DNA from: Candidatus Poseidonia sp.
GTDB taxonomy: Archaea > Thermoplasmatota > Poseidoniia > Poseidoniales > Poseidoniaceae
Reading direction: 5' to 3'
DNA: 57,788 bases
NCBI GenBank assembly: GCA_016778305.1
Contig: JADHPT010000011.1
Location: forward strand, 1 to 57,788
Of the stretch, positions 1 through 57,788 are shown one piece after another; the first letter of the stretch is position 1; every line of letters starts with the position of its first letter. A program made the position numbers and the translations under genes. Below the pieces are notes generated by a model, which saw only the letters and a program-made list of their open reading frames with translations, did no database searches and had not been told where the DNA came from.

Positions 1-73
1 GAACTTCCCCGATTTGACGGTTACTTTGCTGGAGTTGGTGGTGATGTTGAGTGATGCAAACTTGACCAAGACA

Positions 74-292
74 TCACCACCTCTCTGCATTGGGCAATGT
101 TCGGTCAACCTTCGACCGAACTTCGGTCAACGCTCGGTCAATCTTCGGTTGAACTTCGGGCGAAAAGGCGGCGAGGAGGCTGGTTGCCTCCTCGATGAGT
201 CCTGCTTGGAGCAAAGCGTGAGCCGACCTGATGGTTGCTTCGAGTTGAGCCACTTGGGTTTGGGGAGCGGAGACTGGTACGTCCGCCACCAC
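74..292 (-). CDS. Small hypothetical protein
   Basis: A 72-residue ORF of unknown function. It is rich in Ala, Leu and Glu, and residues 15-45 look like an amphipathic helix; there is no signal peptide or membrane segment. The start codon lies 9 nt after the stop of the membrane protein gene at 302-796, so the two are probably cotranscribed. The N-terminal part, with the string VSAPQTQVAQLEAT, recurs in a decayed copy at 2392-2487, which supports this frame as the coding one. The C-terminal part is encoded by short repeats built on TTCGGTCAA. No family was recognised. Confidence 0.45.
   Translation of the reverse strand: MVADVPVSAPQTQVAQLEATIRSAHALLQAGLIEEATSLLAAFSPEVQPKIDRALTEVRSKVDRTLPNAERW
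242..292. repeat. Dispersed repeat, copy 1
   Basis: About 51 bp, of which roughly 43 match positions 2442-2492 in the same orientation. It encodes, on the minus strand, the N-terminus of the 72-residue protein. The match is at both DNA and protein level (VSAPxTQVAQL), so it looks like a partial gene duplication and not chance. Confidence 0.6.
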
Positions 293-301
293 TTTCGCGA
301 G

Positions 302-796
302 TTATTCTACGTTGATAACGGGAGGAGCGTCCTCCACTTCAACGAAGGATGCGCCGAGCATGGCGCTCATCAACACCACGAGTTGGATGATGATGATGGT
401 GGAATCAATGTCCGTCATTATTCGGTGCAGAACCGATACAACGAGGGCGGGTCCTGAGGCAAGCACGATGACCCTGGCAATGCTTTGACAGCGCAACCGA
501 CCGTTGGCCAGGCTGGCCATGACGATGAAGATACCAAACCCAATGAGGATGCCTCCCAACGCATCGAGGATGTAGAGCCCAAGTTCATTTGCCTCGGGGT
601 CATCAGTCCATGCACCGAAACTTTGCTCCATGAAGAAATCTCCAAAGAAGCAAGCCATAAGTCCGTTCAGTATGTATGCTACACCGGTGATGCGCATCAT
701 GTTTTGTCCAGTAAACCAAGTAGGAGCTGCCATGCACGAAATTCCCCAACAGAGCGTATAAACGTTCTGCGGATAAGCCCGGCAAAGCGTTGTCAT
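302..796 (-). CDS. Four-helix integral membrane protein
   Basis: A protein of up to 164 residues with four hydrophobic segments: about residues 35-52, 73-98, 107-125 and 133-151. The acidic linker between the first two (WTDDPEANEL) suggests a loop. The first 20-32 residues are not membrane-like and rich in Cys, so translation may start at the internal Met codons giving MAAPTW (about 733) or MMRITG (about 700). No enzymatic motif is visible and the family was not recognised. The pirin gene lies 46 nt upstream on the same strand. Confidence 0.55.
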   Translation of the reverse strand: MTTLCRAYPQNVYTLCWGISCMAAPTWFTGQNMMRITGVAYILNGLMACFFGDFFMEQSFGAWTDDPEANELGLYILDALGGILIGFGIFIVMASLANGRLRCQSIARVIVLASGPALVVSVLHRIMTDIDSTIIIIQLVVLMSAMLGASFVEVEDAPPVINVE

Positions 797-842
797 CGAG
801 TTGAGTTGGGCCAGGAGGTTTCTACCGACTTGGCGTTCGGAA

Positions 843-1853
843 TTAATTCGGGGGGACCATCTCTCGCCCGTCGCTCATCTTGGCGAAGCGCCTTTGGTCA
901 CGGGGGTGGACGATATCGGAGGGGCCCCACGGCCAACCACCGAACTCAGTTCGTTGGTAATCACTAAACGCTTGGTAAATCTCATCAACAGTATTCATCA
1001 CAAATGGTCCGTGTTTTGAAACAGGTTCAGCAATTGGTTTCCCTTGAAGAACGAGAACTCGAACGTCTTCATCGTTTGCTTCGATAGTGGTTGGAAGATT
1101 GGCATGGAGTTCCATCCCATAGGTTGGTTTGAGTTGATGTGATTCAACGGTAGCAGTCCCGCCATTGATGTGATACATCATTCGGTTGGCATCTGCAGAA
1201 GCAGTGGGAAGTTCAACTGAACCTCCTGCTTTGATGGTAAGGATGTAGAGAGCGACTTCGTTGTCAGGATCGTTGGCCCAAGATGCACTTGGAGCAGCCG
1301 GTGCAACATGCTCGTTCCAGCTCCCTGAGATGATTTTAACCTCACCACTATCCAACTGAATGTGTGGGACATCATGCGCCCAAATCATTTCGTATCCTGG
1401 TTCTGTCATTTTGTCCTTCGCAGGGAGGTTAATCCAAATCTGAAACAAGTCCAAACGATTGGGTTTGTCTTGGTTGACAAGGGGAAACATCTCCGAGTGT
1501 TGAAGTCCTGAGCCAGCCGTCATCCACTGCACATCACCGTATCCGTATCGCCCAGTGGAACCGCCAGAATCGAAGTGGTCGACAAGACCGTCAAGAACAA
1601 CCGTGATGGTTTCAAAACCTCGGTGCGGATGAGCAGGAAAACCGGGGACAACTCTGCCGTGGTACATTTTCCAATCGTTTGATTCATCAAAGTCTGAGCC
1701 AATGTTACGGCCAATCAATGGCTCGTTTGGACCTTGAAGTTCGTTCCCTTCTGGATACAAATCAAGATGGTGAACACAAAACAAGAACGGGTCGAGCGTG
1801 TTTCGTACAAAACCCATTGGCTGATTCGAGATAACAGACTTATTCATGATCAT
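843..1853 (-). CDS. Pirin family protein
   Basis: A bicupin protein of the pirin family. The N-terminal cupin carries the metal-site string PHRGFETITVVLDG (around residues 77-90) and a second motif, HSEMFP; together they supply the His/His/His/Glu iron ligands seen in pirins. They are followed by the typical LDLFQIWINLP segment and a weaker C-terminal cupin ending near residue 300. The length of 336 is slightly above the usual 280-300. Pirins act as redox-sensing or quercetinase-like cytosolic proteins; the substrate here cannot be told. Two Met codons (1853, 1847) could start it. It is divergent from the methionine sulfoxide reductase gene across an 80-bp AT-rich gap, so an oxidative-stress link is possible. 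Confidence 0.9.
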   Translation of the reverse strand: MIMNKSVISNQPMGFVRNTLDPFLFCVHHLDLYPEGNELQGPNEPLIGRNIGSDFDESNDWKMYHGRVVPGFPAHPHRGFETITVVLDGLVDHFDSGGSTGRYGYGDVQWMTAGSGLQHSEMFPLVNQDKPNRLDLFQIWINLPAKDKMTEPGYEMIWAHDVPHIQLDSGEVKIISGSWNEHVAPAAPSASWANDPDNEVALYILTIKAGGSVELPTASADANRMMYHINGGTATVESHQLKPTYGMELHANLPTTIEANDEDVRVLVLQGKPIAEPVSKHGPFVMNTVDEIYQAFSDYQRTEFGGWPWGPSDIVHPRDQRRFAKMSDGREMVPPN

Positions 1854-1933
1854 TGCAACGACGAGGTGTTCATTAATCGTTGTATGATTATTCAGAATGA
1901 ACCTTTGAATAGGGCAGTTTACTCCCGCAAACC

Positions 1934-2389
1934 ATGGAACATGACGTGGTGTATCAGCGAATCACAGCCATCCTTGACGGTGAGGACGACTGGGTCACGG
2001 CTATGGCGACCGTGACTTGTGAATTGCACAATGCCTTCGACCACTACCACTGGACCGGATTTTATCGAACAACTTCACCTGGCATGCTCAAGATTGGCCC
2101 GTATCAGGGAGGGCACGGATGCCTAAGCATTCCTTTCGACAAAGGGATTTGTGGTGCTGCTGCCCGAACTGGTGAGACACAAGATGTCCCAGACGTTCAT
2201 GCACGTGCAGAACACATCGCTTGTAGTTCGAGCACCAACAGCGAGATTGTTGTCCCTGTAAAAAACTCACGCGGTGAGGTCGTTGCAGTTCTGGACTTAG
2301 ATTCGGACCTTCCTGCTGCGTTTTCTTCGGCTGATGTAGAACTCTCTGAACGAATTTGTTCATGGTTAGGTCAGATTTACCATCAATGA
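1934..2389 (+). CDS. msrC: Free methionine-(R)-sulfoxide reductase, GAF type
   Basis: This 151-residue single-GAF-domain enzyme reduces free L-methionine-R-sulfoxide in the cytosol. All three cysteines of the fRMsr family are present: C63 in GHGCLSIP, C73 in KGICGAA and C97 in EHIACSS, followed by the family string SEIVVPV. In the E. coli enzyme the equivalents are C84, C94 and C118, the last being the nucleophile. The length matches the family. The ATG at 1934 is preceded at about 25-30 nt by an AT-rich stretch (TTTGAATA), which would fit a leaderless transcript. The divergent neighbour is pirin. Confidence 0.93.
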   Translation: MEHDVVYQRITAILDGEDDWVTAMATVTCELHNAFDHYHWTGFYRTTSPGMLKIGPYQGGHGCLSIPFDKGICGAAARTGETQDVPDVHARAEHIACSSSTNSEIVVPVKNSRGEVVAVLDLDSDLPAAFSSADVELSERICSWLGQIYHQ

Positions 2390-2391
2390 CC

Positions 2392-2487
2392 TCAACAACA
2401 ATTCAGTTGAGTCAGCGCACGAGGAGTACGTACGGTGGCTGCAAGTTGAGCCACTTGGGTCCGGGGTGCGGAGACTGATGCGTCCAC
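2392..2487 (-). pseudogene. Decayed duplicate of the 72-aa protein
   Basis: A 31-codon frame with a GTG start whose first 20 residues (SVSAPRTQVAQLAAT) mirror the N-terminus of the protein at 74-292. After that the frame diverges and stops, so the C-terminal two thirds are missing. It lies directly downstream of the EF-hand/Tudor gene (stop at 2494), as the intact copy lies downstream of a membrane protein gene. It is most simply a remnant of a partial duplication; translation is doubtful. Confidence 0.4.
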
Positions 2488-2492
2488 CAACT
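2442..2492. repeat. Dispersed repeat, copy 2
   Basis: The partner of 242-292 in the same orientation, about 84 percent identical over 51 bp. It contains the start of the 31-codon remnant. Confidence 0.6.
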
Positions 2493-2493
2493 C

Positions 2494-3177
2494 TCAGGCC
2501 GATTTGAGGCGTGATGAGTCAACCCATTCGTCCCAGTCTGCGCTGTGGTTTTCATAGGTGATGCGGTACAAATCGTCGTTGATTTCTAAGATTTGACCGT
2601 CCCACCAGTTTCCCTTCCACTCAATCTTCACGTGCTGCCCAACGCTGAAAGGGTTGTTGAATGGATGATCTTTAGGGCGTTCTCTCCATCCTGTTGGGCC
2701 GACGATGTATACGGTGTTTCTTGTTTCAATTCGGGCAGTTGCCCGATCATCGTAACGAATGTCGAGGATGGTTGATGTATTGATGCGCCCTTCGCCGAGT
2801 TTGGGATGTTCATAGGCATAACCTGATAGGACATCCCCATCAATGGAGGCTTCGTCCATCACAACTTCTTCTTTAGCGACATGATCGGTGTCATATTGCT
2901 CGGAGGCGACCATGAATTTTGCAAGAGCCCGATAGTCGATTTCGGAATCAAGTTCAATGCCAAGGTCTACAAATTCATCCAGCACATCTTTTACCGAAAC
3001 CGGGTCATCGCCAATTTCGGTCAAGATTCGGAGATATTCACGAGCAGGAATCGTTCCGGTATCCGTTGTGTCAAAGACCTTGAATGCCTCAATCAACTCT
3101 CTTTCAGCTTCGTTGTCGTGCTCAATATACGCTCGAACAGCCTCGGAAGACTCGTCGAGTGGCTTGATGCGTCCCAT
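2494..3177 (-). CDS. EF-hand-like protein with C-terminal Tudor-like domain
   Basis: A 227-residue soluble protein. Residues 20-95 resemble a calmodulin/centrin-type EF-hand pair: an entering helix, the loop DTTDTGTIPARE (D1, G6, I8 and E12 kept, positions 3 and 5 Thr), then a second, weaker half with DSEIDYRALAKFM. Residues 175-225 look like a Tudor/agenet-type barrel (VKIEWKGNWWDGQI, then YENHSADWDEWV). EF-hand plus Tudor is an eukaryote-like combination and no prokaryotic family with this architecture was recognised. Its start overlaps the upstream Tudor gene by 85 nt in another frame, so the two may be one gene split by a frameshift. Calcium binding is uncertain given the substituted loop residues. 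Confidence 0.6.
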   Translation of the reverse strand: MGRIKPLDESSEAVRAYIEHDNEAERELIEAFKVFDTTDTGTIPAREYLRILTEIGDDPVSVKDVLDEFVDLGIELDSEIDYRALAKFMVASEQYDTDHVAKEEVVMDEASIDGDVLSGYAYEHPKLGEGRINTSTILDIRYDDRATARIETRNTVYIVGPTGWRERPKDHPFNNPFSVGQHVKIEWKGNWWDGQILEINDDLYRITYENHSADWDEWVDSSRLKSA

Positions 3178-3590
3178 GTGACATGGTCTTCAACATCACC
3201 GTCATCAAAATGGATGAGATAGGTTCCATCGGGGTTGTTTCGAGCAACTTTACCAGCATAGAAATGACCGTAATGTTTCCAGTTCACAAAGACTCTTGCC
3301 CCCTTTTCAAACGTAGTTGGCAATTCTATTTCAGGCGATGGCGGCGGAGATTCTTCAACCACTTGACCGAGCATGCCCATCTGCTGGAGGGCGGTGATGA
3401 CGGCTTCGGTGACGGCAGTTGGGTCGTTGTGAATGGTCGTGTTGTGGACCACGTCCCCGCCTATGACTGAATCCTGCATGTTGAGTTGTTGTGTACCTCG
3501 GCCTGGTGGGGCAGGAATCCATTCACTTCCCGACCACATCCATTTTCCATCTGGGCTGAACACTCCGTCGTCAGTGAACAACGGAAGCAA
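3093..3590 (-). CDS. Tudor-like domain protein with DUF2510-like N-terminus
   Basis: A protein of up to 165 residues. The N-terminus (FSPDGKWMWSGSEWIPAPPG) resembles the tryptophan-rich DUF2510 type. A middle segment has alternating polar repeats (DSVIGGDVVHNTTIHNDPTA) and a short helix. Residues 97-130 form a Tudor-like segment (VFVNWKHYGHFYAGKV, then GTYLIHFDDGDVEDHV). The last 28 residues (Ser/Thr-rich) run in the frame opposite the start of the EF-hand gene and look non-coding, so the real protein may end, or shift frame, near 3180-3190. A single Tudor-EF-hand-Tudor protein is then possible. Function unknown. Confidence 0.55.
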   Translation of the reverse strand: MLPLFTDDGVFSPDGKWMWSGSEWIPAPPGRGTQQLNMQDSVIGGDVVHNTTIHNDPTAVTEAVITALQQMGMLGQVVEESPPPSPEIELPTTFEKGARVFVNWKHYGHFYAGKVARNNPDGTYLIHFDDGDVEDHVTWDASSHSTSLPRLFERILSTTTKLKES

Positions 3591-3676
3591 AGCGCCCTAA
3601 CCAAATCTTCGGTATCCGACGGGAGAGAATCGCGACGCTTTGGAAACATTCACGGCCAACAGTATGTTGTTTCCGA

Positions 3677-3988
3677 TTATTTCGATAATCGACGCCCAAT
3701 GAGGAATCCCAATGCGAGACTACCACCGAAGATACCCATCTCTACGAGACTGTCAAACATGGATTGCGCTTCCTGAATGGCGAATTCCCTCTGACCGACC
3801 AATCCTGCGGTGAGGCGATGCCAATCAATGACGAGGATGCTGCGAGCTTCGAGCCACTTGATCAACACAAATTGTACGATGAGGATGTTTCGAATCGTTT
3901 TTGAGGCCAACTGGAAGACCACCCCGATGATGAGTCCAATGAAGACGCCTTGAGTGATATTTTCTCCCAAGAGTGCTACGATGTCCAT
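3677..3988 (-). CDS. FUN14-like membrane protein
   Basis: A 103-residue membrane protein. It has a glycine-patterned helix at 13-28 (GVFIGLIIGVVF), a second hydrophobic stretch at 33-45, the segment LEARSILVIDWHRL, and a C-terminal helix MGIFGGSLALGFLIGRRL. This order (Gly-rich helix, hydrophobic helix, short conserved soluble strand ending in W, then GG-rich helix) resembles small archaeal FUN14-family proteins, but the Gly-rich helices appear permuted, so the match is tentative. FUN14 proteins in eukaryotes sit in the mitochondrial outer membrane; the archaeal role is unknown. It stands alone between the Tudor locus and the eL41/tRNA locus. Confidence 0.45.
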   Translation of the reverse strand: MDIVALLGENITQGVFIGLIIGVVFQLASKTIRNILIVQFVLIKWLEARSILVIDWHRLTAGLVGQREFAIQEAQSMFDSLVEMGIFGGSLALGFLIGRRLSK

Positions 3989-4111
3989 GGTGTTTCGTGG
4001 CTCATCACGATTATAACTTTGTTGAAGGTGGCTATTATTTGACGCCAGTCACATGAATTATGGTGGTTGCGGATGCAGCAAAAAGGCCATTCAATTGTTA
4101 GACGATGCTCT

Positions 4112-4118
4112 CATATAG
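4112..4118 (+). promoter_or_regulatory. Possible TATA box for eL41 and tRNA-Trp
   Basis: The sequence CATATAG lies about 28-34 nt upstream of the eL41 start codon. Archaeal TATA boxes sit about 26-30 nt before the transcription start, so a leaderless eL41 transcript running on into tRNA-Trp is plausible. It is a short motif and unproven. Confidence 0.4.
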
Positions 4119-4145
4119 GGAAGGCAAGTGGGATGCCTGTTCACC

Positions 4146-4253
4146 ATGAAGCGAGGGTCACGTGCTTGGAAAAAAACCGGCAATCAACGTTGGAAGTGGC
4201 GCAAGAAGAAATTGCGACGCCGAAAGCGAGCACGCCGACAAGCGAAGGCCTGA
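4146..4253 (+). CDS. rpl41e: Large-subunit ribosomal protein eL41
   Basis: A 35-residue, extremely basic peptide; about half of its residues are Lys or Arg. The C-terminal 21 residues follow the eL41 pattern (KWRKKKLRRRKRARRQAK; typical eL41 is about 25 residues beginning MRAKWRKK and continuing with Arg/Lys repeats). A 14-residue N-terminal extension with two Trp precedes it. In the ribosome eL41 is a single helix at the subunit interface. The gene is very short, so it is easily missed. It ends 21 nt before tRNA-Trp on the same strand and may share its transcript. Identity rests on pattern and composition. Confidence 0.65.
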   Translation: MKRGSRAWKKTGNQRWKWRKKKLRRRKRARRQAKA

Positions 4254-4274
4254 TGCTCAAGGTTGAATATACAC

Positions 4275-4455
4275 GGGAGTATAGTATAGCTTGGTAGTAT
4301 CGCGGGCTCCAGTTGCACAGGAATGACGACGAGTGGGTTTGCTGAAAGTTGATGACCAACTGGAGCGCCGACCTGTTGCAATCCTGCAGACTGCCCATCT
4401 GATGCGCAGTTTCAGAAGAAATCCGCTGGGGGGGGTTCAAATCCCTCTGCTCCCA
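4275..4455 (+). tRNA. tRNA-Trp (CCA) with a 108-nt intron
   Basis: Exon 1 (4275-4312) holds the acceptor strand GGGAGTA, a D-arm of GTAT/GTAT with GG in the loop, the anticodon-stem strand GCGGG and anticodon CCA at 4309-4311. Exon 2 (4421-4455) holds the stem strand TCCGC, a variable loop TGGG, a T-arm with loop TTCAAAT, the acceptor strand TGCTCCC and discriminator A; CCA is not encoded. Both acceptor strands pair over 7 bp. The intron (about 4313-4420) lies after position 37, the usual place in archaea. A bulge-helix-bulge fold is possible (AGT and AAA bulges around CTCC/GAAG, one C-A mismatch), so the exact splice sites carry some doubt. The intron encodes a box C/D guide RNA. Confidence 0.9.
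4323..4371 (+). ncRNA. Box C/D guide RNA inside the tRNA-Trp intron
   Basis: Box C ATGACGA (4323-4329), a 12-nt guide, box D' CTGA (4342-4345), a short spacer, box C' TTGATGA (4349-4355), a second 12-nt guide, and a box D variant CCGA (4368-4371). Flanking sequences TTGCACAGG and CCTGTTGCAA close a terminal stem. The fifth nucleotide before D' (G4337) faces U39 (4422) within 9 pairs, two of them G-U. The fifth nucleotide before D (G4363) faces C34 (4309) within 10 perfect pairs. In Haloferax volcanii and some other archaea the tRNA-Trp intron directs 2'-O-methylation of exactly C34 and U39, so the same function is inferred. Confidence 0.85.
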
Positions 4456-4521
4456 CTTCAATTCACAACCATGAGCAATCTTGATGCCATGGTGACATTT
4501 GACCAGCATTGAGGGAAGCAT

Positions 4522-6696
4522 ATGAGGAAATTGTTGGCCTTTGTTTTGATGGCATTGTTGATGGGCCCCGTCACGGGAAGTTTGGTCGCTACCTCTGAGC
4601 CGATTGAATGGACGCCAGTCGATGAATCACGCTTCCAATGGGTGCCCGCTGGATACAGCGAAACAGTGCCCCAGCAAACCATCGGTGAGTGGGTTGGCGA
4701 CGAGACACCTTGGTGGGAGCAAACGACCTTGGACCTCAACCGTAACGGTGTCCATGACAGCCTCGAAACCTTCATCGGCACCACGGGAATCGGACTTTCC
4801 TACGGTGGAGAAGTCACATCACAGCATCTCAACCAACTTGACGCCTTGGGCCTGACAGTGGTCGACGTCATCGAAGCGGTTGACGCCGTGCTCCTCGGAC
4901 AGGTCAATACCACCATGGTCGACGACCTTCTCGCCCTCGACGATGTCGTCATGATCGAACGATACGGACAGATTGTCCTGTACGGCGATATCCAAACTCC
5001 TGCAGTCAAAGCTCGCAATTCCAGCCTCTACCCAGTTGGGGCTTGGGACCTCGGCGTTTCGGGTGCCAATGTCAACGTGGCAATGGTTGACACGGGCGTT
5101 GATAATGAACACCCAGGCCTCAATGAAAAGTTCATCGCCGGATACGACGCGGTATGCTATCTTCATACCGATCCGACCTGCACTGCGGGAGGGGCGCGAG
5201 AAACCGATGGAACCTACGACCCCGATGATGGCAATCAACACGGCACTGCGTGCATGGGCATGGCGGCTGCCACAGGCGTAGATGCGAGCGGTGCGCAGAC
5301 CGACTTCTACGGTTCAGCGCCTGATGCGGATCTCATCGACGTGCGTATCGGCACCGATGCAGGAGCAGGTCCCTTTGAGAATTATATCCTTGAACAAGAA
5401 TTCTATGAATCGGCCATGAACGGTATCCAGTGGATCATCGACAACAAAGACACGGCTTGGCAAGGTGCGGATGAAGAAAATTACGGCATTGACATCATCT
5501 CTCTTTCCTGGGGCATCACCTCTCACGAAGGTGGGGGTTCTGACGGTGAAGACATGCACAGTCGAATCCTCAACGAAGCCATGGAAGCAGGTGTTGTTGT
5601 CAGTGTGGCTGCTGGCAACGACGGTCCCGATAACGACGGACTTTCCGGGATGGGTTCTTCCAGTCTCTCCATTACCGTGGGTGCGACCGATGACAAGAAC
5701 ACGATCGACCGAGAAGACGACACCGTCGCTTCCTATTCCTCACGCGGTCCACGCCGAGACAACGGTGACGGCAATCCACTCAACGAGCTCAAGCCGGAAC
5801 TCTCTGCTCCAGGCACCAACATCGTACAGGCAGAAGGATGTGTCACCTCTGGAAGTTGCATCAATCTCATCGGTGGGTCTGCTGAAGACAACGGTTACAC
5901 CGGGCGCGGCTCGGGAACATCCTATGCCACACCCTCCGTCACGGGCATCATCGCCTTGATGATCGAAGCCAATCCAGACCTTTCCCCTGCCGAGATGAAG
6001 GAGATTTTGAAGTTAACAGCAGAACGCCGAGGTGAACCCTCCGCACCCGAAGTTGACCCCTTTTGGAACCGTGACTTCGGCTGGGGTATGGCAGACGCTT
6101 ACGAGGCAGTCAAACTCTCCATGCATCTGCGCGATGAGAATTTGACAGGGCTGATCGACGTCTCTTCCCAAGTTCACATTACCAATGCATCAATGAACGA
6201 AACCTCAGGGTTGTACGAAGTTCGTGGTATCGCATGGGGCCAAGAAGAGAGCATTGCTGCAGTTGAAGGACGATTTGGAGACGGTGCATGGATGGAGGCC
6301 AGTTACGAGATGGTCGAAGGCGGTCTCGCTGCTCTTGAACGCTTTGAATGGGTGATGGCGTTTGACGTTGACCAGCTGGCCAACGGAAACCAGACCCTTG
6401 AAGTCCGAGGTATCAACCAACAAGGTTCGCCCTCGCTCTCTGTATTCACGACCGTGACGGGCACGGGCCTTTCAGTGGATGATGCAGGCGCATTCTCCTC
6501 GCAGTCCTTGCTGATGATCGGCGGCGTTCTTGTCCTCATCATCCTCCTCGGTTTCGTCTTCAATGCTCGTGCGGATGAGCCCCTTCGACTCGCCAGTGGA
6601 GACAGTATGGACCACAGTGGAGATGGCATTCTTGAGGCGGAATTGGTTGATGACGCACCCGGTAAGGAAAGCGAATCCAAAAAAGGTACCTCATAA
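4522..6696 (+). CDS. Secreted membrane-anchored subtilisin-like serine protease (S8)
   Basis: This 724-residue extracellular protease opens with a signal peptide (MRKLLAFVLMALLMGPVTGS) and a propeptide-like region up to about residue 160. The peptidase S8 catalytic triad is complete: D190 in VAMVDTGVD, H240 in GNQHGTACMG and S467 in GSGTSYATPS, with the oxyanion Asn in SVAAGNDGPD. A beta-rich domain follows from about 545 to 650. A C-terminal membrane helix (about 660-680, MIGGVLVLIILLGFVF) with an acidic cytoplasmic tail anchors it outside the cell. It probably degrades proteins or peptides for uptake, which fits the protein-degrading lifestyle inferred for MGII. The start is fixed by the signal peptide. 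Confidence 0.93.
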   Translation: MRKLLAFVLMALLMGPVTGSLVATSEPIEWTPVDESRFQWVPAGYSETVPQQTIGEWVGDETPWWEQTTLDLNRNGVHDSLETFIGTTGIGLSYGGEVTSQHLNQLDALGLTVVDVIEAVDAVLLGQVNTTMVDDLLALDDVVMIERYGQIVLYGDIQTPAVKARNSSLYPVGAWDLGVSGANVNVAMVDTGVDNEHPGLNEKFIAGYDAVCYLHTDPTCTAGGARETDGTYDPDDGNQHGTACMGMAAATGVDASGAQTDFYGSAPDADLIDVRIGTDAGAGPFENYILEQEFYESAMNGIQWIIDNKDTAWQGADEENYGIDIISLSWGITSHEGGGSDGEDMHSRILNEAMEAGVVVSVAAGNDGPDNDGLSGMGSSSLSITVGATDDKNTIDREDDTVASYSSRGPRRDNGDGNPLNELKPELSAPGTNIVQAEGCVTSGSCINLIGGSAEDNGYTGRGSGTSYATPSVTGIIALMIEANPDLSPAEMKEILKLTAERRGEPSAPEVDPFWNRDFGWGMADAYEAVKLSMHLRDENLTGLIDVSSQVHITNASMNETSGLYEVRGIAWGQEESIAAVEGRFGDGAWMEASYEMVEGGLAALERFEWVMAFDVDQLANGNQTLEVRGINQQGSPSLSVFTTVTGTGLSVDDAGAFSSQSLLMIGGVLVLIILLGFVFNARADEPLRLASGDSMDHSGDGILEAELVDDAPGKESESKKGTS

Positions 6697-6725
6697 CTGC
6701 ATTGAAATGCAATGCTCCGTTGGCA

Positions 6726-7880
6726 ATGGACATGCGCACCTACAGTGACCGTGCCCTTGCCATCCAGCCCACGGGCGTTCGCAAGATGTTCGACCTCGCT
6801 GGTGACGATGTGATTTCTTTTGGTTTGGGCGAGCCAGATTTTCAACCGCCAGCCATCGCTATTGAGGCATTTCACCAAGCCATGCTCGACGGGCGAAACA
6901 AATACACGACAACGGCTGGACTACCGGCCTTGCGTCAAAAGATTGCTTCCTCATGGGAGCACTACCAAACGGGGATGGACGAGCAAAATGTCTGCATGAC
7001 CATGTCGGGGACCAATGCTTTGCTCAACCTCTTCATGACCTTGGTGAACCCGGGCGATAACGTTCTCTTACCCGAACCCTATTTCCCTCTCTACGGGCCA
7101 GACGCTACCTTGGTTGGTGGAGAAGCCCGCTATTACCCGTGTTTATTTGAAGATGAATTTATCCCGTCCGTCGAATCCCTTGAGTCCATTGTCGACGAAA
7201 ATACAGTGGCGATTCTCTACAACTTCCCCAGCAATCCGACCGGCGGGACGCTTACTGCCCAGCAGCGGGATGAGTTGTTGGATTTTGCCAAGCGTCATGA
7301 CCTCTGGATTATCTCTGATGAAGTGTATGACCGTATCGTCTTCGGTGAGGAACACGTGTCGTTCATGGGCACAGGGTATGAGAAAATCCTGATAGTCAAT
7401 TCTTTTTCCAAGACCTTTGCGATGACTGGCTGGCGAATCGGCTATATCATTTCCACCAATTTAGAAGCCATGAAGCAGGTCATCAAAATTCAGTATTATA
7501 TTTCGGCATGTTCCAACGATGCAATGCAATATGCGGTACTCGAAGCGATGGAGAAGGCCAACGATTATCCCGACATGATGGCGAAGGAGTTCCAGCAACG
7601 CTGCGACCTCATCGTCGATCGATTGAACGCCATGCCAGGTGTTCAATGCCATCGTCCTAAAGGTTCAATTTACGTGTTTCCAAAGGTTGACGTTGAAGGC
7701 ATGACCTCTGAAGAAGTAGCACTTGAACTGCTCAAAGACGGGGTGTTGTGTTCTCCGGGTAACGCCTTCGGTCCATCGGGTGAAGGCCATCTCCGATTTG
7801 CCTATACCATCAGTCAAGCCGACATTTCTCGGGGCATGGACAAGGTGGAGCAAACCCTCAAGCGTCTCCAACAAGGGTGA
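6726..7880 (+). CDS. PLP-dependent aminotransferase, class I/II (aspartate family)
   Basis: This 384-residue cytosolic enzyme transfers amino groups between an amino acid and a 2-oxoacid using pyridoxal phosphate. Fold-type I landmarks are in order: FGLGEPDF near the N-terminus, YTTTAGLPALR, the Asn-Pro segment NFPSNPTGG, the Asp/Tyr site ISDEVYDR, the Schiff-base lysine in NSFSKTFAMTGWRIGY and the C-terminal Arg in HLRFAY. It most resembles the aspartate/aromatic aminotransferase group, but the substrate cannot be settled by eye. The first in-frame ATG (6726) is preferred to an upstream TTG. It follows the protease by 29 nt and may be cotranscribed. Confidence 0.88.
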   Translation: MDMRTYSDRALAIQPTGVRKMFDLAGDDVISFGLGEPDFQPPAIAIEAFHQAMLDGRNKYTTTAGLPALRQKIASSWEHYQTGMDEQNVCMTMSGTNALLNLFMTLVNPGDNVLLPEPYFPLYGPDATLVGGEARYYPCLFEDEFIPSVESLESIVDENTVAILYNFPSNPTGGTLTAQQRDELLDFAKRHDLWIISDEVYDRIVFGEEHVSFMGTGYEKILIVNSFSKTFAMTGWRIGYIISTNLEAMKQVIKIQYYISACSNDAMQYAVLEAMEKANDYPDMMAKEFQQRCDLIVDRLNAMPGVQCHRPKGSIYVFPKVDVEGMTSEEVALELLKDGVLCSPGNAFGPSGEGHLRFAYTISQADISRGMDKVEQTLKRLQQG

Positions 7881-7881
7881 G

Positions 7882-8493
7882 ATGGTATCGATGACGCTGG
7901 TAACCAATGTTGTGTTTTTCAGCATCGGAGCCATTATTGGACACATAGGCCCACGTCTGCCCACGCTCTTCATGACACGCGCAAAAGGGTTCAATGTGCG
8001 CTTTGAACCTCATCCAGAGCCCGTGAGCCTGTCTCCATATTTGACACAACGCGTGTTGCACATGCGTACCTTTTACTGGTTGAGTTTGGTTCTCGCCGCC
8101 ATTATTTTGGTGTTTGGAGCTGTTAGCCTTCGTTGGGGTTCAGCCTCCTTTGGATTCGGCCTCTGGTTAGCCGCCTCATGGTTGGCCCTTTCACGGCTTC
8201 AAGCCTCCCTCGGTGGCCGTTCTGCCCCCTGGAGTAAAGCCATGGCGGTAGAATTGCAATTGGTCATGAACCGTGCGTCTGGGCAACAAGCCTGCTGCGA
8301 GATGCCCGTGCCGATGTGGCACCTTCAAGCCATTCAATGCCGTCACTGCAAGACCGTTCTTGCACCGTTGGCTCGCCCCGACCTTGGCCGTCGCAGGAGC
8401 GATGGCCGTTTGCGTGGCTTCCTTCGCATGTTGATCACCGACGGCTATCCGTTGGCAGAACCGTTGAAGGTTGACTCGACCTCTGAAGAATAG
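7882..8493 (+). CDS. Two-helix membrane protein with a CxxC motif
   Basis: A 203-residue protein starting one base after the aminotransferase stop. It has a hydrophobic N-terminal helix (TLVTNVVFFSIGAIIGHIG), two further membrane segments around residues 58-93 (YWLSLVLAAIILVFGAV and an adjacent W/L-rich helix), then a soluble C-terminus with CRHCKTVL and an upstream Cys pair that could bind zinc, followed by a basic stretch. No family was recognised. The close spacing to both neighbours suggests an operon with the aminotransferase and the next membrane protein. Confidence 0.6.
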   Translation: MVSMTLVTNVVFFSIGAIIGHIGPRLPTLFMTRAKGFNVRFEPHPEPVSLSPYLTQRVLHMRTFYWLSLVLAAIILVFGAVSLRWGSASFGFGLWLAASWLALSRLQASLGGRSAPWSKAMAVELQLVMNRASGQQACCEMPVPMWHLQAIQCRHCKTVLAPLARPDLGRRRSDGRLRGFLRMLITDGYPLAEPLKVDSTSEE

Positions 8494-8551
8494 GCTTCCA
8501 CGCCTCTCGGCGAGGGCAACCTTTGAGGTCAGCACGGATTGGCTGAGTGCT

Positions 8552-9823
8552 ATGGAGGGTCGATCGGCTGTGGGTTCACTGGCAGCACGCCTCGGCTTAA
8601 CGGCTCAATTACTCGGTCAGATTTTTGTTACACCGCTTGCAGCCTTCGCCCTTACCTATCTCTTGGGATTCTCCATGGGCGGTGGAGACTTCAATATTCG
8701 AATTGAGATCGAGATGATTCCTTGGATTGGGATGGCCTCGTTGGTCTACGGGATGATCGCTCTCATTCTTGCATTGAGCATGGGTGGCTTTATGCCACTG
8801 AGTGTTGTTGAGCGAGGTGGATGGCGCTTGGCCCTCGGCCTCACACGAAATCCCAAGAGCTCAACACATCGCTTCATTGCAAGGAAGCGGTATGCCTCTT
8901 CTGCCCACGGAAGACTTTCGCTTTTGGTGCACGATCGACATGATGCAGGTCACGCCCTGTGGACGATTCGTGGCTCTCTGGTATTGTTGGCCATTCCGTT
9001 TCAGGTTCTTCTGGCCACCATTCCGCTGACCCTCGTTCTCCTCTTTCCAGAAGGCGTTGTTCGACAAAACCGACAATTGGAAATGGCGCTGCTCCTGTAC
9101 TGTATCTGCCTTTATTTCTCCATTCGCTTCTTTCCAGCCATCGCTCGCCGTTACATCACCTTAGCGTCCATCGGAAGAAAACTATTGGGCAATACCCTTC
9201 GCATCTCCTGGGTCTTTCCCGTGTTCTTGTTGTGGTCAATGGGTCAACTTTCCACCTACATCGTCCAGCAGGTACTGGGCGAAGATATGGCACTCAACAT
9301 CGCTTTTGAGAAGCAATTCTTTGAATCGATGATTTCGGCAAGTGCTACGCCAGAGAGTTCCTTCCTGAATCTCTTGACCGCCCTTGCTGTCATGCCAATG
9401 GCCGCTTTCACAACCCTTGCAGTCCTCGGCGGCGGTGCGGGTGCTCCACCTTCGTGGATGCGTCCTTCCAAAGAAGGCTCCAACCAGGATGAATTACAGG
9501 AGCAGGTAGAGGCGCTCTCCAATACCGTCAATCGCCTTGCTGCAGAAGCCCAAGCAACCCCGCAGCGTACCGAACACACGCCTTCAATCGTTCAACAGGT
9601 GTACGTTCCGGTCATCACGCCCGTCGCATCAAGTCAACCACCAGCGCAACAACACGGAGCACCACCCATGCAGCAAGATACTGCCTCGATGGTTGACGGT
9701 CTGGATTTTGAAGAGATTTCTGCCACGAATCACGGTGAAGTACAACCCGAATCACCACCTATTCAGCCCGCTCATGACGAGCCTGTTATCCGAGGTTTTG
9801 ACCTGAGTGAAGATGCTTCTTGA
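8552..9823 (+). CDS. Multi-pass membrane protein with disordered cytoplasmic tail
   Basis: A 423-residue membrane protein with about six hydrophobic segments: QLLGQIFVTPLAAFALTYLL, MIPWIGMASLVYGMIALIL, the pair after ALWTIRGSLVLLAIPF, one at LLLYCICLYFSIRFF, one after LRISWVFPVFLLW, and the last at LLTALAVMPMAAFTTLAVLGG. A short coiled coil (ELQEQVEALSNTVNRL) follows, then a Gln/Pro-rich tail. An in-frame TTG at 8471 would overlap the preceding gene by 23 nt and add 27 residues; the ATG at 8552 is preferred. The family was not recognised. Its order with the following surface protein suggests an envelope role, which is inference only. Confidence 0.6.
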   Translation: MEGRSAVGSLAARLGLTAQLLGQIFVTPLAAFALTYLLGFSMGGGDFNIRIEIEMIPWIGMASLVYGMIALILALSMGGFMPLSVVERGGWRLALGLTRNPKSSTHRFIARKRYASSAHGRLSLLVHDRHDAGHALWTIRGSLVLLAIPFQVLLATIPLTLVLLFPEGVVRQNRQLEMALLLYCICLYFSIRFFPAIARRYITLASIGRKLLGNTLRISWVFPVFLLWSMGQLSTYIVQQVLGEDMALNIAFEKQFFESMISASATPESSFLNLLTALAVMPMAAFTTLAVLGGGAGAPPSWMRPSKEGSNQDELQEQVEALSNTVNRLAAEAQATPQRTEHTPSIVQQVYVPVITPVASSQPPAQQHGAPPMQQDTASMVDGLDFEEISATNHGEVQPESPPIQPAHDEPVIRGFDLSEDAS

Positions 9824-9900
9824 GCCCAGTTTTCCACGAAAGAGAGCGAACCAACCAAAGGCGACCTTCTTATGCTCCATCCACTTCGGGATATTTGCTG

Positions 9901-12900
9901 ATGTCCATGCGCCGTATGATGCCCTTTACCATCGTCTTGCTGTTGCTATTCCAAACCCTTGCCGTGAACTTCATGGTTCCCGCTGAGGCTGCATCCGGTC
10001 GCGGCGGAACCAATGACGACTACACGGTCAAGAGTATTACCGTTGGAAACTCGTCGGCACCTGCATCGCAATGGGTACAATCCGACGGCACCGTCGTGGA
10101 TTACATCTTCATCGACCAGACCATTGAGGTTACCATTTCCGTTCAACGATTTGGAGGGTCAGCCATTCCCGATGAAGCCCCCGTCGCTTTGGACATCGTC
10201 CACCCTATCGGCTTCATCATGGAGTCGTTCAATTTCTTCACCAACCCCCTCACAGGCGGGCAAAGTTACAACCACATCGTAGAGTGGACGCCTACTGCAG
10301 CACATTCCGTACTCAACACAACCACCAACGACCTTTCAGGCGGTCTGATTCTCAGAGCGACTGTCAACTTTGACGACGACGACAAAAACACCAACGACCA
10401 GCGCGACAAGACGCTTCCCATTGCTATTGCAGCCAACGCCATGGAAGATTGGAGTCCCACCCTTGGTCCTCAATTCATCTCGGGCAAGTACCCCGCAGAT
10501 GGTGGCGATGCAGAAGCCACAGGATCATGGCAAACCGATGCAACGACCAGCGCAAGCGGTGCCAAGCATTGGCGCCACTCTTCAGCAGGCAGCAATTACC
10601 CCTCGAACGCTGAAGCGACCCGTTTGGTTCATGCCCGCTACATGAGTGGCAATTCCTGCGATACAGACGCAGCAGACACTGGACTAACTCTCGTTTATCA
10701 GGCATATATTTGCCGTATTGCTTTCTATTCCAATGAATACGTATCAAGTCAATTCCACCTACAAGCATGGGGATCAATGGAAGCCGGCGACTCTGTCTCC
10801 ATGGAACTCTGGCGAGGCTCAGGTAATATCGATGACCCCTATGAATCCATTTCTTGGGACATCGCTCAGGGCAACCCAAGCGCCGCACCCGGACAGTGGA
10901 CGAATCTCTCATGGGATCCACAAGAAACTTGGTTGCAGATTCCGAACCTTGGTAATCCCGATGTCTTCCTCGGTGGCAACTCCTACACCTTCAGCCTCCT
11001 CTTTACCTCAGACAGCAGCGTAGCTGGCGAAGGCATGCACGTGGATGATTTCGTCCACTTTGGTGTCAGCAGAGTGACCGATTACACCCTTGACCTTCAA
11101 TGCGATAATTCGGTCAACGGCTACACCATTGCCCCTAACCAAATGGCATCACTTTACTGCACATTGACCAACAACGGCTACGCTCCTGCCACCGTTCGGC
11201 TCCAGACCAACGTCACCAACGATTCCTGGATGGCGCCTTTCCCCATCATCCGCATGGATATCGAAGGCAGCAGCAATCACGGAACCAATGTCATCATCCC
11301 TCCAATCGGAGCGGGAGAGACCATTGAATTCTGGTCGAATCTGACGGTCCCCGCTGGTGCTGATGTTCAACAACGCATCTGGAATTTGTGGCTTACTGAC
11401 GCAAGCAGTGCTCAACTCGGTGAGAAAAGCCGTTTGACCATGGATCTTGCCGTGAGCGAGCAATACGGCGTTGCACTGACCTCTTCGGTCGGTTTGATTG
11501 CCGCAACCATTGGTCCAGATGAATCCGGCACGGTGAGTTTCCGTCTGCAGAATACAGGCAACAAGGATGCAGCCTTCAATCTCGCAACGACCTTTTCAGA
11601 AAACACAGGATGGATGGCTGTGGTTGAGAATGAAACCGGCGTGATTCAACAGAATCCAATCACTCTTTACAAGGGTGAGAAAGTCAACCTTATGCTCAAC
11701 ATTACCGCACCCCAAGAAGCATCACCTGCCTTGGGAACCGAATCAAACCCCTATGTGAGTTTCAACCTGCGCGCAACCTGTCCTTCATGCAGTACGGCAC
11801 TGTTCGGCAACGATGTGCTGGTGCGAAACGTCGAAGTTCCAGTTCTCCGACATGTTCAACTTGAAACTGAAGAATACACCTACAGCGGTCCAGCCAACGG
11901 AAATGCAAGATCCCTTTACCTGACCCTCCTGAATCTTGGAAACGACGATGAACAATACGATCTGAGTCTGGTTCAAAGCCAATGGCAACTCCAAGCCTCC
12001 CTCTTAGCCGACCAGTCCCCCGTCATGGACGCATGGGATGGAGAATCAACGGTTGTGGTGAGTCTCGCCATGCCAATCGGATTGAATCCTGGAATCTACA
12101 CGGTGACGGTCAAGGCCACGAGCGTTGATGACAATACCGTCAGCGATAGTATCGATCTCAGCATTGAGATTCTTGAAACCGCAGCAGTCTTTGTCTCAGA
12201 TGAAGAAACCGGGCAATCTTACATTCCCGGAGACCTCCCTCAGACCATGTCCTTTGAGGTACGAAACGATGGAAATAGCGACGATAGTTTTGCAATGAGT
12301 CTCGACATTCCTACTGGAATGGTCGCCCAGTTCACCAACCTCAACACCAACGGTGAAACAGGTGCGCTCGCTGTTGGAACAAGTTACAACGTAACGGTCG
12401 AATTTTCCTTTATCGACGGCACTGAAGGGCAACTCACGCTCAAGGTGATTGCAACCAGTACTGCTGACTCAGCCATCAGCAGTTCAGGACAAGCAACCTA
12501 TCTCGTTGGCTCACAAAACTGGCTCAAGATTTACGCCATTGCTCCTGTGACCATCAACGAAGAAGGGGAGACAGAAGTCAAGGTCCGAATCGTCAACCAG
12601 TACACAACTGGCCAACTGGTCAAGATGGAACTTGATGATTCTGAAAGTAATAAGTGGCTTCAGGTCTCGATTGCCCGTTTGGACCGTGACTTCTCATTGG
12701 CCGTTGGTGAACAAAAGGAAATCACCTTGACCATCGACATTTCTGAAACCAGTCTCAAGAACCTCAACGAAGAAACCGTGACCGCCAACATCACCGTTTG
12801 GGCTCGTTCTGAAACCGTCAGCGATGCGGCCAACGCCAATCTCGAATTGACGCTCGTTCGAATCGACACCCAAAGTACCGATGGTGCAGAAGATGCAGGT

Positions 12901-13275
12901 TCTGGATTGCAATTGGAAAGCATCGCCCTTTGGGTCGTCTTCCTTCTCGTCATCGTGGGTGGCGTATTCGTCGTCATGTCAATCCTCCGCACAGAGGAAG
13001 AAGAGGATGAGTACGCAAAGTGGGGCGAAGAAGGCTACGAAGACAGCCTCACTGCAACCTATGGGGCGGTCGCTGCCGCTCCATCCGTTCCCAGCAGCAT
13101 GCCAACGCCAGAACCAAAGGCTCCTGCGGAAGTTGCACCGGCTGCGCCCCTTGCCGCCCCCGCTCAAGAAGTCGGCATGCCTCCGCTCCCCGAAGAAGGC
13201 CTCCCTCAAGGCTGGACCATGGAGCAATGGAAGCATTACGGACAGCAATGGCTTGAGCAGAATGGTCGAGCCTGA
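9901..13275 (+). CDS. Giant secreted surface protein with Ig-like/CARDB-type repeats and C-terminal anchor
   Basis: A protein of about 1124 residues. The ATG at 9901 places a signal peptide at the very N-terminus ([18 protein letters not shown], then a cut after Ala-rich AEAA). The body is a series of beta-sandwich-like domains. Phrases such as [35 protein letters not shown] and [11 protein letters not shown] recur about every 100-150 residues, typical of CARDB or NEW3-type Ig-like repeats. Near the C-terminus come a membrane helix ([21 protein letters not shown]), an acidic stretch, a Pro/Ala-rich linker and a short Trp-rich end ([14 protein letters not shown]). It is probably a cell-surface, S-layer-associated or adhesion protein facing outward. 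Confidence 0.75.
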
Positions 13276-13355
13276 ACCCTTCTTCTGATGAAGAAAGCGA
13301 GAGCGTAGGGTTCAAGGCGCACGCCACCTCGCAACGAATGCCGGAGGAAACAAAC

Positions 13356-14978
13356 ATGTATGGAAATGGACAAGCTCCAATCTTTATTTTGAAAGACGGA
13401 ACACAACGAACTCGAGGGCGTACAGCCCAATCAAACAACATCGCAGCGGCCAAGGCCGTGGCTGATGCAGTCCGCTCAACCTTGGGGCCCAAAGGCATGG
13501 ACAAGATGCTGGTTGATTCAATGGGCGATGTCGTCATTACCAACGACGGAGCAACCATTCTCAAGGAAATGGATATTGAACACCCCGCTGCTAAAATGAT
13601 CATTGAAGTGGCCAAAACTCAGGAGCAACACTGCTTTGATGGTACCACCTCAGCGGTCATCCTTTCGGGAGAACTCCTCAAGCGAAGTGAAGACCTCATC
13701 GAGCAAAATGTTCATCCAACGGTGATCTGCGAAGGTTTCCGGTTGGCTGCAGAACGTGCCATCGGTCTGCTTGAAGGTCATGGTATCTCAACCGAACAGT
13801 CTGATGATGTCCTCCTTGAAGTCGCCAAGACTGCGTTGACTGGTAAGTCTGCAGGTGCGGTCAAGTCCTTCATGGCAGATATCTGTGTTCGAGCGGTTAA
13901 CGCAGTAGGATTTACTGATGAAGGTGAGCGGCTCGTAGACCTCTCCGATATCAAGGTCGAAAAGCGTCAAGGTGGATCGATCAAAGATTCGTCCCTCATC
14001 GACGGTATCCTTCTCGACAAAGAGCGTGTCCATGCAGGCATGCCTCGTTCGATCAGTGATGCAAAAATTGCACTCGTGAACTCTGCGATTGAAGTCAAAA
14101 AGACAGAGGTTGATGCGAAAATTCAGATCACTGACCCCAACCAACTCGCCCTCTTCCTCGAAGAAGAAGAGAATTATATCCGCAATCTCGTGAACACCAT
14201 CGAAAAGGCAGGAGCCAACGTACTCATCTGCCAGAAGGGCATTGACGAATTAGCGCAACACTACCTTTCCAAGAAAGGCATTTTCGCTATTCGTCGTGCT
14301 AAGAAATCTGACATGGAGGCCTTGGGTAAGGCTACAGGTGGCACCATTATCACGAACCTCGAAGATATGAGCAAGAGCGACCTTGGTATCGCGGCACGTG
14401 TTGAGGAAAAGAAGATTGGAGACTCCAACATGACATTCATCACTGGTTGTCCTGAAGCAAAATCAGTTTCAGTACTTCTGCGTGGTGGTACAGAGCATGT
14501 CGTCGACGAGATTCGCCGAGCCTTTGACGACGCCGTCGGTGTCGTTTCCGTTGCTTGGGAAGATGGAGCAGTTCTCACCGGCGGGGGCAGCGTTCTCGCT
14601 GCTCTCTCACGAGACCTCCGAACCTTTGCAGAGACCGTTGGCGGGCGTGAGCAAATGGCCATTGAAGCCTTTGCCTCCGCTTTGGAGATCATCCCCCGTA
14701 CCCTTGCCGAAAACGCTGGCCTCGACCCCGTAACCACGCTCATAGAACTTCGCAAAGCCCATGCAGACGGCCAGGCACATGCTGGCATTAACGTCTATGA
14801 GGGTGGTGTCGTTGACATGAAGGCTGCCAATGTAGTCGAACCCCTACGTGTGGTTGAACAAGCGATTCAATCTGCTACCGAAACAGCGATTATGATTCTG
14901 CGAATTGACGACGTCATTTCGTCCAAGGGCGTCCCTATGGGTGACGACATGGGTGGCATGGGCGACTTCAATATGTGA
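13356..14978 (+). CDS. thsA: Thermosome subunit (group II chaperonin)
   Basis: A 540-residue ATP-driven protein-folding chamber subunit. The N-terminus [12 protein letters not shown] and the equatorial segments [15 protein letters not shown] and [10 protein letters not shown] are standard, as are [10 protein letters not shown] and [15 protein letters not shown] in the second equatorial half and the C-terminal Gly-Met tail (GDDMGGMGD). The nucleotide-site motif, usually GDGTT, reads CFDGTTS: the catalytic Asp is kept and the first Gly is Phe. The start at 13356 is favoured because GGAGGAA lies 8 nt upstream; an upstream ATG at 13338 would add six residues. It is transcribed alone; a small AT-rich hairpin follows at 14999-15015. 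Confidence 0.95.
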
Positions 14979-15113
14979 TGCAAAAATGATGCTATTATTT
15001 CGTTGAAAAAACGAACGACAGAAGCCTCATTTCATCACGGACGAATAATAACCTTCAAAGCCCTCTCAAGGCTGGGAAAGATTACCCACCGAGTGTGAGC
15101 AAGAGGTCGTCCC

Positions 15114-17081
15114 ATGGCAATCGTCGCAAAAGTATGGATTGATGAAGACTGCATCACTTGTGATGCATGTGAAGATATCTGTCCCGAAGTGTTCAAAGTA
15201 ACTGATGAAACATCCCAAATTCTTGCCGCAGTTCGAACTGACGGAGCCTTTGACCGAAACGAAGGCGGTTCACCTCTGGTTGGCACCCTCGGTGCTGAAT
15301 TGGGAGATATCATTCTCGAGGCCGCCGAAGCCTGTCCTGTTGAAGTCATCAAATTTGAATTGGTTAGCGACGGAGCAGAAGTTGCGACGGTCGAAGCCGA
15401 AGCACCAGCCGCCGAAGCAGCGGTAGCTCCTGCTGCAGCAGTGGCTCCAGCCGCAGGCGTCTCCGATGCTCTGGCTTCTGTCTTTGCCGGTGACCGAAGT
15501 ATCAACATTCTCTTTGGTTCCCAAACTGGAAATGCTGCTGGACTCGCCGAGAAGACGGCGAAAATGGCAGAAAATTACGGATTGACTCCCAACATCGTAG
15601 ACATGGATGGACTTGACCCTGCTCGCCTCGCTTCCATGAAGCGCGTCATGATCATCACCTCCACGTGGGGTGAAGGTGAGATGCCCGACAATGCAGATGA
15701 GATGTGGAAAGCCATCAACGCTAACGGCCCTGGCCTCTCCGCTACACATTACTCAGTCTGCGCCATCGGCGACACCTCCTATGATGAATACTGCAAAGCA
15801 GGTCACGACTGGAACGACAAACTCTCGGCATTGGGCGGGCATCAAGCCCATCCGATTCAGGAATGTGACGTTGATTTTGAACCTGCTTGGCGCATTTGGG
15901 TCGAAGAAGCCCTCCCACGCCTCGCTTGCGTTGACGAATCTGGCACCTTGCAGCTTGAAATCCTCGAGGAGATGAAAGCCTACGGAGCCGGCGATGATGA
16001 GGATCTCGTGGAAGGGGACTTCTCTCCTGGTACCATTCAACGAGAAGAACTTACGATCACCTTGGAAATATTCCGCTACGCACCCGAAGCTGCTGAATCA
16101 GGTTGGGACACATTGACCTGCAACGTGCCAGGTCATGCAACCATCCAAGATTTGCTTCTCACCATGCAACGTGATGTTGACGGCAGCCTCGCTTTCCGTC
16201 GTGGCAACGGCGCAGGTACACCCACGACAGGTGTCCGTGTCAACGGACGGATTGTGCTGGCAGATGCCACCATGGTCGGAGACGTGATGGCAACATCCGG
16301 ACGTGTTCGTATTGAACCGCTTCCCGGCCACCCAGTCGTTCGTGACCTCATCGTTGATACCAGCCGATACGAGAGTCATCGCAGTCGTGCTGAACCTTGG
16401 ATGCGAACCGACCCCCGTGAAGGCGAACGCTTGCCTTCAGGAATGGCAATGGGTACGCTCGATGCTGCATCCGCTACGGCGCTCCATCAGGCCGGTGACG
16501 TTCAGTCCTTCCAACTCATTCAAGCCATGTCAGATGCTCTTGCTCATGACTCTCATTACGAAGGTCCAGGTGTCCACTTCCAACAATGGCTTCGTGTCCT
16601 TGACCCTCGTACCAGCGAACAACAACGCCGCTCTATCATGAGTTCACTTCAAGAAAAGGATGGCATTTGGTCTGAGGCAGATCACGCCAGCCTTATGCGC
16701 TACGGCGAAGATGGACGCCTTGCTGCACGAGGTCTCAATGAGGCACGCAGTGCACTGCTCAATCAAAACCGATACGCTGGCAAATCCGGTCGCCTCGTCA
16801 AGTGGTATGGCCGCAGTGTCAAGTGGTCGGGCAACGTCAACGAAACAACCCTTTACCGTCAAGTCCTCGGACCTCTCGGACTCGTCAGCAACGTGTTCAG
16901 CGGAGTATCGGCCCGTATGGCCCTTGCCTTCACCCGCAATGGCTCACCACCGATTCGCAGCCTCCAATCCCTTCTTCTACCACCTGCTGGCCTCGGCCGT
17001 ATTCCGAAGATGTTCAACTCAAAGGTTGATAATTATCACGAAGTAGTGAGTTTGTTCAACGAAATCGATCAGCGATTCTGA
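15114..17081 (+). CDS. Ferredoxin-flavodoxin-SdhB-like fusion lacking Sdh cluster cysteines
   Basis: A 655-residue three-part redox protein. Residues 1-85 are a 4Fe-4S ferredoxin (C13, C16, C19, C23, then C74 in EACPVEV). After an Ala-rich linker, residues 128-272 are flavodoxin-like, with the FMN phosphate loop SQTGNAAG and the flavin loops STWGEGEMPD and GDTSYDEYC. Residues 313-550 follow the succinate dehydrogenase/fumarate reductase iron-sulfur subunit: ITLEIFRYAPE, DGSLAFRR, VNGRIVLAD, IEPLPGHPVVRDLIVD, GPGVHFQQWLRVLDPR, EKDGIWS. Where SdhB has the 2Fe-2S motif CxxxxCxxC and LAC, this protein has GNGAGTPTTG and LAD, and the C-terminal 3Fe-4S/4Fe-4S cysteines are also gone. The last 100 residues are unrecognised. 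It is followed after 6 nt by the HdrB-like gene. The partner dehydrogenase is unknown. Confidence 0.8.
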   Translation: MAIVAKVWIDEDCITCDACEDICPEVFKVTDETSQILAAVRTDGAFDRNEGGSPLVGTLGAELGDIILEAAEACPVEVIKFELVSDGAEVATVEAEAPAAEAAVAPAAAVAPAAGVSDALASVFAGDRSINILFGSQTGNAAGLAEKTAKMAENYGLTPNIVDMDGLDPARLASMKRVMIITSTWGEGEMPDNADEMWKAINANGPGLSATHYSVCAIGDTSYDEYCKAGHDWNDKLSALGGHQAHPIQECDVDFEPAWRIWVEEALPRLACVDESGTLQLEILEEMKAYGAGDDEDLVEGDFSPGTIQREELTITLEIFRYAPEAAESGWDTLTCNVPGHATIQDLLLTMQRDVDGSLAFRRGNGAGTPTTGVRVNGRIVLADATMVGDVMATSGRVRIEPLPGHPVVRDLIVDTSRYESHRSRAEPWMRTDPREGERLPSGMAMGTLDAASATALHQAGDVQSFQLIQAMSDALAHDSHYEGPGVHFQQWLRVLDPRTSEQQRRSIMSSLQEKDGIWSEADHASLMRYGEDGRLAARGLNEARSALLNQNRYAGKSGRLVKWYGRSVKWSGNVNETTLYRQVLGPLGLVSNVFSGVSARMALAFTRNGSPPIRSLQSLLLPPAGLGRIPKMFNSKVDNYHEVVSLFNEIDQRF

Positions 17082-17087
17082 GGTGAT

Positions 17088-17948
17088 ATGATGGCGAAAA
17101 TTGCTTACTATCCCGGAAATGTGGCCCGAGCAGGAGCCTCTGAGGTCGAGGACTGTATCCAACCCCTTTGCCGTGCGTTGAACATCCAACTCGTTGAAAT
17201 TCCTCGATCCAGCAGCGATGGTGGCAACGTAATCAAGCAAGCAACGCCCAAATTGCAAGACGCCCTCGTGGCCCGCAATCTCGCTCTTGCCGAAGAAAAA
17301 GGTCTTGACATCATGACCACGTGTGCAACCAGCCATGCCATCATGTGCAACACAGCTGAAGACATGAAGCGAGATCCTGTGTACGCAGCCACCATCAATA
17401 ATTTGGTTGAGCGCACATCAAAGATTGAGTACATGGGCGAAACGAAATCATGGCACCTCCTCCACTACCTGGTCGAGGAAATTGGACTTGATGCAGTTCG
17501 CAAGGCCGTCAAAAATCCTCTTAAAATGAAAATTGCGTCCTATTACGGCCCCGATATGCAACGCCAAGGCGCCTGTGCGGGCGACGACCCCTTCATGCCT
17601 ACCTACATGGAACAACTCATTGAGGCGCTTGGTGGAACTCCTGTAGAATACGATTCAAAGTGCCAAAGTGTTGGTTCCACCTCCATGCTCACCCTTGAAG
17701 ATTCATCCTTGTCCATGACGGCCGCAGTCCTCTCAGACGCATTGGAATCAGGGGCTGAATTGGTGGTAAGTGCGTGCACCATCTCCCATATCAACCTCGA
17801 TTCATACCAGTCAAAAGCAGGACGGGTAACTGGAAAATCAACCTCAGTCCCCGTTTGTCATCTCTCCGAAGTCGTCGCATTCGCTCTTGGTTTCTACCCA
17901 GACCGCCTTGCTCAACTACGAACTCGAGTTCGTCTCATTGGCTCTTGA
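17088..17948 (+). CDS. HdrB/SdhE-like (CCG domain) protein with degenerate cysteine motifs
   Basis: A 286-residue protein following the two-domain plan of heterodisulfide reductase subunit B and SdhE: YYPG start, ARNLALAEEKGLD, KSWHLLHYLVEEIGLD, KIASYYG, DDPFMPTYMEQLIEALGGTPVEY, INLD. In normal members each domain carries a C...CC...CxxC set that binds a noncubane cluster. Here YPGC is YPGN (residue 11), the NCCG site is SSSDGG (41-46), the first CxxC is CATS (79-82), YYGC is YYGP, the second CCG reads CQSVG and the last CxxC is CTIS (230-233). Cluster binding as in HdrB is therefore unlikely. GAGGTGAT precedes the start, 6 nt after the fusion gene, so both are surely one operon. The 3' end overlaps hef by 14 nt. 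Confidence 0.8.
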   Translation: MMAKIAYYPGNVARAGASEVEDCIQPLCRALNIQLVEIPRSSSDGGNVIKQATPKLQDALVARNLALAEEKGLDIMTTCATSHAIMCNTAEDMKRDPVYAATINNLVERTSKIEYMGETKSWHLLHYLVEEIGLDAVRKAVKNPLKMKIASYYGPDMQRQGACAGDDPFMPTYMEQLIEALGGTPVEYDSKCQSVGSTSMLTLEDSSLSMTAAVLSDALESGAELVVSACTISHINLDSYQSKAGRVTGKSTSVPVCHLSEVVAFALGFYPDRLAQLRTRVRLIGS

Positions 17949-20559
17949 AGGGCTGATTCAAGGTATCAATGACCCGTTGTGCCAATGCTTCATCGCAACC
18001 GCTCACGGCGGCGAAGGTCTCCTTCGATGCCACGAGGATAGCACCCAAGTCAGGAGAAAAGTGCTGCAACACATCGAGGATGGCACTATTTTGTGTGTAT
18101 TGACGCACTGTGTGATGAAAGCAACGATGAAGATGTTCAATCATCGTGTCCATCCATGGGTGATCTGCTTCCGGGTCTGTCTCCATTTGCTCCAATTCTT
18201 GCGAAATAGCATCAAGGGCTGGTCGCCATTCCTTTTGTGAGGCCTGTTGTGTAGTGAGGTAGATATGCAATGATTCAAGCAAATCATGTTCTCGTTTTGC
18301 AGCGAGAGCAACGAAATGAGCACTTTCTTCGGCGTTCTTAGTCATCATCACTGGAATGCCGAGGTCAAGTGTGATGTGAGCTAATGCGCCAAGAACTGCG
18401 TTTGGGTGCAGGGCATACTGTTCATCTCCTCCGGTCTCAACAAGCAATAGTGGACGCGGAGCACTTGCTTTGAGTGCGTGGCATTGACTGAGAAGACGGC
18501 CATTTTTGATTGAAGCAAGGAGGTCACGCGACGTCTTTCGTTCAATGAGAACTCTTGAGGACAAACGAAGGTCACCGTGAGGCAACTGTGTTAGTTCTGT
18601 GTTGAAACCAAGGCCATGCAAGTATGCAGGTAAGGTTGAATTCACCTCTCGGTGATCGATCTGGATGGTCTTGTTCGCACCCTTCATTGTGTTCATGTCG
18701 GTCATTTCTTTTGATGCAGCATTCAGTACTGCCTGAATTTGAGTAGGGGGGAATGTGGCTAATTCCTTTGGAGGTTCAACTGAAGTCGACGGACTCTTTT
18801 TCGCGAAATGGTCCAAACCCATCTGTTCTTTTGGTCGTCGCTGCTCTGGGGTTAATGGAGCAGCAGTTCGGTGAACATTGGATGCTTTCCTTTTCTCATT
18901 CACCGGCGCTTGTTCTTGTTCTATAGAATTCGGATTGAGGCTAATTTCACGTTCGAGGAATTCTTTGGCAGACATTCTTTGGTTTGAATCAACAATTGAA
19001 AAATGAGCAAGTGCCTCATGATCAATCTCAAAGTATTCCTTGAAATTCCGTTGACGTACCATTTGTTTCATCAATCGATGCATATTTGATTCTTGTTGCT
19101 CTGATGCTCTTTGGACATAGACATCACGGGTACCTTGGGCGATCAGCACATGCACAGAACCAGCTCGTTGTCGCGCGGTTCTACCTCGCCGTTGGATGGC
19201 TCGAATTGCGCTTGGTACGGGCTCATAGAGAATCACCAGGTCTGCAGACGGCACGTCAAGTCCTTCCTCCCCCACCGATGTGGCCACGAGGACATTGATT
19301 TCTCCGCTTCGGAAGCGATTGAGTTGAGCCAATTGCTCTTTCTGGTTCATTCCTTTCTGATTTCCTCTGGAAGATTGGCCGATAAACGCATCAGCTTCAA
19401 CTCCGGGCAGGGCGTTGAGGTTGGCAACAATCTGATTGACGGTATCTCTGTATTCTGTGAAAATGAGAATCTTTCCTTCTGGCTTTTGTGTTAATTCGGC
19501 TTGAACCAGACGATCAACAACCTCAACTTTTGGATGCAATTCCCCGATGTCGTTGAGTGAAAGGCGCAGGGCGTGGATGACTGGCAAAGCGAGCATCCGA
19601 TTGGTTTTTCTTCCTTCACGCCCTTCATCCTCTGCTCGTTGCAAAAAGGAACGAGCCACTTCGGTTCCTTGAGATTTGAGCAGGTTTGTCAGCATGTGGA
19701 TACGTCGTAAGTCAGCAACCCGTCTGGCAGCATCGTACCCTCGAACATCCCGCTGAGCGATGGCACGGCTCGCTCTCAACTGCGCCTTCTCAATGTCTCC
19801 CGAAGCGATGAATTCCTTGGGTGGAAGGAATCCAAGTCGCTTGAGATGAGCGACTTCTTCCTCGAAATGCTGCTCGATGGGTTGAAGCAATGTCTTCAGT
19901 GCAGGAGGCAACTCCAGGCGGTGTTGATGCACTTCCATGTCAACGTCGTAAGGTGCAACCAAGGCTTCACTGCGCTTTGTAAGGTCAAGGTTGTGCGCGT
20001 TGAGGTTTGTCTTGACTTCAGAGATGTGACGAATGTTTGATCCAGGACTTGCCGTGGCAGCCAACACACGTCCATGTTCTCCTCTCGCCTGCGTATACAA
20101 CTTGCCAACCTGCGCATAGGCGTGATTTCCCGTTGCATGATGTGCTTCATCAACGATGAGTAAATCCACGATTGAAAGGTCCAAAAGTCCCTTCATGGCA
20201 TCGTTGCGAATGACTTGAGGTGTGGCGATAATGATGCGTCCTTTTTCCCACAAGGCCTCCCGTTTGGCCGGGGGAGTATCACCCGTGTAAGCAAGAATCA
20301 CTTCGTCGGGAAGGGCAAGCCGCTCCTGCGCCATACGTCGTTGTTGATCGACCAGGCCGGTTGTGGGAGCGATCAGAATGATCTTTCGAGCGCCTGTTCG
20401 CAAGTACTCGGCCATCGCCATCCATTCCACTGCGGTCTTACCAAACCCTGTTGGCATGACCATGAGAGTCGATGCGGATAGGGCCCGCTCGAGGGAACGA
20501 AGTTGGTACGCCCTTGCCTCCACGCCCTCATTGAGAAGAGGATGGTTAACGGTAGGCAT
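17935..20559 (-). CDS. hef: Hef helicase-nuclease (FANCM/XPF family)
   Basis: An 874-residue archaeal Hef that processes stalled replication forks and branched DNA. The N-terminal SF2 helicase has Walker A in MPTGFGKTA, the DEAH box VDEAHH, the motif TASPGS, a helical insert typical of the FANCM group, and C-terminal motifs VATSVGEEGLDVPSADLVI and QRRGRTAR. After a charged linker (about 540-640), the XPF-type nuclease has IDHRE, GDLRLSSR and the metal-site motif ERKTSRDLL. A helix-hairpin-helix segment closes the protein. Length and order match the family. It is alone on the minus strand, convergent with the HdrB-like gene and divergent from the ribosomal cluster. Confidence 0.93.
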   Translation of the reverse strand: MPTVNHPLLNEGVEARAYQLRSLERALSASTLMVMPTGFGKTAVEWMAMAEYLRTGARKIILIAPTTGLVDQQRRMAQERLALPDEVILAYTGDTPPAKREALWEKGRIIIATPQVIRNDAMKGLLDLSIVDLLIVDEAHHATGNHAYAQVGKLYTQARGEHGRVLAATASPGSNIRHISEVKTNLNAHNLDLTKRSEALVAPYDVDMEVHQHRLELPPALKTLLQPIEQHFEEEVAHLKRLGFLPPKEFIASGDIEKAQLRASRAIAQRDVRGYDAARRVADLRRIHMLTNLLKSQGTEVARSFLQRAEDEGREGRKTNRMLALPVIHALRLSLNDIGELHPKVEVVDRLVQAELTQKPEGKILIFTEYRDTVNQIVANLNALPGVEADAFIGQSSRGNQKGMNQKEQLAQLNRFRSGEINVLVATSVGEEGLDVPSADLVILYEPVPSAIRAIQRRGRTARQRAGSVHVLIAQGTRDVYVQRASEQQESNMHRLMKQMVRQRNFKEYFEIDHEALAHFSIVDSNQRMSAKEFLEREISLNPNSIEQEQAPVNEKRKASNVHRTAAPLTPEQRRPKEQMGLDHFAKKSPSTSVEPPKELATFPPTQIQAVLNAASKEMTDMNTMKGANKTIQIDHREVNSTLPAYLHGLGFNTELTQLPHGDLRLSSRVLIERKTSRDLLASIKNGRLLSQCHALKASAPRPLLLVETGGDEQYALHPNAVLGALAHITLDLGIPVMMTKNAEESAHFVALAAKREHDLLESLHIYLTTQQASQKEWRPALDAISQELEQMETDPEADHPWMDTMIEHLHRCFHHTVRQYTQNSAILDVLQHFSPDLGAILVASKETFAAVSGCDEALAQRVIDTLNQPFKSQ

Positions 20560-20709
20560 GGAAAGAAGGTCAAGTCAAGGGTTCAAAAGGATGATGTGGG
20601 GGCCTTGTGGCTCAAATGCGAAAGTGAATGCGCCTCTCGAAGAGAAATGTTTGAAGGCCTTCAATGCTCATTGCGTACCACGCAACCCTCAACCTCTGCA
20701 CCGAACCGC

Positions 20710-20716
20710 ATATATA
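20710..20716 (+). promoter_or_regulatory. TATA box of the S10/spc ribosomal cluster
   Basis: The run ATATATA lies about 195 nt before the uL3 start. It is the best TATA-like element in the gap between hef and uL3 and would place the transcription start near 20740, leaving a leader of about 170 nt. Confidence 0.5.
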
Positions 20717-20739
20717 CGGGAGGTAAGTCGGAAGGTTGC

Positions 20740-20908
20740 TCAAAGGTGAGTAGCCAGACACACTGGGCCATCCCCCGAGGATCCCAAATGGCTCATTCCC
20801 CACTCGTGGGAATGGGACTCCGTGTCACGGCTTCGACGCTGTATGGGCCCTCGTACGCCCCTCCTCGGTGGGGCCAATTCGTTGTAGAAAACACTGGAGG
20901 AATCCAAG
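20740..20908 (+). promoter_or_regulatory. Untranslated leader of the ribosomal cluster with hairpins
   Basis: No coding gene fits this part of the hef-uL3 gap. It contains a 7-bp hairpin (CATTCCC at 20794-20800 with GGGAATG at 20808-20814) and a weaker GGCCC/GGGCC pairing (about 20846-20850 with 20870-20874). The ribosome-binding site of uL3 (GGAGGAA) is at its end. Structured leaders often carry autoregulation by a ribosomal protein; which one would act here is unknown. Confidence 0.35.
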
Positions 20909-21928
20909 ATGGCAAAGAGAAACCACCCACGCCGTGGATCAATGGCGTTCAGCCCGCGGAAGCGCGCAAGCCGAACTTTTGGACACGTCAAATCGTGGCC
21001 AACAACCGACGCAAGCGAAGTACGAGTTCAAGGATTTGCAGGCTGGAAAGCCGGTATGACTCATATTCTCGCTCGCGACCTCAACCCTCGCAGCACTTCT
21101 GCTGGACAAGAAATCCGAATCCCTGTCACTGTTGTCGAATGCCCTAAGATGCGTATTCTCGGCGTCCGTGGCTATGAAATGACTCCCTATGGTAAGCAAG
21201 CCAAAGGCGAAGTTTGGGCCGACGCAAAGAAAATCGCAGAGGCTTTCTCAGAACTCTTCAACCGAGTCCCAGAACGCAAAGAGCACGACGCATCCAAGCA
21301 CATGGAGAACCTCAAGGAAGCTGACCTCTGTGAAGTTCGCCTCATCGTCTCTACCCAACCCAACACCATGGCGAGTGTGCCCACTAAGGTACCTGACGTG
21401 ATGGAAATGGGATTGGACGGCGGTACCTTCGATGATCAACTCACCTGGGCTGAAGAGCGACTTGGCGAAGAATATTCCTTTGCTGATGCTTTCGAAGAAG
21501 GATGCCTCACCGACATCGTCGCCGTAACCAAGGGCTACGGATGGCAAGGTGTCATCAAGCGATTTGGCGGTAAATTGCAATCTCACAAGAACTCCAAGAA
21601 GCGCCGACAACACGGTAACATGGGTGCTTTCGGTGACGGGTATGTCCGAAAGACCATCCGTCAAGGTGGTCAGACTGGATACCATCAGCGTACAGAATAC
21701 AACAAGCGTGTTCTGCGTGTCGCTAACCCAGAAGACCATTCCATCACACCAGCCGGAGGTTTCCTCCACTATGGTGAGATCAAATCTGATTACATCCTCG
21801 TAAAGGGAAGTGTACCTGGCCCAGCCAAGCGCCTCATCCGGTTCCGAGATGCCACCCGTGGCTCTGACCGAACCCTTCACGATTACGAAATCACCTACGT
21901 GAGTACAGCATCTAAGCAGGGGGCCTGA
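20909..21928 (+). CDS. rpl3: Ribosomal protein uL3
   Basis: 339 residues, the archaeal/eukaryotic length. Landmarks are the basic N-terminus RRGSMAFSPRKRA, AGWKAGMTHI, GVTKGYG-type segment AVTKGYGWQGV and the tunnel-side loop GGKLQSHKNSKKRRQHGNMG. It is an early-assembling large-subunit protein next to the peptidyl transferase centre. First gene of the cluster, with a strong GGAGGAA site. Confidence 0.97.
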   Translation: MAKRNHPRRGSMAFSPRKRASRTFGHVKSWPTTDASEVRVQGFAGWKAGMTHILARDLNPRSTSAGQEIRIPVTVVECPKMRILGVRGYEMTPYGKQAKGEVWADAKKIAEAFSELFNRVPERKEHDASKHMENLKEADLCEVRLIVSTQPNTMASVPTKVPDVMEMGLDGGTFDDQLTWAEERLGEEYSFADAFEEGCLTDIVAVTKGYGWQGVIKRFGGKLQSHKNSKKRRQHGNMGAFGDGYVRKTIRQGGQTGYHQRTEYNKRVLRVANPEDHSITPAGGFLHYGEIKSDYILVKGSVPGPAKRLIRFRDATRGSDRTLHDYEITYVSTASKQGA

Positions 21929-21930
21929 AG

Positions 21931-22812
21931 ATGAAGGTCGCTGTCAAGGATATTGTCAACACGGTTACTCAAACCGAAATGGACGCAGGTAAACTCTCCG
22001 CCCAATTCAGCGTTGAAGTCAACGAAGGAGGCAAGATGAGCCTCCCCTCTGCCTTTGATTCTGAAGTCCGTGAAGATCTCATCAAGTTGGCCGTTGCTTC
22101 GAGCCGTGCCAACCGCCGCCAAGCCTACGGTTCCCGCCCTCACGTTGGAAAGCGCCGACCTATGGCCGGTATGAAGCACTCCGTCGAATGGTGGGGTAAG
22201 GGCCGAGGTGTCTCTCGAATTATGCGCCGAACCGGTGCAAGCCGTGGTGCTCAAAACCCTCACACTTTGGGTGGTCGCCGTGCTCACGGACCCAAGGTCG
22301 AGAAGATCTGGTCGCGCAAACTCAACACCAAGCAACGCCAAGCCGCTCGCAACGCAGCGCTCGCAGCCACCGTTTCCATGGACGCCGTCTCGTCCCGTGG
22401 TCACCGCTTTGAATCGACGGTCGAACACCTGCCAATCATTCTTGGTAATTACACTGAAGTCGTTGATGGAAAATCTGTTGACTACGACATTGAAACCTTC
22501 AACCACGGTGCAGCAACTCGAAAGGCAGCAGCAATCTTCACCGAACTCGGCCTTGGTCCTGATTTGGACCGAGCCCGCAACGGCCGAAAGATCCGTGCCG
22601 GAAAGGCTACCATGCGTGGACGTGTCCACAAGACTCCCAAATCCATTCTTTTGGTTGTCAAGCAAAAGGCTGGACTCGCACAAGCTGCTCGTAATCTTCC
22701 TGGTGTCGACGTTGTCGCAGTGGACGATCTCTGCGCAGAAGACCTCGCTCCCGGTGGCGCCATCGGTCGCTTGACCGTCTTTACCAAAACGGCATTGGAG
22801 GCCATGAACTGA
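21931..22812 (+). CDS. rpl4: Ribosomal protein uL4
   Basis: 293 residues, longer than the usual archaeal form of about 255. It keeps the basic exit-tunnel extension (RPMAGMKHSVEWWGKGRGVSR) and the segment GRRAHGPKVEKIWSRKLN. The C-terminal part ends SIGRLTVFTKTALEAMN-like as in archaeal L4. It begins 2 nt after the uL3 stop. Confidence 0.96.
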   Translation: MKVAVKDIVNTVTQTEMDAGKLSAQFSVEVNEGGKMSLPSAFDSEVREDLIKLAVASSRANRRQAYGSRPHVGKRRPMAGMKHSVEWWGKGRGVSRIMRRTGASRGAQNPHTLGGRRAHGPKVEKIWSRKLNTKQRQAARNAALAATVSMDAVSSRGHRFESTVEHLPIILGNYTEVVDGKSVDYDIETFNHGAATRKAAAIFTELGLGPDLDRARNGRKIRAGKATMRGRVHKTPKSILLVVKQKAGLAQAARNLPGVDVVAVDDLCAEDLAPGGAIGRLTVFTKTALEAMN

Positions 22813-22821
22813 GGTGATATC

Positions 22822-23079
22822 ATGAACGCATACGACATTATCATTCAACCATGGCTCACTGAGAAATCCATGGAAGCTCGTACTTCCGAGCAACGCCTTG
22901 AATTTATTGTGCTTCGCAGCGCAACCAAGTCCCAGATTGCACGGGCCGTTGAGACCATCTTCGATGTTGAAGTGGCCAAGGTCAACGTTCGCAATTCAAA
23001 ACACGGCAAGCATGCATCCGTCAAGCTTGCTGAGGGATATGACGCAGAGGACGCTGCTATGCGTCTAGGAGCATTCTGA
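22822..23079 (+). CDS. rpl23: Ribosomal protein uL23
   Basis: 85 residues, the normal archaeal size. It has the motifs IIIQPWLTEKS, LEFIVLRSATKSQI, VETIFDVEVAKVNV and the ending GYDAEDAAMRLG. It sits at the tunnel exit, where it binds SRP and the translocon. GAGGTGAT precedes the start and overlaps the uL4 stop. Confidence 0.96.
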   Translation: MNAYDIIIQPWLTEKSMEARTSEQRLEFIVLRSATKSQIARAVETIFDVEVAKVNVRNSKHGKHASVKLAEGYDAEDAAMRLGAF

Positions 23080-23090
23080 GGTGATTTATC

Positions 23091-23807
23091 ATGGGTAAGA
23101 GAATACGTGCACAACGCAAAGGGTCCTCGCCACGTTATCGTGTTGCGAGCCACCGTTTCCCCGGAAAGAACCGCATGCCGCGCGACAAAGACGTGGTTTG
23201 CGAAGTCACAGAATTGCTTCACAGCCCCGTTCACAGTGCTCCACTGGCTCGCATCAAGACACCTGACGGCGACACAACCTTGGTCGCTGCAACTGAAGGT
23301 ATTGCAGTCGGCAGCAAAGTCGCCATTGGCGACAATGTTGCACTGCGCCCAGGCAATATCACAGAACTTGCGAATATTCCTGAAGGAACCGCCATCAACA
23401 ATCTCGAACTCCGTCCTGGTGACGGAGGAAAAGTGGCTCGATCGGCTGGCAACTCCTGCATGGTTGAATCTCGTGTCGGTAACATGGTTCGAGTTCGCAT
23501 GCCCTCAGGTTCGCTCAAGGAACTACCAGTCACCTGCCGAGCAACCATTGGTGTACTCGCAGGACACGGCCGAGACGAGATGCCGCTACGAACTGCAGGT
23601 GCAGCGTACTACAAGGCCAAGGCCCGTGGTAAGCTCTACCCGCATGTTTCCGGTGTCGCCATGAATCCTGTGGACCACCCACACGGCGGTGGAAACCACC
23701 AAGCCGTTCACGGTCCAAACTCTGTGGCACGAGGAACTCCACCTGGTGCTAAGGTTGGTTTGATCGCACCAAGCCGAACTGGACGTGGACGAGGAAAGCA
23801 AATTTGA
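23091..23807 (+). CDS. rpl2: Ribosomal protein uL2
   Basis: 238 residues with the archaeal N-terminus GKRIRAQRKGSSPRYR and the highly conserved peptidyl-transferase loop MNPVDHPHGGGNHQ near residue 200. Ends RTGRGRGKQI. GAGGTGAT lies just before the start. Confidence 0.97.
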   Translation: MGKRIRAQRKGSSPRYRVASHRFPGKNRMPRDKDVVCEVTELLHSPVHSAPLARIKTPDGDTTLVAATEGIAVGSKVAIGDNVALRPGNITELANIPEGTAINNLELRPGDGGKVARSAGNSCMVESRVGNMVRVRMPSGSLKELPVTCRATIGVLAGHGRDEMPLRTAGAAYYKAKARGKLYPHVSGVAMNPVDHPHGGGNHQAVHGPNSVARGTPPGAKVGLIAPSRTGRGRGKQI

Positions 23808-23818
23808 GGTGATGATGT

Positions 23819-24307
23819 ATGGCACGTAAGAAGAAGTCGTTTATGACCCCCAAAGCAAGCCGTCGTAAGGCACGTAAGCGCCTTTCAACCACCTCGGCGC
23901 GTGTGAAGAAGGAATTCACATACCGTGGTTTCAACATGGAACAACTCAGCGCTATGCCGCTCTGGCCAGAAGGCGAAGAAGACGATTTCATCGTCGGTCT
24001 CCTTCCCTCCCGTGTGCGACGTAGCCTTGGACGCGGCCTCTCGTTAGAGAATGAGCATTTCATTGAGCGTGTTGCTCGCTCGAGCACGAACACGATTCGA
24101 ACCCACCGCCGTGACGTTCCTATCCTTCCGCAATTCGTCGGTCGACGTATTGCTATCCACAACGGACAACATTTCGTTGAAATTGATATCAAGCCTGAGA
24201 TGATCGGGCATTACTTGGGTGAATTCGCCGTCACACGACGGGGCGTTACCCACAGTGGACCAGGTGTAGGTGCTACACGTTCGTCAAAGCACGTTCCGTT
24301 GAAGTGA
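23819..24307 (+). CDS. rps19: Ribosomal protein uS19
   Basis: 162 residues, a little long because of a basic and then acidic N-terminal region. The core has FTYRGFNMEQL, a segment matching the archaeal LLPSRVRRSL, then VGRRIAIHNGQHFVEIDIKP and LGEFAVTRRGVTHSGPG, standard for the small-subunit head protein. A GAGGTGAT site precedes the start. Confidence 0.96.
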   Translation: MARKKKSFMTPKASRRKARKRLSTTSARVKKEFTYRGFNMEQLSAMPLWPEGEEDDFIVGLLPSRVRRSLGRGLSLENEHFIERVARSSTNTIRTHRRDVPILPQFVGRRIAIHNGQHFVEIDIKPEMIGHYLGEFAVTRRGVTHSGPGVGATRSSKHVPLK

Positions 24308-24317
24308 GGTGAAAAAG

Positions 24318-24914
24318 ATGGCTAAGAAAAATCAGATGGACCGTCGTACTCGACGCCGCCAACTCCCACAAAAGGGATACACACAGATGTTGCAAGGCAA
24401 CCGCCTCGCAACCGCACGTGCTATTGACATCGACATGCACGTTAAGCACTGTTTCGAAGTCTGCCGTGCCGTCAAGAACAAGACAGCAGGACAGGCAGTC
24501 ACATACCTCAACGAGGTATTGAAGATTGATTCAGACCGTGCCGACATTCGTCGCAAAGCTACAGCAGTCCCCTACCGTCTTGGTAGCGGTAACAAGCGCA
24601 AGCGACGATCTGGACCATCGATGGTCGGTCACCGCAAGGGTGGCATCGGACCGGGTCGATTCCCTGTGAAAGCGTCCCGTGAAACCATCAAACTCATTGA
24701 GAGCGCTATGGAAAACGCTCGCTTCCAGTATGAAGATATTGATGCAGAAGAGATGGTCATTACTCACATTGCCGCCCACCGTGGTACCATTAGCCGTGGA
24801 TGGATTCCACGAGCACGTGGACGAGCAACACCAAGCAACCACTACCGTGTCAACATGGAAGTGTTCTTGGAAGATATGAATGCAGCAGTTGACGAATTGG
24901 AGAACGAATTCTAA
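24318..24914 (+). CDS. rpl22: Ribosomal protein uL22
   Basis: 198 residues. It shows the archaeal tunnel-loop region with GHRKGGIGPGRFPVK, preceded by CRAVKNKTAGQAVTYLNEVL and followed by ITHIAAHRGTISRGWIPRARGRA. The ATG at 24318 is chosen over an in-frame GTG at 24309 because the GAGGTGA site overlaps that GTG. Confidence 0.95.
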   Translation: MAKKNQMDRRTRRRQLPQKGYTQMLQGNRLATARAIDIDMHVKHCFEVCRAVKNKTAGQAVTYLNEVLKIDSDRADIRRKATAVPYRLGSGNKRKRRSGPSMVGHRKGGIGPGRFPVKASRETIKLIESAMENARFQYEDIDAEEMVITHIAAHRGTISRGWIPRARGRATPSNHYRVNMEVFLEDMNAAVDELENEF

Positions 24915-24924
24915 GGTGATTATC

Positions 24925-25584
24925 ATGAGTAAGGAAAGTACCGTACGAAAAATCATCAACAGAAACGTTGAGCGCCTCTTGGTTCGCGAATTCTTGATGA
25001 AGAACACCAAGAAATCCGGATTTGGTGGACTTGACATCCGCCGAACTCCAACTGGAACTGAAGTAACCGTCCACGCCGAACGACCAGGTATGGTCATCGG
25101 ACGAAAAGGAAAGATCATCAACGACCTCCAGAAGCGTTTGAATCAAGAATTTGAACTCTACAGGCCCAAACTTACCGTTGAAGAAGTTCAGAAACCCACC
25201 CTCAATGCTCAAGTGATGGCAGAGAAGATTGCCTCCTCACTCGAGCGTGGATGGTACCACCGCCGTTCATGCCACAGTGCAGCCCAGAACATCATGGATG
25301 CTGGAGCACGTGGTGTTATCGTCACCGTCGCTGGAAAACTCACCGGTTCCCGTAACCGTACAGAGAAGTACATTCGTGGTCACGTGAAGTATTGCGGTGA
25401 AACTGCTCTCCAACACATGGACAAAGGTTACTCCGTTGCTGTCAAGAAACTCGGCACCATCGGTGTCAGCATTGAAATCATGCGCCCTGGGACCAAACTA
25501 CCTCACGAAATCAGCATCTACTCCAACGAGCAATTGGCGATCGCCGCAGCTCAGGAAGAAATCGAAGGAGAGGCTGCTCAATGA
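24925..25584 (+). CDS. rps3: Ribosomal protein uS3
   Basis: 219 residues. It has the KH domain (GTEVTVHAERPGMVIGRKGKII) and the C-terminal segments SGRLTGSRN-like KLTGSRNRTEKYIRGHVK and YSVAVKKLGTIGVSIEIM. It forms part of the mRNA entry site. The ATG at 24925 is preceded by AAGGTGATT; an upstream in-frame start would overlap uL22. Confidence 0.95.
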   Translation: MSKESTVRKIINRNVERLLVREFLMKNTKKSGFGGLDIRRTPTGTEVTVHAERPGMVIGRKGKIINDLQKRLNQEFELYRPKLTVEEVQKPTLNAQVMAEKIASSLERGWYHRRSCHSAAQNIMDAGARGVIVTVAGKLTGSRNRTEKYIRGHVKYCGETALQHMDKGYSVAVKKLGTIGVSIEIMRPGTKLPHEISIYSNEQLAIAAAQEEIEGEAAQ

Positions 25585-25775
25585 GTTACGTCTCGAACCG
25601 TGAAATCGCCGCCATGAGCTCCGAGGCTCGTGATGCGCGTTTGTTGGAACTTCAAGAGGAACTCCTCCAACTTCGTGCAGAAAAGGCGCTGGGTGGGACT
25701 CCTTCAAACATGGGTGCATACAAGGCAACACGCCGAAGTATTGCACGGTTGAAGACCCACAAGAATCAGAATTGA
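25581..25775 (+). CDS. rpl29: Ribosomal protein uL29
   Basis: 64 residues forming the usual two-helix hairpin (LLELQEELLQLRAEKALGG, then YKATRRSIARLKT). It sits near the tunnel exit beside uL23. It overlaps the uS3 stop by 4 nt (ATGA). Confidence 0.93.
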   Translation: MSYVSNREIAAMSSEARDARLLELQEELLQLRAEKALGGTPSNMGAYKATRRSIARLKTHKNQN

Positions 25776-25799
25776 ATGAGAACGAGGTGATGAAGAACA

Positions 25800-26099
25800 A
25801 TGGCGGCTATTTGCAATGTTTGCGGTTTACCCGATGAATTATGTATTTGTCAAGAAATAGCCAAAGAACAGCAAAAAGCCATCCTTTCAACCGACCGACG
25901 ACGCTATGGAAAAATGGTTACAAAAGTAGAAGGAATCGAAGACTCAGCCATTGACATCAATCAACTCGCAAAATTACTCAAAAACAAATGTGCAGCAGGT
26001 GGAACAGTAAAAGGACGAGTCATCGAACTTCAAGGGGATCACAAGAAAAAGGCTGCTGAAGTACTCAAAAATAATGGATTTAACGTGGAGGTGCGATGA
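25800..26099 (+). CDS. Translation initiation factor aIF1 (SUI1)
   Basis: 99 residues. An N-terminal zinc knuckle (CNVCGLPDELCIC) typical of archaeal aIF1 precedes the SUI1 fold (NQLAKLLKNKCAAGGTVKGR, then ELQGDHKKKAAEVLKNNGF). It scans start codons on the small subunit. Its place between uL29 and Rnp1 is the conserved archaeal order. Confidence 0.95.
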   Translation: MAAICNVCGLPDELCICQEIAKEQQKAILSTDRRRYGKMVTKVEGIEDSAIDINQLAKLLKNKCAAGGTVKGRVIELQGDHKKKAAEVLKNNGFNVEVR

Positions 26100-26100
26100 A

Positions 26101-26358
26101 ATGGAGATGTACAATCGTTCTTGGATCGGTCAGGAATTGACCGTCAAGCGTTCTACCGACACCACGTTAGTCAACCGCTCGGGCATCGTTGTCGATGAAA
26201 CCCGAAATACGCTTTCCCTCATCGAGGGTGAGCAAACCATCGTCTTGAACAAGACGAGCATTACATTCACGATTGGCAACAGCGATGTTGCCATTGAAGG
26301 GGCTATGGTGAATCAACGCCCTGAAGACCGGATTCACCGAACATATAGGATGGCATGA
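26101..26358 (+). CDS. rnp1: RNase P protein component 1 (Rpp29/Pop4 family)
   Basis: 85 residues, the small archaeal Rpp29 beta-barrel: IGQELTVKRSTDTTLVNRSGIVVDETRNTL, then INKTSITF-type strand and GAMVNQRPEDRI. It helps RNase P remove the 5' leader of tRNA precursors. The ATG at 26101 follows the aIF1 stop by one base. Its position before uS17 is conserved in archaea. Confidence 0.9.
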   Translation: MEMYNRSWIGQELTVKRSTDTTLVNRSGIVVDETRNTLSLIEGEQTIVLNKTSITFTIGNSDVAIEGAMVNQRPEDRIHRTYRMA

Positions 26359-26362
26359 TACG

Positions 26363-26698
26363 ATGCGAGATATTGGCGTTGATGTAAAAAACCCCACAGG
26401 TGAGTGGGACGGTGACGTAAATTGTCCGTTTTACGGTAGTTTGCGACTTCGTGGACAAGTTCTCGAAGGCACGGTCTCGAGCCTGGGAATGCAAAAGACA
26501 ATCACGATCGAACGAAACAATGTTCGTTACATGAAGAAGTACGAACGTTTCGAGAAGAAAACCAGCGTCGTCTCTGCTCATCTCCCCGCCTGCATTGGCG
26601 ACGTGAGCATTGGTGATAGTGTGAAAGTTATGGAATGCCGACCGCTTTCAAAGACCGTTTCATTCTGTGTCATTGAGAACTCTGGAGGTGTTGCCTGA
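26363..26698 (+). CDS. rps17: Ribosomal protein uS17
   Basis: 111 residues with the archaeal signature PFYGSLRLRGQVLEG, then YMKKYERFEKKTSVVSAHLP and a C-terminal IGDSVKVMECRPLSKT. A primary 16S-binding protein. Its last base is the first base of uL14. Confidence 0.96.
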   Translation: MRDIGVDVKNPTGEWDGDVNCPFYGSLRLRGQVLEGTVSSLGMQKTITIERNNVRYMKKYERFEKKTSVVSAHLPACIGDVSIGDSVKVMECRPLSKTVSFCVIENSGGVA

Positions 26699-27096
26699 TG
26701 CGTGGTATTGCTGGAAAGCAGACACGTGGTCTACCGACCGCAGCCCGTCTTCACGTTGCAGACAACACAGGTGCCAAGGTCGTTCAAATTTTGAACGTCC
26801 TCAAGCTCGGTGGTACGATGCGCCGATACCCTGCAGCAGGCGTGGGTGACATGGCCAAAGTTTCGGTCAAGAAGGGTACACCCGACACCCGTCGACAAAT
26901 GTTCAACGCTATTGTGATCCGCCAACGCCGCCCGTTCCGACGTGTGGATGGCACATGGGTCCAATTTGAAGACAATGCCTGTGTTATCGTCAACGAAAAG
27001 GGTGACGTGACAGGTTCCGATATCAAGGGTCCAGTGGCCCGTGAAGCGGCCGAACGCTGGCCCCGTATTGCAGCCAATGCAAAACAAATTGTGTGA
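26698..27096 (+). CDS. rpl14: Ribosomal protein uL14
   Basis: 132 residues: RLHVADNTGAKVVQILNV, a GDMAKVSVKKGTPD stretch, FEDNACVIVNEKGDVTGSDI and PVAREAAERWPRIA. It is the conserved intersubunit-bridge protein. Translationally coupled to uS17 by a TGATG overlap. Confidence 0.97.
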   Translation: MRGIAGKQTRGLPTAARLHVADNTGAKVVQILNVLKLGGTMRRYPAAGVGDMAKVSVKKGTPDTRRQMFNAIVIRQRRPFRRVDGTWVQFEDNACVIVNEKGDVTGSDIKGPVAREAAERWPRIAANAKQIV

Positions 27097-27105
27097 GGGA
27101 GTACA

Positions 27106-27513
27106 ATGGTAAAGAGTATGAAACCAGGAAAACAACGCAAGGCGCATTTCAATGCGCCCATGCATGAAAAGCGAAAGCGTGTCGCTGCTCGCCTTCAACT
27201 TAGCAAGCCCGATTCACGCTTTGCCGGTGTTCGCACCGTCACCGTACGTGTAGGCGATATCGTTCAAGTCGCTCGTGGCGACAACGCACACGGTGGCAAG
27301 CGTCACGGTGGCAAGCGAAGCAACGAACCTCTCACTGGCGCCGTTCTTCGAATCGATTCTGAAAAGGGTCGCTTGTACATTGAAGGTGTCAAGGCCAGCA
27401 AGGCCGATAACAAGGAAGAGGCGGTACCAGTGCACGCCTCGAACGTGGTTGTCACTCAACTCGATGAGTCAGACCGCATGCGAATTGCAAAATTGACTGG
27501 AAACAGGAGCTGA
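27106..27513 (+). CDS. rpl24: Ribosomal protein uL24
   Basis: 135 residues. The KOW region follows the archaeal pattern (RTVTVRVGDIVQVARGDN, then GAVLRIDSEKGRLYIEG), preceded by the basic start MKPGKQRKAHFNAPMH. Acts in early large-subunit assembly. A His/Gly/Lys repeat (HGGKRHGGKR) replaces the usual short KOW loop. Confidence 0.95.
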   Translation: MVKSMKPGKQRKAHFNAPMHEKRKRVAARLQLSKPDSRFAGVRTVTVRVGDIVQVARGDNAHGGKRHGGKRSNEPLTGAVLRIDSEKGRLYIEGVKASKADNKEEAVPVHASNVVVTQLDESDRMRIAKLTGNRS

Positions 27514-27518
27514 AACAC

Positions 27519-28217
27519 ATGAGTAGTCAACACTTGAAGCGCTTGGCCATGCCTCGTAGCTGGCCTTTGCCACGTAAGACAACCGTTTGGGTCACACGAC
27601 CCACTCCCGGTGCACATTCCCTCGAGCACTGCATGCCATTGACCCTCGTGGTTCGTGACATGCTTGGCCTCGCAAAGAGTGCCCGTGAAGTCCGCTACAT
27701 TCTCCATAACGAGTTGGCCAAGGTCGATGGACGTGTAGTCAAAGACACCCGCCGTGGTGTTGGTATCATGGACGTACTGACGTTGGGTGAAGAGAATTAC
27801 CGCTGTATTCTCGACCACAACGGACGTCTTCGTTACCGACCTATCTCTGCTAAGGAAGCAGGTTGGAAGATTTGCCGAATCGAAGGCAAAACCACCATCA
27901 AGGGTGGAAAGACCCAACTTAACCTTCACGACGGACGCAACATCATCGTCGACGATCCGAAGGAATACAACACTGGAGATTCCCTCAAATTGAACCTTCC
28001 AGATCAAAAGGTCCTCGAACACATCCGGTTCGGAGAAGGCACCCGCTGCTACCTCATCGGGGGCGCCCACGTCGGCTCTACTGCAGAAGTCAGCGAATAT
28101 GTCGAGAAGCGATCCAGCATGCCCAATGAAGTCCAATTCGGTGATTTCGGTACCGTTGTTCGCAATGTCTTCGCTGTCGGTGACGCCAGCCTTCCCCTGA
28201 CGGAGGTGGCTGAATGA
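27519..28217 (+). CDS. rps4e: Ribosomal protein eS4
   Basis: 232 residues with HLKRLAMPRSWPLPRK at the start, the S4-type segment VRDMLGLAKSAREVRYIL, DGRVVKDTRRGVGIMDVL and a C-terminal KOW-like region (YLIGGAHVGSTAEV). It is specific to archaea and eukaryotes. Confidence 0.96.
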   Translation: MSSQHLKRLAMPRSWPLPRKTTVWVTRPTPGAHSLEHCMPLTLVVRDMLGLAKSAREVRYILHNELAKVDGRVVKDTRRGVGIMDVLTLGEENYRCILDHNGRLRYRPISAKEAGWKICRIEGKTTIKGGKTQLNLHDGRNIIVDDPKEYNTGDSLKLNLPDQKVLEHIRFGEGTRCYLIGGAHVGSTAEVSEYVEKRSSMPNEVQFGDFGTVVRNVFAVGDASLPLTEVAE

Positions 28218-28741
28218 GCGCTACTGTTAACCCCATGAGTCAACTGCACGTGACCAAAGTTTGCGTGAACATTGGTGTTGGTGAAGGCGGAGAACGCCTC
28301 GTCAACGCCGAGAACGTGCTCCAAATGGTTACAGGTGTCAAACCTCAACGCACCCTTGGTCGCATTCAAAACCGTGACTTGAAGGTTCGAATCGGTGCAC
28401 CAATTGGTTGCAAAGCCACCATGCGTGACAAAGCCGTTATCCAAGAATTCCTAACCAATGCATTCAACTGCCGAGAAAATACCATTCCCGCTTGGAACTT
28501 TGACGGACAGGGCAACCTCTCCTTTGGAATCCGTGATTACACAGATTTCCCAGGACAAAAATACGATCCGGACATCGGAATCTTTGGCATGGACATCAAC
28601 GTCGTTGTTGAGCGTCCAGGTCACCGAGTCAGTCGCCGCCGCCGTGCAAAGCGCAAGGTCGGCTCCAACCACCGCGTCACTGCTGATGAGTCACGCTTGT
28701 GGTTTGTTGAGAACTTTAACATCAGTATCCTGGAGGAATGA
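28214..28741 (+). CDS. rpl5: Ribosomal protein uL5
   Basis: 175 residues: [45 protein letters not shown] and [23 protein letters not shown]-type core. It contacts 5S rRNA and P-site tRNA. Overlaps eS4 by 4 nt (ATGA). Confidence 0.96.
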
Positions 28742-28743
28742 AG

Positions 28744-28896
28744 ATGGCAAGAGATCACGGAATTCGAATTGGACGAACAGTAGGCTGTCGACGCTGCGGT
28801 CGCAAGCGAGGCATGATACGCCGACACGGTCTACGTGTGTGTCGTCAATGTTTCAGAGATATCGGACCCGAAATTGGGTTCAAGAAAATGAATTGA
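28744..28896 (+). CDS. rps14: Ribosomal protein uS14 (zinc-binding, 50 residues)
   Basis: This 50-residue protein begins [18 protein letters not shown]. It has two zinc-binding pairs, C15xxC18 and C33xxC36 (VCRQC), and ends IGFKKMN. That is the normal archaeal uS14 length and place, between uL5 and uS8. The start is 2 nt after the uL5 stop, with GGAGGAATGA overlapping the end of uL5. Confidence 0.95.
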
Positions 28897-28909
28897 GGAG
28901 GAGAAAAGT

Positions 28910-29299
28910 ATGCAATTTGATCCATTAAATGACGCTTTAGTCAAAATCTACAACGCTGAACAGGCAGGAAAATTCGACGTTGAACTAACGCCAGCATCGA
29001 AGTTGTTGGGCAACGTGCTCAACATCATGCAACTATCCGGCTATGTTGGTGAAATCAATCGTGTTGAAAACGGCCGTGGTGATGCCTATGTCGTTGAATT
29101 ACGAGGTACAATCAACCGCTGTGGTACGGTCAAACCCCGTCACAGCGTTCGTCGCCAAGAATACGAGAAGTGGGAGACACGTTACCTCCCTGCCCGAGAT
29201 TTCGGTCTTCTCATCTTGACGACCAACTCCGGCGTGATGCATCATTACGATGCAAAGGACGCTCGAATTGGCGGCAAATTGCTGGCCTACGTATATTGA
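28910..29299 (+). CDS. rps8: Ribosomal protein uS8
   Basis: 129 residues: DPLNDALVKIYNAEQAGK, a middle domain with GYVGEINRVENGRGDAY, and the C-terminal LLILTTNSGVMHHYDAK. A central assembly protein of the small subunit. GGAGGAG precedes the start. Confidence 0.96.
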   Translation: MQFDPLNDALVKIYNAEQAGKFDVELTPASKLLGNVLNIMQLSGYVGEINRVENGRGDAYVVELRGTINRCGTVKPRHSVRRQEYEKWETRYLPARDFGLLILTTNSGVMHHYDAKDARIGGKLLAYVY

Positions 29300-29309
29300 G
29301 GTGAATAAC

Positions 29310-29852
29310 TTGGTAAAACTCGACAGAATCGAACACTCCGTAACCATCCCTGAAGGTGTAACAGCCAACATCAGCGAAGATGGCGTCGTAACCATCACAG
29401 GTCCCAAGGGAAGTCTTACTCGAACCTTCCAAAACGACGCCGTGAATCTTCTCGAAGACGGCAACGGACTCATCGTCCGCGTAGACCTTCCTCGACGCAA
29501 GCAACGAGCTCTCGCCGGAACCTGGAATGCCCACCTGAACAATATGGTCAAGGGCGTTACCGATGGCTTCACCTACAACTTGAAAGCCTTCTACTCTCAC
29601 TTTCCAATGACGATGGCAGCGAAAGGTGACACATTCACTGTCAACAACTACTTTGGTGAGCGTGTACCAAGAACCGCAAAAATTCTCGACAATGTTGATG
29701 TGAAAGTATCCAACAAGACCGAAATTACAGTGACGGGCATCGACAAGGAAGCGGTTGGTCAAACAGCAGCAAATATTGAGCGATGTACGACCGTTAAGAA
29801 CAGAGACCGCCGTGTCTTCCAAGACGGTATTTATCTACTGAACAAGGAGTGA
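29310..29852 (+). CDS. rpl6: Ribosomal protein uL6, TTG start
   Basis: 180 residues: HSVTIPEGVTANISEDGVV, VTITGPKGSLTRTF, and a second domain with TEITVTGIDKEAVGQTAANI, CTTVKNRDRRVFQDGIYL. No ATG lies at the expected position. The TTG at 29310 is 5 nt after a GAGGTGA overlapping the uS8 stop, the same spacing seen at neighbouring genes, so a TTG start is inferred; the upstream ATG at 29250 would overlap uS8 by 50 nt. Confidence 0.93.
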   Translation: MVKLDRIEHSVTIPEGVTANISEDGVVTITGPKGSLTRTFQNDAVNLLEDGNGLIVRVDLPRRKQRALAGTWNAHLNNMVKGVTDGFTYNLKAFYSHFPMTMAAKGDTFTVNNYFGERVPRTAKILDNVDVKVSNKTEITVTGIDKEAVGQTAANIERCTTVKNRDRRVFQDGIYLLNKE

Positions 29853-29857
29853 TTGAG

Positions 29858-30490
29858 ATGGCAGAAGAATATGAATCAATGACAGTTGCACAACTCAAAG
29901 AGTTGCTCAAAGAACAAGACCTCCCAGTCACTGGTAAGAAAAGCGATCTCATCGCTCGTCTCACTGAGGCTGCTGGAGTCGCCCCCGAACCCTCTGAATC
30001 TGAAGCAGAAACTTCCGCTGATACGGAAGATGCTTGGGATGATGAAGACTGGGATGACGAAGAAGAAGCCGTTTACATGGTCAAGCAAAAGCCAATCCTC
30101 GATGAGGCCACCAAGGCTGCACTTGCCCTTCGTGCTGCTCAAAAGAAGAAGACCCCCTCGTTCCGCCGAACAGAGTGGTTCCGCTACAAGCGTCTCTCAA
30201 GCTCTGGATGGCGTGCTCCTCACGGTATGGACAACAAGCAACGCCGCAATTACAAGTACCGTGGCTCGCTAGTTCGCATAGGACACGGAAAAGTGGCTGC
30301 TGCTCGTTTCCTTCACCCCTCAGGATTCAAGGAAATCATGGTCCAAAACATCAGTGATTTGGAATCCATGGACCCTGAAACACAAGCTGCTCGTGTGGGT
30401 GCTACCGTTGGTGGCCGAAAGCGAGAACACATTTACTCACGTGCCGATGAACTCGGGATTCGTGTGTTGAACCGAAGGAGGGATGTCTGA
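29858..30490 (+). CDS. rpl32e: Ribosomal protein eL32 with N-terminal SAP domain
   Basis: 210 residues, clearly longer than ordinary archaeal eL32 of about 130-150. Residues 7-40 form a SAP motif (MTVAQLKELLKEQDLPVTG, then KKSDLIARL), followed by a very acidic stretch (DDEDWDDEEEA). The eL32 core runs from about 95: FRRTEWFRYKRLSSSGWRAPHG, then a GSLVRIGHGK region and GGRKREHIYSRADELGIRVLN. SAP domains usually bind nucleic acid. A nearly identical SAP opens the M28 peptidase at 54402-56165. Confidence 0.92.
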   Translation: MAEEYESMTVAQLKELLKEQDLPVTGKKSDLIARLTEAAGVAPEPSESEAETSADTEDAWDDEDWDDEEEAVYMVKQKPILDEATKAALALRAAQKKKTPSFRRTEWFRYKRLSSSGWRAPHGMDNKQRRNYKYRGSLVRIGHGKVAAARFLHPSGFKEIMVQNISDLESMDPETQAARVGATVGGRKREHIYSRADELGIRVLNRRRDV

Positions 30491-30951
30491 TGCAAATCAC
30501 CAATCAAAAGCGCATTGCTGCTCGATTGCTTAAGTGCGGTGTCAACCGTGTGTGGATCAACCCATCCTTCGTTGACCAAGTCGCATCTGCAGTTCAGACT
30601 GACGATATTCGTGAATTTATCGACGAAGGCTGGATCAAGGCAAAGCCGGTCAAGGGAACTTCCCGCGTACGTGCTCGTGCCCGCCTCGAACAAAAGAAGA
30701 AGGGACGCCGTAAGGGACAAGGAACCCGCTCTGGCTCATCCAACGCTCGTAATCCACGCAAGAACCGCTGGATGCGTACCATTCGTAGCCAACGTCGCGT
30801 CCTGAAGGAACTTCGTGAAGAAGACACGATTGAACCATCACAATACCGCCGTTACTACCTCAAGGCCAAGGGTGGATCATACCGTTCCATTGCCCACATG
30901 CGATCTCAGATGATTCTTGAGGGTGTTAGCTTTCCCGGAGGTGATGAGTGA
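30490..30951 (+). CDS. rpl19e: Ribosomal protein eL19
   Basis: 153 residues: NQKRIAARLLKCGVNRVWI, IDEGWIKAKPVKGTSR, a basic helix with KKKGRRKGQGTRSG and the ending YRSIAHMRSQM. Found only in archaea and eukaryotes, it forms an intersubunit bridge. Coupled to eL32 by a one-base overlap. Confidence 0.96.
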   Translation: MQITNQKRIAARLLKCGVNRVWINPSFVDQVASAVQTDDIREFIDEGWIKAKPVKGTSRVRARARLEQKKKGRRKGQGTRSGSSNARNPRKNRWMRTIRSQRRVLKELREEDTIEPSQYRRYYLKAKGGSYRSIAHMRSQMILEGVSFPGGDE

Positions 30952-31460
30952 TGGCAGGAAATAACCGCCGCTCAATCTTCCGACGCCGTCAAGCCGGCTT
31001 GACCGACTATCGACGCCGACTCAAGTTGCTCCGTGGTCGTAAGCCAAGGGCCGTCGTTCGTGTCTCAAACACTCGCACGACCTGCCAGTTGGTGACCTGG
31101 GCCGCCGACGGCGATCTTGTCTCAGTTTCCAAGACCGGTACTGACCTTGTCAAGAAGCACGGATGGCCGAGTGAGGGCTCATTGAAGTCCGTCCCTGCAT
31201 CTTACCTCGTCGGCTTTGCCATGGGCAAGGCTGCTGTAGCAAACGGTGCTACTGAAGCCGTGCTCGACATTGGGCTCGCCGCCAGTTCTCGTGGTGGACG
31301 TGTCTATGCTGCTCTCAAGGGCATGGTAGATGCAGGCCTTGAAATTCCTCACAGCGATGACGTCTTCCCTGACGAAGACCGACTCAATGGTACCCACCTC
31401 AATGAAGGTGTTGCCAAAGCTGTTGAATCGACAAAGAAATCCATTGAGGGGGCTTACTGA
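30948..31460 (+). CDS. rpl18: Ribosomal protein uL18
   Basis: 170 residues: FRRRQAGLTDYRRRLKLLRG, VVRVSNTRTTCQLV, a central helix YLVGFAMGKAAVANGATEA, and VYAALKGMVDAGLEIPHSD. Binds 5S rRNA. Overlaps eL19 by 4 nt and uS5 by 1 nt. Confidence 0.96.
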   Translation: MMAGNNRRSIFRRRQAGLTDYRRRLKLLRGRKPRAVVRVSNTRTTCQLVTWAADGDLVSVSKTGTDLVKKHGWPSEGSLKSVPASYLVGFAMGKAAVANGATEAVLDIGLAASSRGGRVYAALKGMVDAGLEIPHSDDVFPDEDRLNGTHLNEGVAKAVESTKKSIEGAY

Positions 31461-32227
31461 TGACTGATGAAGAACACGTTCCAACCATGGCGCCAGGTTT
31501 AATGCAAGCCTACGCTCCTGAAGAAACAGACGAAGCACCTGACAATCGTCGCCGACGCAGTAACCAATACGACCCGATTGCGAACCTGCGAAAGTGGGAG
31601 CCACGCACTCGTCTCGGTGCCGCAGTCATGGCTGGTAAAATCATCTCCTACGAGGCTGCATTGGCCTCAGGCCTTCCAATCCGTGAAGTACAAATTGTTG
31701 ATGCTTTGATCCCCAACCTCGAAGATGCAGTGATTTCAGTGAACATGATTCAACGCATGACCGACAGTGGACGACGTGTTCGTTTCAATGTCATGGCCTG
31801 TGTAGGTAACCGTGACGGCTATGTCGGTCTCGGCATGGCCAAGGCCAAAGAAGTCGCAACGGCCATTCAAAAGGCCATCACGGCTGCTAAACTCAACCTC
31901 ATTCGCGTACAACGCGGTAACGGTTCCTGGGAATCATCACCTGGACCAGGCAACACCGTGCCTTTCAAGGTCAACGGACGCTCTGCATCCACGCGTGTTA
32001 CACTCATGCCGGGAGCCAAGGGCAAAGGTCTCGTAATCGGTGAAACCGGTAAGCGAGTCCTCGAACTTGCAGGTATTGAAGACGTATTGTCCCGTACAAA
32101 GGGACAAACCCGCACAACCATCAATTATGCAGCTGCAACCTTCAATGCACTTCAAAACATCAACACGACACGCATCTCCAAGACGCAGCGAGAAAATCTC
32201 TACATTCATTCAGGGAGGAAATTGTAA
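31460..32227 (+). CDS. rps5: Ribosomal protein uS5
   Basis: 255 residues, with an N-terminal acidic extension of about 50 residues. The core has VQIVDALIPNLEDAVISV, RVRFNVMACVGNRDGYVGLG, the segment GSWESSPGPGNTVPFKV and TKGQTRTTINYAAATFNAL. Takes part in mRNA entry and decoding fidelity. Confidence 0.96.
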   Translation: MTDEEHVPTMAPGLMQAYAPEETDEAPDNRRRRSNQYDPIANLRKWEPRTRLGAAVMAGKIISYEAALASGLPIREVQIVDALIPNLEDAVISVNMIQRMTDSGRRVRFNVMACVGNRDGYVGLGMAKAKEVATAIQKAITAAKLNLIRVQRGNGSWESSPGPGNTVPFKVNGRSASTRVTLMPGAKGKGLVIGETGKRVLELAGIEDVLSRTKGQTRTTINYAAATFNALQNINTTRISKTQRENLYIHSGRKL

Positions 32228-32697
32228 TGGCATTTATTGTAGTACGAGCACGAAGTGACGTGAAGGTGGAACGCGGAATCCGTGAAACCATGCACCACAT
32301 GAACCTTACACGCGTGAACCACGCCGTGATTATTCAAGACAACCCACAATACCGTGGGATGCTTCAGAAGGCTAAGGACTACATTACGTGGGGCGAAGCC
32401 GATGTAGGGCTTGTCGAACGCATGTTGACCGAGCGAGGTCGTATGGCCGGAAACGCACCGTTGACCGATGCCATTGTTGCTGAGCACACCGAATACAAGA
32501 CCATCGCAGCCTTTGCTAAGGCGATCGTGGCCGGTGAAGCGAATGTCAAAGATGTTCCAGACTTGAAGCGCGTCTTCCGTCTCCACCCTCCTACGGGCCC
32601 AAAGGGATGGGGCGGCATCAAGCGAAGTTACGTCGTCGGAGGGGCTTTGGGCTCCCGTGGCGATGAAATTGGTGCGCTCGTTGAGCGAATGATTTGA
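32227..32697 (+). CDS. rpl30: Ribosomal protein uL30
   Basis: 156 residues, the long archaeal form: FIVVRARSDVKVERGIRETM, LTRVNHAVIIQDNPQYRGM, YITWGEADVGLVERML and a C-terminal FRLHPPTGPKGWGGIKRSY. Large-subunit protein contacting 5S rRNA. Its first base is the last base of uS5. Confidence 0.96.
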   Translation: MAFIVVRARSDVKVERGIRETMHHMNLTRVNHAVIIQDNPQYRGMLQKAKDYITWGEADVGLVERMLTERGRMAGNAPLTDAIVAEHTEYKTIAAFAKAIVAGEANVKDVPDLKRVFRLHPPTGPKGWGGIKRSYVVGGALGSRGDEIGALVERMI

Positions 32698-32704
32698 GGT
32701 GAAA

Positions 32705-33130
32705 ATGATGGGAACGAAAGCAAATAAGCATCGTGGACGAAACCGATACCACGGTCGAGGCAAGAAAGCTGGTCGAGGCGCAGGTAAGCGTGGTGGCCGT
32801 GGAAATGCTGGTATGAACAAGCATCGTGTTATGACACGAATCAAGTACATGCCCAATCACTGGGGAATGCTCGGGTTCAACCGTCATCCAACACTCCGCA
32901 CCGTCTACGTGACGGCCAATGTAGGTCAACTTGAAGATATGGCCAAGGGCGAGAAGAGCATCAATCTAACCGCTATGGGCATTGACAAAGTACTCGGAAG
33001 CGGCCAAATGCGCAGCGCCATCACGGTGATTGTGGACCAGGCAAGCGCCCGAGCAATCGAGAAGATCGAAGCCGCTGGTGGCTCTGTTGAGCAAGGCGAC
33101 GACGATTGGGACGAATTCGAAGAAGAGTGA
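32705..33130 (+). CDS. rpl15: Ribosomal protein uL15
   Basis: 141 residues: KHRGRNRYHGRGKKAGRGAG, KRGGRGNAGMNKHRVM, then a globular part with VDKVLGSGQ-type GIDKVLGSGQ and a very acidic tail (GDDDWDEFEEE). GAGGTGAAA precedes tandem ATG codons at 32705 and 32708; either may start it. Confidence 0.95.
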   Translation: MMGTKANKHRGRNRYHGRGKKAGRGAGKRGGRGNAGMNKHRVMTRIKYMPNHWGMLGFNRHPTLRTVYVTANVGQLEDMAKGEKSINLTAMGIDKVLGSGQMRSAITVIVDQASARAIEKIEAAGGSVEQGDDDWDEFEEE

Positions 33131-33159
33131 ACCACTCAATCTCACAGGTGTGAAGAAAG

Positions 33160-35094
33160 ATGAAACACAAACAAATTCCATGGGCGATTGCACTTACTGG
33201 TGCCCTCTATTACGGGTTGCTCATCTATTGGCAATCTGATGAACTCTCTTCAGGTTCAGGAGAAGCCTTTGATGCAGCAGTATTCGGCCTTGGTTTTTCA
33301 GTACTCTATCTTGGCTACTGCATGCTCTGTTTCCAGCGTGATCTTCCTCCTGGCTTGAAAGACATGCCCTTCGTTGGACGCTATGGGAAACTTACAGGTA
33401 TGCTCGCCTTTTCGGCGGTTGCTGTTTGGTACGTTCGTCCCAGTGCTTGGGGTGGTTATGATGAAGGCGTAGGTTTCTTCCTCGTTGGCATACTGCTCCT
33501 TGGATTTGGTGCTGCGGCCATTCTCACATGTTTTATGTGGAGTGGCGATCAAAGCAGCCGACTCTACGCATTGAGCCGTTTCGTCGACGTTTATCCAACC
33601 ATCACGAAGCCAGAACGACACGTTCGGTTTAACGAAAAGATGTGGACGACCACCTTCGTTCTCATCATCTACTTCGCCATGACCAACGTCATGCTCTTCG
33701 GACTCTCTGGACAAGCATTGGACTTGTTCAGTGGATTCCGATCCATCATGGCAGGTGCCTCAGGTACCATCATGCACTTGGGTATCGGTCCGATCGTTAC
33801 AGGTTCCATTATCATGCAATTATTTGCTGGTGCTAAGATCATTCGTCTTGACTTGAGCGATTCAGAAGACAAAGCCATGTACCAAGGTGTACAGAAACTT
33901 CTGGTTCTAATCATGATCCCAATTGAATCCATTCCACAGACTTACGGATTCCTTGACCCCAGTGAATGGCTCATCGATGCCTACGGACTGGGATGGGCAA
34001 ACTTTGTTATTGTCGCCCAGCTCTTTGCGGGTTCGTACCTCGTGTTCCTGCTTGACGAACTGGTTAGCAAATGGGGTATTGGTTCTGGTATTTCGCTGTT
34101 CATTGCAGCCGGTGTTGCACAATCAACCTTCGTTGGAACGCTTTCCCCGCTTGCTACCACCACAGGAGTTCCTTACTCCATTCAGAACCCCCCTTCTGGT
34201 ACCTTACCGATGATTTTCTACATGTTCCGTCAATCATCAAATTATGAGATGATACAGGCGAACGGCTTCGAAGTCATGTTGCTGACGCACGTGAATCCGG
34301 TAGCAGCCTTGGTTTCATCGATCATCGTGTTCCTCGTCGTGGCCTATGCTGAATCGAGCAAGTTGGAACTTCCACTGACTCACGGTAAAGTCCGTGGTCA
34401 CCGCGGTAAGTACCCGATTCGACTGGTTTACGCATCGAACATTCCAGTTATTTTGATGGCTGCTCTTCTGGCCAACATCAACATGTTCACCTTGCTCTTT
34501 TGGAGCCATCCAACCCTAAGTCAAACACCAATCTTAGGTCAGAACGGCTGGGCATCAGCCTCCGCACTGATTGGAACCTATGAGCCGGGCCAAACGACTG
34601 CTTCAGGTGGTTTCGCATGGTATGCGAGTATGGTTAACGGCGTGAATGACTGGCTGATTCCATTGCTGAATCAGCAGGGTGACGCCTTCGGCCATTCGCT
34701 CACCCAAATCATGGTTCACGTGGTGTTCTACGTAGCGCTGATGACCGTTGGTTCGATGGTCTTCGCAAAGTTCTGGATTGACACCACGAACATGGGTACC
34801 AAGGACGTGGCAAAGCAGATTGAACGGACGGGTATGCAAATACCTGGGTTCAGAAAGAATCCTAAGGTTTTGGAAAAGATCCTTGAGAATTACATTCCTC
34901 CAGTCACATACTTCTCTGGAGCCTTCGTAGGATTGCTCGCCGCAGGTGCAGACCTGCTCGGTACGGTTGGAAACGCAACGGGTACGGGGCTCTTGCTGGC
35001 TGTTGGTATCATTTTACGTACCTATGAGCAGATCCAGAAGGAGCAGGCCATGGAAATGCATCCGATGATCCGTCAGTTCTTCGGTGCCGACTAA
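33160..35094 (+). CDS. secY: Protein translocase subunit SecY with extra N-terminal helices
   Basis: 644 residues against about 430-490 for normal archaeal SecY. The family core begins near residue 135 (PTITKPERHVRFNEKMWTTT) and holds the plug region, GPIVTGSIIMQLFAGA, DELVSKWGIGSGISLFIAAGV and the cytosolic loops that dock ribosomes (KLELPLTHGKVRGHRGKYPI). The preceding 130 residues form about four hydrophobic segments (roughly 6-24, 38-58, 78-92, 103-126). This extension is not part of standard SecY. There is also an enlarged region near residues 290-350. It is the last gene of the spc part of the cluster. Confidence 0.93.
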   Translation: MKHKQIPWAIALTGALYYGLLIYWQSDELSSGSGEAFDAAVFGLGFSVLYLGYCMLCFQRDLPPGLKDMPFVGRYGKLTGMLAFSAVAVWYVRPSAWGGYDEGVGFFLVGILLLGFGAAAILTCFMWSGDQSSRLYALSRFVDVYPTITKPERHVRFNEKMWTTTFVLIIYFAMTNVMLFGLSGQALDLFSGFRSIMAGASGTIMHLGIGPIVTGSIIMQLFAGAKIIRLDLSDSEDKAMYQGVQKLLVLIMIPIESIPQTYGFLDPSEWLIDAYGLGWANFVIVAQLFAGSYLVFLLDELVSKWGIGSGISLFIAAGVAQSTFVGTLSPLATTTGVPYSIQNPPSGTLPMIFYMFRQSSNYEMIQANGFEVMLLTHVNPVAALVSSIIVFLVVAYAESSKLELPLTHGKVRGHRGKYPIRLVYASNIPVILMAALLANINMFTLLFWSHPTLSQTPILGQNGWASASALIGTYEPGQTTASGGFAWYASMVNGVNDWLIPLLNQQGDAFGHSLTQIMVHVVFYVALMTVGSMVFAKFWIDTTNMGTKDVAKQIERTGMQIPGFRKNPKVLEKILENYIPPVTYFSGAFVGLLAAGADLLGTVGNATGTGLLLAVGIILRTYEQIQKEQAMEMHPMIRQFFGAD

Positions 35095-35104
35095 ACGGTC
35101 AAAT

Positions 35105-35214
35105 AGGGCGCTGAATGGGTCATTGCATGCATGATGACAAACCAGTGCTTTGTGTCAAACCAACAACTGGGATGACCCGTTCATCAACGTCGATGATAGC
35201 ATAACATTGGCGCC
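35105..35214 (+). ncRNA. Possible structured RNA downstream of secY
   Basis: Nested complementary segments: GGGCGC (35105-35110) with GCGCCC (35209-35214), GGGTCAT (35116-35122) with ATGACCC (35171-35177), and CCAGT (35141-35145) with ACTGG (35165-35169). A box-C-like ATGATGA lies in the internal loop. This could be a stable RNA or the folded 3' end of the ribosomal transcript. The strand is assumed from the neighbours. No known RNA family was matched. Confidence 0.3.
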
Positions 35215-35281
35215 CACGGGGTAGGCCAGGGTAGTCGCAAGAGTCCGCGATAGGGCCAAATGGTGACCTTCATCTCGGAGT

Positions 35282-35455
35282 AATGCACTGGTGCCTCTTC
35301 TACGATGATGCCGCCCTGACGGCCGTTCATTCAACCGAAGACGATCAGCGCCTGCTGGACCACCTCTTGGCCATAAGCCAGCGAGAAATGGCTGCCACAG
35401 AGGCGGACGAATCTACGGCCTTTGACAGGTTCCGAGCACCTCACGGAACGGCTTA
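35282..35455 (+). CDS. Possible 57-residue protein
   Basis: An ORF with codon use like the neighbouring genes (mostly G or C in third position), beginning MHWCLFYDDAALTAVHST and continuing as an acidic helix-forming sequence (DDQRLLDHLLAISQREMA). The reading frame stays open upstream to 35234, so it might be longer or a truncated remnant. The stop lies between two arms of an inverted repeat (GACGAATCT at 35405 and AGATTCGTC at 35457), with an inner GTTCCG/CGGAAC hairpin. No family was recognised and no good ribosome-binding site is present. Confidence 0.3.
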
Positions 35456-35887
35456 ACAGATTCGTCTCAGGGCCTCACGGGCGATGATGTCGGCCCCCTG
35501 GTGAGGGGTCGATGGCCTCGTTATCGCGAATGGATGATGCCGAGAAGCCTTGATTTGAGATGTTTTGGCTTGCAGTGCATCATTTTTGGTACGGAATACT
35601 GGCGGTTATGTTGATATAGGGGTTGGATGTGGGTTGGTTGCTTGCGTCGTCTGGGAACGGCGTTGGCGGCAGAGTCTCCGGACAATGAACGCCGCCATCC
35701 TCCCTGACGCTAAGCCGAAGCGATTGCGATCCCAAACGAGCCTTCACGGGTTTTGGGGTCAGGTAGGTGATCGAGATTATGACGTATTTTGTGCAAGAAG
35801 CTCAAGTGCATTATTTTCTCGCCAATTTTTTTAGGTCAGCAAAACACAAACAATTGCGACAAGTAGCCCAAAGGATCAAAACAAGAG

Positions 35888-37344
<1,457 letters not shown>

Positions 37345-37351
37345 AGAAACT

Positions 37352-37395
37352 GGAGGCTGGGGTCGCTTGCGACCCCAGTCTCCTACCCTTTTTTT
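37352..37395 (+). terminator. Hairpin and T-run after 16S
   Basis: A 14-bp stem with one G-U pair (arms 37352-37365 and 37370-37383, loop CTTG) starts 7 nt after the 16S end and is followed by seven T residues at 37389-37395. It looks like an intrinsic terminator, unusually bacterial in form for an archaeon. It could also serve as a processing signal for the 16S 3' end. Confidence 0.7.
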
Positions 37396-37469
37396 ATCGA
37401 TCACCTAGTTTACTTTTTACACCGAAGGGATGCTCAAAATCCGACGCATCTTCGCTGATATTAGGTGCA

Positions 37470-37637
37470 ATGGTGTGCTTCATGCCACTTGCACTGCTTG
37501 GTATCTTTTTTCTGATCTTTCAGACCGATATCGGCGTTCAGCAAGCGGGCCACCCCGAGGGAAAAACGGTCACGAATGCATTCCTGCTGCAAATGTTAGC
37601 ATTTATCATCATCATTGCGCGCTATTCTGCCCGCTGA
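37470..37637 (+). CDS. Small two-helix membrane protein
   Basis: A 55-residue ORF too short for standard gene lists. It has two hydrophobic helices: residues 4-18 (FMPLALLGIFFLIFQ) and 37-49 (AFLLQMLAFIIII), linked by a polar loop with GHPEGKTVTNA, and a basic end (RYSAR). The hydrophobic pattern continues a few codons upstream of the ATG (SSLILGA), so a non-ATG start slightly upstream is possible. It converges on the NAD kinase gene with a 7-bp gap. Function unknown. Confidence 0.5.
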   Translation: MVCFMPLALLGIFFLIFQTDIGVQQAGHPEGKTVTNAFLLQMLAFIIIIARYSAR

Positions 37638-37644
37638 TGTTGCA

Positions 37645-38520
37645 TCAAATGACCGCTTGCAATTTGGCTTCAATCGTAGTCCTGAACGTAAGTAGAATCA
37701 GTTTGGGTGCATCCGCATTGACGGTGATGGTTGCACCTCGATTGAAGTGTACCTCGTCCCAACCGTCAGGAACCACATAGCCTCGGTGCATATCGGATGT
37801 GATGGTGGTTGATTCTGATGTCCAATCGGCCCATGACCAGGCGGCTTCGCTGCGTTGTCGTGGTGAAAGATCCCGTGCGAGAACGAAGTAATGGGCGGCA
37901 GTACGTTCACTGATCGCTCGATTGCCCAACTCGTTGAATTCTTTTGAACTCATAGCATTGCGCAACCATGCACCTTGGCCAAGCCAGGTTGAAAACAACA
38001 ATCCACTGCTTTGTTGATGGCATTGCTGCTCGCCTCGGCGAAGGTGGTATTTACTCGGAGCGTATTGATGAGTATTGGCGATCAGCAGATCGTTCATGGC
38101 AGGGTCGGTCGTGAACCGGTTGCCCGAGGTTGAATCGATCACCGCTTGCAAACGGGGCAGTTCGTTGACGATTGCTTTCCCGTTCAACACCAGCTGAAAA
38201 TCCTCTTCAAAGGTCAGCATGGAGGAGTCCATGTAGAATCCATAACTACCATCGGGGTAGTCACTGCGAGGATGAGAATTCACGCCCATCACCGGCGTAG
38301 CAGCGTCAATGTTGTGGGACAGTGATGTCAAGGTCCCATCACCTCCGAAAATGATTACCAAATCACGTGCGATGAAATCAGCTCGTCGCACGTGTTCACG
38401 TGGACGGAAGTCGACCAGGTGTTCTTCTCCACATGCACGATTGAGAATTTCACGAAGCGAATGAAGACCAGCATCGTGAACTTCTTCAAAATTCTTCTTG
38501 AAAACCACAAGGATGTTCAT
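37645..38520 (-). CDS. nadK: NAD kinase
   Basis: A 291-residue enzyme that phosphorylates NAD(H) to NADP(H) with ATP. The signature IIFGGDGTLTSLSH is near residue 60 and a second site, MNDLLIANTHQYAPSKY, near residue 145, matching the NDxLI nucleotide-binding segment. Its wording (GVNSHP, FYMDSS) is closer to the short plant NADHK3-like group than to bacterial NadK, so NADH as substrate is possible. A C-terminal beta part ends in a Val/Thr-rich strand. It stands alone on the minus strand between 16S and a divergent membrane protein gene. Confidence 0.85.
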   Translation of the reverse strand: MNILVVFKKNFEEVHDAGLHSLREILNRACGEEHLVDFRPREHVRRADFIARDLVIIFGGDGTLTSLSHNIDAATPVMGVNSHPRSDYPDGSYGFYMDSSMLTFEEDFQLVLNGKAIVNELPRLQAVIDSTSGNRFTTDPAMNDLLIANTHQYAPSKYHLRRGEQQCHQQSSGLLFSTWLGQGAWLRNAMSSKEFNELGNRAISERTAAHYFVLARDLSPRQRSEAAWSWADWTSESTTITSDMHRGYVVPDGWDEVHFNRGATITVNADAPKLILLTFRTTIEAKLQAVI

Positions 38521-38621
38521 GCTTCGCCCCTCAACTCAAGGCAAGCACCGCTTCTTCAAGAACACGACCCCTCCTGTGGTAAACAATAAACAATCATAAG
38601 GGGGCGCTTCTATGATGAATC

Positions 38622-39302
38622 ATGGAAGCCGATACTCCTTGGGACGACATACCATCAGAGAATGAAGCAAAAGATGATTCTGAATCAATGGGGAGTCAGC
38701 CGGTAATCGTCGGTCAGTTGGAACACTCCTCTCCTGAGCCCACTCCCATGACCGGTGCTCCAACCGACTTTGGGCCGATGCTCACTGGGACTACTGAATT
38801 ACCTCCAGGCCAGATGATTTACCTCCAGGGTGCACCTTCTGGTGCTGCAAAAATCGTGGGTATTTTGGTCGTTATCTACGGTGTGTTCGGAATTGGTAGT
38901 GCAGCACTGAACATGTTAACCACCATGGGCATGGGGTCGTCACAGATGCTCTTCTTGGCCCTTGACGGTGTAGCGATTGGCGTGAGCATAGCAACCATCG
39001 TCGGTGGCGTGATGCTAACTCGTTACGAGCGAAGAGCCATCCCCCTGCTTATTATCGCTATTTTTGTGAGTACGATTGCCGGAGGTGTTCAATTATCAAT
39101 GGTTGATACAATCTATGAAGAAATGCTCGAGAATGGCGATTTAACACAAGATGAATATGATCTGGTGATGGAGAATAACGGTCTTGTGCAAGGTATCGGC
39201 TTGTTCTTCGTGGCCTTCTGTGGTGGTTTTTGTGCCCTTATCGTGGCGATTCCACTCATGGTCTCCAACAACGGTCTTGACAACAGTAAATTGTTTGGTT
39301 GA
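38622..39302 (+). CDS. Four-helix membrane protein with acidic N-terminus
   Basis: 226 residues. The first 70 are acidic and Pro-rich without membrane segments. Four hydrophobic helices follow: IVGILVVIYGVFGIGSAALN (about 87-108), LFLALDGVAIGVSIATIVGGVML (about 110-133), AIPLLIIAIFVSTIAGGVQL (about 138-158) and IGLFFVAFCGGFCALIVAIPLM (about 192-213). Between helices 3 and 4 lies an acidic loop (YEEMLENGDLTQDEYDLV). The family was not recognised. It is divergent from NAD kinase. Confidence 0.6.
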   Translation: MEADTPWDDIPSENEAKDDSESMGSQPVIVGQLEHSSPEPTPMTGAPTDFGPMLTGTTELPPGQMIYLQGAPSGAAKIVGILVVIYGVFGIGSAALNMLTTMGMGSSQMLFLALDGVAIGVSIATIVGGVMLTRYERRAIPLLIIAIFVSTIAGGVQLSMVDTIYEEMLENGDLTQDEYDLVMENNGLVQGIGLFFVAFCGGFCALIVAIPLMVSNNGLDNSKLFG

Positions 39303-39365
39303 CCTCATCACCACTCTTAGCGGAGAAGAGTGATGTTCTTACCCCTCGGTTGATTGGCCCGAATC

Positions 39366-40589
39366 ATGAGCGAAGATGTTGTGATTGTTGGCGGTGCACG
39401 TACACCGTTTTGCGAATGGAGTGGCGGCAAGCGTGGTGACGGCAAGGTCGGCGGTGCACTCAAAACCGTGAGCGCGCAAGACTTGGGTGCCATTGCAATT
39501 CAGGGGGCGCTTGAAAAAACAGGAACCGCTCCAGAATCAGTCGACCACGTCGTCATGGGCTACGCTCTTCAGACATGCTCGCAATCCATCTATGGTGCTC
39601 GACATGCAGGACTGAAAGGGGGAATCCCCCAAGAAGTCCCCATGCTCACGCTCTCTCGGATTTGTGGTTCGGGTATTCAGTCCATCGTGAGCGGAGCTCA
39701 AATGATCATGCTGGGTGAGGCCAACACCGTTGTTTCCGGTGGTATGGAGAATCTTTCACAGGCCCCACACATCCTTCGGGGGGGAAGAGACGGTTGGAAA
39801 CTCGGGCGTGCTCCAAAAGTTGAGGATTACATGATGACCAACCTTCAAGATATGACCTGTGGATTATTTATGGCCCAGACATCTGATGAACTCTGTCGGC
39901 GAAAGGGAGTCACGCGCGAAGAAATTGACGCATATGCTGCACTCTCCCATGCTCGTGTGACCCAATCCATTGAACAAGATATATTCGCGAATGAGGTCGT
40001 TCCGGTCACCATTTCATCCCGCCGTGGAGATACTGTTGTGACTCACAAAGACGAAGACCACGTCGTTCGAGGTACTACCGAAGAAAGCCTGGCGAAATTA
40101 CCCACCGCTTTTGGTCCTGAATCCTTTGTTACAGCAGGAAATGCTTCTGGTGTCGTCGACGGTGCAGCAGCCGTCGTCATCAAATCAGTCTCTCAAGCCA
40201 AGCAGGATGGTGACGAGGCTCTTGCCCGCATTGTTTCGTGGGGTATTGTTGGCCTTGAACCGGCTATCATGTCGTACGGCCCAGTCCCTTCATCTCGGAA
40301 AGCGCTTGAAAAGGCAGGCTTGAGTGTTGATGAAATCGACCGATGGGAAATCAACGAGGCCTTTGCTGGTCAAGCCGTAGCTTGCATCAAGGACCTTGGC
40401 CTCGACGTTGAGAAAGTCAACGTGAACGGCGGTGCAGTTGGCCTTGGCCACCCACTTGCTGCAACGGGTACACGTCTTGTACTCACGCTCGCTCACGAAT
40501 TAAAGCGATGTGGCGGCCGTTACGGTGTTGCTACCGCCTGCATCGGTGGCGGTCAAGGCATTGCCATGGTCATCGAATCACTCAACTGA
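39366..40589 (+). CDS. Acetyl-CoA acetyltransferase (thiolase)
   Basis: A 407-residue thiolase that makes or cleaves acetoacetyl-CoA or longer 3-ketoacyl-CoA. The acylated cysteine is in LSRICGSGIQSI (near residue 90), the active His in NGGAVGLGHPLAATGTR and the second Cys in ATACIGGGQGIAMV; the N-terminus VIVGGARTPF is typical. In archaea such thiolases can feed the mevalonate pathway or fatty-acid degradation; MGII are thought to oxidise lipids. The ATG at 39366 is preferred, as the family begins just before DVVIVGGARTP. No cotranscribed HMG-CoA or beta-oxidation gene is present here. Confidence 0.93.
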   Translation: MSEDVVIVGGARTPFCEWSGGKRGDGKVGGALKTVSAQDLGAIAIQGALEKTGTAPESVDHVVMGYALQTCSQSIYGARHAGLKGGIPQEVPMLTLSRICGSGIQSIVSGAQMIMLGEANTVVSGGMENLSQAPHILRGGRDGWKLGRAPKVEDYMMTNLQDMTCGLFMAQTSDELCRRKGVTREEIDAYAALSHARVTQSIEQDIFANEVVPVTISSRRGDTVVTHKDEDHVVRGTTEESLAKLPTAFGPESFVTAGNASGVVDGAAAVVIKSVSQAKQDGDEALARIVSWGIVGLEPAIMSYGPVPSSRKALEKAGLSVDEIDRWEINEAFAGQAVACIKDLGLDVEKVNVNGGAVGLGHPLAATGTRLVLTLAHELKRCGGRYGVATACIGGGQGIAMVIESLN

Positions 40590-41400
40590 GTGTTTGAACC
40601 AAGTCCAAGACATAACGCAAGAGTGTTATGACGACCAGGGCTAAGAACACACGCATGACGATGCTTTGACTCATGTACCTCAAACCGAAGCGTGCTCCCA
40701 TCGTAGAGCCCATGTAGGCAGCAAGCGAAAAAAGAAGCACGAGCGCCATAAGGTCGCCCAATGCCTGCCACTCACTTGTGGAAAGAAAGAGGAGATGCGT
40801 GAGAATAGCAACAGGGACCACGACCAACATGAGATGCAAACTTGTCCCAATGGCCTTCCGCGTCTGAAGTTGGCCAATCTGCTGTAAGACGGGCACATAG
40901 ATGACACCAGCGCCGATGGCGAGAACCGAAGAGAGTAGGCCTCCAATTCCGGTTCCTGCTCTGAGGGCTAATTGGTTGACAGTGCCCTCATAGTCCTCAG
41001 ATTCATCGTGCTTTTCTGCGGATATTGAAGCCAACTTGCTCTGTGTTTTCACAGCGGCCCATGCAAGCATGATGACGGAAACTGACTTGAAGACCGGGTC
41101 GAGATTATCTCCAAGCAGGACAACAATTCCCACCCCTAAGATGGCCCCAGGGATCGCTCCCTTCAGAGCAGAGCGAATAGCGGCATCATCGTAGTGTCCT
41201 TCCCGACGATGCGCAAGGCCGCTACCGTAACTGACAACTGCGGTTAAACCCAATGAAACTGCCAACAAGGTACCGTCAATGGGCCAATCGGCTCCATAAT
41301 GAAGCAATGGCACGAAGAGCATGCCTCCGCCCATGCCCACAGGAGCGAAGACGAATGCAATAGCGAAGATGCCAATGATGAGGAGGCTGCTTTCCAACAT
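40582..41400 (-). CDS. TauE/SafE family membrane exporter
   Basis: A 272-residue membrane protein with about eight hydrophobic segments. The two Pfam-like repeats are visible: FAPVGMGGGMLFVPLLHY with the Gly-rich turn near residue 20, and GTGIGGLLSSVLAIGAGVIYVPVL near 150. The family moves sulfite, sulfoacetate or other small organosulfonates; the substrate here is unknown. A soluble loop between the halves carries charged residues (SAEKHDESEDYEG). It converges on the thiolase with an 8-bp overlap. Confidence 0.87.
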   Translation of the reverse strand: MLESSLLIIGIFAIAFVFAPVGMGGGMLFVPLLHYGADWPIDGTLLAVSLGLTAVVSYGSGLAHRREGHYDDAAIRSALKGAIPGAILGVGIVVLLGDNLDPVFKSVSVIMLAWAAVKTQSKLASISAEKHDESEDYEGTVNQLALRAGTGIGGLLSSVLAIGAGVIYVPVLQQIGQLQTRKAIGTSLHLMLVVVPVAILTHLLFLSTSEWQALGDLMALVLLFSLAAYMGSTMGARFGLRYMSQSIVMRVFLALVVITLLRYVLDLVQTLS

Positions 41401-41534
41401 CTCAACCTCTCCTCTTCATCACGATGGGTGGTCGTTGACATGTGCAGGGTAGTGGGCGTACTTCATCATCTTGCCTCATCAAATCTTCCTTATGGGGTAG
41501 AAGCATTCATCAACTAGTACGCGGGGCGGAAGAT

Positions 41535-42110
41535 ATGGAAACCTCTACAATTGTGATCCTTGCCATTGCCGCAGTACTCGCCCTTATCCTCGTGATTTGG
41601 TTCTTTTCAACATGGAACCGCTTCATCCGTCTTGATGAAAACGCAGTCAAATCTTGGGCTGACATCAACGTCTTGCTCGAGCAACGCTACGACATGATTC
41701 CAAATCTTGTTGGCATCGTCAAAGGCTACGCTGAGCATGAAGCAGGTATCTTTGATCAATTCGCTCAAGCACGAAATACCGCAGCTGGCTGCCTAGCACA
41801 AGGCGACATCAAGGGTGTCGCTGCCGCTGAAGGTATCCTCGCAGGCATGATTCCTCGCATCAACATGGTCGCTGAACAATACCCCGATTTGAAGGCCAAC
41901 ACCAACTTTTTGAACCTTCAAAACGAACTGGTCTCCATGGAAAACCAAATCGCTGACCGCCGTGAATTCTACAACGCTGCTGCCACCAACTACAACAAGG
42001 CAATCCAAATGATTCCTTCCAACATCGTTGCGGGTGTCAAAGGCTGTGAACGCAAGGACCTTTGGGAAGTTGCAGCACACAAGCGCGAGAACGTCCAAAT
42101 CACCTTCTAA
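41535..42110 (+). CDS. LemA family protein
   Basis: 191 residues. One N-terminal membrane helix (VILAIAAVLALILVIWFF) is followed by the typical LemA sequence: WNRFIRLDENAVKSWADINV, LLEQRYDMIPNLV, YAEHEAGIFDQFAQARN, then ENQIADRREFYNAAATNYN. The coiled helices face outside or the cytosol depending on topology. The role of LemA proteins is not well understood. The ATG at 41535 places the membrane helix at the N-terminus; the earlier in-frame start would add a non-family stretch. Confidence 0.92.
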   Translation: METSTIVILAIAAVLALILVIWFFSTWNRFIRLDENAVKSWADINVLLEQRYDMIPNLVGIVKGYAEHEAGIFDQFAQARNTAAGCLAQGDIKGVAAAEGILAGMIPRINMVAEQYPDLKANTNFLNLQNELVSMENQIADRREFYNAAATNYNKAIQMIPSNIVAGVKGCERKDLWEVAAHKRENVQITF

Positions 42111-42154
42111 GACAATAACGATAACTTGGCTTGACTGAGCCAATGGGTGATGGA

Positions 42155-43315
42155 ATGAGTGATGCACCGACAGTAGATGTAAACGAGCGACTTCGTTTGC
42201 TCGGCACGGCTCACGTCGCAACCTCCTCTGTTGAAGCCGTCCAGCACCACATCGAAGTCTATCAGCCCGACATTGTGGCAGTAGAACTCTGTCAAGGCCG
42301 TTACGATACACTGGTGAGTGACCGTCGTTTGGATAAAGAGGGCTTGCTCAAAGTCATTAAAGAAGGCAAGGCTCCAATGGTGCTTCTACAGTCCATGCTG
42401 TCCGCTGAACAGCGCAAACTCGGCCTCGATGAAGGTCAGCAGCCTGGAGCAGAATTACTCGCTGCGGTTCAAGTTGGTCAGGCTGCGGGTTGTGAAATCG
42501 CCTTGGTTGATCGTGACATCCAGGTCACCTTACGCCGGGCATGGAAACGCATGAGGCTTCGTGAAAAATGGAGCCTGCTGAATTCACTTCTTGAGGATGA
42601 TGAAGAGGATGAAGACATCGATATCAACGCTCTTTTGCAGGATACGGATTTACTCTCGTCGATGATGCAAGAACTCAAGGGATTTTCCCCTGGTGCTGGT
42701 GAAGTCCTCATTGATGAGCGTGATAGTTACATTGCAGGGCGACTTTCTGATCTAGATGGAGACAAGAAAATTCTTGCAGTACTGGGGGCAGGTCATCTTG
42801 ATGGCGTCGCCAAGAAATTAAGCAATGAACGCGCTTCTATAGATTTGGAGGGCTTGAGTAAATTACCGACCACGTCAACGGTTCGTAAGTTTCTCCCGTG
42901 GGCTTTTCCACTCGTAATGATCGGTGTCCTTGCTGCATTTATCTCAACGAGTGAAGGTGTTGACTGGGTTGAATTTTTCACCGTTTGGACACTCGCCAAT
43001 GCAGTTTGTGCCGCTCTCGCATGCATCCTCGCTCGAGGCCATCCACTTGCAGTCCTTACGGCGGCGTTGGCTTCACCCATCACTTCACTCAATCCAGCCC
43101 TCGCTGCAGGCTGGTTCGCAGGTTATGTTCAATTGAAGGTCGCTGAACCAACAGCAGATGATTTGCAGCAATTCTTGAAACTCGATGAATTCTCATCATT
43201 TTGGAAAAACCCTGCGGGAAAAGTGCTCCTTGTTACCGCTCTCACCAATCTCGGATCCATGGCAGGAGCTTGGGTAGCGCCACTGATTTTACTCGGTGGA
43301 CTCGGTTTTTCATGA
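42155..43315 (+). CDS. TraB/PrgY-like family membrane protein
   Basis: 386 residues. The TraB fold runs over the first 230 residues: RLLGTAHVATSSVEAVQHHI, the Cys/Glu site VAVELCQGRYDTL, VLLQSMLSAEQRKLG, LVDRDIQVTLRRAW and VLGAGHLDGV, all typical of the family related to the bacterial pheromone-shutdown protein TraB. Three to four membrane helices close the protein (FLPWAFPLVMIGVLAAFIS; LANAVCAALACILA; LLVTALTNLGSMAGAWVAPL). The function in archaea is unknown; it may be a membrane protease-like protein. GGTGAT just upstream supports the ATG at 42155, though 42143 is also possible. Confidence 0.88.
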   Translation: MSDAPTVDVNERLRLLGTAHVATSSVEAVQHHIEVYQPDIVAVELCQGRYDTLVSDRRLDKEGLLKVIKEGKAPMVLLQSMLSAEQRKLGLDEGQQPGAELLAAVQVGQAAGCEIALVDRDIQVTLRRAWKRMRLREKWSLLNSLLEDDEEDEDIDINALLQDTDLLSSMMQELKGFSPGAGEVLIDERDSYIAGRLSDLDGDKKILAVLGAGHLDGVAKKLSNERASIDLEGLSKLPTTSTVRKFLPWAFPLVMIGVLAAFISTSEGVDWVEFFTVWTLANAVCAALACILARGHPLAVLTAALASPITSLNPALAAGWFAGYVQLKVAEPTADDLQQFLKLDEFSSFWKNPAGKVLLVTALTNLGSMAGAWVAPLILLGGLGFS

Positions 43316-44197
43316 AAATGGCTTCATTGAGGCGAAGAGGTCTGCATGTTCCCGAACATCATGCACCCGTAGTACATCGACTCCTTTCGAACGAGCGATG
43401 GCAGCGATGCCAAGAGTTCCTGCCAAGCGGTTCTTTGGCTTGTCTTGTTGAGCAAGATGTCCAATGAGGCTTTTTCTCGAGACGCCCCACAGGAGGCCAG
43501 CATCTTCGTTCACGACCATGGATCGGCCAGCATCTAACAAATCGATGTTGTCTTGTTGTCTCTTTCCGAATCCAATTCCCGGGTCCAGACATACCAATCT
43601 CGGATCGTGGCCGCCTTGAATCAACTCCTCAAGTCGCTTCTGAAGGTACGATCGGATCTCTTGAACACAATTCTCGTATCTTGGATTCTCCTGCATGCTG
43701 CCTGGTTCTCCCTGCATGTGCATGATGCAAACGCCGCATCCGCTTTCAACAACCAACTTGAGCATGTCCGGGTCGCGAAGCCCCGAAACATCGTTGATGA
43801 GGTCAGCTCCCGCTTGGAGCGCAGCCCGAGCGACATCAGCATGGCGCGTGTCGATTGAAATGAGACCCTCTGAGTTGGCTTTTCTCAATCCTTCAATAAC
43901 AGGAACCACACGAACAATCTCTTCTTCAACCGTGACTGGGAGGGCACCGGGACGAGTTGATTCACCTCCAACATCAATCCAGGTAGCACCATCCTCCCAC
44001 ATTTGGAGGCCCTGCTTAACGGCAGCGGAAGCATGATGGCGACTGCCAGCGAAAAAGGAATCATCGGTTGTATTGATGATTCCCATCAGGTGAGGGCTTG
44101 CTGATGAAGCGTGGAGCCCTGCGATAATGGCATCACGGCGCGCTGCTGGGAGTGAAAAGTCAGCGCTCATCAAGCCCCCCAGTTCGGCAGGTTTCAT
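43310..44197 (-). CDS. folP: Dihydropteroate synthase
   Basis: A 295-residue enzyme that joins 4-aminobenzoate to dihydropterin diphosphate in folate synthesis. TIM-barrel landmarks: HLMGIINTTDDSFFAG (normally N-x-T-P-DSF), WIDVGGESTRPGA, ISIDTRHADVA, LINDVSGL, CIMHMQGEPGSMQ, LDPGIGFGKRQQDN and VSRKSLIG with the C-terminal VLRVHDVREHADL. Length and order fit bacterial-type FolP. Starts at 44197 or 44170 are possible; upstream in-frame codons overlap the divergent gene and look non-coding. The same window has a FolB at 53702, which supports de novo folate synthesis. Confidence 0.93.
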   Translation of the reverse strand: MKPAELGGLMSADFSLPAARRDAIIAGLHASSASPHLMGIINTTDDSFFAGSRHHASAAVKQGLQMWEDGATWIDVGGESTRPGALPVTVEEEIVRVVPVIEGLRKANSEGLISIDTRHADVARAALQAGADLINDVSGLRDPDMLKLVVESGCGVCIMHMQGEPGSMQENPRYENCVQEIRSYLQKRLEELIQGGHDPRLVCLDPGIGFGKRQQDNIDLLDAGRSMVVNEDAGLLWGVSRKSLIGHLAQQDKPKNRLAGTLGIAAIARSKGVDVLRVHDVREHADLFASMKPFS

Positions 44198-44222
44198 AAG
44201 ATGTGACAAAGAAGGACATCGT

Positions 44223-44864
44223 ATGACGGATGGTGTCGCAATGGAAGAATCACCTGCAGAAGGTGTACTTTCGGGGATACCGAATGCGAATTCAACCGAC
44301 CTCGAGTTTGCTGAACGCATCATTGAACGGCTGAAGCCCCGAAATCAGCAGGATCTCTACAACAAAGCAGCCCGTCAATCAAAACTCGGTGGCATGCTCA
44401 TCACGCTGATGGTGGTCATTTGGTGGCTCTTCATCGGAGTCGGCGACAATATGGACGAAGGTATCTCGGTCTTTTTCAATCTTGATTTCGGTCAAGTAGC
44501 CCTTGCCGTGATGGCGCTATCGTTGGTTTCAGCGATTTTAACCGAGTTCAGCCGTGATGTAGGAAAAATTTTGCCCTCTTCTGCAGCAGGTGGCATGCTC
44601 ATCCTTGCTGGCCTTTACGTGGCTGAACCTCTGGTAGCATCCATGTTCATCACAGACTTCCTCACCTTCGAAGAAGGTACGTGGCGCACGGTGCGATTGG
44701 GCATCCTCTGGGGCGGCATGTCTGTTGGTTCCAAGCAACTTGTGAACGCCTTGTTGCTTAACTGGTTGATCAAATTCCTTGATTCAAATGGAATTGGAAT
44801 TGATTCCACAGGACGCGGCGACAGCGTCCATGACATGGCGTCAACATCAGTCCTCGAAGATTAG
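44223..44864 (+). CDS. Membrane protein, four hydrophobic segments
   Basis: A 213-residue protein with an acidic cytosolic N-terminus of about 65 residues and hydrophobic segments at MLITLMVVIWWLFIGVG, VALAVMALSLVSAIL, AAGGMLILAGLYVAEPLV and IMSVGSKQLV-adjacent MSVGSKQLVNALLLNWLIKFL. The start at the in-frame ATG 44223 is used; upstream codons overlap the FolP start region. The family was not recognised. It ends 38 nt before aTrm56 and may be cotranscribed. Confidence 0.6.
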   Translation: MTDGVAMEESPAEGVLSGIPNANSTDLEFAERIIERLKPRNQQDLYNKAARQSKLGGMLITLMVVIWWLFIGVGDNMDEGISVFFNLDFGQVALAVMALSLVSAILTEFSRDVGKILPSSAAGGMLILAGLYVAEPLVASMFITDFLTFEEGTWRTVRLGILWGGMSVGSKQLVNALLLNWLIKFLDSNGIGIDSTGRGDSVHDMASTSVLED

Positions 44865-44901
44865 GCGCTATCCTCTTGAGGGCTTTGCTGGTGGAACGAC
44901 C

Positions 44902-45471
44902 ATGCCCGCTTCTCCGCTGAGTGTTCTGAGGCTCGGCTACCGTAAGGGGCGAGATCCACGAATCACCACCCATCTTGCTTTGGTTTCACGTGCCCTTGGT
45001 GCTGATCGCTTTCTTTTGGCGGGAGATGAAGATTCGGACCTCTTTTCCAATGTAGAATCTGTCAATGAACGCTTTGGCGGCTCCATGGAATGTGAATACA
45101 TCAAGGGCTCCATGGGGTGGCTGAAGCGTTTCGTGGAAGAGGATGCAGGTGATGGTCAACCGGGTGTTGCTGTTCATTTGACCATGTACGGTGAACCCTA
45201 CCGAGACGTGATTCCTCGTATCCGTCGTGATCGCCCCGTCGTCCTTGTGGTGGGTGGTGCAAAAGTACCAGGGGACGTGTTTCAACACGCACAATACAAC
45301 GTTGCTGTCGGCAATCAGCCTCATTCGGAAGTAGCCGCTCTTGCCCTCTTCATGGAGGCTTGGTTTGGCGAGGGTGGAAGTGAACGACACTTCCCAGATG
45401 CACGCTTGATTATCGAACCTTCCGCTCGAGGAAAGTCAGTGATTGACAAGCAACGGTTGGAAGAAGAGTAA
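44902..45471 (+). CDS. trm56: tRNA (cytidine-56-2'-O)-methyltransferase aTrm56
   Basis: A 189-residue enzyme that methylates C56 in the T-loop of archaeal tRNAs, using S-adenosylmethionine. It belongs to the SPOUT family: VLRLGYRKGRDPRITTHLAL at the N-terminus, ALGADRFLLAGDED, VHLTMYG, VLVVGGAKVPGDVF and the knot-forming YNVAVGNQPHSEVAALALFM. Length fits. Residues before the ATG at 44902 do not match the family, so this start is preferred. The archaea-specific function supports the assignment of the contig. Confidence 0.95.
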   Translation: MPASPLSVLRLGYRKGRDPRITTHLALVSRALGADRFLLAGDEDSDLFSNVESVNERFGGSMECEYIKGSMGWLKRFVEEDAGDGQPGVAVHLTMYGEPYRDVIPRIRRDRPVVLVVGGAKVPGDVFQHAQYNVAVGNQPHSEVAALALFMEAWFGEGGSERHFPDARLIIEPSARGKSVIDKQRLEEE

Positions 45472-45588
45472 TCAACTGGTTACTCGTGCTACTGTGTCTA
45501 ATTTTTTTGGCAATTACCTTCCGTTCATTCTGAATTTCCCCAAGCCATACCGCACCCAATCATTATGGGGGGCCTTTGACGACAAAAT

Positions 45589-46899
45589 GTGATGTTAGGG
45601 GGCGAAAGCGCGAATACGCGGTCATTCCCTGCGACCCATCGTCTCTACAATCCCCATCCATTGTCGATTTCTGATGCCGCCGACGGCCTGACAGAAGGGG
45701 TAGAACTCCCTGCTGGAGCCAGTGGACCAGGTGTCTTGCTCACAGCAGACGGAGGCCGCTATCTCGGAGACTTATTTGGGGCTCAAAGCCATGGTTCGGG
45801 TGAATTGGTCTTCACCACCGGCATGATGGGCTATCAAGAATCATTGACAGATCCTTCCTTTGCGGGCCAAGTCCTCACCTTTACCTATCCGCTGATAGGC
45901 AATTATGGTGTTCATGCAGGGGCTTCTGAATCCCGTAAGGTATGGCCAAAAGGCGTCGTTGTCCGTCATGCCATGCATCAACCAGACCATCGTCACTCAG
46001 TCGGAACCGTTGATGAATTGCTTCGTCTCCACGGAATTCCTGGCATCCAAAACATCGACACGAGAGCCATTACTCGACGTGTTCGTGAACTCGGTACGGT
46101 GCTTTGTGTCTTTGGCCCAATCGACCAAGAAGCGATGTTGCGCAAGGACCTCGAACACCTCACGTCGCCAGAACTCGAAGACTTGGTGGATGAGGTTTCG
46201 ATTGATGAAGCAATCATCCTCAACGAAGGTGTTACCGATGAATTGGGAGGTCAAAAACCACGACTTGGTGTTCTTGATTGTGGTGTGAAGTACAATATTT
46301 TGCGTCAACTTTGCATGGTCTTTGAAGTGGTTTGGTGTCCACCCGATATCAGCTATCATGAATTACGAAACGAGTATGCTATTGACGCCCTTTTCTGCAG
46401 CAACGGTCCAGGCGACCCTGCACACCCCGGCAAAGCAACCTCGGCTCGCAATACCTTGGCACAAGCTGTTGCAGATGGGCTTCCTGTCATGGGCATTTGC
46501 TTGGGTCACCAATTGATGGGCTTGGCATCGGGTCTGCAGACCTACAAGATGCGCTATGGTCACCGTGGCGCTAACCAACCTGTTGTTGATCTGCAGGACC
46601 AAACCGTTGCCATTACAAGCCAAAATCACGGCTTTGCAGTTGCTCATCCACACGATGGAATGCTCGCAGCCCATCCAACTGGGGCGACTTCCCCGCCGGT
46701 CACCAACCAACACGGGGCTGAGGTTGAAGTGCGCTACATCAATGCCAACGATGGCACCGTTGAAGGCCTGGATGTTATCGGAAAGCCCTGCTTTACCGTA
46801 CAATTTCACCCTGAGGCCAGCCCGGGCCCACACGATGCTGCGTCCCTGTTTTATCGGTTCAGATCCATCGTGGACCATCATCTTGGAGGTGAATCCTGA
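45589..46899 (+). CDS. carA: Carbamoyl-phosphate synthase small (glutaminase) subunit
   Basis: 436 residues. The small-subunit N-domain (LLTADGGRYLGDLFGAQ, ELVFTTGMMGYQE) is followed by the class I glutaminase: DCGVKYNILRQL, CSNGPGDPAH, the nucleophile Cys in GICLGHQLMGLASG and the His-Glu pair in VQFHPEASPGPHD. It feeds ammonia to CarB for arginine and pyrimidine synthesis. The N-terminus is 25-30 residues longer than normal; a GTG at 45589 or ATG at 45592 starts it. It is coupled to carB by a one-base overlap. Confidence 0.96.
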   Translation: MMLGGESANTRSFPATHRLYNPHPLSISDAADGLTEGVELPAGASGPGVLLTADGGRYLGDLFGAQSHGSGELVFTTGMMGYQESLTDPSFAGQVLTFTYPLIGNYGVHAGASESRKVWPKGVVVRHAMHQPDHRHSVGTVDELLRLHGIPGIQNIDTRAITRRVRELGTVLCVFGPIDQEAMLRKDLEHLTSPELEDLVDEVSIDEAIILNEGVTDELGGQKPRLGVLDCGVKYNILRQLCMVFEVVWCPPDISYHELRNEYAIDALFCSNGPGDPAHPGKATSARNTLAQAVADGLPVMGICLGHQLMGLASGLQTYKMRYGHRGANQPVVDLQDQTVAITSQNHGFAVAHPHDGMLAAHPTGATSPPVTNQHGAEVEVRYINANDGTVEGLDVIGKPCFTVQFHPEASPGPHDAASLFYRFRSIVDHHLGGES

Positions 46900-49800
46900 T
46901 GCCTCGTCGTGATGATTTGGAAACCATCATGGTCTTGGGCAGTGGTCCCATTAAGATTGGTCAGGCGGCTGAGTTTGACTTCTCTGGTTCCCAAGCCGTG
47001 CGTGCGCTTCGTGAGGATGGCTACCGTGTTATCCTGGTCAATTCCAATCCAGCAACCATTCAAAATGATCCGGAAATGGCAGATGTGGTCTACATTGAAC
47101 CTCTTCTACCCGATACCATCGCTCGTATTATTGAGAAAGAACGCCCGTGTGCTTTATTGGCCGGGATGGGCGGTCAAACAGCCTTGAATATCGCCAGTGA
47201 ACTTTCCCACAATGGCACCTTGGAGCGTTTGAATGTTGAATTAATAGGCTCAGATCTTGATGCCATTGACAAAGCCGAAGACCGAGAATTGTTCAATAAG
47301 GTCTGTGAATCGATCAACCTGCCCATCAGTCAGGCCGTTGCATGTCACACCATCGACGAAGTGATCGCAGCCGCTCAGTCCATCGGCAGTTGGCCCATTC
47401 TGATTCGTCCTGCCTTTACCCTTGGTGGCCTTGGTGGGGGAACTGCAAGAGACATGGGTGAACTGGTTGAAATCTCTCAACTTGGCCTCCGAAATTCACG
47501 TATTTCCCAAGTATTGATTGAAGAATCCATTCTCGGATGGCAGGAATTGGAATACGAAGTCATGCGTGACGAAGCAGACAATGCAACCATCGTCTGCACG
47601 ATGGAGAACATTGACCCCATGGGCGTCCACACTGGTGAATCCACGGTTGTAGCCCCCCTGCAATCATTTAGTGATGCAGATCACCAACGATTGCGAAATC
47701 AGGCCCTCGCCCTCATTCGCGCCTTGAATATCAAAGGTGGTTGCAACGTACAATTTGCCTTCAACCAATTCACTGGAGAAATCCGAGTGATTGAAGTCAA
47801 CCCTCGTGTATCCCGTTCATCAGCCCTTGCATCAAAGGCAACTGGATACCCCATTGCCCGCATGGCTGCAAAGATCGCCGTGGGATACACCCTCGATGAA
47901 TTGCCCAATCCCATCACGGGTGAGGGCACAACTGCAGCCTTTGAGCCAACCTTGGATTATTGCGTTGTCAAAATCCCTCGCTGGCCTTTCGACAAGTTCA
48001 GGACTGCAGACCGAACGCTTGGGACCTCGATGAAGTCGACCGGAGAGGTCATGGCGATTGGGCGGAATTTCGAGGAAGCATTCCTCAAAGCATGGGCGTC
48101 GCTCGAACAGGGTTGCGCTCATCCACGTCCACTGACACGAGCCGATGAATCCGAAGGGGAAGGAATGAGCCAGCGTGCCCATGAATCACTGCCTGATGCA
48201 ACGCTCATCGGTTGGTTGTCCGTGGCAACAGACCGACGCATGGGTGCCCTTTTGGAAGCCTTCCGAAGACAATGGACGGTTGAGAGAGTGCATGAAATCA
48301 CCCGCATTACCCGCTGGTTCCTTTACGGCTTTGAACGCCTTGCAAACATGGAACGATCGATTGTAGAGCGTGGTGTGTCGCCCACTGAACTGGGTCTTGA
48401 TGAACTTCGTTTGTGGAAGAGTCATGGTTTTTCAGACGCCCATATTGCCGATGCACTGGCTGGTTTCCCTCCTGAAGGCCTCAAATCACTCAACGCGGCA
48501 CAGGGTGAGCGAGCAGTTATGCAGCGCCGACACGAACTTGAACTGCATCCTTGCTACCGAATGGTCGATTCGTGTGCTGCAGAATTTGCTGCAAAGACGC
48601 CGTATTATTACTCCACGTACGAACCGTATGGTGATGCTGGTATTGACCTCCTTCCCGATTTGGAATCAAGGACTAAGGAACGACTCGTTGCGATTGGAAG
48701 CGGGCCTATACGAATCGGTCAAGGCATTGAATTTGATTATGGCTGTGTCCATGCCGTCAAAGCGATTCGAGAGGCTGGAAAAGATGCAATTTTGATCAAT
48801 AACAATCCTGAAACGGTTTCAACAGATTTCGATACTTCCGACCGATTGTACTTTGACCCGCTTACGTTGGAGTATGTAAGTGAAATTTTACTTAGGGAGC
48901 AGGCGCACGGAATCTTGTTGCAATTTGGTGGTCAAACAGCGATCAACCTTGCCCTTCCTCTCGAAGCGAGGTTGCCGGATTTGGCTCTCAAGGGGCTGGA
49001 TTTGAGCATCAGAGGTTCCTCTTGTGACGCCATTGACGAAGCGAGTGACCGAGAACGATTCGAGGCCTTTGCAAAACGACACGGTCTGCGAATGCCCCGA
49101 GGTGCCACGGGTACCAGCGCTGATGACCTGCGTGCAGCAGTTGAGCAGATCGGCTTCCCCGTACTGATTCGTCCATCCTATGTACTGGGTGGTCGCGGCA
49201 TGGAGATACTCTCCAATCAACAACAGCTCGACGGCTACTTGCGTGAAGCCTACCTTGCGCCGGACAAACCTTTGCTCGTCGATGAATACCTCGGCCATGC
49301 TACGGAATTGGACGTCGATGCCGCTGCTGACGGTGAAGACGTCCTGGTTGGCGCTATCATGGAACATCTCGAAGAGGCTGGAATCCATTCGGGAGACTCA
49401 ACGTGCTTTATCCCAACTCAAAACATCTCTGAAGCCATGCTTGAGAAGGTGGCAGAGCAGACCCGAATCATTGGCCTTGGCTTGAATATCATCGGCTGTT
49501 TCAACATTCAATTCGCTATTCAGGGGGAGGATTTGTACGTCCTCGAGGTCAACCCACGCTCCTCTCGAACCGTGCCCTTCGTTGCAAAAGCATCCGGGCT
49601 TCCTCTCGCACGAATTGCAGCCAGAATCACCATCGGTCAGCCACTCAAAGAACAAGAAATACCACGGCGCACCTCCGGGCAAGTCTGTGTAAAGGCACCC
49701 GTATTCCCCTTCATCAAGTTGCGAGGCCTCGATCCTGCACCGGGCCCAGAGATGAAATCAACCGGTGAAGTCTACGGATCCGATGAACGGGCAGATATGG

Positions 49801-50243
49801 CCTATCTCAAAGCACGGCTCGCCACTGAAGTTCCCGTAGCAACAGAAGGAGGAGCCTACCTGACCGTTCGTGATGAAGACAAAGAAAACCTGTTGCCGGT
49901 GGCGAAGAGCCTCGTTGCTATGGGCTTCACGCTCTATGCCACAGGTGGTACCTCTGACATTCTACGTCGTCATGAGATTCCAGTAACCACGGTTTACAGG
50001 ATTGCAGAAGGCAAGCATCCAGACGCCCTTGACCTCATGCGCCAAGGGAATGTATCCTTCATTGTCAATGTTCCAACGATTTCGGGTGGTGCGGTGCGTG
50101 ACGGTAACATGATGCGCCGCCTTGCGGTTGAACTCAACATTCCATTTGTCACCACCATACGCGGTGCAGTCATGGAAGCGGCTGCCATGAAGGCCCATAT
50201 TGAAGAGACACTTGAGCCAAGGAAATTGACGGTTCACTACTGA
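46899..50243 (+). CDS. carB: Carbamoyl-phosphate synthase large subunit
   Basis: 1114 residues with the two homologous ATP-grasp halves. First: MVLGSGPIKIGQAAEFDFSG, MGGQTALN, GGTARDMGEL and EVNPRVSRSSALASKATGYP. Second: AIGSGPIRIGQGIEFDYG, ILINNNPETVSTDFDTSDRLY, LQFGGQTAINLALPL and EVNPRSSRTVPFVAKASGLP. An allosteric MGS-like domain closes it (GFTLYATGGTSDILRRHEI, VSFIVNVPT). The enzyme makes carbamoyl phosphate from bicarbonate, glutamine-derived ammonia and two ATP. Slightly longer than the usual 1070. Confidence 0.97.
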   Translation: MPRRDDLETIMVLGSGPIKIGQAAEFDFSGSQAVRALREDGYRVILVNSNPATIQNDPEMADVVYIEPLLPDTIARIIEKERPCALLAGMGGQTALNIASELSHNGTLERLNVELIGSDLDAIDKAEDRELFNKVCESINLPISQAVACHTIDEVIAAAQSIGSWPILIRPAFTLGGLGGGTARDMGELVEISQLGLRNSRISQVLIEESILGWQELEYEVMRDEADNATIVCTMENIDPMGVHTGESTVVAPLQSFSDADHQRLRNQALALIRALNIKGGCNVQFAFNQFTGEIRVIEVNPRVSRSSALASKATGYPIARMAAKIAVGYTLDELPNPITGEGTTAAFEPTLDYCVVKIPRWPFDKFRTADRTLGTSMKSTGEVMAIGRNFEEAFLKAWASLEQGCAHPRPLTRADESEGEGMSQRAHESLPDATLIGWLSVATDRRMGALLEAFRRQWTVERVHEITRITRWFLYGFERLANMERSIVERGVSPTELGLDELRLWKSHGFSDAHIADALAGFPPEGLKSLNAAQGERAVMQRRHELELHPCYRMVDSCAAEFAAKTPYYYSTYEPYGDAGIDLLPDLESRTKERLVAIGSGPIRIGQGIEFDYGCVHAVKAIREAGKDAILINNNPETVSTDFDTSDRLYFDPLTLEYVSEILLREQAHGILLQFGGQTAINLALPLEARLPDLALKGLDLSIRGSSCDAIDEASDRERFEAFAKRHGLRMPRGATGTSADDLRAAVEQIGFPVLIRPSYVLGGRGMEILSNQQQLDGYLREAYLAPDKPLLVDEYLGHATELDVDAAADGEDVLVGAIMEHLEEAGIHSGDSTCFIPTQNISEAMLEKVAEQTRIIGLGLNIIGCFNIQFAIQGEDLYVLEVNPRSSRTVPFVAKASGLPLARIAARITIGQPLKEQEIPRRTSGQVCVKAPVFPFIKLRGLDPAPGPEMKSTGEVYGSDERADMAYLKARLATEVPVATEGGAYLTVRDEDKENLLPVAKSLVAMGFTLYATGGTSDILRRHEIPVTTVYRIAEGKHPDALDLMRQGNVSFIVNVPTISGGAVRDGNMMRRLAVELNIPFVTTIRGAVMEAAAMKAHIEETLEPRKLTVHY

Positions 50244-50268
50244 AGAAAAAACACCCATTTATGTTCTC

Positions 50269-51960
50269 ATGGTATCATCTTTCGCCATGGAAGCAGGACA
50301 ATCTCTTCTTCTTGATGCATCCAAAGGTCATGGGTTTTTCGCATCTCAATTGAAATCAGTACGGCCTAAAGACGCTCAACGATGGGTCTGGTTGGCCTAC
50401 GACCAGCTCCATCTTTCCTTTCTTGACAGTCTCAAGAGTGAGGACAGCGAACTTGGAGTGATCATGATTGAATCATCACTCAAGGGACGAAGCATGCCAT
50501 TCCATCAGCAAAAATTAGCCTTCTTGCTATCAAATCAACGGCATTTTGCCTTGGAAGTTCAAGCCCAAGGCTATCCGGTGCATTTCATTTCGACGAACCT
50601 TTCCTTCGGCGATGCGCTCGGTCATCTCGGTGAATTCGGAGTGATCGAATCCTTCCAGCATGCCGAGCGGAGCCTGCGTACGTCGATTGCAACACTGGTG
50701 GATGCGGGAAAGATCGTAGTACATTCACATCCGGGATGGCTTACCCGTCGTGAATGGTTTGAATCAAGCGTTGGAATTGAGCCGCCGTTTCGAATGGATA
50801 AATTCTATAGAAAAGTGCGCAAGGAGACGGGATGGCTCATGGAGGATGGAAAACCAGTGGGAGGCAAGTACAGCTTTGATGCTGAGAATCGCTTTCCATG
50901 GAAGGGCGAGGATCAACCACCACCTGCCCCCGTCTATTCGGTAGATGAAATGGATGAAGAAGTTACTGAAATGGTCCGGGACCTATTTGGTGACCATCCA
51001 GGGCATGTCGACCTTTCCACCGTTCCAACCTCAAAGGATGATGTAACACAAGCCCTTGCATTTGCGCTGCAATGCCTGCCTCATTTTGGGCGTTATGAAG
51101 ATGCCATGACCGAGAAGAGCATCGGCCTCTTTCATTCACGCCTTGCATCCTTGACCAATCTCCATCGCTTGTTGCCCGTTCACATCGTCGAAGCAATTCT
51201 GGATTCACAGGCTCCATTGAACAGTGTGGAAGGCTTCCTGCGTCAAATGATTTGGCGAGAGTATGTCCACCACGTTCACGATGTGACGGATGGCTTTCGA
51301 AGCCTTGATGTCCAGCGAAGTTCAGCCCAACGGGGTGCACGGTGGCAGCATGCACCTGCAGGCACCGAACAGGATCATCCAAATTTCTTGAACCAGCAAG
51401 AAGCCCTTCCTCAAGCCTATTGGGGCTCAACAAGTGGCTTGCGTTGTCTTGACGCCTGCGTTGAACCGGTCATGGATGAGGGATGGACACATCACATTCC
51501 ACGCCTCATGGTGTTGAGCAATGTCGCCAATCTTTTGGACGTCAATCCTCGTGAATTGACCGATTGGTTCCATGCGGCCTTCATCGATGCCTATGATTGG
51601 GTTGTTGAACCGAATGTCTTGGGAATGGGTACCTTTGCCTTGGGGACTGCCATGATGACCAAGCCCTATGTGGCCGGTAGCGCCTATATCAATCGGATGA
51701 GCGACCACTGCAAATCATGTGCGTTCCACCCGAAGAAGAACTGCCCGATGACCCGTCTTTACTGGGCCTATCTCGCACGGCACGGAGAGGCATTTGAAGG
51801 CAATCATCGCATGTCGATGACCCTGCGTAACGTTCAACGACGTTCTCCAGAGGAACGAGCGTTGGATGCTGCGACCTTCGAGCATGTCAAACAGGTTCTC
51901 GCTCAGGGGAAGACATTGCACCCAGAAGGTGTTCACGACCTTCGTCAGTGGACGTCATGA
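50269..51960 (+). CDS. FeS-type (6-4) photolyase-related protein
   Basis: A 563-residue photolyase/cryptochrome of the iron-sulfur bacterial group (FeS-BCP, DPRP family), which repairs UV damage using light. FAD-domain phrases include FLRQMIWREYVHHVHDV, PRLMVLSNVANLLDVNPRE, YDWVVEPNVLGMGTFALG and KPYVAGSAYINRMSDHC. Four cysteines that can bind the 4Fe-4S cluster are C397, C481, C484 and C492 (DHCKSCAFHPKKNC). The N-terminal Rossmann domain begins AYDQLHLSFLD. A Met at residue 7 could also start it. The 3' end overlaps nei by 6 nt. DNA repair by light fits a surface-ocean cell. Confidence 0.93.
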   Translation: MVSSFAMEAGQSLLLDASKGHGFFASQLKSVRPKDAQRWVWLAYDQLHLSFLDSLKSEDSELGVIMIESSLKGRSMPFHQQKLAFLLSNQRHFALEVQAQGYPVHFISTNLSFGDALGHLGEFGVIESFQHAERSLRTSIATLVDAGKIVVHSHPGWLTRREWFESSVGIEPPFRMDKFYRKVRKETGWLMEDGKPVGGKYSFDAENRFPWKGEDQPPPAPVYSVDEMDEEVTEMVRDLFGDHPGHVDLSTVPTSKDDVTQALAFALQCLPHFGRYEDAMTEKSIGLFHSRLASLTNLHRLLPVHIVEAILDSQAPLNSVEGFLRQMIWREYVHHVHDVTDGFRSLDVQRSSAQRGARWQHAPAGTEQDHPNFLNQQEALPQAYWGSTSGLRCLDACVEPVMDEGWTHHIPRLMVLSNVANLLDVNPRELTDWFHAAFIDAYDWVVEPNVLGMGTFALGTAMMTKPYVAGSAYINRMSDHCKSCAFHPKKNCPMTRLYWAYLARHGEAFEGNHRMSMTLRNVQRRSPEERALDAATFEHVKQVLAQGKTLHPEGVHDLRQWTS

Positions 51961-52785
51961 ACGCAACGATGGCTGACAGGTTGGACAATAATCCAAACGC
52001 CGTCCTGCGTATCGTTTGCGAAGCACCAGGTTTCCACAACTCAGACAGGGTCTGTCGTTACGGCAAAAAACAGCATGCCGCCACATTCGGCGAGGTTCTC
52101 CTCGTGCTTTGCTGGCCTCTGCGACATCTAAATCCACGGTGATGCCTTTGTGTTCATAGGCTTGTACGGTGATGTCTTTGATGCATTTTGCCCACCTGTC
52201 AAGCGTTGCTTCATCGAGGTCGCAGGGACGATCATCGGGGTGAACTCCGGCTGCGTGAAGGATTTCAGATCGGAGGTAATTCCCCAAACCTGCAAAGGAT
52301 CGCTGATCAAGCATGAGTGTTGCACCTTTCTTTCTATAGATTTTCATTGAACGAAGGTGTTTCGCCAAAACCTCCGTCGTAACGTGTTCATCAAGGACAT
52401 CTGGACCCAAGCGGGCAAGGAAGGTATGCCCGTTTTCTTCTGGTGTTGGCAGCAGTGAAATGTCCGTGGCAGACCAAAGCCGTACGGCGTGTTTGTCCGT
52501 CAAAAATTCCGCTCGTAGTGAACGGTTTGAACGAGGGTCTGTTGTTCTCAAGTGCACGGTCCACCGCCCGTAAAGCTGGTTGTGACTGTACATTGTCCAT
52601 CCACTGCTGAATCGAATCAACATCGCTTTGCCTCGGCTGGTTACGCTGAGCACTTCGTGACCTTCAATGAGGTGGCTTTGATCGATCAGTGAAGGGTAGG
52701 GCCACTGGCCCGCTTGAACGGTCTTGCCGATCAATGCCTTGCCGATACGGTCGGCGGCGCGACGTATCTCGGGGCCTTCTGGCAT
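51955..52785 (-). CDS. nei: Endonuclease VIII-like DNA glycosylase (Nei/Fpg family)
   Basis: A 276-residue bifunctional glycosylase/AP lyase that removes oxidised bases. The catalytic N-terminus is PEGPEIRRAADRI, as in E. coli Nei (Pro1 after Met removal, Glu2). The helix-two-turn-helix segment has QRSFAGLGNYLRSEILHAAGVHP with the conserved Asn in GNYLRSEIL. A C-terminal zinc finger has C-x2-C-x15-C-x2-C (CLSCGNLVLRKRYAGRRL, then CPTC). Few archaea have this bacterial family. It converges on the photolyase, and the next genes upstream on the same strand are small unknowns. Confidence 0.94.
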   Translation of the reverse strand: MPEGPEIRRAADRIGKALIGKTVQAGQWPYPSLIDQSHLIEGHEVLSVTSRGKAMLIRFSSGWTMYSHNQLYGRWTVHLRTTDPRSNRSLRAEFLTDKHAVRLWSATDISLLPTPEENGHTFLARLGPDVLDEHVTTEVLAKHLRSMKIYRKKGATLMLDQRSFAGLGNYLRSEILHAAGVHPDDRPCDLDEATLDRWAKCIKDITVQAYEHKGITVDLDVAEASKARGEPRRMWRHAVFCRNDRPCLSCGNLVLRKRYAGRRLDYCPTCQPSLRS

Positions 52786-52847
52786 GGTTGACCCTCGCCG
52801 TGTTCCCTATCAAGGAATGTTTCTCCTACAGAACGACCGCTATCGAT

Positions 52848-53150
52848 TCAATCAATGATTTTTTCAATCTTGAACGATTTGTCGTCGTGACCCCATCGAA
52901 CCTCGCCGGGTGTCTCGATGCGGAAGTATTTGGTACCAAATTCAAGCCCTATCTCTGGGTGTTCCTCTTCCAACTTGACGTAAATCCGGTCGCTGTAGGC
53001 TCCATGGCTACCAACTGATGCTACTCCGCGAATACCGTCAACCATCACGGGGTGAGGTTCTGATAGGTCAGCGGGATTGAACGGCGTTGCATCTTGAGCA
53101 AGTCGTAGGTTTTCTTCGGTGCCGGGTATGGTTTTCGGTTGATCTTCCAT
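52848..53150 (-). CDS. Hypothetical protein, 100 residues
   Basis: A soluble acidic protein without known motifs. Residues 1-30 look extended (PGTEENLRLAQDATPFNPAD); the rest has alternating strands (VMVDGIRGVASVGS, RIYVKLEEEH, GEVRWGHDDKSFKIEKI) suggesting a small beta fold. It sits 62 nt upstream of nei and may share its transcript. No family assigned. Confidence 0.55.
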   Translation of the reverse strand: MEDQPKTIPGTEENLRLAQDATPFNPADLSEPHPVMVDGIRGVASVGSHGAYSDRIYVKLEEEHPEIGLEFGTKYFRIETPGEVRWGHDDKSFKIEKIID

Positions 53151-53183
53151 ACCTTTGCATGGTGATGAGCCTATTTAAACCAA

Positions 53184-53666
53184 TCAGGGGTCAATTTGAA
53201 TGTTGGAATCAAGGGCTGACAGCCCTGCAGCTTCTGCTTGAGCAGCGATACGACGAAGCGAACGCATCGCATCGTCAATCGTCTCCACTTGTTCTGAGAA
53301 TTGGGTGGGAGGCCATCCGCAATTGATGACATCGGCTTCAACGCTGCTCTCTTCAATCCATGCAGCGCAAGCAGATCCGTAGCACATTGCTTTGAAGCGG
53401 GCGATGTCAATCCAAAAGGTCGTGCGATGGCAGACGGGGCAAACTCGGCATTCAAATTCAGAAAGCATGGTCACAGCATCGTCGCCCACAACGTCCACTT
53501 CCCACGATGCGATGCTGGCTCGTTCAAGGGGCACCTGGTGTGATTTTTTGAGGAAGGAACGAAGGACGTTCATGGCGGTTTCTTGGGTGCTGAAGCAGCC
53601 CATCCCGACCACAGCCCCGTTCTCCTCAACGGCACTTGGAACATAGATGCGCCCGGTCATGACCAT
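53184..53666 (-). CDS. Hypothetical protein with a zinc-ribbon-like cysteine set
   Basis: A 160-residue protein. A central cysteine cluster (CRVCPVCHRTTFW, then FKAMCYGSACAAW) could bind zinc; the spacing C-x2-C-x2-C ... C-x4-C is not a classic zinc ribbon. The N-terminal half has strand-like stretches (RIYVPSAVEENGAVVGMGCF); the C-terminus forms a helix (TIDDAMRSLRRIAAQAEAAG). Two Met codons in a row (53666 and 53660) could start it. Next to folB. Function unknown. Confidence 0.55.
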   Translation of the reverse strand: MVMTGRIYVPSAVEENGAVVGMGCFSTQETAMNVLRSFLKKSHQVPLERASIASWEVDVVGDDAVTMLSEFECRVCPVCHRTTFWIDIARFKAMCYGSACAAWIEESSVEADVINCGWPPTQFSEQVETIDDAMRSLRRIAAQAEAAGLSALDSNIQIDP

Positions 53667-53701
53667 GATGGTGGGTGAGCGAGGTGGCGTTTAAGCATCG
53701 C

Positions 53702-54064
53702 TCAATTCCGCTGCCAAATCGCCTCAATCACGGGCAAACCGCCCGGATGGGGCAAGGGAGCCTGTGGTTTTTCGATGCGGACGCTCAATTCACGAACGCA
53801 GGCATGCGTGCTGATGATGGAAATGATCTGGTCGGCCATCTCTTCCATCAGTCGTATGGGTTCCTCGCTCTCGAGCATCACTTTGTCAACAGCGATTTGG
53901 AGATCTGCGTAATTGAGCGTTTGATCGAGTTCTTGGATGGCTGAGCCTTGGCCGAGGGTGGCCCAAATCGTGAACACAAAGGGTTGGGCTTGCTCGTGTT
54001 CGTACTGGTAATAGCCGTGAGTGGCCATGACTTCGTAGCCTTCGAGTCCAACACGCCACTGCAT
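53702..54064 (-). CDS. folB: Dihydroneopterin aldolase (FolB-like)
   Basis: A 120-residue enzyme that cleaves 7,8-dihydroneopterin to 6-hydroxymethyl-dihydropterin in folate synthesis. The T-fold is visible: EGYEVMATHGYYQYEHEQAQ (substrate-site Tyr/His/Glu region), FTIWATLG, LNYADLQIAV, MEEMADQIISII and RIEKPQAPLPHPGG. The EKPxAP motif holds the Lys that binds the pterin. With FolP at 43310 it provides two steps of the bacterial-type folate pathway. The parvulin stop lies 8 nt upstream, so it is in the same transcript. Confidence 0.88.
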   Translation of the reverse strand: MQWRVGLEGYEVMATHGYYQYEHEQAQPFVFTIWATLGQGSAIQELDQTLNYADLQIAVDKVMLESEEPIRLMEEMADQIISIISTHACVRELSVRIEKPQAPLPHPGGLPVIEAIWQRN

Positions 54065-54072
54065 GAGATCAC

Positions 54073-54363
54073 CTATTCTTCGTCCCGCTCATGGACCCAA
54101 ATGAGGTGGTAACCAAATTGAGTCTTGACCGGTGTTGAAACCGTTTTGACGGGTGTTGACCAAACGGCGTCTTCGAATTCACGGACCATCCTGCCTTTGC
54201 GAAACCAGCCCAAATCTCCGCCTTTTTGGCTTGAAGGGCACGTGCTTTTCTTTCGGGCTAATTTTTGGAAATCCTTCAATTTGGCCACTTTGTCCTTGAT
54301 TTGAACGGCCTCGCTCTTGGATTCAACCAAGATGTGTGAGGCCCAAGCGCTCGGTGCGACCAT
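54073..54363 (-). CDS. Parvulin-type peptidyl-prolyl isomerase
   Basis: A 96-residue single-domain parvulin. Family strings: AWASHILVESKSEA, FQKLARKKSTCPSS, KGGDLGWFRKGRMVREFEDAVW and FGYHLIWVHERD. It speeds proline cis-trans isomerisation in the cytosol; no signal peptide or targeting helix is present. The same minimal form is known from thaumarchaeal and bacterial PinA/PpiC. The ATG at 54363 has GGTGA 4 nt upstream and is preferred to 54402, which would overlap the peptidase gene. Confidence 0.92.
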   Translation of the reverse strand: MVAPSAWASHILVESKSEAVQIKDKVAKLKDFQKLARKKSTCPSSQKGGDLGWFRKGRMVREFEDAVWSTPVKTVSTPVKTQFGYHLIWVHERDEE

Positions 54364-54401
54364 ACCTTCACCACTTTGAGTCGTGTTTTGAACCCCTCGC
54401 A

Positions 54402-56165
54402 TCAGTAATCCGAATATGCGAGGAAGCGCATGTAGGTGCCGTAGATGGTTACAGAGACGCCCAATGATTCTTCATTGAAGCGGTCCATGGTGTCGAGATA
54501 GGTGTGATATTCCCAACTGCCGCTGCCATAACAAACAATGGCACGTCCTCGTTCTCCCTCACCCAAGTCATAGACGAAGGGGCCGTGGTCTGAATTGTAC
54601 GGCATGCCGTCCGAAGCACCCTGAGCACCTTGGTAGGTCGCCAGTTGGATGTCGTAACGGTCGGCAACCTCGTCACGTTCGTTCTTGTACAACTCCGTGA
54701 TGCGGCTGATGTGCTCCATGTCCTCGGGTGTATTTCCAAAGAGGCGAAGGCTGTTGCCTCGGTTGGAGAAATCGGCGTCAACGTGGTTCATGTCAAGGTT
54801 GATGTAAAGGCGAAGGTTGTCCTTCAAACTGTTCTGGAAGGCTTGCACGTAGGCACGGCTACCGTAGAGTCCCTCTTCTTCACCACCCCACGTACAGAAC
54901 CGGAGGGTGCGTTCGGGCTTGCCCGTTTCGTTGACAACCTCGCTGATTTGACGGCCCATCTCAAGCACGCTGGCTGTACCTGATGTATCGTCAATCGCCC
55001 CCTGACCGTGGTAAACGGTATCGTGGTGGCCACCAACGATGACAACTTCTGAAGTGCGTCCCTTAATCTCCCCACAGGGCACGTAGATGGTCCGCTCCTG
55101 ATCGTTGGTCACGTCGATGATCATCTCCAACACACCGGTCGGTCCGGTGGCGTTGAAGATGGCCTGTTCAAGAATTTCACCAGCATCTTTGGACATGGCG
55201 ATGAAGGGAATGTCACTCGGAATCGTGCCGCCGTTTGCTTCCTTTACGGCGTCAATACCGGTTCCCTTGAAAATCGGTACGCAATCATTGCCTTCGATTT
55301 TGCCACAATTGTAATCCTTGTTGACTCGAATCAAACCGGCCAATTGGTTCTCAGCGGCCTTTGAGAAGAATTCAGTATTGCCTGTCTTTGTGCCGCTGTT
55401 GATGACGTAACCGACCGTACCGCCTGCACTGGCCCAGAGGCCGTCGTCACTGCCGTTGCCGAGATAGGTAAGCGGCACGTTTTGCTGGAAGGTGTACTCA
55501 GACTGGCCTGAGAATCCTTGAATCACATAATCGACGCGATGTTGGAATGAAATGAAATTCGAGAATTGAGAACCAGGTCCCTCACAAGGACTCAATCCCC
55601 CAAGGCCACTCTGCACGCAAATCCTGAGACTCGGTTCCGAGTTGACGTGGTGCATAGGTACCTGGTAGGAATGCAAGGTAGTATCCATCCCCATGGCGGC
55701 AAATTGAGATTCAATGTAGGTCGAGACGTTGGCTTCTTCGGTGGTTCCGCTCATGCGTCCTTCCCAATCAGCGTGTCCGAAGCCGACCAATTCTTCAGCA
55801 AAGGTGCGGGTTTGACTGGCATCGTAGTCGATGAGATCATATTCGTAATTTGGAGTGAATCCCAGCCATGTTGGTCGGAATACAAAGACGGCGGTTACCA
55901 TGATGATGACGACGCCAATTGCCGTCAATGCTTGTGGAGTAAGTATGTCCGTACTCCGCCACCAGGGTGTCTTATCTTCGTCTTCAGGGAAGAGTTCAGC
56001 CGTGGCGGGTGGCTCGTCTTCGAGACTGATGGTTGGCTGAAACTCTCTGTGGGCCAGCAGGCGTTCGATCAATTCCGCTTTTTTGCCGCTGACGGGAAGG
56101 CCGTGCACTGCTAACTCCTCTCGAAGTTCCTTGACGGTCAAAGGGATGGAGTTGGATTCACTCAT
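54402..56165 (-). CDS. Membrane-anchored M28 peptidase with SAP domain
   Basis: 587 residues. Residues 8-43 are a SAP motif (LTVKELREELAVHGLPVSGK, then KAELIERL). An acidic Pro-rich stretch and a membrane helix (ALTAIGVVIIMVTAVFVF, about 80-97) follow, so the peptidase faces outside while SAP stays in the cytosol. The M28 zinc aminopeptidase core has VVIVGGHHDTVYHGQGAIDD (first His and Asp), GGEEEGLYGSRAYVQ (Glu pair), INLDMNHVDAD and SDHGPFVYD (last His). A PA-like insert lies between about 215 and 330. It probably trims peptides released by secreted proteases such as the subtilisin-like protein at 4522. Confidence 0.9.
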   Translation of the reverse strand: MSESNSIPLTVKELREELAVHGLPVSGKKAELIERLLAHREFQPTISLEDEPPATAELFPEDEDKTPWWRSTDILTPQALTAIGVVIIMVTAVFVFRPTWLGFTPNYEYDLIDYDASQTRTFAEELVGFGHADWEGRMSGTTEEANVSTYIESQFAAMGMDTTLHSYQVPMHHVNSEPSLRICVQSGLGGLSPCEGPGSQFSNFISFQHRVDYVIQGFSGQSEYTFQQNVPLTYLGNGSDDGLWASAGGTVGYVINSGTKTGNTEFFSKAAENQLAGLIRVNKDYNCGKIEGNDCVPIFKGTGIDAVKEANGGTIPSDIPFIAMSKDAGEILEQAIFNATGPTGVLEMIIDVTNDQERTIYVPCGEIKGRTSEVVIVGGHHDTVYHGQGAIDDTSGTASVLEMGRQISEVVNETGKPERTLRFCTWGGEEEGLYGSRAYVQAFQNSLKDNLRLYINLDMNHVDADFSNRGNSLRLFGNTPEDMEHISRITELYKNERDEVADRYDIQLATYQGAQGASDGMPYNSDHGPFVYDLGEGERGRAIVCYGSGSWEYHTYLDTMDRFNEESLGVSVTIYGTYMRFLAYSDY

Positions 56166-56225
56166 GGTCGCACCGTATGTACGGTGGCCTTCATCATTGA
56201 AGAAGTCGGCGGTGACCGGTCTTCT

Positions 56226-56795
56226 TCAGATTTCATCGCCCGTCCAGCGTCGCCCGAGTTCATGCTCAATGCCGATGAGGTCGAGCACACGGGCTACGAT
56301 GAAGTCAATGAGGTCGTCAATGCTGCGAGGGTGGTTGTAGAAGCCCGGAGATGCGGGTACGATGATGGTGTCCCAGGCAGAGAGTTTGGCCATGTTCTCA
56401 AGGTGAACGGTCGCATAGGGTGCTTCACGGGGAACGATGATGAGTTTGCGTCGCTCCTTCATGGCGACGATGGCAGAGCGTGTCACGAGATTGTCGGAGA
56501 TACCGGCAGCGAGTTTACCGATGGTGGTTCCCGAGCAAGGGCAGATGACAACGGCGTCGATTTTAGCGGAGCCTGAGGCTGATTTTGCACCGACGTTCCT
56601 GGCGTCTTCGAGGATGGCTCCAGTAGCTTCAGCAAGCGCTTCGGGAGTGTTATCACATTCGTGCTTGAGGGTCAAGCGGCCAGAATCCGTGACGATGAGG
56701 CGAACTTGACGTCCCATTTGTGAAAGGACCTCGGTCAGGCGTTGGCCGTAGATGGCTCCAGAAGCCCCTGAGATGCCGACGACGATCTCTCCCAT
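56226..56795 (-). CDS. ubiX: Flavin prenyltransferase UbiX/Pad1
   Basis: A 189-residue enzyme that makes prenylated FMN, cofactor of UbiD-type decarboxylases. It starts EIVVGISGASGAIYGQRL, then has CPCSGTTIGKLAAGISDNLV (FMN and dimethylallyl phosphate site), KERRKLIIVPREAPYATVHL and IIVPASPGFYNHPRSIDDL. Length and motifs are standard. Archaea use UbiX/UbiD in the archaeal mevalonate pathway (anhydromevalonate phosphate decarboxylase) and in menaquinone synthesis. The ATG at 56795 is preferred to a TTG at 56801. Confidence 0.95.
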   Translation of the reverse strand: MGEIVVGISGASGAIYGQRLTEVLSQMGRQVRLIVTDSGRLTLKHECDNTPEALAEATGAILEDARNVGAKSASGSAKIDAVVICPCSGTTIGKLAAGISDNLVTRSAIVAMKERRKLIIVPREAPYATVHLENMAKLSAWDTIIVPASPGFYNHPRSIDDLIDFIVARVLDLIGIEHELGRRWTGDEI

Positions 56796-56905
56796 AACCA
56801 AAACGTGAGCGCTCTCCCATTTAGCCTCTTGTTCTCATCCGAACTGAATTTGGGCACACCGTGGAGTATGGCCGACCATATAGCAACCCGAAAATCCACT
56901 TTTAC

Positions 56906-56952
56906 TTCTGCTTCTGCAAGCAGAAAAAGACGGACACACCAACCCAGTGTCC
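56906..56952. repeat. Two adjacent inverted repeats upstream of the recombinase
   Basis: First, TTCTGCTT (56906-56913) and AAGCAGAA (56918-56925), an 8-bp perfect stem with loop CTGC. Second, GGACAC (56932-56937) and GTGTCC (56947-56952). They lie between ubiX and the recombinase promoter. Serine recombinases often act at short inverted repeats near their own gene, so this could be its crossover or accessory site; transcription termination is also possible. Confidence 0.4.
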
Positions 56953-56976
56953 GAGATTTCGGCCGTCGCGTAGACG

Positions 56977-56982
56977 TATATA
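56977..56982 (+). promoter_or_regulatory. TATA box of the recombinase gene
   Basis: TATATA in the context GTATATAGTAAA, 24-29 nt before the recombinase ATG. The spacing predicts a leaderless transcript starting at or next to the start codon, common in archaea. Confidence 0.6.
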
Positions 56983-57005
56983 GTAAACCTGAGAAATATG
57001 GATTG

Positions 57006-57716
57006 ATGGCTAAGCAGAAACAAGCAGAAGAATGCGTTCTCTACGTTCGAGTATCAACAACTCGTCAAGCGGAGGATGGAGTGAGCATAGATGCTCAAAT
57101 TGCCAAGGGGAAAGCTAACACAGAATTTCGTAATTTACTGCTTCCTGATGAGAATATTTTCATCGATGACGGGGTGAGTGCCAAAGTGCCATTATGGTCA
57201 AGACCTGCTGCTAAGCAGATGAAGGAATTCATCCTTAAGCAGAAAATTAAGCACATTTTTGCTTACAGAATGGACCGATTGTTTCGCAGCACCATCGATT
57301 GCCTTGCTACTGTGGAAGAATTAGATGAATTCGGGATAGGAATTCAGTTTTGTGAATCAGGAGGGCAACCTCTTGATTTGTCTTCAGCAGTAGGTCGAAT
57401 GCTCATCACCATCTTGGCTGCCTTTGGTGAAATGGAGAGGAATCTCATTAGCGAGCGAACCACAATGACCTTACAGCATCTCAAGGACACAGGAAAACGA
57501 TTCACATACGACAAATACGGTTGGGATGTGGATGAAGACAACAACTTCGTTGAGAATGAAAAAGAACAGTATTGGATTGAATACATGAAAGTTAGATACC
57601 ACGAAGATGACATCAAGATTTCAGAGATTGCAAGGGAATTGAACACTTGCGGGGTTCCAACTAAACGAAATGGAACATGGTCACACAAACAGGTCTCAAG
57701 AATCCTGAGAAGATGA
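57006..57716 (+). CDS. Serine recombinase (resolvase family)
   Basis: A 236-residue site-specific recombinase. The catalytic serine is S17 in LYVRVSTTRQAEDGVSID. Further resolvase motifs are AYRMDRLFRS and MLITILAAFGEMERNLISERT (dimer helix E). The C-terminal part (YWIEYMKVRYHEDDIKISEI, then CGVPTKRNGTWSHKQVSRIL) is a short recombinase DNA-binding domain, so it is smaller than large phage integrases of about 500 residues. Its sequence is more AT-rich than its neighbours. It converges on a DNA methyltransferase with a 21-nt overlap of the 3' ends. The ATG at 57006 starts the family sequence. Confidence 0.93.
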   Translation: MAKQKQAEECVLYVRVSTTRQAEDGVSIDAQIAKGKANTEFRNLLLPDENIFIDDGVSAKVPLWSRPAAKQMKEFILKQKIKHIFAYRMDRLFRSTIDCLATVEELDEFGIGIQFCESGGQPLDLSSAVGRMLITILAAFGEMERNLISERTTMTLQHLKDTGKRFTYDKYGWDVDEDNNFVENEKEQYWIEYMKVRYHEDDIKISEIARELNTCGVPTKRNGTWSHKQVSRILRR

Positions 57717-57788
57717 TTTGATCGCAGACATGATTTCATTTCCAATGGCTTGGGCTAGAATCGGAGGAACAGCATTCCCAACTTGACG
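57696..57788 (-). CDS. DNA cytosine-5 methyltransferase, C-terminal 30 residues (partial)
   Basis: The window edge cuts this minus-strand gene; only the last 30 codons are present. They read QVGNAVPPILAQAIGNEI and a short polar tail. QVGNAVPP followed by a helix with A-x-A-I-G is the conserved motif X of DNA C5-cytosine methyltransferases, which folds back beside the SAM-binding site. The rest of the gene lies beyond the right edge. The neighbouring recombinase suggests a mobile restriction-modification or defence locus. Confidence 0.8.
   Translation of the reverse strand, partial: RQVGNAVPPILAQAIGNEIMSAIKSSSQDS

Follow-up and report, generated by a model that had tools for sequence, protein, structure and literature searches.

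What becomes of two subunits of a respiratory complex once the ligands of their iron-sulfur clusters have been replaced? Respiratory complexes are usually understood as invariable series of metal centres, and the question is raised by a pair of adjacent genes (15114-17948) from Candidatus Poseidonia sp. (Poseidoniales, marine group II; assembly GCA_016778305.1, contig JADHPT010000011.1, positions 1-57,788 of the forward strand). The window refers here to the whole stretch of 57,788 nt that was analysed. A first-pass annotation had described the pair as a ferredoxin-flavodoxin-SdhB-like fusion followed by an HdrB/SdhE-like protein, and this description is borne out by matches to Fer4_13, Flavodoxin_1, Fer2_3 and TIGR03288. 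No account of the pair as cluster-free was found in the accessible portions of the open-licence literature.

The first gene, FUS (655 aa, 15114..17081; this and all following features lie on the + strand), is defined by its open reading frame and family matches. It begins with a ferredoxin domain of the single-cluster 4Fe-4S type, fused on at residues 9-80 (15138..15353, Fer4_13 E 1.4e-9), in which the ligand cysteines, CxxCxxC...CP, can all be read. Next comes a putative flavodoxin/FMN domain (residues 132-254, 15507..15875, Flavodoxin_1 E 1e-25), assigned by family profile, its FMN being predicted; both carriers are, as had been proposed, fused on. The closest family of the flavodoxin part is the CysJ-type FMN domain of diflavin reductases (cysJ E 9.4e-35, residues 127-271), but unlike in these enzymes, no FAD/NADPH-binding domain is present among the Pfam matches of FUS. 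The SdhB-like body comprises a 2Fe-2S domain (residues 316-419, 16059..16370, Fer2_3 E 2.2e-12) that lacks all four of its cysteines (positions 365, 369, 372, and 384) and, as defined by ligand columns, a second cluster domain without its eight (16371..16718; positions 463, 466, 469, 473, 521, 524, 527, and 531). Similarity to the SdhB family reaches about residue 520 (PRK12576 E 1.4e-19; dhsB E 6.9e-16), and the tail (residues 561-655, 16794..17078), which carries a YRQ-type motif, shares homology with the C-terminal extension seen in type-E SdhB.

The second gene, HDR (286 aa, 17088..17948), was likewise recognized from its open reading frame and family matches (HdrB TIGR03288 E 6.6e-37; MFR SdhE E 3.5e-32; solved HdrB 8rvv_B E 1.3e-29). 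Judged by these profiles, the likeness of FUS and HDR to cluster-bearing families is far above chance, and a fortuitous resemblance to SdhB and HdrB, which would have undone the first-pass annotation, is ruled out by significant profile and structure-sequence matches for both proteins. A joint structure prediction agrees with it as well (pLDDT 81.4, pTM 0.81, with pLDDT < 50 at the end of the FUS tail): the model matches SdhB and HdrB, and the 2Fe-2S domain part folds like SdhB.

The loss of ligands was read in 12 SdhB columns, which hold cysteine in 15/15 type-E outgroup SdhB rows. In the window, FUS keeps 0/12 of the cysteines that would serve the one 2Fe-2S and two further Fe-S sites of type-E complex II, the residues being N365, T369, T372, D384, V463, F466, I469, S473, E521, H524, L527, and G531. 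The claim that the SdhB cysteines are all replaced while the rest of the family sequence is kept stands, with the family columns aligned and both families still significantly matched. Among 116 distinct FUS bodies, cysteine occupies just 6 cells of these columns (three at 372 and one each at 463, 466, and 524), never two in the same body, and the alignment shows the SdhB ligand sets to be gone from every sampled relative. Among the replacing residues, S473 and E521 are invariant (116/116), D384 occurs in 68 bodies and H524 in 24, and nearly all residues at 463, 469, and 527 are hydrophobic.

HdrB has two CCG cysteine motifs and non-cubane clusters. The ten corresponding HDR columns are cysteine throughout in 18/18 outgroup rows, and eight of the ten are replaced in the window: the first site (residues 6-82, 17103..17333) has changed from CCCCC to N11 S43 D44 C79 S82 and the second (residues 150-233, 17535..17786) to P155 S194 V195 C230 S233, leaving neither of the two motifs that type-E SdhE and HdrB share. 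The window therefore has no intact CCG site, as had been noted, but two ligand cysteines, C79 and C230, survive; furthermore, a CQSVG segment taken earlier for a CCG remnant has its cysteine outside the ligand columns, the CC pair aligning with S194-V195. Across the 115 sampled HDR rows, the first site is kept in 21 (one of these with one substitution) and the second in none. The alignment shows the second site to be lost in every sampled relative and the first in one HDR clade. The proposal that both partners have lost their Fe-S cysteines thus holds for the window and for 94/115 rows, but 21/115 retain the first HDR site. As some relatives keep this site and none the second, and as no FUS body has more than one of its 12 cysteines (n=116), the pattern points to stepwise ligand loss and not to a local error. 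The two HDR states do not appear to reflect two paralogues per genome, as 250/255 matching genomes have a single HDR match; five have two (G050, G059, G166, G172, and G255), those of G059 lying on two contigs with partial coverage. From these columns, we infer that clusters are probably absent in vivo from the SdhB-like body of FUS and from HDR.

The pair is a fixture of the order. FUS is matched in 271 and HDR in 255 of the 292 genomes of the Poseidoniales, and both occur in 35/35 genomes with completeness of 90% or more and contamination of 5% or less; genus g22 gives no HDR match among these 292 genomes. FUS-HDR synteny is identical in 19/19 loci, the conserved neighbours being thermosome, helicase, and ribosomal genes, which are uninformative on a redox role; no redox gene neighbours were found in any of the 19. 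In a comparison with one neighbour, dN is far below dS (0.033 vs 1.17 for FUS; 0.018 vs 1.83 for HDR). The view that this is not general decay is upheld by the order-wide syntenic pair and these values, and the search across marine group II shows the cysteine loss to be shared, with S473 and E521 fixed.

Beyond the order, the closest relatives that were found are SdhB and SdhE pairs of type-E succinate dehydrogenase with every cysteine. In the retrieved outside loci with an SdhB match, an HDR relative and SdhA adjoin in 15/15, and the order is A-B-E in 14. FUS-HDR has the B and E subunit homology and the gene order of type E, and the alignments show homology over FUS and HDR alike, with the C-terminal extension of SdhB among the matched parts. 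Because these nearest relatives are fully cysteine-bearing, the assignment of FUS-HDR as a converted complex-II pair, descended from type-E SdhB and SdhE, holds; the old Sdh/Hdr-type origin suggested by the first-pass annotation can be narrowed accordingly. Type-E SdhABE (e.g., Thermoplasmatota loci L242-L255 and L259) and 8-methylmenaquinol:fumarate reductase (MFR) are alike in having the B gene followed by the E gene, with both subunits homologous to FUS and HDR. Unlike them, the window lacks 12/12 SdhB and 8/10 SdhE ligands, ferredoxin and flavodoxin are fused to the SdhB N-terminus, and no SdhA adjoins FUS-HDR in the window or in the 19 loci. HdrB of heterodisulfide reductase provides the best solved relatives of HDR, by sequence and by fold, but in the window neither CCG site of HDR is intact and the gene neighbours are not redox genes.

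Two parts of the pair have been exchanged. The final ~95 residues of FUS behave as a single module with HDR in recombination, and the FUS tail motif tracks the HDR cluster state in 115/115 rows, the YRQ type accompanying cluster-free HDR; both observations count in favour of a B-E unit. At the other end, the N-terminal carrier alternates between ferredoxin and a second flavodoxin, with at least eight changes on the tree, and the double-flavodoxin form has no iron-sulfur ligand set. The fusion of a predicted N-terminal carrier module (4Fe-4S ferredoxin or second flavodoxin) and an FMN-type domain, on a pair on which selection acts, is shown by these comparisons.

The best reading, to which as a whole we give somewhat less than an even chance, is that of a de-clustered complex-II scaffold with tethered one-electron carriers. 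FUS and HDR would pair as the B and E subunits did in the ancestor, and the FUS tail would lie close to the former first-cluster site of HDR. The fixed cluster chain would no longer conduct; instead, the tethered ferredoxin and FMN domains would carry electrons, moving back and forth among partners that dock on the SDH-like scaffold. One such partner may be an SdhA homologue without succinate-site residues, encoded elsewhere, and the electrons may end up in the respiratory chain, as no NuoF-type NADH-input protein was found in the genome (no PF01512 match). That the scaffold might dock or serve other electron carriers had been put forward before; the repeated carrier change and this SdhA homologue add weight to the idea.

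The unlinked SdhA homologue gives a strong match in 175/193 genomes and weak matches only in the other 18, including one that is 94% complete (G013). It lacks E255 and R399 in 50/50 rows and R286 in 48/50, and its sequences group as a single clade (100/100), with a long branch, outside type E; a tree constrained to hold it with type E is neither rejected nor favoured (AU p 0.097). A broader reading, possible but doubtful, is that the whole of complex II was turned stepwise into an iron-sparing electron-transfer machine: A would have lost its succinate-site residues, B all its sites, and E one site and then the other, ferredoxin, as the last domain to bear iron, would have given way to a second flavodoxin in many lineages, leaving conduction to flavins only, and the tail-HDR module would have moved between lineages by recombination. 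A tie between the SdhA homologue and the FUS-HDR exchange was looked for in genus g5 and not found, genomes of both HDR states carrying copies 48-51% identical to that of the window genome (G014, G033, G109, and G148).

A less likely reading takes the scaffold out of electron transfer altogether and gives it a structural or regulatory role or a part in assembly, for instance as chaperone of a separate, intact succinate dehydrogenase; ferredoxin and flavodoxin would act independently, with the scaffold perhaps a mere anchor. The window genome indeed has intact SdhA/SdhB elsewhere, which also rules out the decay of its only SDH; the absence of E255 and R399 from the SdhA homologue and the lack of redox neighbours of FUS-HDR point the same way. 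Nevertheless, the carrier module stays fused throughout its exchanges, a sign that its attachment to the scaffold is of importance.

Quite unlikely is that HDR acts as a thiol enzyme. In this view, C79 and C230, which occupy matching positions in the two CCG repeats, would make up a redox-active thiol/disulfide that receives its electrons from the FMN domain. C230 is kept in 115/115 rows and C79 in 114/115, each as the first cysteine of a CxxC, but both may be merely structural, since they are also kept where the first CCG site is intact. Less probable still is a cluster or other metal held at the old sites by non-cysteine ligands (S, D, E, H, or N): the fixed S473 and E521 and the common D384 and H524 are ligand-capable, but the hydrophobic residues at 463, 469, and 527 leave few possible ligands per site. 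Ordinary decay or an assembly error is practically ruled out by the order-wide conservation, the open frames, and the excess of dS over dN.

Two complex-II subunits have thus been retained throughout the order, and under strong selection, even though their cluster sites were dismantled and flavin and ferredoxin carriers fused on, which suggests that an old respiratory machine was remodelled to need hardly any iron or none. This bears on how electrons move in a common group of marine archaea and offers a route for re-using an old enzyme scaffold with little iron; as some lineages alive today still show an intermediate state, the path of conversion can be tested step by step. A 'succinate dehydrogenase' annotation on such genes can mislead. 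Finally, Foldseek aligns one 498-residue chain of Helicobacter pylori (PDB 3kwl), listed as of unknown function in the accessible parts of the literature, over 642 columns of the FUS-HDR model (TMt 0.70), a lead compared by fold alone, at 12% identity and an rmsd of 7.8.

The fusion gene FUS (15114-17081, + strand; an ORF of 655 aa) and the gene of its partner HDR (17088-17948, + strand; 286 aa, HdrB/SdhE-like by family matches) are adjacent. Family profiles match FUS to a single-cluster ferredoxin, a flavodoxin/FMN domain whose nearest family is CysJ, and an SdhB-like part, and the predicted scaffold fold (pTM 0.81) has structure matches to HdrB and SdhB. An uncharacterised Helicobacter pylori structure, PDB 3kwl, aligns over the SdhB-like and HdrB-like parts of the FUS-HDR model, and could be a related protein of the same type, joined in one chain. 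The window is part of G000:C15, from a 1.9 Mb genome given as 94.4% complete. The best named record for HDR, in a search that may omit entries from the genome of the window itself, is a 99% identical protein from a 'Poseidonia sp.' assembly.

The first-pass annotation had described both proteins as stripped of their Fe-S cysteines, and proposed a family alignment with marked ligand columns. For SdhB, 15 rows of succinate dehydrogenase type E from outside Poseidoniales were aligned with 30 Poseidoniales rows. Ligand columns, defined by Cys in at least 80% of the outgroup rows, numbered twelve, all of them Cys in 15/15 outgroup rows. Over 116 distinct FUS bodies (drawn from 161 loci), these columns hold 6 Cys cells, never two in the same row, which bears out the description of the SdhB-like part. 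The ten HDR ligand columns, which make up two five-Cys CCG sites, are Cys in 18/18 outgroup rows. The second site is lost in 115/115 HDR rows, reading [PASTV]-S-[VAI]-C-[SA], and the first reads NSDCS in 48, NSCCT in 40, NSDCA in 4, NGDCA in 2, CCCCC in 20, and CCCSC in 1. The claim for HDR, therefore, stands for the second site but not throughout for the first, which 21 of the 115 rows keep. These rows represent 114 genomes, since the window and its own genome count separately; they leave out L024 and L162, which have gaps at ligand columns, and are a non-random sample (best-scoring loci and loci picked for genus coverage) from 255 genomes with an HDR match. The alignments indicate that the ligand loss in both proteins is real.

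A search for the pair across marine group II genomes, also suggested earlier, matches HDR in 255/292 genomes of the order (21/22 genera) and FUS in 271/292 (22/22 genera), and each in 35/35 genomes with completeness of 90% or more and contamination of 5% or less. The sole genus without an HDR match is g22; its genomes G069 and G183 were negative again in a second search, and G183 has FUS. Thermosome, FUS, HDR, and an opposed helicase follow one another in 19/19 loci, with L3 beyond the helicase wherever the fetched stretch extends that far. Against one neighbour, G041, dN and dS are 0.033 and 1.17 for FUS, and 0.018 and 1.83 for HDR, dS being near saturation. The FUS replacement residues S473 and E521 are fixed in 116/116 bodies, and the retained HDR ligand C230 occurs in 115/115 rows. 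At the sequence level, the pair is maintained by selection. The window's helicase (17935-20559, - strand) carries an ERCC4 nuclease domain and, opposed to HDR, overlaps its end by 14 bases.

Of seven genomes that belong to the class but not to the order (family f3), none has an HDR match, and three match FUS only weakly (E 4e-5 to 7e-5). Beyond the class, the best FUS matches lie in families f26, f22, f7, and f6, and the best HDR matches in f6, then f27. All 18 loci fetched from there hold an HDR relative, and 15 of them an SdhB match, always adjoining the HDR relative and SdhA, in the order A-B-E in 14/15 and B-E-A in one (L250). The SdhB of L245, L244, L246, and L247 has a C-terminal extension alignable to the FUS tail (LNETKLARETLG... 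in L245, VNETTLYRQVLGP... in FUS); in L248-L250, this stretch is mostly absent. On this comparative evidence, FUS 316-655 and HDR are a type-E SdhB/SdhE pair by descent. The working SDH of the genome is not FUS-HDR, and consists of a separate SdhA (618 aa) and SdhB (255 aa; families PRK07803/PRK12386). Upstream of these intact genes, a 270-aa protein with hydrophobic stretches (L099:4937-5749, G000:C20) has no NCBIfam match to E 0.001.

In a quick HDR tree rooted with 10 outgroup rows, 62 rows without the first CCG site ('cluster-free') form a single clade (support 99), which persists (98) after removal of the ligand columns, and 19 rows retaining that site form a basal grade drawn from both families. 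The tree of the FUS body (residues 310-560) requires 5 changes of HDR cluster state, and that of the tail (561-655) requires 1, with weak support (65; 95 columns). Within genus g5, G109 is cluster-free and G198 keeps the first site. They share 68-88% identity over FUS 281-560 versus 35-65% over the tail and HDR. In the latter stretch, G109 has 85-92% identity to G006, from another genus. In topology tests on quick trees of 39 chosen rows, the FUS body unites g5 (98) and rejects a grouping of cluster-free rows (p-AU 2.7e-119), and HDR unites the cluster-free rows (99) and rejects a grouping of g5 (p-AU 9.5e-9). Thus, the tail and HDR were transferred as one unit in g5, and the breakpoint lies near FUS residue 560-570. 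A motif of the tail, [YF]R[QTS], found in 94/94 cluster-free and 0/21 first-site-kept rows, points to contact between the tail and HDR; its match to cluster state is largely the product of one common history, so that the 115 rows do not count as independent events.

Judged by motif, all 21 first-site-kept rows have a ferredoxin as their N-terminal domain; the 94 cluster-free rows (window and own genome both counted) comprise 55 with ferredoxin, 26 with a second flavodoxin, and 13 unassigned. Pfam, applied to 2 of the 26 double-flavodoxin forms, finds two Flavodoxin_1 stretches in each, without a match to any 4Fe-4S family up to E 1. In a tree of the FUS body with 102 rows, at least 8 ferredoxin/flavodoxin changes are required, whatever their direction. 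Since flavodoxin replaces ferredoxin in many organisms when iron is limited, the N-terminal slot is best read, by analogy, as a low-potential one-electron carrier. A double-flavodoxin FUS with a cluster-free HDR is, therefore, without any recognised iron-sulfur ligand set.

A type-E SdhB/SdhE pair has indeed been converted, throughout the order and under selection, to a scaffold that is almost free of clusters and has one-electron carriers fused to it. Hypothetically, FUS and HDR would function as a B–E dimer, with partners docking on the scaffold and the fused carriers swinging from one partner to another. A search for NuoF-type (PF01512) proteins gave no match in the window's genome and was positive in 11/14 control genomes. 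This result would leave room for ferredoxin or flavodoxin input to respiration, although passages of PMC6336850 ascribe canonical complexes I and II to the group. Passages of PMC10238741 describe class E enzymes as coordinating one Zn2+ and one 4Fe-4S cluster. The zinc probably lies at the N-terminal CCG site; in that case, the first site retained by 21 rows may have a structural role, which would leave the SDH part without redox cluster in every sampled row. The available passages of published text on the group leave the missing cysteines unmentioned, and those of a survey of archaeal fusions (PMC11237513) do not name a FUS-type fusion.

A third SdhA-like gene (G000:C14:5513-7144, L101:3014-4648; 544 aa; FAD_binding_2 E 3e-28, Succ_DH_flav_C E 1e-14), widespread and unlinked to the window, is a candidate partner of FUS-HDR, to which we infer a link. 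As a query, it finds matches in all 193 genomes, at E 1e-54 or better in 175; the weak matches in the other 18 (best E 4e-14 to 7e-26), including the 94% complete G013, are probably canonical SdhA or NadB. Its predicted structure (pLDDT 92.6) matches FrdA/SdhA structures along the whole length. In E. coli numbering, the succinate-site residues E255 and R399 and the FAD-linking His45 are lost in 50/50 rows fetched, where T254 occurs in 0 (Ser in 3), R286 in 2, and H242 in many, the H354 column being less certainly aligned. NadB and the SdhA of the genome itself retain E255, R286, H354, and R399, as do the 15 rows of type-E SdhA.

Elsewhere in the window, SecY (33160-35094, + strand; 644 aa) shows its Plug/SecY match from residue 169 only; the roughly 165 residues before it, an extent that depends on start codon choice, include several hydrophobic stretches. 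A 587-aa protein (54402-56165, - strand) has, in this order, a SAP domain at residues 9-40 (a type that usually binds DNA), a hydrophobic stretch, and an M28 peptidase.
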